33,267 nt of DNA from Accumulibacter sp. (GTDB lineage: Bacteria > Pseudomonadota > Gammaproteobacteria > Burkholderiales > Rhodocyclaceae), in assembly GCA_031280565.1 (NCBI GenBank), contig JAITGN010000075.1, positions 1 to 33,267 on the forward strand, in the 5' to 3' direction. A program made the translations under genes and the position numbers. The notes beneath the pieces were generated by a model. The model did not search any database. It was not told the origin of the DNA and saw only the letters and a program-made list of their open reading frames with translations. This document shows positions 1 through 33,267 of this stretch, one piece after another. Position 1 is the stretch's first letter. Every line of letters begins with the position of its first letter.

Positions 1-240
1 CCTTACCCTTCGACAACGCCCATCTCCGTTCGTACTGAGCCTGTCGAAGTATGAACGGACGCTCCAGCCTTTCCAGTCCTTACCCTTCGACAAGCTCAGG
101 GCGAACGGACTGGAAAGGCAGCCTGCGACAGGCTTCCTTCGACAGGCTCAGGACGGAGCAGGGCGAACGGATTGAAAAACACGACTTCGACAAGCGCTCA
201 GGACAGGCAGAGCGGATAGATTGGAAAACATGCCCTATCT
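1..240. repeat. Cluster of dispersed TTCGACA(A/G)GCTCAGG / CCGTTCG repeat modules with internal inverted repeats (left copy)
   Basis: Repeated 'cccttcgacaagctcaggg', 'gcctgtcgaagtatgaacgg' and 'gcgaacgga' units. Perfect 13-bp inverted repeat GCCTTTCCAGTCC (67-79) / GGACTGGAAAGGC (107-119). Near-identical block at 31125-31325. Confidence 0.9.
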
Positions 241-741
241 CCGTTCGCGCCGATGCCGTGCGCGGCAAGACCTGGGGAGTCAGGGGGCAGACCCCGGGGG
301 GGCGCCCGGGCCAGCGTCAGTCGGTCTCGGCTGCCTCGGCCATCAATTCCAAGGGAGCGTTCTGGTTCGAGACCTACCAGGGAGCGCTCACCGGCGAGTT
401 GTTCGTGCAACTGCTCAAGAACATGATGGCCGAGCGTGAGAGGCCGGTGTATTGGGTCATCGATGGTCTGCCAGCGCACAAGAAAGCCCTGGTCAGGCAA
501 TACGTGGCGCAAACCAAGGGCAGGCTCACGCTACATTTTCTGCCCGGTTATGCGCCAGACCTCAATCCGGATGAGTTGGTGTGGAGTCACGCCAGGCGCA
601 CGGGGCGCGCGCAGTCCCTTGCGCAAGGGCGAGAAACTCAAGGAGCGCGTGGACGCACAACTGCAGTCGGTGGCTGACGATCCTGCACTCGTCCGGTCAT
701 TCTTCAAGTATCCTTCTGTCGCCTATATTTCTAATTTGTGA
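233..741 (+). pseudogene. IS630-family transposase remnant (DDE C-terminal half, N-terminus missing, frameshift near 600)
   Basis: Frame of ORF 51..677 carries 'KTWGVRGQTP..GQRQSVSAASAINSKGAFWFETYQGALTGELFVQLLKNMM...VIDGLPAHKK...LPGYAPDLNPDELVW'. The expected continuation 'RSPLRKGEKLKERVDAQLQSVADDPALVRSFFKYPSVAYI' lies in the frame of ORF 436..741. Confidence 0.88.
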
Positions 742-826
742 GTATGTACGAATGGATTGCCGTGGAAATCCCTTGTTCCTTTAGTGGTTGTTGGGTTTTC
801 GCACCGTTTTTTTGGAGACCGTGAAA

Positions 827-1036
827 ATGACCCCTTCCCGTCTGAATGAAATTGAAGCCAAGGTGAGCCTGATCGAAGATTCGGTAGATGAGTTGAATCA
901 CACCGTTTTCCGCTTGCAGCAACAGGCCGGGCAGTTGCAGGAGCAATTGCGTTTTCTGTACGGAAAGTTGCAGGCTCTGACGGAAATGCCCGCTGCCACG
1001 CAGGGGCCGCGCGATGAAATTCCTCCGCATTATTGA
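827..1036 (+). CDS. slyX: SlyX family protein
   Basis: Short coiled-coil 'RLNEIEAKVSLIEDSVDELNHTVFRLQQQAGQLQEQLRFLYGKL' ending in the characteristic 'PPHY'; ATG at 827. Confidence 0.72.
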   Translation: MTPSRLNEIEAKVSLIEDSVDELNHTVFRLQQQAGQLQEQLRFLYGKLQALTEMPAATQGPRDEIPPHY

Positions 1037-1186
1037 AACGCCAGCGTCCGGGCATTTGGAATTTTCGGGTGACGCCGGACGTTCCGGTCAGAAAAACTTG
1101 TTACACTTCGTCCGTGTTTGGTTGGTAGAATCCGTCGCGGCGTGCCGCGCGCCTTTTTGGCAGCCGTTTCATTTCATACTTTTTTC

Positions 1187-1561
1187 ATGCTTGAAAATTA
1201 TTTTCCTGTAGCTGTTTTCATTCTGGTGGGAATCGTGTTCGGTGTCGCGTCGATTGTCGCGGGCCGTATCATCGCGCCCCACCGTCCGGATGACGAGAAG
1301 CTCTCCGCATATGAATGCGGGTTCGATGCGTTTGGCGACGCGCGGGGAAAATTCGATGTCCGCTACTATCTGGTGGCTATTCTGTTCATCCTGTTTGATC
1401 TGGAAGTCGCGTTTTTGGTGCCGTGGGCGGTTATTTTCAGGGATATCGCCGGATCGGAAACTCTCCGATGGTTCGGCTTTGCCGAGATGTCGCTTTTTAT
1501 TCTGGTTCTTGTCACTGCTTATGTTTATGCCCGGATCAAGGGCGCGCTGGATTGGGAATAA
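1187..1561 (+). CDS. nuoA: NADH-quinone oxidoreductase subunit A
   Basis: '[41 protein letters not shown]' signature; ATG at 1187. Confidence 0.97.
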
Positions 1562-1577
1562 CGTCCAAAGGAATGAT

Positions 1578-2054
1578 ATGGCGATTGAGGGACTGTTTCA
1601 GCAAGGCTTTGTGACGACGACAGCGGACAAGCTGATCAACTCCGTACGTACGGGGTCGATGTGGCCAATGACTTTTGGCCTCGCCTGTTGCGCGATCGAG
1701 ATGATTCATACCGGATGTTCGCGCTATGATCTCGACCGTTTTGGAATCGTTTTTCGCCCAAGTCCGAGGCAGTCCGATCTGATGATCGTCGCGGGCACGT
1801 TGACGAATAAAATGGCGTCCGCGCTGAGGCGGGTTTATGACCAAATGGCCGAGCCGCGCTGGGTCATATCGATGGGGTCGTGCGCCAACGGCGGCGGCTA
1901 TTATCATTATTCGTATTCGGTGGTTCGTGGCTGCGACAGGATCGTTCCGGTCGATGTTTATATTCCGGGATGTCCTCCGACCCCCGAGGCATTGATTTAC
2001 GGGTTGCTCCAGTTGCAGAATAAAATTCGCCGCACCAGTACGATTGCCCGGTGA
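1578..2054 (+). CDS. nuoB: NADH-quinone oxidoreductase subunit B
   Basis: '[23 protein letters not shown]..', '[41 protein letters not shown]' (N2 cluster ligands). Confidence 0.98.
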
Positions 2055-2059
2055 TTTCC

Positions 2060-2662
2060 ATGTCTTCCAGGTTCGAAACGCTCGTTCGGATTTTGCTGGA
2101 GTCTTTCGGTGGCAGTGTGTCGCCGCGCCTCGTGTCTGGCGGAGCGCATATCGATATCGACGCGCCTGTCTACCTTGATGTCATGCGCCGTCTCCGCGAT
2201 GATCCCGCGTTGTGCTTCGAACAGTTGATGGATCTTTGCGGCATGGATTATTCCGCTTATGAAAATCCGCCGTGGCGGGAAGGGCGGTTCGCGGTCGTCA
2301 GCCAGCTTCTGTCGGTTTCAAAAAACTGGCGTTTGCGCGCGCGTTGCTTCGTTCCGGACGATGCGTCTCCGGTGCTTCCTTCCGTCGTTCCAGTATGGAA
2401 TTCGGCGCGGTGGTTCGAGCGGGAGGCGTTTGATCTTTTTGGTATTGTTTTTTCCGGGCATGGCGATCTGCGCCGCATTCTGACCGATTACGATTTTTCA
2501 GGCCATCCTCTTCGCAAGGATTTTCCTCTGCCGGGCTATGTCGAGGCGCGTTACGATCCTGAGCAGCGGCGCGTGGTTTATGGGCCGGTTACGGTCGAGG
2601 AGCGCGAAATTGTGCCGCGCCGTGTTCGCGGACAAAATCATGATGGGCCGGAAGATGCCTGA
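2060..2662 (+). CDS. nuoC: NADH-quinone oxidoreductase subunit C
   Basis: '[49 protein letters not shown]'; overlaps the nuoD start; alternative GTG start at 2051. Confidence 0.97.
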
Positions 2663-3908
2663 GATACGGAACTACGAACTGAATTTCGGCCCGCAGCATC
2701 CCGCCGCGCATGGCGTTTTGCGCATGGTGCTCGAGCTTGACGGGGAGGTTGTCGTTCGCGCCGATCCCCATATCGGCATGCTGCACCGAGGAACGGAAAA
2801 GCTTGTCGAAAGCCGCACATGGATGCAGTGTCTTCCGTACATGGATCGTCTTGATTATTTTTCGATGATGTGCAACGAACACGCGTATTGTCTGGCCATC
2901 GAAAAATTATTGGGCCTCAGTGTGCCGATCCGCGCGAAATATATTCGCGTTATGTTCGATGAGATTACGCGGATACTGAATCATCTGTTATGGGTCGGTT
3001 CGCATGGACTGGATGTCGGTGCCATGTCGATGCTGCTTTATACCGTCAGGGAACGCGAGGATCTGCTTGATTGTTATGAAGCCGTTTCCGGAAGCCGGAT
3101 GCATGCGGCGTATTATCGCCCGGGCGGAGTGTATCGGGATTTGCCGGATACGATGCCAAAATATGCCGAATCAAAATGGAAAAACGCTGCCGACGTTCGG
3201 CGGCTCAACGAAGCGCGAAACGGTTCGTTGCTTGACTTCATTGAGGATTTCGCGGCGCGTTTTCCGAAAATTCTCGATGAATACGAAACGTTGTTGACGG
3301 ATAACCGCATCTGGAAGCAGCGTCTCGTCAATGTTGGCGTTATTTCTTCCGGGCGTGCTCTGCAACTCGGTTTTTCCGGTCCGATGCTGCGGGCTTCGGG
3401 GGTTGAATGGGATTTGCGCAAAAAACAGCCGTACGCGGTCTATGACCAGCTCGATTTCGATATTCCTGTTGGAATGACCGGCGACTGTTATGACCGTTAT
3501 CTTGTCAGAATGGAAGAAATGCGTCAGTCGACGCGGATTGTCCGGCAGTGTGTCGACTGGCTGCGGTCGAATCCGGGGCCGGTCGTTTCGGACGACTACA
3601 AAGTGGCCTCGCCACCGCGTCAGGAAATGAAATCAAGCATGGAAGGATTGATTCACCATTTCAAGCTGCGTTCCGAAGGCTTCCATGTTCCCGGCGGCGA
3701 AATTTATTCGGCCATCGAAAATCCCAAAGGCGAGTTCGGCGTTTACGTCGTTTCGGATGGAGCCAACAAGCCCTACCGGTTGAAAATCCGCTCGCCGGGG
3801 TTCGCTCATCTTTCGGCGCTGGATGAAATGACGCGAGGACATATGATCGCCGATACCGTAACGATGATCGGAACACTGGATATCGTTTTTGGGGAGATCG
3901 ACCGCTGA
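2655..3908 (+). CDS. nuoD: NADH-quinone oxidoreductase subunit D
   Basis: '[45 protein letters not shown]'; C-terminal 'DIVFGEIDR'. Upstream in-frame ATG at 2640 is also possible. Confidence 0.98.
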
Positions 3909-4381
3909 TGCTGACGACGGATTCCCTGAAAAAAATCGATCGGGAGATAGCGAAATATCCAGCGGGACGGAAACAATCCGCCGTCATGGCGGCGCTGGTG
4001 ATTGCGCAGGAAGAAAAAGGATGGCTTTCGGGCGAGGTTATCGCGTTTATTGCTGCTCTTCTCGACATGCCGCCGATAGCCGTGTACGAAGTCGCCAGTT
4101 TTTACGGCATGTACGATTTGCAGCCGTCCGGAAAACACAGGCTGACCGTGTGTACAAATCTTCCATGTCGGCTTTCCGGCGCGGAAGACGCCGCAGAGTA
4201 TCTGAAGAAGAAACTGGGAATCGGCTTTGGCGAAACGACGCCTGATGGACGTTTTACGCTCAAGGAAGGTGAATGCATGGGCGCGTGTGGTGATGCTCCC
4301 GTGGCGCTTGTCGACAATCGCCGGTTGTGTTGCCGCATGTCGCCGGAAGAAATCGACAAATTGTTGCGGGAACTCGATTAA
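3908..4381 (+). CDS. nuoE: NADH-quinone oxidoreductase subunit E (2Fe-2S)
   Basis: '[32 protein letters not shown]', '[17 protein letters not shown]'. Confidence 0.97.
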
Positions 4382-5709
4382 TGGCGATTCTTGGCGCAAT
4401 CAACCCGATCCTGACGGCCGGACTTGATCCAAATGATCCAGACGGATGGCGTTGCGGGGCATACCTTGGGCGCGGCGGGTATTCGGCGCTCCGCAAAATT
4501 CTGTCCGGGAAAATTTCGCCGGAATGTGTGCTCGACGATCTCAAAAAATCCTCGCTGCGTGGCCGCGGCGGCGCCGGTTTTCCAACCGGATTGAAATGGT
4601 CTTTCATCCCGAGAAACCATGAAGGTGAAAAGTATCTCGTCTGCAATTCGGACGAGGGCGAGCCTGGAACGTTCAAGGACCGCGATCTTTTGCTTCTGAA
4701 TCCGCACGCGGTGATCGAAGGCATGGTTATCGGCGCCTATGTAATGGGCATGTCGCGGGCGTACAATTATATTCACGGTGAAATTCCGGAAGCCTGTCTG
4801 CGTTTTGAGGAAGCGCTTGACGAGGCGCGGGCGGCCGGTTTTATCGGAAACGATATTCTGGGTTCTGGTTTTTGCGTCGAAATATTCGCGCACCGGGGGT
4901 ATGGCGCATATATCGCCGGCGAAGAGACCGGACAGCTCGAATCGCTTGAGGGGAAAAAGGCGCGTCCACGCCATAAACCGCCGTTCCCTGCGAATGCCGG
5001 GCTTTATGGCGCTCCAACGACGATCAACAACGCGGAGACTCTCGCGGCGGTTCCCTTTGTCCTGAATATGGGGCCGGAGGCTTTTCTTGCGGCAGGCAAA
5101 CCCAATAATGCGGGCACCAAAATTTTTTCGGTCTCCGGTCATGTGGCGAAACCGGGAAATTATGAAATTCCCCTGGGAACACCTTTTCGTGCTCTGCTTG
5201 ATCTGGCCGGAGGCATGCGCGGTGGCCGCGCGCTCAAGGCCTGTATTCCCGGAGGTTCGTCGTCGCCCGTGATTCCGGGTGATGCCATGATGGAACTCAC
5301 GATGGATTACGATTGCATCAGCCGTGCTGGATCAATGCTCGGATCGGGAGCGGTGATCGTTATGGACGAGACAACGTGCATGGTCAAGGCGCTTGAGCGG
5401 CTTTCCTTTTTCTACCAGCATGAATCCTGCGGCCAATGTACGCCGTGCCGCGAGGGGACGCGCTGGCTGCGCGGGATCGTCCGGCGGATCGAAAACGGCG
5501 AGGGACGCACCGGCGATCTCGAAACGCTTGAACACGTGGCGGCCAATATCGCGGGACGCACGGTCTGCGCGCTGGGCGATGCGGCGGTCATGCCGGTGCA
5601 AAGTTTTCTCCGGCATTTCCGCGACGAATTTATGTATCATATCGACCATAAAACCTGTCTTGTTTCAAAAGAAACACAGCGGACGGGCAGCGGATGGGCG
5701 TGGGAGTAA
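4381..5709 (+). CDS. nuoF: NADH-quinone oxidoreductase subunit F (FMN/NADH binding)
   Basis: '[19 protein letters not shown]', '[17 protein letters not shown]', '[16 protein letters not shown]'. Confidence 0.98.
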
Positions 5710-5760
5710 TCGCGGCGTGACGTCTTTTATCCAAATGGCTTTTTCAGGGTTCGTTCCACG

Positions 5761-5970
5761 ATGAGAAAACCAGGATGCCTATTCTCCTCGCTGGCGGGGA
5801 GGGCGTTTTCCGGCTGCGCATGGCGGGATATTGGCGCCGCGCTTTCCTGCCGGCCGGAACGAGCGGAGGCGGCGATTGTCCGAACGGAACAAATGATTGC
5901 CGCGGATGATCAAAGCCTTTCAGCCATGAAACTTCGTTTTTCTCGCATCCTTTGCTTGATTACGTGGTGA
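5761..5970 (+). CDS. Hypothetical 69-aa ORF in the nuoF-nuoG spacer
   Basis: Only same-strand ORF of size in an unusually long (~330 bp) gap inside the nuo operon; no recognisable family. Confidence 0.2.
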   Translation: MRKPGCLFSSLAGRAFSGCAWRDIGAALSCRPERAEAAIVRTEQMIAADDQSLSAMKLRFSRILCLITW

Positions 5971-6039
5971 ATAAAGGATGAGACGCCTTTGATGGCGATG
6001 TTCTATTGCGAAGATGTTTTTTGACAAATGGTAATCAGG

Positions 6040-8391
6040 ATGCTGGATATCGAAATTGATGGAAAAAAGGCGCGCGCTTCCGAAGGCAGCACGGTCATCG
6101 AGGCTGCGGAGCGGGCGGGCGTACACATTCCGCATTTCTGCTATCACAAAAAACTGTCAGTGGCGAACAACTGCCGGATGTGTCTCGTGCAGATCGAGAA
6201 AATGCCGAAACCCTTGCCCGCGTGCGCGACGAATGTTTCCGACGGGATGAAGATTTTCACCCATTCCGGTCTTGTTGCCGATATCCAGAAAGGGATTCTG
6301 GAATTTCTTCTGATAAACCATCCCCTGGATTGCCCGGTTTGCGATCAGGGCGGCGAATGCCATCTACAGGATATGGCTGTGACTTATGGCGGCGCCCGTT
6401 CACGTTACCGGGAAGGCAAACGCGTCGTTTCGCCGAAAGAGGGCGGGCCGCTGATTTCGATGCGGGAAATGTCGCGTTGCATTCATTGCGCGCGCTGCGT
6501 GCGCTTTGGCCACGAGATTGCCGGCATCATGGAGCTTGGCATGACGGGGCGGGGCGGAAGCTCCGAAATCCAGACTTTTATCGGCCAAAGCATTGATTCC
6601 GAACTTTCTGGAAACATGATTGATCTGTGTCCGGTTGGCGCGTTGACGTCGAAGCCTTTCCGCTTTCTGGCGCGTTCCTGGGAATTATCGCGTCGCCGGT
6701 CGGTCAGCCCGCATGACAGTTTTGGTTCGAATCTCGTTTTGCATGTCAAGAATGACCGCGTGCTGCGTGTCACGCCGCATGATAATGAAGAGATCAACGA
6801 ATGCTGGCTGCCGGATAAAGACCGTTTTTCTTATGAAGGACTTGCCTCGGCTGACCGGCTGAAAAAGCCGATGATTCGCGTTGATGGGGCTTTGCGTGAA
6901 GTGGAATGGAATGTCGCGCTGGATTATACGGCGCATGCGCTGAGGGACATCGTCGGGACGCATGGAGCCGAAGCCTTGGCGTCGCTTGCTTCTCCCCATT
7001 CAACGCTTGAGGAGCTTTATCTGCTGCAAAAATTGACACGTGGACTTGGCTCGGGAAATATCGATTTTCGTCCACGCCGCCGCGATTTTTCCACCGACGG
7101 CAAACATTCCGGAATTCCGTGGCTCGGCCTGCGGATCGCCGAGATCACGGATATCGACGCCGCGCTGGTCGTTGGAAGTTTCCTCCGCAAGGATCATCCG
7201 CTGTTCGCACACCGCTTGCGTCAGCTTGCGAAAAAATCGGGCAGGGTCAGTCTGCTTTCCGTGCTGGAGGACGATCCGTTGATTGATCTTCATGCGCGCA
7301 TCACTGTCCGGCCCACCGGTCTGGCGGGTGTGCTGGCTTCCATCGTTCGGGCCGCTGCGCGGATCGTGAATGTGGACGGGGCGGCGCTTCCTGAGGGCAT
7401 TGATCCCTTTCCCGAGAACGAAGCGGTCCGCGTTATTGCCGAGAGTCTCGTCAACGGGAAAAATTGCGCCGTTTTCCTTGGGAATGCCGCGGAACAGAGT
7501 CCACAGGCGGGGTTGCTTCATGCGCTGGCCGCCGAGCTGGCGCGTCTTGCCAGCGCGCGTTTCGGATTTATCGGAGAAGCTGCCAACAGTGTTGGCGGCT
7601 ACGTCGCAGGCGCGTTGCCGTCCGGTTTGAACGCTTATGAAATGTTCGGGCAGCCGCGCAGAGCCTATATTCTGCATGGCATAGAACCCGGACTGGATTG
7701 CCACAGTCCCCAACAGGCGCTTTTTGCGCTGAAGCAGGCGGATATGACGGTTGTCCTCTCCCCGTTCGCGGGCGGCGCATTCGCGGATTACGCTGATGTG
7801 CTTCTTCCCGCCGCGCCTTTCAGCGAAACATCGGGAACCTTCGTCAATACAGAAGGCCGCATTCAGAGTTTCGAGGGCGCGTGTCCTCCATTGGACAGGA
7901 CGCGTCCGGCCTGGAAGATATTCAGCGCGCTTGGAAACATGCTCGGACTTCCCGGTTTCGATTACGATTCAAGCGCGCGGATTCTCGGCGAGATTGTCCC
8001 GCCGGGCAGCGCGTTTGTCGATGGATTGGATAATTCCTTGACCGGGAGCGCGAATCTCTTTATGGAAACGGGATTGTTTGCCGACGGCGTATTGCAGCGT
8101 ATTGCCGATGTGCCGATATATTTTGCCGACCCGCTGGCGCGGCGCGGCGCGGCGCTGGAAAAAACGAAGGATTCTTTTCCGCCGGAGGCGCGCATGAACG
8201 CGAAAACCCTGGAACGTTATGCGATCTCCACCGGAGATCGTGTTTATGTCAGGCAGGGCGGCGGCAAGGCGTTGTTGACGGTGCGATTGGATTCGTCGGT
8301 TCCGGACACATGTGTCCGGGTATCAGCCGCGCATCCGGTGACCGCGGGGCTTGGCGACATGTTTGGAACGCTTGAAGTGGAGCGAGTCTGA
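6040..8391 (+). CDS. nuoG: NADH-quinone oxidoreductase subunit G
   Basis: '[28 protein letters not shown]', '[17 protein letters not shown]', '[16 protein letters not shown]'. Alternative ATG at 6028. Confidence 0.97.
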
Positions 8392-9440
8392 TGGATATGC
8401 TGCGTCAATTCGGACAAGATATGCTTGGGCCGGCGGTTTTCATGGTGGCGGCGACACTTGCCAAAATCGTTTGTATCACCCTGCCGTTAATGCTTTGTGT
8501 CGCCTACCTGACGTTGCTGGAGCGCAAGATTATCGGCTGGATGCAGACGCGTCTTGGGCCGAACCGGGTTGGGCCGTTTGGCCTTTTTCAGCCCCTCGCT
8601 GACGGTCTGAAATTATTGCTGAAGGAAATCGTGATTCCATCCGGAGCGGATAAATGGGTTTTCCTCGCCGCGCCGGTTTTTTCCATCGCTCCCGCTCTGG
8701 CCGCGTGGGCCGTCGTTCCGTTCGATGATGGCGTGGTGTTGGCCGATATCAATGCGGGGCTTCTTTATCTCATGGCGATTACCTCTGTCGGCGTTTATGG
8801 CGTTGTTTTGGCGGGATGGTCTTCGAACTCAAGGTACGCTTTTCTTGGAGGGATGCGTTCCGCCGCGCAACTGATTTCCTATGAAATAGCGATGGGGCTT
8901 TCACTGGTAGTCGTCTTGATGGTCTCGAACAGCCTGAATCTCGGCGATATCGTTAATGCCCAGGGAAAAGGGCTGTTTGCCGGGATGGGGGTGAGTTTTC
9001 TTTCCTGGAACTGGCTGCCGCTCTTTCCGGTTTTTGTTGTCTATATGGTTTCAATCGTTGCTGAAACGAATCGCGCGCCCTTTGACATGGCGGAGGGCGA
9101 GTCAGAAATCATCGGCTTCCACCTGGAATACTCTGGATTGGCATTTTCCCTGTTTTATGTGGCCGAATATGCTTCGATGATTCTGTGTTCGGCGATAGCA
9201 TCGATTCTGTTTCTTGGAGGCTGGTTGTCGCCCTTGGGCTGTTTCCCGGACGGATTTCACTGGCTCGCGGCGAAAATTTTTATTGTTTTGGTCTCCTTCC
9301 TGTGGATACGCGCCACTTTTCCGCGCTATCGCTACGATCAGGTCATGCGCCTCGGGTGGAAAGTTTTCATTCCGGTGTGCATTGCGTGGATGGGCGTTGT
9401 GGGGATATGGATGATGTCGCCGTGGTCCGTCTGGAAATGA
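8391..9440 (+). CDS. nuoH: NADH-quinone oxidoreductase subunit H
   Basis: '[41 protein letters not shown]', '[25 protein letters not shown]'. Confidence 0.98.
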
Positions 9441-9457
9441 GTTGCGCGGGGGAGGGG

Positions 9458-9658
9458 ATGAACCGGCCGGAAATTCATAATTCGCATAGTTCACATGGTT
9501 TCCTGCATGCTTTTGGTGGGGGCGCGGAAGAGGATTATGAAGAGACTTTTGAATTGACTGGGGATGGCCTGGGTGCCAGCGTCTCAAAAAACTGCCATTG
9601 TATCTGTGAAAAACATCCCGCCATTGCATATAGACTGTTTGAAAACATCCAAAAATAA
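9458..9658 (+). CDS. Small hypothetical ORF (66 aa) between nuoH and nuoI
   Basis: ATG at 9458 directly preceded by 'gggggagggg' (SD-like); MNRPEIHNSHSSHGFLHAFGGGAEEDYEETFELTGDGLGASVSKNCHCICEKHPAIAYRLFENIQK; stop overlaps the next ATG (TAATG). Confidence 0.4.
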   Translation: MNRPEIHNSHSSHGFLHAFGGGAEEDYEETFELTGDGLGASVSKNCHCICEKHPAIAYRLFENIQK

Positions 9659-9828
9659 TGTCATACATCTTCGTATCGCATAACGAAACGCGCGTCTCGC
9701 CGCTCACGGTGGGACGAGCTTCCGGCCTGCTGGCTCATTCCGTTGCCGGTCTTGCCGCCCAGGGTCACATAGAACCCTTGGCCAGGCTGGAAAAGTCTTG
9801 CGGACAGCCGAAACGGTCTCTGCCATGA
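9658..9828 (+). CDS. Small hypothetical ORF (56 aa) bridging to nuoI
   Basis: ATG at 9658 overlaps the upstream TAA; TGA at 9826-9828 overlaps the nuoI ATG (9825). [56 protein letters not shown]. Below the supplied ORF-track length cutoff. Confidence 0.4.
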
Positions 9829-10313
9829 GTTCGATGAAAGAGATTTTTGGCAGCTTTTTGCTCCGGGAATTATTCGGAGGACTGGCGGTAACGGGCCGCT
9901 ATCTGTTCGCGCCCAAAACGACAGTCAGGTATCCGGAAGAAAAGATACCGCAAAGCCCCCGTTTTCGCGGACTGCATGCCCTGCGCCGCTATCCGGATGG
10001 CGAGGAGCGCTGTGTGGCGTGCAAACTCTGCGAAGCCGCCTGTCCATCAATGGCGATTACGATTGAGATTGCGCCGGATGAAAACGGGAAACGCTGTACG
10101 ACGCGTTACGACATCGATATGATGAAATGTATTTTTTGCGGCTTTTGCGCGGAGGCCTGTCCGGCCGACGCGATTGTCGAAACGCGGTTTTATGAGTATT
10201 CCGCCGAAAGCCGCGACGCGCTTGTCTGGACAAAAGACATGCTGCTGGAAAACGGCGAACGCTGCGAAGAGCAGATCGCTGAAGACCTTGGACGAGATAT
10301 GAAATATCGTTGA
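9825..10313 (+). CDS. nuoI: NADH-quinone oxidoreductase subunit I (2x 4Fe-4S)
   Basis: '[19 protein letters not shown]' and '[19 protein letters not shown]'. Confidence 0.98.
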
Positions 10314-10327
10314 AAGTGAGCGGCGTC

Positions 10328-10930
10328 ATGGAATTCAAAACATTCGTCTTTTATTTTCTTTCCGCGGTATTGCTTTATGCCGCGGCGCGTGTCGTAACGC
10401 TCCGTAATCCGGTTCATGCCGCCCTTCATCTCGTTCTGGCCTTTTTCAGCGCGAGTGGCATCTGGATGCTTCTACAGGCTGAATTTCTCGCCATCGTTCT
10501 GGTGCTCGTCTATGTCGGTTCAGTGACGGTGCTTTTCCTGTTTGTCGTGATGATGCTCGATATCGACGCGAACCGGATGCGCGAGGGCTTCCGGAAAAAC
10601 ATGCCGCTGGGCCTTGGCGTTGCGTCATTGATGATCGCGGAAATGGGCTTTGTGTTTTATTCGCGTTTTTCCGGGCATGTGGAAAGCGCGGCGCGCCAGG
10701 CCGGGCCGGAATACAGCAATGTCAAGGAAATCGGGCGCTTGCTGTTTACCGAATATGCCTATCCGTTTGAACTGGCGTCGGTCGTTCTTCTGACGGGTGT
10801 CGTCGCCGCGGTCGCCTTGACGCTGCGCGGCAAACAAAAGAACAAATCGGTCGATCCGTCCGAACAGGTTTTCGTGAAGGCGGGCGAAAGGATCCGGATA
10901 CTTCACATGCCGCCGGAAAAAATGGAGTAA
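10328..10930 (+). CDS. nuoJ: NADH-quinone oxidoreductase subunit J
   Basis: '[54 protein letters not shown]'. Confidence 0.96.
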
Positions 10931-10940
10931 AGGAAATCTC

Positions 10941-11246
10941 TTGCTTACGCTTTCCCATTATCTGATTCTTGGTGCGATTCTGTTCATGACGGGAGTCGCC
11001 GGGATTTTTATCAACCGGAAAAACCTGATCATCGTCCTGATGTCGATTGAGCTTGTTCTGCTTGCGGTCAGCACGAATTTCATCGCGTTTTCGCATTATC
11101 TGCAGACCATGGCGGGACAGATTTTCGTCTTCTTCATTCTGACCGTCGCGGCGGCGGAATCGGCGATCGGGCTGGCGATCCTCATTGTTCTCTTTCGCAG
11201 CCGCAAGAGCATCCATGTGGATGACCTGGATTGTTTGAAAGGCTAG
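10941..11246 (+). CDS. nuoK: NADH-quinone oxidoreductase subunit K
   Basis: '[42 protein letters not shown].....[14 protein letters not shown]'; TTG start. Confidence 0.96.
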
Positions 11247-11251
11247 CCGGT

Positions 11252-13264
11252 ATGGGAACACAGGGACTCTATTGGCTCGTTCCCCTGGCGCCTCTGTTCG
11301 GGGCGCTGGTGGCAGGGGTCTTCTGCCGCGTAATTTCGCGCCGGATAGCCGGTTCGGCATGCATACTTGGTGTCGCCGTGGCTTTTGCGGCCTCTGTCGC
11401 CATTTTTCTGGATGTCCGCGAGGGAGGGGGCTTTGACGGCATTGTCTATACGTGGCTTGTATCGGATGAGAGCGTTTTCGGGATCGGTTTTCTGATCGAT
11501 CCGCTGACATCCGCCATGATGCTGATTGTGACGTTTGTTTCGCTCGCGGTACATATCTACGCCATCGGCTATATGCGGGACGATCCGGGCTACAACCGTT
11601 TTTTCAGTTATATCGCGCTCTTCACTTTCTCGATGCTGATGCTCGTGATGAGCAACAATTTTCTGCAACTTTTTTTTGGATGGGAGGCCGTCGGTCTGGT
11701 TTCCTATCTGTTGATTGGCTTCTGGCACGACCGTCCGTCCGCGGCGGAGGCGGGCATGAAAGCGTTTCTGGTCAACCGTGTCGGCGATTTCGGTTTCGTT
11801 CTCGGCATTGGGCTGATATTCGCCCACTTTGGAACGCTTGATTACACCAGCGTTTTCAATCTCGCGGAAAAATACAGGGATGCGGTGGTTCCGCTTTTCG
11901 GTTCATCCGGATTTCCGCTCGTTTCGGTGATTTGCATTATGTTGTTTGTGGGAGCCATGGGAAAGTCGGCGCAAATGCCCTTTCATGTCTGGCTTCCGGA
12001 ATCGATGGAAGGGCCGACGCCGATCTCGGCGCTGATCCATGCCGCCACGATGGTTACGGCGGGCATTTTCATGGTGGCGCGCATGTCGCCCCTGTTCGAG
12101 CTTTCGGAAACGGCGCTTTCGTTCGTTATGGTCGTTGGCGCATCGACTGCCCTTTTCATGGGGTTTCTCAGTATCGTCCAGACAGACATCAAACGCGTCA
12201 TCGCGTTTTCGACGCTTTCGCAGCTGGGCTACATGACGGCCGCGCTCGGAGCCTCGGCATATTCCGCCGCGATTTTCCATCTGATGACGCATGCTTTTTT
12301 CAAGGCCTTGCTTTTTCTCGCCGCCGGTTCCGTCATTATTGGAATGCGCCATGAACAGGACATACGGTATATGGGAGGGCTTCGAAAGTATATGCCGGTC
12401 ACGGGAGTAACCGCGCTGATCGGTTCGCTGGCGCTGGCGGGCGTTCCGTTTCTTTCCGGCTTTTATTCGAAAGATTCGATTATTGAAGCCGTCAGGATGT
12501 CGGAAATTCCCGGTTCGGGATTCGCGGGTTTTTCGCTTTTGACCGGGGTTTTCGTAACGGCTTTCTATACGTTCAGGCTGTATTTTCTCGTTTTTCACGG
12601 AAGGGAGCGTTTTTTCGCGGCGCGCGGCAAACAGGATGGCATGCACGCCCATGGTTTTTCGCGCGGCCAGGCGCCGGAGGAACCGCCCTGGACAATGACA
12701 GCGCCATTGATCGTTCTCGCCATTCCTTCCGTGATCGCAGGCTATCTTTTTATCGAGCCGATGCTGTTCGGCGGATTTTTCCATAAAGCCATTGTGACGG
12801 CTGACTCACATCCGGCGATGGAAAGGGTGTTCGGGCATTTCAGCTCACCGCTCGAAATGGCGCTGAAAGCCCCTGGTTCAGCCATTTTCTGGCTGACGGC
12901 AGCAGGAATCCTTTTGGCGTGGTTTCTTTATCTTGCGCGCCCGGCAATACCCGCCGCGATTCGGGCGCGCGGCGGCGTTCTGCTCGAATTTCTTGAAAAT
13001 GGATATTACTTCGACCGCTTTTATGCGGCCGTTTTTTGCGGAGGCGCTCGCCTGCTTGGAAAAGGTTTATGGAAGGCGGGCGATAGCGGCATAATCGACG
13101 GTCTTTTCGTTGGCGGTTCTGTTCGCGCCGTTTGCCGGATTGCCGGCCTGTTGCGATCTCTTCAGTCGGGACATCTCGCAAGATATGCGTTTTCAATGGC
13201 CGCTGGAATTTGCGCGATTTTTTCCCTGTGGTTTTTCATACATATGAACTGGATAAAACCGTGA
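11252..13264 (+). CDS. nuoL: NADH-quinone oxidoreductase subunit L
   Basis: 'FFGWEAVGLVSYLLIGFW', 'MPFHVWLPESMEGPTPISALIHAATMVTAGIFMVARMSPLFE'. Confidence 0.97.
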   Translation: MGTQGLYWLVPLAPLFGALVAGVFCRVISRRIAGSACILGVAVAFAASVAIFLDVREGGGFDGIVYTWLVSDESVFGIGFLIDPLTSAMMLIVTFVSLAVHIYAIGYMRDDPGYNRFFSYIALFTFSMLMLVMSNNFLQLFFGWEAVGLVSYLLIGFWHDRPSAAEAGMKAFLVNRVGDFGFVLGIGLIFAHFGTLDYTSVFNLAEKYRDAVVPLFGSSGFPLVSVICIMLFVGAMGKSAQMPFHVWLPESMEGPTPISALIHAATMVTAGIFMVARMSPLFELSETALSFVMVVGASTALFMGFLSIVQTDIKRVIAFSTLSQLGYMTAALGASAYSAAIFHLMTHAFFKALLFLAAGSVIIGMRHEQDIRYMGGLRKYMPVTGVTALIGSLALAGVPFLSGFYSKDSIIEAVRMSEIPGSGFAGFSLLTGVFVTAFYTFRLYFLVFHGRERFFAARGKQDGMHAHGFSRGQAPEEPPWTMTAPLIVLAIPSVIAGYLFIEPMLFGGFFHKAIVTADSHPAMERVFGHFSSPLEMALKAPGSAIFWLTAAGILLAWFLYLARPAIPAAIRARGGVLLEFLENGYYFDRFYAAVFCGGARLLGKGLWKAGDSGIIDGLFVGGSVRAVCRIAGLLRSLQSGHLARYAFSMAAGICAIFSLWFFIHMNWIKP

Positions 13265-14775
13265 GCGCTGTCCCGCTGCTTTCCTGCGCGATTTGGCTGC
13301 CCATTGCCGCCGGACTGCTTGTGCTGGCAGCAGGATTGGCCGGAAACGCGCCGTTGGCGCGAAAGTTCGCGCTGTTCGGCGCGGCGGCGGGCCTGTTTGT
13401 CGCCGCGCCGCTGTATTTCGGCTTTGATGTGACGACTCCGGCGATGCAGTTCGTCGAATCAAAACCGTGGATACCTCTTTTCAGGATCAATTACCACCTG
13501 GGCGTTGATGGGCTGTCGGCCGCGTTTGTGATGCTGAATTGTTTTATCACGCTGATCGTCGTTTTCGGCAGCCGGGTTTCCTCCCAAAAATACGCGCCTT
13601 CCTGCGACGCGGTTTTTCTTGTCATGTCGGGGCTGTTCAACGGAATTTTTTCGGCGCTCGACGGAATGCTGTTCTATGTTTTTTTCGAAGCCTCGCTGAT
13701 ACCGCTTTATCTGCTCATCGGCATTTGGGGCGGGCCGGGCCGTGTTCGCGCCGCCTTCAAGTTTTTCCTGTTCACCCTGATGGGATCGCTGCCGCTTTTG
13801 GTCGCGATGATCTATCTGTTCTTTTATTCCGGCGGCAATTTCTCAATTGCCGCCTGGCATCTGATGCCGATCGACAAGGTTTCACAAACCTGGGTTTTTT
13901 TCGCCTTCTTCATGGCATTCGCCGTCAAGACTCCGATGTGGCCTTTGCATACCTGGCTTCCGGAAGCGCATGTTGAAGCGCCGACAGGCGGATCGATCGT
14001 TCTGGCGGCGATTGCCCTGAAACTTGGCGCATATGGCTTTCTTCGTCTCGCGCTTCCGGTTGTGCCCGACGCGTCGCGCGAATTCGCATGGATCATGGTC
14101 GCGCTTTCCCTGGCCGCGGTTGTCTATATCGGTCTCGTGGCGCTGGCGCAGATGGACATGAAAAAACTGGTGGCATATTCTTCGGTCGCCCACATGGGGT
14201 TCGTGACACTGGGAATTTTCATGCTGGAAGCGCCGGGCGGCGCGTCGGCGGCCAGCAGCGCGCTTGGAATCGAAGGCGCGCTGATCCAGATGATTTCGCA
14301 CGGGTTTGTCGCCGGCGCGATGTTTTTCTGTATTGGCGTTCTGTACGAACGGACGCATTCGCGGCAGATCGCCGATTATGGAGGCATTACTCGCGCCATG
14401 CCGAAATTCGCCGTCTTTTTCATGCTTTTTTCCATGGCGAACATCGGTTTGCCGGGAACCTCGGGTTTTGTCGGCGAAATACTCGTTATCCTCTCCGCCG
14501 CCGAATACAACTACGGGGTCGCGTTCGTGGCGGCATCGACGCTGATTCTCAGCGCGGCCTATACCCTGTGGATGTACAAGCGCGTAATGTTCGGCCCCGT
14601 GACGAATCCCGCCGTCGCCGCGCTCAATGATATTGACGTGCGCGAATTTCTGGTTCTGTCGCTGTTGGCGCTTGGCGTGCTGGGAATCGGACTTTACCCG
14701 CGATCGTTGTCCGAAATTATGCGTCTCTCGGTTTCCGAACTATTGAGGCACATCGCCATAAGCAAAGTTTTCTGA
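13261..14775 (+). CDS. nuoM: NADH-quinone oxidoreductase subunit M
   Basis: 'YHLGVDGLSAAFVMLN', 'TPMWPLHTWLPEAHVEAPTGGSIVLAAIALKLGAYGFLR'; GTG start overlapping the nuoL stop. Confidence 0.96.
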   Translation: MSAVPLLSCAIWLPIAAGLLVLAAGLAGNAPLARKFALFGAAAGLFVAAPLYFGFDVTTPAMQFVESKPWIPLFRINYHLGVDGLSAAFVMLNCFITLIVVFGSRVSSQKYAPSCDAVFLVMSGLFNGIFSALDGMLFYVFFEASLIPLYLLIGIWGGPGRVRAAFKFFLFTLMGSLPLLVAMIYLFFYSGGNFSIAAWHLMPIDKVSQTWVFFAFFMAFAVKTPMWPLHTWLPEAHVEAPTGGSIVLAAIALKLGAYGFLRLALPVVPDASREFAWIMVALSLAAVVYIGLVALAQMDMKKLVAYSSVAHMGFVTLGIFMLEAPGGASAASSALGIEGALIQMISHGFVAGAMFFCIGVLYERTHSRQIADYGGITRAMPKFAVFFMLFSMANIGLPGTSGFVGEILVILSAAEYNYGVAFVAASTLILSAAYTLWMYKRVMFGPVTNPAVAALNDIDVREFLVLSLLALGVLGIGLYPRSLSEIMRLSVSELLRHIAISKVF

Positions 14776-14785
14776 TGGGGGATTC

Positions 14786-16285
14786 ATGATATTTCCGGAA
14801 ACGCGGTTCGCCTTGCCCGATTTCCAGCCTGCCTGCGCGGAGATATTCGTGCTGTTCATGATCTGCCTGATCTTGATGACCAGTCTTTTTATCAAGGAAA
14901 AGGCGCGCGGGACGCTCCATTTCCTCGCGCAGGCTGCCCTCATTGGGGCAGCGGCGCTGACATGCACGGCAAGCGGGGCGGGGACGGTCAAACGCGCCTT
15001 TTCCGGCATGTTTGTCGCCGACATGATGGCGGATTTGTTGAAACTGGCGATTTATCTGACGATCAGCCTGACGTTTTTCTATTCGCGCGCCTACGTCGCG
15101 GGGAAACTCCCGCGGGCGCGGGGCGAATACTACGCGTTGACGCTGATCGCCACGCTCGGCATGATGGTCGTGGTCTCGGCGGGCAATTTTGTGACACTCT
15201 ATGTCGGCCTTGAATTACTGTCGCTGCCGATCTACGCGCTGGTCGCGCTGGAACGCGATTCGTCGCGGGCGGCGGAAGCCGCGATGAAATATTTTGTTCT
15301 CGGCGCGCTGGCGTCCGCGTTTATGCTTTATGGGATATCGATGATCTATGGAGCGACGGGAACCCTCGATATTTCGGCCGTCGCCGAAGGATTTTCACGG
15401 AATCGGGGTGATCGCGCGACCGCTGTTTTCGGACTCGTCTTTCTGGTCTCGGGAATTGCCTTCAAACTGGGACTCGCGCCTTTTCATATGTGGGTTCCCG
15501 ACGTTTACCACGGTGCGCCGCTGTCCGTGGCGTTATTGATTTCAAGCGCGCCGAAAATCGCCGTTTTCGCCTTTGCCGTCCGCGTGCTCATCAACGGATT
15601 GTTTCCGTTGTCGCAAGACTGGCGCGCGATGCTGCTCGCGCTTGTTGTTCTGTCGATGGCGCTTGGAAACCTCGCGGCCATCGCGCAAACGAATTTCAGG
15701 CGGATGCTGGCGTATTCCTCGATCTCTCACATGGGATTCATGTTGCTCGGCCTGGTTTCCGGCGTTATCGATGGTAATGCGAAGAACATGATAAACGCTG
15801 TTTCGGCGTCGATGTTCTACCTGTTGACGTATGTCCTTTCCAGTGCGGGCGCGTTCGGCGTTCTGGTATTGTTGCCGGACCCGGACGGGGATTCCGGAGA
15901 GATTTCCGGCCTGGCGGGGCTGGGCAAACGGAGTCCGGTTCTGGCCGCGACAATGATGACACTGATGTTTTCGATGGCGGGAATTCCGTTCTTCGCGGGT
16001 TTTTTCGCCAAATTTTCAGTGCTTGTCGCGGTCGTCGCGGCGGGCAGCTTCTGGCTTGCTGCGCTTGCCGTTTTCTTTTCGCTGGTCGGCGCGTATTACT
16101 ATCTGCGTATTGTCAAGGTCATGTATTTCGACCCGCTTCCCGACGGGGCGCGGAACATCGAAACGCCATTTTCCATGAAGGTGCTGGTAGCGGCGAACGG
16201 ACTCGCGGTCGCGCTGCTCGGCATTTTCCCGAATGCGCTGATGTTTCTCTGTGTCAAGTCCCTGTCGTTTTCAGTCTTCGCGTGA
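14786..16285 (+). CDS. nuoN: NADH-quinone oxidoreductase subunit N
   Basis: 'EYYALTLIATLGMMVVVSAGNFVTLYVGLELLSLPIYALVAL', 'FKLGLAPFHMWVPDVYHGAPLSVALLISSAPKIA'. Confidence 0.97.
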   Translation: MIFPETRFALPDFQPACAEIFVLFMICLILMTSLFIKEKARGTLHFLAQAALIGAAALTCTASGAGTVKRAFSGMFVADMMADLLKLAIYLTISLTFFYSRAYVAGKLPRARGEYYALTLIATLGMMVVVSAGNFVTLYVGLELLSLPIYALVALERDSSRAAEAAMKYFVLGALASAFMLYGISMIYGATGTLDISAVAEGFSRNRGDRATAVFGLVFLVSGIAFKLGLAPFHMWVPDVYHGAPLSVALLISSAPKIAVFAFAVRVLINGLFPLSQDWRAMLLALVVLSMALGNLAAIAQTNFRRMLAYSSISHMGFMLLGLVSGVIDGNAKNMINAVSASMFYLLTYVLSSAGAFGVLVLLPDPDGDSGEISGLAGLGKRSPVLAATMMTLMFSMAGIPFFAGFFAKFSVLVAVVAAGSFWLAALAVFFSLVGAYYYLRIVKVMYFDPLPDGARNIETPFSMKVLVAANGLAVALLGIFPNALMFLCVKSLSFSVFA

Positions 16286-16660
16286 CAGGAAGGCCCGCTT
16301 TTTCATCAAATGTAAATTGTAAGCGGTGTTGAGCCATTTTCTATGGAAATAACGAGTAAAACTGCTTGAGAACGTTATAGAGTGTGAGAAAGTTTTTGAT
16401 GGAATCCAAAGGAATTTTTACGAGAATGGCTTTAAAACGTATGTAGATCTTTGTGAATCCCTTTTTTTATACTAATTTTTTTTCAAGGAATCGCCTGGAT
16501 ATGATGAGTTCATCGAAATCATTCCGGAATAAATGGTTTCGGTATTTTATTTTTTTTAAAACATTTTTTCGAATGAACGCGCGAGACGCAAATCCCGTAA
16601 TATCGCGGGCGGCGGCGAAACGGGAATAAAACCGCGCGGTTCTGGAAGAGAGGTCAACAT

Positions 16661-17227
16661 ATGACGGAAGAACGGGATTATTCGCATCTGCGTGAAAACG
16701 AAATCGAAAGCCAGGAAGTTTTTCACGGAAGGGTGCTCATCGTCCGGAAAGACCGGGTTCGCCTGCCGGACGGGAGTGAAAGCATCCGGGAATATATTCG
16801 TCATCCGGGCGCGGTCATCATCATTCCGGTGCTCGACAGCGGCGAACTGATTTTTGAACGTCAGTTCCGTTATCCTCTGCGCCGGGTTTTTCTTGAGCTT
16901 CCGGCCGGAAAGATCGAGTCTGGGGAAGATATTCTCGTTTCGGCCAAACGCGAACTCCTCGAAGAAACCGGCCATAGTTCCAGCGACTGGCGGCATCTTG
17001 GGCGGGTCAATTCCTGTATCGGCTATTCCGATGAGCGCATCGAAATTTTCCTCGCGCGCGGTCTGCGCCGCGAATCGGAACAACAGCTCGACCGGGGCGA
17101 ATTCATCGACCTTGAAAATCTTTCGCTGGACGCGGCGCTGCAAGCGTTCCGCGAGGGAAAAATCACGGATGGCAAGACGATCGCCGCCTTGTTCTGGGCG
17201 GAAAAAACGCTTCGCCACGGCTGGTGA
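16661..17227 (+). CDS. nudF: NUDIX hydrolase, ADP-ribose pyrophosphatase-like
   Basis: NUDIX box 'GKIESGEDILVSAKRELLEETGH' (GX5EX7REUXEEXGU); 'LPAGKIE' context. Confidence 0.88.
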   Translation: MTEERDYSHLRENEIESQEVFHGRVLIVRKDRVRLPDGSESIREYIRHPGAVIIIPVLDSGELIFERQFRYPLRRVFLELPAGKIESGEDILVSAKRELLEETGHSSSDWRHLGRVNSCIGYSDERIEIFLARGLRRESEQQLDRGEFIDLENLSLDAALQAFREGKITDGKTIAALFWAEKTLRHGW

Positions 17228-17230
17228 GCG

Positions 17231-17270
17231 GAGACCGGCAAGGCGCGGGGAACGCGCCGCCGGTTTCTTC
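17231..17270 (+). terminator. Candidate intrinsic terminator/hairpin after the NUDIX gene
   Basis: ACCGGC-aa-GGCGCG-gggaa-CGCGCC-GCCGGT stem (17234-17264) followed by weak T-rich 'ttcttc'. Confidence 0.5.
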
Positions 17271-17397
17271 AGAAAACAGCGGAAAATGGCTTTGAAACGC
17301 GATTTTGAGCGGTACTGGCATTCGGCCTTGATAACAATGGGCCGCGTTTGACCCGGGGGGCGTTCAAATGGATGTGTTCTCCCGCACGTGATGAAGT

Positions 17398-17455
17398 CGT
17401 GCGTTCCCCTTTCCCGCATATGGGAAAGGGGCTGGGGGAGAGGGCAGGATAGCCA
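17398..17455. repeat. REP-like palindrome
   Basis: Perfect 10-bp inverted repeat CCCCTTTCCC (17406-17415) / GGGAAAGGGG (17422-17431), followed by 'ctgggggagaggg'. Confidence 0.7.
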
Positions 17456-17640
17456 CACCACTGTTTGAATTGAAAACGCGCTGAAGCGGCAAGACCGCCG
17501 TTCCGGAGTTTCGGGAAAGGTTGTCGGTTTTTTTTCATCGCGGCGTTCCTGAACGCCAAAGATCAAGCGATAATAACAGCCCGTTTGCCCTGAAGCCGTA
17601 ACGGGCGGGCGCGGCGGACTAAATAAAAACAGAAAAGAGT

Positions 17641-18252
17641 GTGGAAATCGCCATGCAGCAATGGAAAATGCCCAGGTTAAAAGTATCCGAAAATTCGCTC
17701 TTCGCGCGGCTGTCGCGTTCACCCAGTTGGGTCAGTTTCCTGATTGCCGCCCCTCTCCTTTTACTGCCGCAGACCGGTTTTCTTGAGAAATTCAAGATCA
17801 CGGTAATGCTCCTGGCGTTACCCTTCATCGTCACGGGCTTTATTTCTCTCTGGAAGCGGCGCCATCTGCCCAGCGCCGCGCAAATCGAAAAAACCATCGA
17901 CGAGGCCGCGGCAATGTCCCGGAAGGATTTTCTCGCCTTGCTGGAAGAGGCTTTCCGGCGCGAAGGGTATGAAGTCGCGCGCCGCGGCGGCCCGGCGGAT
18001 CTGGAAATCAGCCAGGGCGGAAGGCTTACGCTCGTCAGTTGCAGCCGCTGGAAGGCGGCATGTCACGGGCAGGAACCTTTAAGGGAACTGGTCGCCGCGC
18101 GCGAGGCAGGCGAAGCGCGCGAGGTGCGTTATATCTGCATCAATCCTTTGACGGAACAGGCCGAAGAATACGCGGCGCAAAATAAAATCCGCTTGATACG
18201 GAGGCAGGAGCTTGTGCAGCTCTTGCGTTTTGCGAAGAAAAAATCCCGATGA
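17641..18252 (+). CDS. Membrane-anchored restriction-endonuclease-like (Mrr fold) protein
   Basis: Two N-terminal hydrophobic stretches, then 'FLALLEEAFRREGYEVARRGGPADLEISQGGRLTLVSCSRWK', resembling the Mrr domain; GTG at 17641 or ATG at 17653. Confidence 0.65.
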   Translation: MEIAMQQWKMPRLKVSENSLFARLSRSPSWVSFLIAAPLLLLPQTGFLEKFKITVMLLALPFIVTGFISLWKRRHLPSAAQIEKTIDEAAAMSRKDFLALLEEAFRREGYEVARRGGPADLEISQGGRLTLVSCSRWKAACHGQEPLRELVAAREAGEAREVRYICINPLTEQAEEYAAQNKIRLIRRQELVQLLRFAKKKSR

Positions 18253-18632
18253 AATCCATGCCGGCAAAACTGACCAAAAAAGAGATTGCGCGGATCCGCC
18301 AGCTGTATGCCGATTTTCTGGACAGCGGGCGGGGAGACGAAGCGGATCTGATTGGCCTGCTCATCGATCCGGTCCTTCGTTTGCTTAACTATACGGATAG
18401 AGGCGGAGACCATCTTTTGCATGTCGCCGCGAAACAGGGCGATCTGATGACGGTCAAAAGTTTGCTCGAAGCCGGCGTGGATGTCGACAGGACAGGAGAT
18501 ATGGGATGTACCGCGCTCCATTACGCCTTGTCCCGGGACAAAAAAGACGTTGTCGATTTTCTCCTGGCGCGCGGGGCCTCACGGACTATCCGGAACGATT
18601 TCGGTTTGTTTCCGGGAGAAAAGATTCGATGA
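18249..18632 (+). CDS. Ankyrin-repeat protein
   Basis: 'GDHLLHVAAKQGDLMTVKSLLEAGVDVDRTGDMGCTALHYALSRDKKDVVDFLLARGA'. Confidence 0.85.
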   Translation: MKSMPAKLTKKEIARIRQLYADFLDSGRGDEADLIGLLIDPVLRLLNYTDRGGDHLLHVAAKQGDLMTVKSLLEAGVDVDRTGDMGCTALHYALSRDKKDVVDFLLARGASRTIRNDFGLFPGEKIR

Positions 18633-18703
18633 ATCGCCGCTCGGGAAACGCGCCGGAAAGGGGCCGTTTTCAGGCGGCGTCCGCTTGCGGGCTTGTTGTA
18701 ATC

Positions 18704-18718
18704 GGGTTAAATTAACCC
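18704..18718. promoter_or_regulatory. Perfect 15-nt palindrome upstream of fliW (candidate operator)
   Basis: GGGTTAAATTAACCC, 30 nt before the fliW ATG. Confidence 0.4.
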
Positions 18719-18748
18719 TCTTACCGGCTTTCTTTGAGGAAATGTGCC

Positions 18749-19177
18749 ATGGAAATCGACATCAGGCGGTATGGTATTAAAAATGTCCCGGTTGATCCGG
18801 ATACTTCGTTTACCTTTGAACGCGGGCTGGCGGGATTTGAAGAAAGCAAGCGTTTCAAACTTTTCCACGAAGAGGGTAGCAAGGCGGTTTTCTGGCTGCA
18901 GTCTCTGGATGACGCGTCGCTGACATTTCCTGTTGTCATGCCCGACGCGCTCGATATTGAATATCAGATCGAACTTTCCGACGAGGAATGCGCGCGGATC
19001 GGTCTGAAAAATCCTGAAGACGCGATTGTCGCCGTCATTGTGTACCGTGAAGATGCGGATAATGGAAAGATCGTGGCCAATACGCTTTCTCCGCTGATTC
19101 TCAATCAGGAAACGCGCAAGGGGTTACAGAAGACCTTGCAAAATGTTCAATCCAGGCTGCTTTACCGGGCCAACTGA
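18749..19177 (+). CDS. fliW: Flagellar assembly factor FliW
   Basis: 'FERGLAGFEESKRFKLFHEEGSKAVFWLQSLDDASLTFPVVMPDAL' and 'VANTLSPLILNQETRKGLQ' typical of FliW. Confidence 0.85.
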   Translation: MEIDIRRYGIKNVPVDPDTSFTFERGLAGFEESKRFKLFHEEGSKAVFWLQSLDDASLTFPVVMPDALDIEYQIELSDEECARIGLKNPEDAIVAVIVYREDADNGKIVANTLSPLILNQETRKGLQKTLQNVQSRLLYRAN

Positions 19178-19200
19178 AATCTGGGCTTGGGAGAACGGAA

Positions 19201-19983
19201 ATGTCGGAAACAGTCGGCGCGGTTCGTCTGCTTTCGTTGGGTGACGCGGCGTGGACCGTTGAATTTGGCGACCGGATCGATCCTGGGCTTTTTTCCCGCG
19301 TGCGGGGATTTGCCGCCGCGCTTGAACAGGCGCGGGACGAGTGGCGGAACGGCGTGGTGACGGAAACGCCGTTGCCGGGAATCGTCGATGTTGTCCCGAC
19401 TTTCCGTTCGCTGACCGTGTTTTTCGATCCGCACCTCTGCAATGGCGAGACTCTGGGAAAAACCTTGCTGCAATTGGCGGAGACAACTGGAAACGTTCCT
19501 GTAGCGGGAAGGCGCTGGAAAATTCCCGTCTGCTTCGAGAGCGAGTTCGCCCCGGATCTGGATGAGCTTGCGGAAACGAAAGGACTGAGCCGCGATGAAG
19601 TCATCGCGTTGATGACGGAAACCGAATTCCAGGTTTATATGATCGGGTTTATGCCCGGTTTTCCGTACATGGGTGGTCTGCCGGAAATTCTCGGAATTCC
19701 GCGCCTGTCTTCGCCGCGAAAGGCCGTTCCGGCGCGTTCGCTGGCGATTGCCGGTGAAATGTGCGCCATTTATCCGTGGGAAAGCCCGGGGGGATGGCGG
19801 TTGCTGGGCCGCACACCTTTACCGATGTTTGTGGCGGCCGAGGCTGAATCGCCGTCGCTTCTCGCGTCGGGAGACCGTGTGAACTGGGAAGCGATTGGCC
19901 GGGCGCGCTTTCTTGAAATGGAACAAGAAGCGTTGGCGGGCCATCTGGACCGTTTCGCGTTTCTCCTGGACGAAGAGGAATGA
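19201..19983 (+). CDS. pxpB: 5-oxoprolinase subunit B (KipI-like)
   Basis: 'MIGFMPGFPYMGGLPEILGIPRLSSPRKAVPARSLAIAGEMCAIYPWESPGGWRLLGRTP'. Confidence 0.93.
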   Translation: MSETVGAVRLLSLGDAAWTVEFGDRIDPGLFSRVRGFAAALEQARDEWRNGVVTETPLPGIVDVVPTFRSLTVFFDPHLCNGETLGKTLLQLAETTGNVPVAGRRWKIPVCFESEFAPDLDELAETKGLSRDEVIALMTETEFQVYMIGFMPGFPYMGGLPEILGIPRLSSPRKAVPARSLAIAGEMCAIYPWESPGGWRLLGRTPLPMFVAAEAESPSLLASGDRVNWEAIGRARFLEMEQEALAGHLDRFAFLLDEEE

Positions 19984-19984
19984 C

Positions 19985-20968
19985 ATGCTTGGCGTGATCG
20001 AAGTTATTGACGGGGGTATCGGAAATACAATCCAGGATTCTGGACGAACCGGCTTTCGGCATATCGGACTGGCTGTTTCGGGTTATCTCGATGCTTATCT
20101 GGCCCGTTGTGCCAACGCGCTTGCCGGTAATCCGGACTCCGCTAACTGCGCGTGTGTCGAAATCCGCGCGGTTGGGCCGCGCCTTTTGATCCGCGAAGGT
20201 CCGGTCCGGCTGGCGCTGGCGGGAGAGATTTCCGCGTCGCTTTATCGAAATGATGACGAGGCGCGGAAAATTCGCGCGTGGCGGAGTTTTACGGCGTTTC
20301 CGGAAGACGAAATCGAATTTGATTATCTGCCAGGCGGTTCCTCCTACCTGGCTGTTCGAGGCGGAATCGATTCGCCGGTTCAACTTGGAAGCCGCTCGAC
20401 CTATCAGCATGCGCTGATCGGCGGAATCGACGGACGGCAGATCATGACGGGAAATCTGTTGCCGTGCGCGACCACGGTCGATCCCGCGGAACCCGAAAAG
20501 AGCGCTTCCACCATCTGGTCATACAACAGGGCGGCGCCGGTGCGCGTTGTTCTTGGGCCGCAGGATGAGCTTTTTCAAAAGGAAACGATCGCGCAGCTCG
20601 AAACAGCCAGTTATCGGGTAACGCCACAAATCGACCGGATGGGGATGCGGCTCGAAGGGCCGGAACTGATGCATGTGTTGCCGTCGGCGGCGGATATCGT
20701 TTCCGATTGCGTAACGCCCGGCGCGATCCAGGTGCCTGGCGACGGCCAGCCGATTATCCTGCTGGCGGATTGTCAAACGGTTGGCGGTTATCCGAAGATC
20801 GCAACGGTGATTCGCGCCGATCTGCCGCGTCTTGGACAATGCCATCCCGAAGAAATGCTCCGGTTTCAGCCGGTGGGGCTGCCGCGTGCGCGGCTGGCGT
20901 TTCTTGAAATGGAAACCCGCTGGAGTGTTTGGGCGCGCGGTATGACGCGGGCTGAAGCGATCCGCTAA
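19985..20968 (+). CDS. pxpC: 5-oxoprolinase subunit C (KipA-like, biotin-dependent carboxylase-like domain)
   Basis: 'TIQDSGRTGFRHIGLAVSGYLD', 'YLAVRGGIDSPVQLGSRSTY', 'LADCQTVGGYPKIATVIRADLPRLGQ'; ATG at 19985. Confidence 0.93.
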   Translation: MLGVIEVIDGGIGNTIQDSGRTGFRHIGLAVSGYLDAYLARCANALAGNPDSANCACVEIRAVGPRLLIREGPVRLALAGEISASLYRNDDEARKIRAWRSFTAFPEDEIEFDYLPGGSSYLAVRGGIDSPVQLGSRSTYQHALIGGIDGRQIMTGNLLPCATTVDPAEPEKSASTIWSYNRAAPVRVVLGPQDELFQKETIAQLETASYRVTPQIDRMGMRLEGPELMHVLPSAADIVSDCVTPGAIQVPGDGQPIILLADCQTVGGYPKIATVIRADLPRLGQCHPEEMLRFQPVGLPRARLAFLEMETRWSVWARGMTRAEAIR

Positions 20969-21012
20969 AAAACTGGAAAAACTCTGGAATACAGAGGGAT
21001 CGGAGAGATTCA

Positions 21013-21789
21013 ATGGCTGGAAAACTCAATCTGAATGCTGACCTGGGCGAAAGTTTTGGGCCGTGGTCGATGGGAAACGATAGCGCGATGCTTGACATCG
21101 TCGATTCGGCCAATGTGGCGTGCGGCTTCCACGGCGGCGATCCGGCAGTCATGCTCGAAACGGCGCGTCTTGCCCGGGAAAATAATGTGAGTATCGGCGC
21201 GCACCCTTCCTTTCCTGACTTGCAGGGTTTTGGACGCCGAAGAATGGATGTTTCGCCCGCCGAGCTTGAAGCGATGCTTATCTATCAGATCGGCGCGCTT
21301 CAGGCGTGCGCGTTCGCCAGCGGAGCGAAAGTGACGCATGTCAAACCGCATGGCGCGCTGAACAATATTGCCTGCGAAAACCGGAAAATCGCCGAAGCGA
21401 TTGCCAGCGCCGTCTGGCGCGTGGATCCGGGGCTGATTCTTCTGGGGCCGGCGGCTTCGCAAATCATTCATGCCGGAAGAGACAAAGGCTTGCCTGTCGT
21501 CGAGGAAATTTTCGCCGATCGCGCTTATCTGGATGATGGTAATCTGGTTCCGCGCGGACAGCCAGGCGCGATGATTCATGGCGCTGAAGCCAGTCTGGAG
21601 CATGTTATGCGCATTGTCGGGGAAGGCGCGCTGATTTCCATCAACGGCAAGCGCATTCCGGTCAATCCGCAAAGCATCTGCGTTCACGGCGACAACGAAA
21701 CGGCGGCGGCGACGGCGAAAAAACTGCGCGAAGGCTTGATTGCCGCAGGATATTTGCTGCTTCCCTTGCCGGATCTGCTCGAATCCTGA
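21013..21789 (+). CDS. pxpA: 5-oxoprolinase subunit A (LamB/YcsF)
   Basis: 'LNADLGESFGPWSMGNDSAMLDIVDSANVACGFHGGDPAVM', 'VKPHGALNNIA'. Confidence 0.96.
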   Translation: MAGKLNLNADLGESFGPWSMGNDSAMLDIVDSANVACGFHGGDPAVMLETARLARENNVSIGAHPSFPDLQGFGRRRMDVSPAELEAMLIYQIGALQACAFASGAKVTHVKPHGALNNIACENRKIAEAIASAVWRVDPGLILLGPAASQIIHAGRDKGLPVVEEIFADRAYLDDGNLVPRGQPGAMIHGAEASLEHVMRIVGEGALISINGKRIPVNPQSICVHGDNETAAATAKKLREGLIAAGYLLLPLPDLLES

Positions 21790-21818
21790 CCGGCGCGGAA
21801 TGCGCGCGCATTATTGTT

Positions 21819-21857
21819 GACCGCGAAAAACCGCGATTTTCACGGTTCGTCGCGGTC
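21819..21857. repeat. Inverted repeat/hairpin downstream of pxpA
   Basis: GACCGCGA (21819-21826) / TCGCGGTC (21850-21857), with inner AACCG/CGGTT and a symmetric 2x2 internal loop; no clear T-tract. Confidence 0.65.
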
Positions 21858-22188
21858 AAAAACCGAAGCGCCAGGGCCGGAAAACGCGTTTTCGTGAAAA
21901 CAGGCGCTGCAGCCGGGCGCGTTGTCGTGTATCATCTAGCCTCGTGGGGCGAATGTGCTCTTTTTTAGGGCATTGACGCACTCCTCCTGTGTCTCGATCC
22001 GGGCCGTGACCGGCAAATAATGTGGAAAAAACGGATTCGGGAATGGCATGGCGCTTGCTCCTCCCTTGTGGGGAGATTTCCGCCGGGATTGGCGCGATAG
22101 CGCTGGCAGGCTATGAGCTTCTCCCGGTCGATGATGTTTAAGGGTCCGCTTGCCGGGCGTTCTGTTTGACTTTCTTTGGAGGAAACGA

Positions 22189-23457
22189 ATGATGTGCATG
22201 CGAAAATTGCGTAGCGCTTTCGCGGCGGCGTTGCTGCTGGGGCCGTGTTTTTTTGGAAGCGCGCAGGCGCAGCAGGAAATCAAGATCGGCGCCATTTACC
22301 CGTTGACCGGCGCGGCGGCTTCGACTGGCCTGGAGATGCGGAATGCGCTTGAACTGGCGGCCGATATGATCAACAACGGCGCCAAAGGCATCGACATGCC
22401 GTTGGCCGCGGGCGGTGGATTGCCGAATCTCGGGAACGCCAAAATCCGCTTGATTTTCGCGGATCACCAGGGTAACCCGCAGGTTGGCGCGACCGAAGCG
22501 GAACGCCTCATCATGCAGGAAAAAGTCGTCGCCTTGCTGGGCTGCTATTTCAGCAATGTGACATCGACCGCCAGTCAGATGGCCGAACGTTACGGCGTTC
22601 CTTTCCTGAATCCGGAATCGTCGTCGGCGAAACTGACGCAACGCCGTTTCAAGTGGTTTTTCCGCACGACGCCGCATGACGATCTGTTTGTCCATAATTT
22701 TTACGAGTTCCTCAAGGATATCGGGGCCAAAAAGAACCTCAAGCCGAAACGTATCGCGCTCCTGAACGAAAACACGGAATGGGGCGTCGAGACGACGAAA
22801 ATCGAGGAAAAGCTGGCCGGAGAGCTTGGATATAACATCGTCGAAAAGATTATTTACCCGGCGAAAAGCACTCAGCTGACTTCCGAAGTCCAGCGACTGA
22901 AAGCGTCGAAAGCTGACCTGCTGATGCAGTCCTCGTACCTTGGCGACGCGATTCTCTCCATGAAAACGTACAAGGAACAGGGTTTTGCGCCCTCTGCCAT
23001 TCTTGCCAACGACGCCGGATTTTCCGATACCGAATTCCGCCGGACTCTGGGCAAGGACGCTAACTACGTGCTGTCGCGCGAAGTCTGGGCAAAAGACCTG
23101 ACGACGCAGAATCCACTGATCAAACAGGTTAACGATCTGTACGCGCAAAAATACAAAACCGATTTCAACGGCAATTCCGCGCGTTCGTTCACAGGGTTGT
23201 TCGTGCTGGCCGACGCGATCAACCGCGCGGGTTCCACCGCGCCGGAAGCGATTCGCAAGGCGCTCAGCGAAACCAATATTCCGGGCAAACACCTGATCAT
23301 GCCCTGGGAAGGCGTCAAATTCGACGCGACCGGCCAGAATACGCTGGGACGCGGCATCATCGTTCAGATACAGAACGGCGAATTCGCGACTGTGTGGCCG
23401 TTTGACATCGCGACGAAAGATATCATTTGGCCGATGCCCGCGTGGGATAAGCGCTAA
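22189..23457 (+). CDS. livK: Branched-chain amino acid ABC transporter, substrate-binding protein
   Basis: Signal peptide, 'EIKIGAIYPLTGAAASTGLEMRNALELAADMINN'; SD 'ttggagg' upstream of ATG. Confidence 0.93.
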   Translation: MMCMRKLRSAFAAALLLGPCFFGSAQAQQEIKIGAIYPLTGAAASTGLEMRNALELAADMINNGAKGIDMPLAAGGGLPNLGNAKIRLIFADHQGNPQVGATEAERLIMQEKVVALLGCYFSNVTSTASQMAERYGVPFLNPESSSAKLTQRRFKWFFRTTPHDDLFVHNFYEFLKDIGAKKNLKPKRIALLNENTEWGVETTKIEEKLAGELGYNIVEKIIYPAKSTQLTSEVQRLKASKADLLMQSSYLGDAILSMKTYKEQGFAPSAILANDAGFSDTEFRRTLGKDANYVLSREVWAKDLTTQNPLIKQVNDLYAQKYKTDFNGNSARSFTGLFVLADAINRAGSTAPEAIRKALSETNIPGKHLIMPWEGVKFDATGQNTLGRGIIVQIQNGEFATVWPFDIATKDIIWPMPAWDKR

Positions 23458-23472
23458 CAACAACCTGTAAGT

Positions 23473-23504
23473 CTGGCCGCGCGCTCGCGGCCAGCGTTTT
23501 TTTT
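23473..23504 (+). terminator. Intrinsic terminator/attenuator between livK and livH
   Basis: Perfect stem CTGGCCGC-gcgctc-GCGGCCAG (23473-23494), then 'cg' and TTTTTTTT (23497-23504). Confidence 0.88.
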
Positions 23505-23521
23505 CAATGGTGGTGATTCAG

Positions 23522-24391
23522 ATGAATGGAGAGATCCTCCTGCAAACCTTGCTTTCGGGGATATTGATCGGGCTGGTCTATGCGCTGGTTGCCGTTGGCC
23601 TGTCGGTCATTTACGGGGTGATGGAGATCGTGAATTTCGCGCATGGCGAATTTCTGATGCTGGGCATGTATTCGAGTTTCTGGCTGTTTGCGCTTTTTGC
23701 GCTCGATCCGTTGGCGACACTGCCATTGACGCTGCTCTTGCTGTTTGGTCTTGGAGCGCTTGTTTACCGGTTTACGATCAAGCGCATTGTCAATGCGCCC
23801 ATGCTTTCGCAAATTTTCGTGACATTCGGCCTGATGATCCTTTTTCGCGGAGGAGCGCAGTTTTTCTGGAAGCCGGACTTTCGCACCGTCGAAAATTCGC
23901 TGGTATCCGGAAACGTGGTAATCAACGGCCTGTATTTTGGCATCCCTCACATTGTGGCCGCGCTGGGCGCGGTCGTCGCGACGGGCGCTGTGTGGTGGTT
24001 TATCAACCGCACGCGTCTTGGCGCGGCGCTTGAAGCGACGGCTCAGGATAAAGAAGCGGCCCAGTTGATGGGTATTCCATCGCACTGGATATTCGCGCTG
24101 GCCTGGGGGCTGGGCGCGGCCTGCGCGGGTGTTGCGGGCGTCCTGCTTTCGACATTTTTCCCCATATTCCCGGAGGTCGGCGCCAATTTCTGCCTGATCG
24201 CCTTTGTCGTCGTCGCGTTAGGCGGTTTCGGTAACGTGACCGGTGCGTTATGGGCAGGAATTATCGTCGGCGTCGTCGAAGTGCTTGGCGGGTTCTGGAT
24301 CGGGCCGGAATACAAACTGGCGATCGTTCTGACCTTGTTTCTGGCGGTTATTCTGGTTCGTCCTCAGGGATTGATGGGGAGAGCCGAATGA
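23522..24391 (+). CDS. livH: Branched-chain amino acid ABC transporter permease
   Basis: 'LIGLVYALVAVGLSVIYGVMEIVNFAHGEFLMLG', 'VVVALGGFGNVTGALWAG'. ATG at 23507 is an alternative start. Confidence 0.94.
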   Translation: MNGEILLQTLLSGILIGLVYALVAVGLSVIYGVMEIVNFAHGEFLMLGMYSSFWLFALFALDPLATLPLTLLLLFGLGALVYRFTIKRIVNAPMLSQIFVTFGLMILFRGGAQFFWKPDFRTVENSLVSGNVVINGLYFGIPHIVAALGAVVATGAVWWFINRTRLGAALEATAQDKEAAQLMGIPSHWIFALAWGLGAACAGVAGVLLSTFFPIFPEVGANFCLIAFVVVALGGFGNVTGALWAGIIVGVVEVLGGFWIGPEYKLAIVLTLFLAVILVRPQGLMGRAE

Positions 24392-25362
24392 TGACGAAAA
24401 AAAGGAATTCCCTGATTGTCGTTGGCGCGGCGCTTGCGCTCGTCCTGCCGTTCATCGTTTCGAATCCGGCGCACCAGAACTATCTGATACTTGTCCTGAT
24501 GTTCGCCCAGATCGGCGTCGCGTGGAACATTCTTGGCGGCTATGTCGGGCAGGTTTCGCTCGGTCATGTCGCCTTTTTTGGCATCGGCGCGTACACATCG
24601 ACGGCGCTCCTCATCAGCGTGGGCTTGAGTCCATGGATCGGCATGTTGATTGGTGGAATCGTCGCCGCGGTTTTCGGCGTCATGATCGGATGGATCTGTT
24701 TTCGCTTCAAAGGGCACTATTTCACCATGGCGACAATCGCGGTCGCGGAAATCATCCAGGTGCTCTTCACCAATTGGGAAGGCGTTGGCGGCGCTGTCGG
24801 CCTTTATGTTCCCATGGACAGGCAAGGCTGGGGAGTCATGGTATTCAACAGCAAGCTGCCGTATTACTACATCGCGCTGGGCTTGCTTTGCGTGACTCTG
24901 CTGGGCAACTGGGCAATCGAAAAAAGTTTTCTCGGCTACTATTTCCGCGCCATCAAGGACGAGCCGGAAGCGGCGCGCAGTCTGGGTGTCAGCCTGACTG
25001 CCTACAAACTGGTCGCTATCGCCATTTCGAGTTTTTTCACTGCGATGGGCGGGTCGTTCTACGCGCAAAAAGAGCTTTTCATCGATCCGGGTTCTGTCCT
25101 GGTGACCTCGCTTTCAGTCAAAATGTCGCTTGTGACGATTCTGGGCGGCGTCGGCAGTCTGTTCGGCCCGCTGGTCGGCTCCACGTTGCTTACAGGCATT
25201 GAGGAAGCGACCCGCCAGTTCTTTGGTGGCAGCGGGATGGGGATCGACCTGATTATTTACGCTTCGATTATCATCATTGTCGCCATTTATTATCCGGCGG
25301 GCGTTCTCGGCTGGATAAAGCATCTATTGCGGCGCGACGCTAAAACGGAGGGCGGCGCGTGA
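24388..25362 (+). CDS. livM: Branched-chain amino acid ABC transporter permease
   Basis: 'NILGGYVGQVSLGHVAFFGIGAYTSTALL', 'AIKDEPEAARSLGVSLTAYKLVAIAISSFFTAMGGSFYA'. Confidence 0.94.
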   Translation: MMTKKRNSLIVVGAALALVLPFIVSNPAHQNYLILVLMFAQIGVAWNILGGYVGQVSLGHVAFFGIGAYTSTALLISVGLSPWIGMLIGGIVAAVFGVMIGWICFRFKGHYFTMATIAVAEIIQVLFTNWEGVGGAVGLYVPMDRQGWGVMVFNSKLPYYYIALGLLCVTLLGNWAIEKSFLGYYFRAIKDEPEAARSLGVSLTAYKLVAIAISSFFTAMGGSFYAQKELFIDPGSVLVTSLSVKMSLVTILGGVGSLFGPLVGSTLLTGIEEATRQFFGGSGMGIDLIIYASIIIIVAIYYPAGVLGWIKHLLRRDAKTEGGA

Positions 25363-26072
25363 ACAGGCTTCTTGTCGTAGATAACCTCAGCAAGCGTTTT
25401 GGCGGCATCATCGCCAATGAAGATATTTCATTCCATCTCGAAGCGGGGCAGATCGTCGGACTGATCGGACCGAACGGCGCGGGGAAGACGACGCTGTTCA
25501 ATTGTATCGCCGGATTCTATCCGCCATCCGAAGGAACGATCCGTTTCATGGGCAACGATATTACCGGCATGGGATCGCCGATGATGGCGCATCTGGGTAT
25601 CGCGCGCACATTCCAGATCGTTCGCAGTTTCGGTTCGATGACCGTGCTTGAAAATGTCATGGTCGGCGCGATGCTTCGCAACAAAAGCGTTTCGGTCGCG
25701 CGTGAACGCGCGAACGACGAACTGGAATTTTGCGGGCTTTCCGCGCGCGCGAACGTGGCCGCGTCGAATCTGACGGTTGCCGAACAGCGGCGGCTTGAAG
25801 TCGCGCGTGCCCTGGCGACTGAACCTCATCTTCTTCTGCTTGATGAAACGATGGCGGGGTTGACGCCTTCCGAAGTTCAGGAAGCGGTGCGCCTGGTCAA
25901 GGATATTCAGAAACGCGGCATCGCCTGTCTGATCGTCGAGCACGTGATGGAAGGCATCATGCCGATCGCCGATCATATGATCGTTCTCGATTACGGCCGC
26001 AAGATCGCCGAAGGGACTCCCGCGCAGATCAGCCGCGATCCGGTCGTTCTGGCGGCCTATCTTGGAGAATGA
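25359..26072 (+). CDS. livG: Branched-chain amino acid ABC transporter ATP-binding protein
   Basis: Walker A 'GPNGAGKTTLFN', 'LTVAEQRRLEVARALATEPHLLLLDETMAGLTPSE'; GTG start overlapping the livM stop. Confidence 0.95.
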   Translation: MNRLLVVDNLSKRFGGIIANEDISFHLEAGQIVGLIGPNGAGKTTLFNCIAGFYPPSEGTIRFMGNDITGMGSPMMAHLGIARTFQIVRSFGSMTVLENVMVGAMLRNKSVSVARERANDELEFCGLSARANVAASNLTVAEQRRLEVARALATEPHLLLLDETMAGLTPSEVQEAVRLVKDIQKRGIACLIVEHVMEGIMPIADHMIVLDYGRKIAEGTPAQISRDPVVLAAYLGE

Positions 26073-26779
26073 GCATGCTTTCGTTACAGAATATAGCGAT
26101 TGCCTACAACGGCGTCCCGGCGATACATGATGTTAGCATTGATGTCAATGAAGGCGAAATCGTCGCCCTCGTCGGCGGGAACGGCAACGGAAAATCCTCG
26201 ACGCTGCGTGCCATCGCCGGCCTGAATTCACTGGCGAGCGGCAGGATCGTTTTTGGCGGGCAGGACATTACGGCGCTTCAGGCGCACAGGCGTCCCGCGC
26301 TTGGCATCTGCCTTGTGCCGGAAGGCCGCCGTCTGTTTCCGAAACTGACGGTTGAAAAGAACCTGATGCTCGGCGCATTTACCCGGCGCGACACGGTGGA
26401 AATCGCGCAATCGAAAGACTATGTTTTTGAACTTTTTCCAATCCTCAAAGAACGCCGGAAACAGATCGCAGGCACTTTGAGTGGCGGACAGCAGCAAATG
26501 CTGGCGATTGGCCGGGGATTGATGGCCAAGCCGCGTCTTCTGATGCTGGATGAACCGTCGTGGGGAATCGCGCCGAAACTCGTGACAAAAATTCTTGACA
26601 CGATCCAACAGATCAACGCATCGGGCCTGACCATTCTTCTGGTCGAGCAAAATGTCAAACGGGCGCTTGAGATAGCGAGCCGGGGGTACGTGCTGCAAAC
26701 CGGGCGAGTCGTCCTTTCCGGCAGCGGTGAAGACCTGCTTTGTAATTCAGAAATCCAGAAAGCCTATCTGGGCATTTGA
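26069..26779 (+). CDS. livF: Branched-chain amino acid ABC transporter ATP-binding protein
   Basis: 'GGNGNGKSSTLRAIAGL', 'LSGGQQQMLAIGRGLMAKPRLLMLDEPSWGIAPKLV'; ATG overlaps the livG stop. Confidence 0.95.
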   Translation: MSMLSLQNIAIAYNGVPAIHDVSIDVNEGEIVALVGGNGNGKSSTLRAIAGLNSLASGRIVFGGQDITALQAHRRPALGICLVPEGRRLFPKLTVEKNLMLGAFTRRDTVEIAQSKDYVFELFPILKERRKQIAGTLSGGQQQMLAIGRGLMAKPRLLMLDEPSWGIAPKLVTKILDTIQQINASGLTILLVEQNVKRALEIASRGYVLQTGRVVLSGSGEDLLCNSEIQKAYLGI

Positions 26780-27126
26780 GCGGGATTTTCCGGCCCGGAA
26801 CGAGCAGGCCGCCGAAATTCCTTCTCCTCCCGTTTTCCGTTGCGTCGTGCTGGGGAAACAAGGCCGCGCAACGCGGGGAATCGTGGTGATAAAAATGCCC
26901 ACAGAAATGACGTTCCTGGCGGATATTTTCCATAACCGCAAATAAAACTGCTTTAAAACGCGATTTTCTATTGTATTTTTAAAAGAGGCTGAAAGCATCC
27001 ATTTGTTAAAAATGGCTTGAAAACGTAATAATTTCTTCCGAAATTCACCATTTTTTCACTGAATTTCAAAAAATACCCTTTGTTTTCAGTATTCTCAGGG
27101 CACGTCATATAACTATACAGGGCATT

Positions 27127-28539
27127 TCAGAAGGTGATAAATTCTCCCTGTTCGGGTGAACGCGCGTTCTTCCATCCGAGTTTTTCTTGAATGGTCGCGG
27201 CAAAAGCCCGCGAAGCGCTGGATTCGCCATGGACGACGAATGTCAGTTTGGGCGGTTTGCGGAAACCGCGCAGCCAGTCGATCAAGGCGGGCTGGTCGGC
27301 GTGTGCGGAAAGTCCGCCGACAGTGTAAATCCGCGCCCTGACAGGAATGGGTTCTCCAAAAATGCGCACGAGCTTCGCGCCATCGACAAGCCGGCGCCCG
27401 AGCGTGCCGCTGGCCTGGAATCCGGTAATCAGAATGCAGCATTCACCGCGCGGCAGATTTTCGCGCAGATGATATTTGATCCGTCCGGCATCGCACATTC
27501 CGCTTGCCGAAATGATGACAGCGCCGTTCCGTATTTCGTTGAGTCTTTTTGACTGCTCGGCGTTTCCGACGAATTCGACGCGTACCTGATCAGGATGTTT
27601 TTCCACCCAGCGGTGAAGCTCGAGAGTTTCGTCGTCGAGCAGTTCCGGATGTTCGAGAGTAATGCGCGTCGCCGAACTCGCCATCGGCGAATCGACATAG
27701 ATCGCCAGCGGTTCGATGCGTTTGCGGCGCACAAGATCGGCGAGAATATAGATGATTTCCTGTGTCCGGCCTACGGCGAAGGAGGGGATGATGAGATTGC
27801 CCTGCGTTTCGCGGACGCGCTCGAATGCGGAAACGATTTCGTCTTCGGTTTCCTCCATCGGCCGGTGACAGCGGTTGCCGTAGGTCGATTCGACGAGCAG
27901 CAGATCCGCTTCAGGGATGACTTTTTCGGGATCGTGAATGACAGGGCGGTTTGGCATGCCAAGGTCGCCGGAAAAGACCAGTTTCCGGTTTTTTTTGTCT
28001 TCGGATGCCGTGATTTCTATCCAGGATGATCCCAAAATGTGTCCGGCCTCGTGAAAACATATGCATATGTTTTCCGAAACGCGCGTTTCGGTTCCGAAGG
28101 GCACTGGAACCAGATAGCGCAGGGTCGTCATCGCCTGCTCGACCGTGTAGAGCGGCTGGGTGATCCGGAAACGTGAAGCCTTTCCGCGGCGCTGGTGGCG
28201 AAGCTGCCATTCGCTTTCTTTTTCCTGGATATGCGCGCTGTCGGGAAGCAGGATTTTCAGGAGATCAACAGTGGCGGGCGTCGCGTAGATTGGACCGCGA
28301 AACCCCATGACAATCAGGCGCGGCAACAGGCCGGAATGATCGATATGCGCGTGCGTTATCAGGACGAAATCGATTTCACGCACATCAAAATCGAAATTCA
28401 GCGCGTTGACGTTTTTCGTATACGCTTCCCGTCCTCCCTGGAACATGCCGCAATCGACAAGAAAGCGGCGCGATCCCGCCTCCACCAGTGAACACGAGCC
28501 GGTTACTTCGCCCGCAGCCCCAAGAAAACCAATGCGCAT
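27127..28539 (-). CDS. MBL-fold/beta-CASP RNA-processing exonuclease
   Basis: 'MRIGFLGAAGEVTGSCSLVEAGSRRFLVDCGMFQGG', 'LITHAHIDHSGLLPRL', 'SASGMCDAGRIKYHLRENLPR', 'TVGGLSAHADQPALIDWL'. Confidence 0.93.
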   Translation of the reverse strand: MRIGFLGAAGEVTGSCSLVEAGSRRFLVDCGMFQGGREAYTKNVNALNFDFDVREIDFVLITHAHIDHSGLLPRLIVMGFRGPIYATPATVDLLKILLPDSAHIQEKESEWQLRHQRRGKASRFRITQPLYTVEQAMTTLRYLVPVPFGTETRVSENICICFHEAGHILGSSWIEITASEDKKNRKLVFSGDLGMPNRPVIHDPEKVIPEADLLLVESTYGNRCHRPMEETEDEIVSAFERVRETQGNLIIPSFAVGRTQEIIYILADLVRRKRIEPLAIYVDSPMASSATRITLEHPELLDDETLELHRWVEKHPDQVRVEFVGNAEQSKRLNEIRNGAVIISASGMCDAGRIKYHLRENLPRGECCILITGFQASGTLGRRLVDGAKLVRIFGEPIPVRARIYTVGGLSAHADQPALIDWLRGFRKPPKLTFVVHGESSASRAFAATIQEKLGWKNARSPEQGEFITF

Positions 28540-28725
28540 AGACGGCCTCCCCCGGAAAGTCGCCCGCCGTGGAAAAAATCCGGTTTTGTCGCCGGAGTCC
28601 GGAACATTCGTCCCGCGCGGGCGAAACGCCGTATATTCTAACCGTTTGAAGCGCGTCGCGGATTCTGCGTTTGTCAATATCCGCATAAGCGCTAAAATAG
28701 AAAGAGCCGTCAAATGGAGGTTGTC

Positions 28726-29517
28726 ATGACAAAAAAGTTTCTTGCCATCCTGTTAGCGCTTCTTTTTCTCATGGGCGATATCTCGCTGGCGGAAGGTGTT
28801 TACGTCATTCAGGGGCCGGGCGGCCCCACGTTTTCGAATGTCCCTCAGCCGGGCAGCAAGGAAGTCGACCTGCGTCCACTGACGGTTATTCAATCCACGA
28901 AGCCTGAGGACAGCGTTCCCGCGCGCGCCGCGCCAGCAAGGGAATACGCCAGGGAACCGGGCGGCCGGCCGGCGGCCGGTTCGCGGAACGCCCCGTGGGA
29001 ATCGGTTTACCAGAATTTTTCCGTGACATGGCCGCAGGACAGCGGCAGTGTCATCATCAATCCCGGCACATTCGACGTGCGTCTTGCCATCGATCCGGCG
29101 CTTCGAATCGAAGAGGGGCATGCTTTTTCCGTGAGCATCAATGGTGAGCCTGTCAGGGAACGGTTTACGGCAACGGAGTTTATGATTCCACCGGAGTTTT
29201 TTGGCGATTCTTTGCCGGTCAACCAGTTCGCTTCGCTTCAAGCGAGCATTGTCGACAGGGATGGAATCGTCGTGAAAAAAGCAGAACCTGTCCGTTTCTT
29301 TATGCGTTTCACAACCGTCCTGCAGAATCCGAACCTGTCGCCAAATCCGGGCTATCCGTATCCTGTCCGGCCGATAACGCCAGCGCGTCCCGGGCATCGT
29401 CCGGAACACAGGGAATCTCCGGGGCATTCGGAAAGTCCTGGAAAGCGTCCGCCCCCATCTTCGAGCACGGAAACGCTTCCGGGAGGACGGGTTTATTTGC
29501 ATGGCGGCAGAAAATAA
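28726..29517 (+). CDS. Predicted exported hypothetical protein with Pro/Ser/His-rich C-terminus
   Basis: N-terminal signal peptide 'MTKKFLAILLALLFLMGDISLAEG', C-terminal 'PGHRPEHRESPGHSESPGKRPPPSSS'; SD 'ggagg' upstream. Confidence 0.72.
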   Translation: MTKKFLAILLALLFLMGDISLAEGVYVIQGPGGPTFSNVPQPGSKEVDLRPLTVIQSTKPEDSVPARAAPAREYAREPGGRPAAGSRNAPWESVYQNFSVTWPQDSGSVIINPGTFDVRLAIDPALRIEEGHAFSVSINGEPVRERFTATEFMIPPEFFGDSLPVNQFASLQASIVDRDGIVVKKAEPVRFFMRFTTVLQNPNLSPNPGYPYPVRPITPARPGHRPEHRESPGHSESPGKRPPPSSSTETLPGGRVYLHGGRK

Positions 29518-29629
29518 AAAGAAAAAAAAGACGGAAACAGTTGATTCTTTGAGGGAGTTCTTCGCTCCGGTGCTTGAAGCCTACGAGAACAGGTTTTTCC
29601 CGAAAAAGAAGCCGGGTGAAGGCCCATGA
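29501..29629 (+). CDS. Overlapping small Lys-rich ORF (42 aa)
   Basis: MAAENKKKKKTETVDSLREFFAPVLEAYENRFFPKKKPGEGP; ATG 17 nt inside the previous gene with 'gggagga' upstream; below the ORF-track length cutoff. Confidence 0.5.
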   Translation: MAAENKKKKKTETVDSLREFFAPVLEAYENRFFPKKKPGEGP

Positions 29630-29707
29630 AAAAGTGATTATATGGAAGTTATACACCATACCGCCTGAATTGATTTTGAATATTTTAAATAAAAATTATG
29701 GAATACA

Positions 29708-30201
29708 ATGAGGTATTCATGGAGGAATAAAATAAAAAAGAACAAGATGTGTATGATTTTATACTTGTTTATTTCCTTGGCAAGTATGTCTTGTTCTTTA
29801 TATACAGATCCTCCAATGCCATTTAATAAAATTATATGTAATTCATGGGATATAACCTTTGATGAACAAAGGTATAATATGGCAATATGGCTTTTTAGAG
29901 AAAATTGGTTTAATGGAAAAAATAAAGAAATAATACTGAATGAATTGTTTGAAAATAAAAAACAAACCATATGGAACGCTTTTATAATGAAACCGATGAT
30001 GAAAATATACTATTATTTTATTTAAGATATTCAAACGAATTTATGGAAAGACGGGGTATAGATTTTTATTTTAAGCCAGTAGCGTATTTAAAAATATATT
30101 TTAATAAAAATAATCAAACAATTGGGGCGGAATTACTTAAGAGGAACAGACGAATGAATGTAAAAGAATATAAAATAACAAGATATTGGAAAATAAAATA
30201 A
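29708..30201 (+). pseudogene. AT-rich hypothetical secreted/membrane-anchored protein split by a -1 frameshift
   Basis: ORFs 29708..30025 and 29971..30201 overlap in different frames with consistent composition. A run of six A (29957-29962) precedes the switch. N-terminal 'MCMILYLFISLASMSCS' signal-like. Confidence 0.5.
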
Positions 30202-30242
30202 TGCAGTACGGCGTATAACAGGTCTGTTTACGCTGCGCCTGC

Positions 30243-30281
30243 AGTAACGGGCTTGGCCTTCATTCGGCCAGGTCAGTTGCT
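30243..30281. repeat. Imperfect stem-loop
   Basis: AGTAACGGGCTTGGCC / GGCCAGGTCAGTTGCT pairs with three G.U wobbles and one mismatch around 'ttcattc'. Confidence 0.55.
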
Positions 30282-30311
30282 TCGCTCCTTCCAACGCTTC
30301 ATTCCGGCACA

Positions 30312-30357
30312 TTTTGCCAGCCCTGGTTTTGCTGCGTAAAGTCCAGGGCTGGCAAAA
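30312..30357. repeat. Perfect 15-bp inverted repeat
   Basis: TTTTGCCAGCCCTGG (30312-30326), 16-nt loop, CCAGGGCTGGCAAAA (30343-30357). Confidence 0.9.
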
Positions 30358-30395
30358 CCTCGTAAATAGCCGGAAGGTTTGTGCGGGGCCTTTTG

Positions 30396-30962
30396 ATGTG
30401 TATGCTTGTTTTTGCATCGTTTCCTCTTCTTATGTCTTTTGGCATTTTGAGTGACGCCCTTTGGCCCATGAGAACGATCCCGCCGGATCGCATAGAAAAG
30501 AGTAGATTTCTCGTCGTTACACGCGATGTTTCCACCGGCGTTTTGCGTGAGAAGATGTATGACATACGACGATATAAAGCGGCTCAGGGAAGGCAAGGAA
30601 TCGTTTGACGCTCCGGAGACGGAGGAATATAAAAAAGTCATCATGGAACGCCACGACGGGTGCGATGAAATATACGATTACTCAATGAACGAAGACTACG
30701 AATTCCGCTACAAGGCGCGGCGACAGAAGGACGGGACGCTGGAAGTCCACCACAGGCGTGACTCCACCGCTATACGGTCAAGGACGGGAAGGTGATTCGG
30801 CTCCCGACGAAATGGCTGGGAACAGGGTTTTATCATGGCGCGGCGACATACCTGATTTTCTGGTTCGTTGTGTTCTTTGCGCACAAGCAATGGAAAAGGC
30901 GCCGGGAAGCCTTGGAAGATAACGCAAAACTCGGGGCGATGCCGCCTGTAAATGCGCAGTGA
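30396..30962 (+). pseudogene. Two-TM hypothetical protein interrupted by two frameshifts
   Basis: 'MCMLVFASFPLLMSFGILSDALWPM...VLREK' (ORF 30381..30608), then 'MTYDDIKRLREGKESFD...EVHHRRDST' (ORF 30526..30795), then 'YTVKDGKVIRLPTKWLGTGFYHGAATYLIFWFVVFFAHKQWKRRREALEDNAKLGAMPPVNAQ*' in the third frame. Confidence 0.6.
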
Positions 30963-31011
30963 ATCATCAACGGCATCTATTTCCGTTCGTGCTGGTTTTG
31001 CCGGAACACAT

Positions 31012-31345
31012 TGACAACGCTTATCTCCGTTCGTGCTGAGCGTGTCGAAGTATGAACGGACGCGCCAGGTCGTAAATACTCTTTTCCAGTCCTGATTCTT
31101 TCTTTAAGTAGAGTTTTTCAATCCTTACCCTTCGACAACGCCTATCTCCGTTCGTGCTGAGCCTGTCGAAGTATGAACGGACGCTCCAGCCTTTCCAGTC
31201 CTTACCCTTCGACAGGCTTCCTTCGACAAGCTCAAGACAGGCAGGGCGAACGGACTGGAAAGGCACTCTCCGACAGACTTCCCTCGACAAGCTCAGGACG
31301 GCGCAAGGCGAACGGATTGAAAAACATGGCTTCTTTCGACAGGAG
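31012..31345. repeat. Cluster of TTCGACA repeat modules with nested inverted repeats (right copy)
   Basis: Near-identical to 1-180. Nested perfect IRs: GTTTTTCAATCC (31113-31124)/GGATTGAAAAAC (31314-31325) and GCCTTTCCAGTCC (31189-31201)/GGACTGGAAAGGC (31252-31264). Additional partial tandem unit at 31012-31065. Confidence 0.92.
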
Positions 31346-31647
31346 GCAGGTCGAACAGACCGGAAAGCCCCCCAAAACCTCTCGCCATCAGCCAATCCAT
31401 CAAATTATTCTGGAATCATCCCTCTAAAACCCGCTTTATCCCTAAATTCATTGAATTATTTTATCTATAAAAGTGCTATATAAAGCCAGTTTTATTTTCC
31501 TTTCTAACGGTTTTAAAGCATTTTATTAAAAAAAACGGAAATATGCGTTGAAAACGCGTTATTTATCAGGCCGATTGATCCGCGGCCATAGAGCCTCTTG
31601 TGCCGGGAAACTGATTCAGCTCTGGTCCGGTTCTGCTTTTTTCTATC

Positions 31648-32946
31648 TCACTCTTTCTCGAACAGCGCGACCGATTCGACATGCGATGTGTGCGGAAACA
31701 TGTTGACGACACCTGCGCCGCGCAGGTAGTAGCCTTTTTGTGAGATGAGGATGCCTGCGTCGCGCGCGAGCGTCGCCGGATTGCATGAAACGTAAACGAT
31801 CCGGCGCGGGCTACTGTCGCCGATGGACTTGACGAGTTCGACCGCGCCTTCGCGCGGCGGGTCGATCAGCATCTTGTCAAAATGCCCCAGCGCGCGCAGT
31901 GATTCGGATGTCATTTCAAAAAGATTGGCGGCCATGTATTCAACATGGTTTTCAAGGCCGTTGTGCGCCGCGTTTTCCGAGGCACGGCGAACAAGTTCGC
32001 CGTTTCCCTCAATACCGACGACCGCTGCTCCGCTCCGGGCGACAGGCAGGCTGAAGTTGCCCAGTCCGCAGAACATGTCGGCGATCCGTTCTCCGCGCTT
32101 CGGGGCGAGAAGGCTGATCGCGCGGCGGACAAGCACACGGTTGATGGCGGGGTTGACCTGGGTGAATTCGGTCGGCGAAAAACGGTGCTCTATTCTAAAA
32201 TCCGGCAAGCGGTAATAAAGCTCCGGCCCGTCAAGCGGATGGAAACGAAAAGCCGACGCGGGACCTTTCGGCTGGAGATAAAAAACGATGCCGTGATGGT
32301 CGGCGAAACGGCGCAGCAGGTCTTCATCCTGACGGGTTGGCGGTTCGAGAACGCGAAGAACGAGAGCCGTCATGGCCTCACCGTCGGCGACCTCAATCTG
32401 CGGCATCGCCGCGCTGATCGAGAGGGCGGATACGAGTTCGCGGAGGGGCAGGAGCAGCCCGGAAATGTGGGGTGGAAGATTCGGGCATTCGCGCATGTCG
32501 GCGATATAGCTGCTTTTTCGCTCATGAAAACCGATCAGCATGCCGCCTTTCTTTGGAACGAGCCGCGCCGAAAGGCGCGCGCGCGCGCGATAAGCCTCCG
32601 GCGTTCCGTGGATAGGCGCGTAAAGTTCTTCCGGTTTCAGTCGCGCGATGTGCCATAGATTCGATTCGAGGAGATTTTGCTTGGCAGCGACCTGCGCGGC
32701 CGGAGCGAAATGCCGCATGCTGCATCCACCGCACAGGCCAAAATGAGGACATCCGGGCGTTATGCGGAAAGGCGAAGCGCACAGGATGCGGTCGATTCGA
32801 GCGATTTCGTAGGAAGGTTTTTTGCGGAAACTCGTATACTCGACGCGTTCGCCGGGCAGCGCACCTTCGACGAAGACCGTTTTTCCTTCGAGGCGCGTTA
32901 TTCCCCGCGCTTCGTGATCGAGAGATTCAATGGTTCCGGTAGGCAT
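31648..32946 (-). CDS. rlmD: 23S rRNA (uracil-5-)-methyltransferase, RlmD/RumA type
   Basis: TRAM domain start, Fe-S motif 'CPHFGLCGGCSM', 'ADMFCGLGNFSLPVARSGAAVVGIEGN', 'LIDPPREGA', 'VYVSCNPATLARDAG'. Confidence 0.93.
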   Translation of the reverse strand: MPTGTIESLDHEARGITRLEGKTVFVEGALPGERVEYTSFRKKPSYEIARIDRILCASPFRITPGCPHFGLCGGCSMRHFAPAAQVAAKQNLLESNLWHIARLKPEELYAPIHGTPEAYRARARLSARLVPKKGGMLIGFHERKSSYIADMRECPNLPPHISGLLLPLRELVSALSISAAMPQIEVADGEAMTALVLRVLEPPTRQDEDLLRRFADHHGIVFYLQPKGPASAFRFHPLDGPELYYRLPDFRIEHRFSPTEFTQVNPAINRVLVRRAISLLAPKRGERIADMFCGLGNFSLPVARSGAAVVGIEGNGELVRRASENAAHNGLENHVEYMAANLFEMTSESLRALGHFDKMLIDPPREGAVELVKSIGDSSPRRIVYVSCNPATLARDAGILISQKGYYLRGAGVVNMFPHTSHVESVALFEKE

Positions 32947-33267
32947 GGCGCATTCTTGAAAAAGCGTGAATCTACCATTCGCGGTGTGTTCTGTGTGTCA
33001 TGACGAAATTGTTCGTAGCGTCGACGGATTGCCTTCCTCCTTTTCGTGGAGATTTTTGAAAAACGGAGGATTATTCCAGAATCGTTCCTATGAATTGCCT
33101 GGAATTTCTAACTATCGATGATAATTTCTATATAAAAATGGGGGCTGTACTAGATTAGGGGTTTAAATGTCACACCAAGAGCGTAAAAGATGTAATTGCC
33201 GTGTTGGTGTGCCGTAATTGAATCGGAATTCGCATTCTTTCAAAAAGAGGGGAAATGAAGCCCGATC

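Follow-up and report, generated by a model that had tools for sequence, protein, structure and literature searches.

According to the descriptions given by Di Nocera et al. in 2013 (PMC3733652), most REPs fall into the GTAG or the CGTC superfamily. RAYT (REP-associated tyrosine) transposases are thought to spread REPs (PMC3116915, PMC8266576), while the 2013 survey, as far as its text describes the CGTC REPs, found no dedicated transposase for that group (PMC3733652). GTAG REPs and their dimers, the REPINs, are portrayed as short tagged hairpins of high copy number, which form head-to-head dimers 20-100 bp apart, show complementary stem changes, lie at gene 3' ends and have some copies within ORFs (PMC3733652, PMC3116915). 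The CGTC REPs, including dRS3 and RPE-4/RPE-6, are described as mainly head-to-head dimers that are abundant in alphaproteobacteria and partly intragenic (PMC3733652). The repeats analyzed here have all of these traits in common with the two groups, including the apparent lack of a dedicated transposase in most carriers. Our starting point was a nested inverted repeat in a 33,267-nt stretch of DNA from Accumulibacter sp. (referred to as the window); this repeat belongs to a small hairpin DNA element that exists in hundreds of copies.

The original prediction had described, at positions 31113-31325, two nested modules with inverted arms around a common core, and the positions it gave for arms, core and inverted repeats were correct. 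The outer arms (31113-31124, plus strand, GTTTTTCAATCC, haplotype A; 31314-31325, plus strand, GGATTGAAAAAC) form an exact inverted repeat over 12/12 positions and the inner arms (31189-31201, plus strand, GCCTTTCCAGTCC, haplotype B; 31252-31264, plus strand, GGACTGGAAAGGC) over 13/13. A third inverted repeat, 31160-31171/31207-31218, had been overlooked, and so had a full REP hairpin enclosed by the outer arms (31148-31180, plus strand), which consists of the tag CCGTTCG, the triplet TGC, the loop TGAGCCTGTCGAA at 31158-31170, the triplet GTA and the complementary tag TGAACGG. The left core of the outer module, TTACCCTTCGACA, is located at 31125-31137 (plus strand). That of the inner module (31202-31214, plus strand) starts an inverted REP, which together with the hairpin at 31148-31180 makes up a REP+/REP- pair of the REPIN type. 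On the minus strand, the inner module carries a degenerate outer loop (31208-31220, GAAGCCTGTCGAA, two mismatches) and an exact nested second loop (31222-31234, TGAGCTTGTCGAA, flanked by TCT and GGA), and the right half of the outer module a loop with one mismatch (31283-31295, TGAGCTTGTCGAG, flanked by TCC and GGA). An additional REP hairpin is present at 31027-31059 on the plus strand (loop TGAGCGTGTCGAA at 31037-31049) and a degenerate REP fragment, CTATTTCCGTTCGTGCTG, lies upstream of the composite at 30977-30994. A second copy of the composite, likewise missed at first, occupies positions 1-180 (plus strand), where it is cut by the contig end; it contains a REP hairpin (26-58), B arms (67-79/107-119), inverted loops (86-98 and 138-150) and the right A arm (169-180). 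Next to it, at 243-620, resides a truncated IS630-type (DDE_3) transposase gene, the sole DDE_3 match in the genome. The core occurs four times in the window against 0.5 occurrences expected even with two mismatches permitted, and folding of the 213-nt stretch 31113-31325 beats that of dinucleotide shuffles with z values of -5.9 (RNA) and -7.4 (DNA).

A genome-wide search for the core, proposed along with the original prediction, returned 211 exact copies of TTACCCTTCGACA in the 2.16-Mb Accumulibacter genome as opposed to one with the reversed-pattern control. For the motif TTCGACARGCTCAG, the corresponding numbers were 581 and 0. Within the genus, one congener (G002) has 101 copies of this motif and the other 27 have 0-13, and scattered genomes of the same phylum contain from tens to more than 100 each. 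An exact-pattern scan with the 30-mer TTACCCTTCGACARGCTCAGGGCGAACGGA yielded 38 stretches from several taxa, among them Gallionella, Sulfuricurvum, Cytophagales, Sphingobium, Moraxella, Aromatoleum, and deltaproteobacterial and other records. The 13-nt loop is identical across Campylobacterota, Bacteroidota and several classes of Proteobacteria. Neither the hairpin motif nor its complement nor typical translations were matched in the literature searched, which depictions confined to figures could escape.

Reading the flanks of the copies revealed that the 13-nt loop TGAGCYTGTCGAA stays constant, while the triplet enclosing it varies from copy to copy and remains complementary. The unit is thus a REP-like hairpin of the form CCGTTYR-NNN-TGAGCYTGTCGAA-N'N'N', and it usually occurs in head-to-head pairs. 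The tag preceding the loop depends on the genome and reads CCGTTCG, CCGTTTG, CCGCTCA or CCGTAG. In sphingomonad-type genomes, most copies form head-to-head pairs spaced about 30 to 62 bp apart and thus arranged like REPINs, as two inverted REPs with the tags outside. In genome G271 (L423-L462), two size classes of pairs coexist, CCGTAG with a short and CCGTTYG with a long spacer. Judging from its letters, the loop could form a T-A pair, two adjacent sheared G.A pairs and a G-C pair around a 5-nt tip, CYTGT. The tandem G.A positions barely vary and are hence beyond the reach of covariation.

The original prediction had invoked selection for a hairpin, and a folded hairpin is indeed constrained, but the strong evidence comes from the 3 bp of stem that adjoin the 13-nt loop and not from the 12-nt arms. 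With 72 tagged hairpins of diverse origin aligned, and copies whose triplet had been set by the search pattern excluded, 93.5% of the cells were paired compared with 57.7% in shuffled alignments and at most 44% in slid controls; the covariation score was 0.838 as opposed to 0.193, and both-sided changes affected 53 cells as opposed to 16.9, whereby the shuffles retain the relatedness of the copies and the statistics are not tree-aware. Perfect complementarity was found for 224 of the 240 tagged hairpins outside the Accumulibacter genome; within that genome only 56% of the triplets are strictly Watson-Crick, many of the others being TGC/GTA with a G.T pair. An imperfect palindrome of about 20-40 bp with a covarying stem is what characterizes REPs in general, and the present hairpins have this form. 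In 60 head-to-head pairs from G271 and G358, positions 2, 3 and 4 pair within the hairpin at 0.93-0.98, a level reached by none of 1000 shuffles, whereas over the long range, the rival arrangement, these bases pair less often than the shuffle mean. In addition, the outer tags covary with one another. Taken together, these observations argue for two hairpins that each fold on their own beneath a shared outer stem, although by free energy alone a single long hairpin would be preferred for a pair. Long-spacer pairs in the two genomes (L423-L462, L333-L352) nearly always combine two hairpins with different triplets, which explains why long-range pairing of the triplet bases is below chance.

The arms of the Accumulibacter elements, studied in an alignment of roughly 89 of the 211 cores, fall into two haplotypes, A (TTTTTCAATCC) and B (CTTTCCAGTCC), with positions 4, 7, 11 and 12 of the 12 nucleotides variable. 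The difference between AATCC/GGATT and AGTCC/GGACT, originally read as a compensatory change, is real; taken alone, however, it is weak evidence and reflects these two haplotypes. At position 4, the compensatory site, pairing amounts to 0.70, compared with 0.52 on average and 0.70 at most in the shuffles; among the 48 clearly typed copies arms of the same haplotype are matched in 36 while an A arm is combined with a B arm in 12. With two haplotypes, a value for position 4 no higher than the shuffle maximum and a quarter of the copies mixed, the arms are best described as carrying one linked set of differences that was spread by copying. The related proposal of a module inserted into itself fits the anatomy, i.e., an A arm, a core, a REP plus B module and a second A arm. 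However, the nested composite is found again at the start of the window and at two or more further loci of the genome, so that it was copied as a unit, and its junction lies within the shared TTCGACA, which makes recombination at the core as likely as insertion. Composite arrays of the genome mix A and B arms, and across the stretches that were read the module order REP+, arm, core, arm recurs with constant polarity. Such a set order of several modules is reminiscent of BIMEs or mosaic REP clusters; unlike in BIMEs, the modules of the Accumulibacter genome are hairpins defined by their loop, and their 12-nt arms come in two alternative haplotypes.

As is typical for REPs, the copies are numerous, mainly extragenic and close to gene 3' ends. 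Pairs are usually located about 20 nt past stop codons, often between convergent genes. The four sites examined in Sphingobium and Comamonas replicons lie 17-60 nt after the stop codon between convergent genes, and a heuristic gene call for G271 placed 15 sites between convergent, seven between co-directional and one between divergent genes, with five unclear and 14 inside ORFs; the distance to the stop codon was mostly 4-50 nt. Some of the intragenic copies are in frame, namely those in glyS (twice), coaBC and trpD of G358 and in the linker of the dihydrolipoamide acyltransferase from G271, the glyS insertions being deduced from protein alignment. In-frame insertion of palindromes into conserved, functional protein genes is known from the Rickettsia palindromic elements (RPE), to which the resemblance is one of behaviour; in contrast to RPE, many copies of the present family are intergenic and the family spans phyla. 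In related genomes (L358-L374), the same two linkers of glyS, encoding the glycyl-tRNA synthetase beta subunit, hold in-frame peptides of several unrelated repeat families.

At a luciferase locus in Sphingobium, the element of one replicon corresponds to its orthologue in reverse orientation (70/73 positions inverted compared with 62/75 direct), although the flanking genes retain the same orientation. The bluB locus offers a comparable, though weaker, example; the element is present there in all eight aligned Sphingobium replicons while the flanks diverge. The opposite orientation of orthologous REP pairs in related Sphingobium replicons, seen between L354 (2486-2588) and L381 (about 980-1110) and between L355 and L384, is an in-place inversion. 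Neither the window locus, whose rumA neighbourhood shows no synteny in congeners, nor the Sphingobium loci, where the copies examined are old and shared, yielded an exact empty site that shows a target duplication.

We favour the explanation, which we regard as fairly probable, that the family is a non-autonomous, REPIN-like mobile hairpin element with neither a GTAG nor a CGTC tag. Its unit comprises the tag CCGTTYR, a changing yet complementary stem of 3-4 bp and the fixed 13-nt loop TGAGCYTGTCGAA, and two such hairpins arranged head to head are the usual dispersed form. An enzyme supplied in trans may recognize the folded single strand through tag and loop, and in that case the stem would stay paired while its letters drift. 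In the Accumulibacter genome, pairs additionally possess longer arms of 12-13 nt and have grown into mosaic arrays, probably via recombination at the shared TTCGACA core, with the window holding two such composites. A more far-reaching version appears rather doubtful to us: a cross-phylum class of loop-defined mobile hairpins whose invariant loop with its tandem G.A would be recognized by a non-RAYT enzyme in trans, so that any complementary stem would work and the elements would pass from phylum to phylum and enter genes in frame. The family could instead be an ordinary REP/BIME system, one more REP family moved by a RAYT (TnpA-REP) that is resident or was lost recently. Tag and hairpin, head-to-head dimers and the location behind stop codons all agree with the published accounts of REPs (PMC3733652, PMC3116915), the CCGTAG variant of G271 includes GTAG, and congener G002, with its 101 copies, does carry a RAYT. 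We still consider this unlikely, because the RAYT model NF047646 was without a match in 15 of the 16 carriers, among them complete genomes that hold about 40-157 copies, PF01797 is missing from the majority of the complete genomes rich in copies, neither RAYT/Y1 locus of G002 has a motif copy within the flanks retrieved, and the Y1 genes of the Accumulibacter genome are only IS200-type fragments, the best of which is interrupted. The RAYT/REP-type transposase suggested by the original prediction is thus not borne out, and the mobilizing enzyme in most carriers is probably not a RAYT. On the basis of the PF01797 and NF047646 searches and the flank checks, both IS200 and RAYT were rejected as drivers; IS630 was discarded since the Accumulibacter genome has only one truncated fragment. 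For a MITE of a resident insertion sequence, this IS630-type (DDE_3) fragment was the one observation obtained, and no target duplication was read at the copies. A founder gene flanked by solo REPs was not encountered among the sites listed for G271, G358, G450 and G189. Apart from the REP-like family, an IS200-type transposase gene of the Accumulibacter genome (L115 on C30, about 1812-1945) is split by a MITE-like insertion of about 130 bp with the ends AGTGTTCTGTCC and GGACAGAACACT and CTAG on both borders.

It has also to be considered that selection acts on a transcribed RNA hairpin at mRNA 3' ends, a stabilizer, processing site or terminator, with spread being secondary. Convergent or co-directional sites some 20 nt past stop codons, the tolerance for G.T/G.U in the Accumulibacter genome and the bluB position conserved in the eight Sphingobium replicons despite diverging flanks would all be in line with this. 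Copies within coding sequences and the range from 0 to 581 copies inside one genus are hard to reconcile with such a function, and no Rfam family reached the gathering score; the only matches, to miRNA and sRNA families, were sub-threshold, and a known RNA family was therefore dismissed as the identity of the element. We consequently judge this explanation quite improbable. Even less credit is given to the idea that perfect stems need no selection and result from template switching or gene conversion between quasi-palindrome arms. Such processes could also invert elements in place, as observed, and generate the mosaic A/B arms of the Accumulibacter genome, but they should have perfected the long-range arms as well, whereas triplets match perfectly only inside a single hairpin and deviate from long-range pairing beyond chance.

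Returning to the REPIN-like mobile hairpin, its placement relative to the described superfamilies can be stated as follows. The terminal unpaired GTAG (or GYAG/GTRG) of the GTAG superfamily is present only as CCGTAG in a subclass of G271, while most genomes, Accumulibacter included, have CCGTTCG, CCGTTTG or CCGCTCA. The family further differs from GTAG REPs, as these are described, in its predominant tag (CCGTTYR/CCGCTCR), in combining a variable 3-4 bp stem with a single fixed 13-nt loop common to several phyla and in the lack of a cognate RAYT in 15 of the 16 carriers. The CGTC tag, the 8-9 bp stems starting with AT, the loops of 4-5 nt and the CCA tails that the survey text reports for CGTC REPs (PMC3733652) are all absent. 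Families of the survey were compared by their text description, and the CCGTAG subclass may therefore already be listed among its GTAG families (PMC3733652). As the general features of REPs and of head-to-head dimers are present and this subclass is possibly on record, we do not claim a new class; the element looks like a further lineage of known REP/REPIN repeats. To the REPs without RAYT the present data add another REP-like family, with a simple sequence signature, which is found in complete genomes with about 40-157 copies and no RAYT and in an Accumulibacter genome with 581. Since one genus comprises carriers and non-carriers, a genome set is at hand for tracing the missing enzyme, and the combination of a fixed loop with exchangeable stems renders the recognition hypothesis directly testable in vitro.
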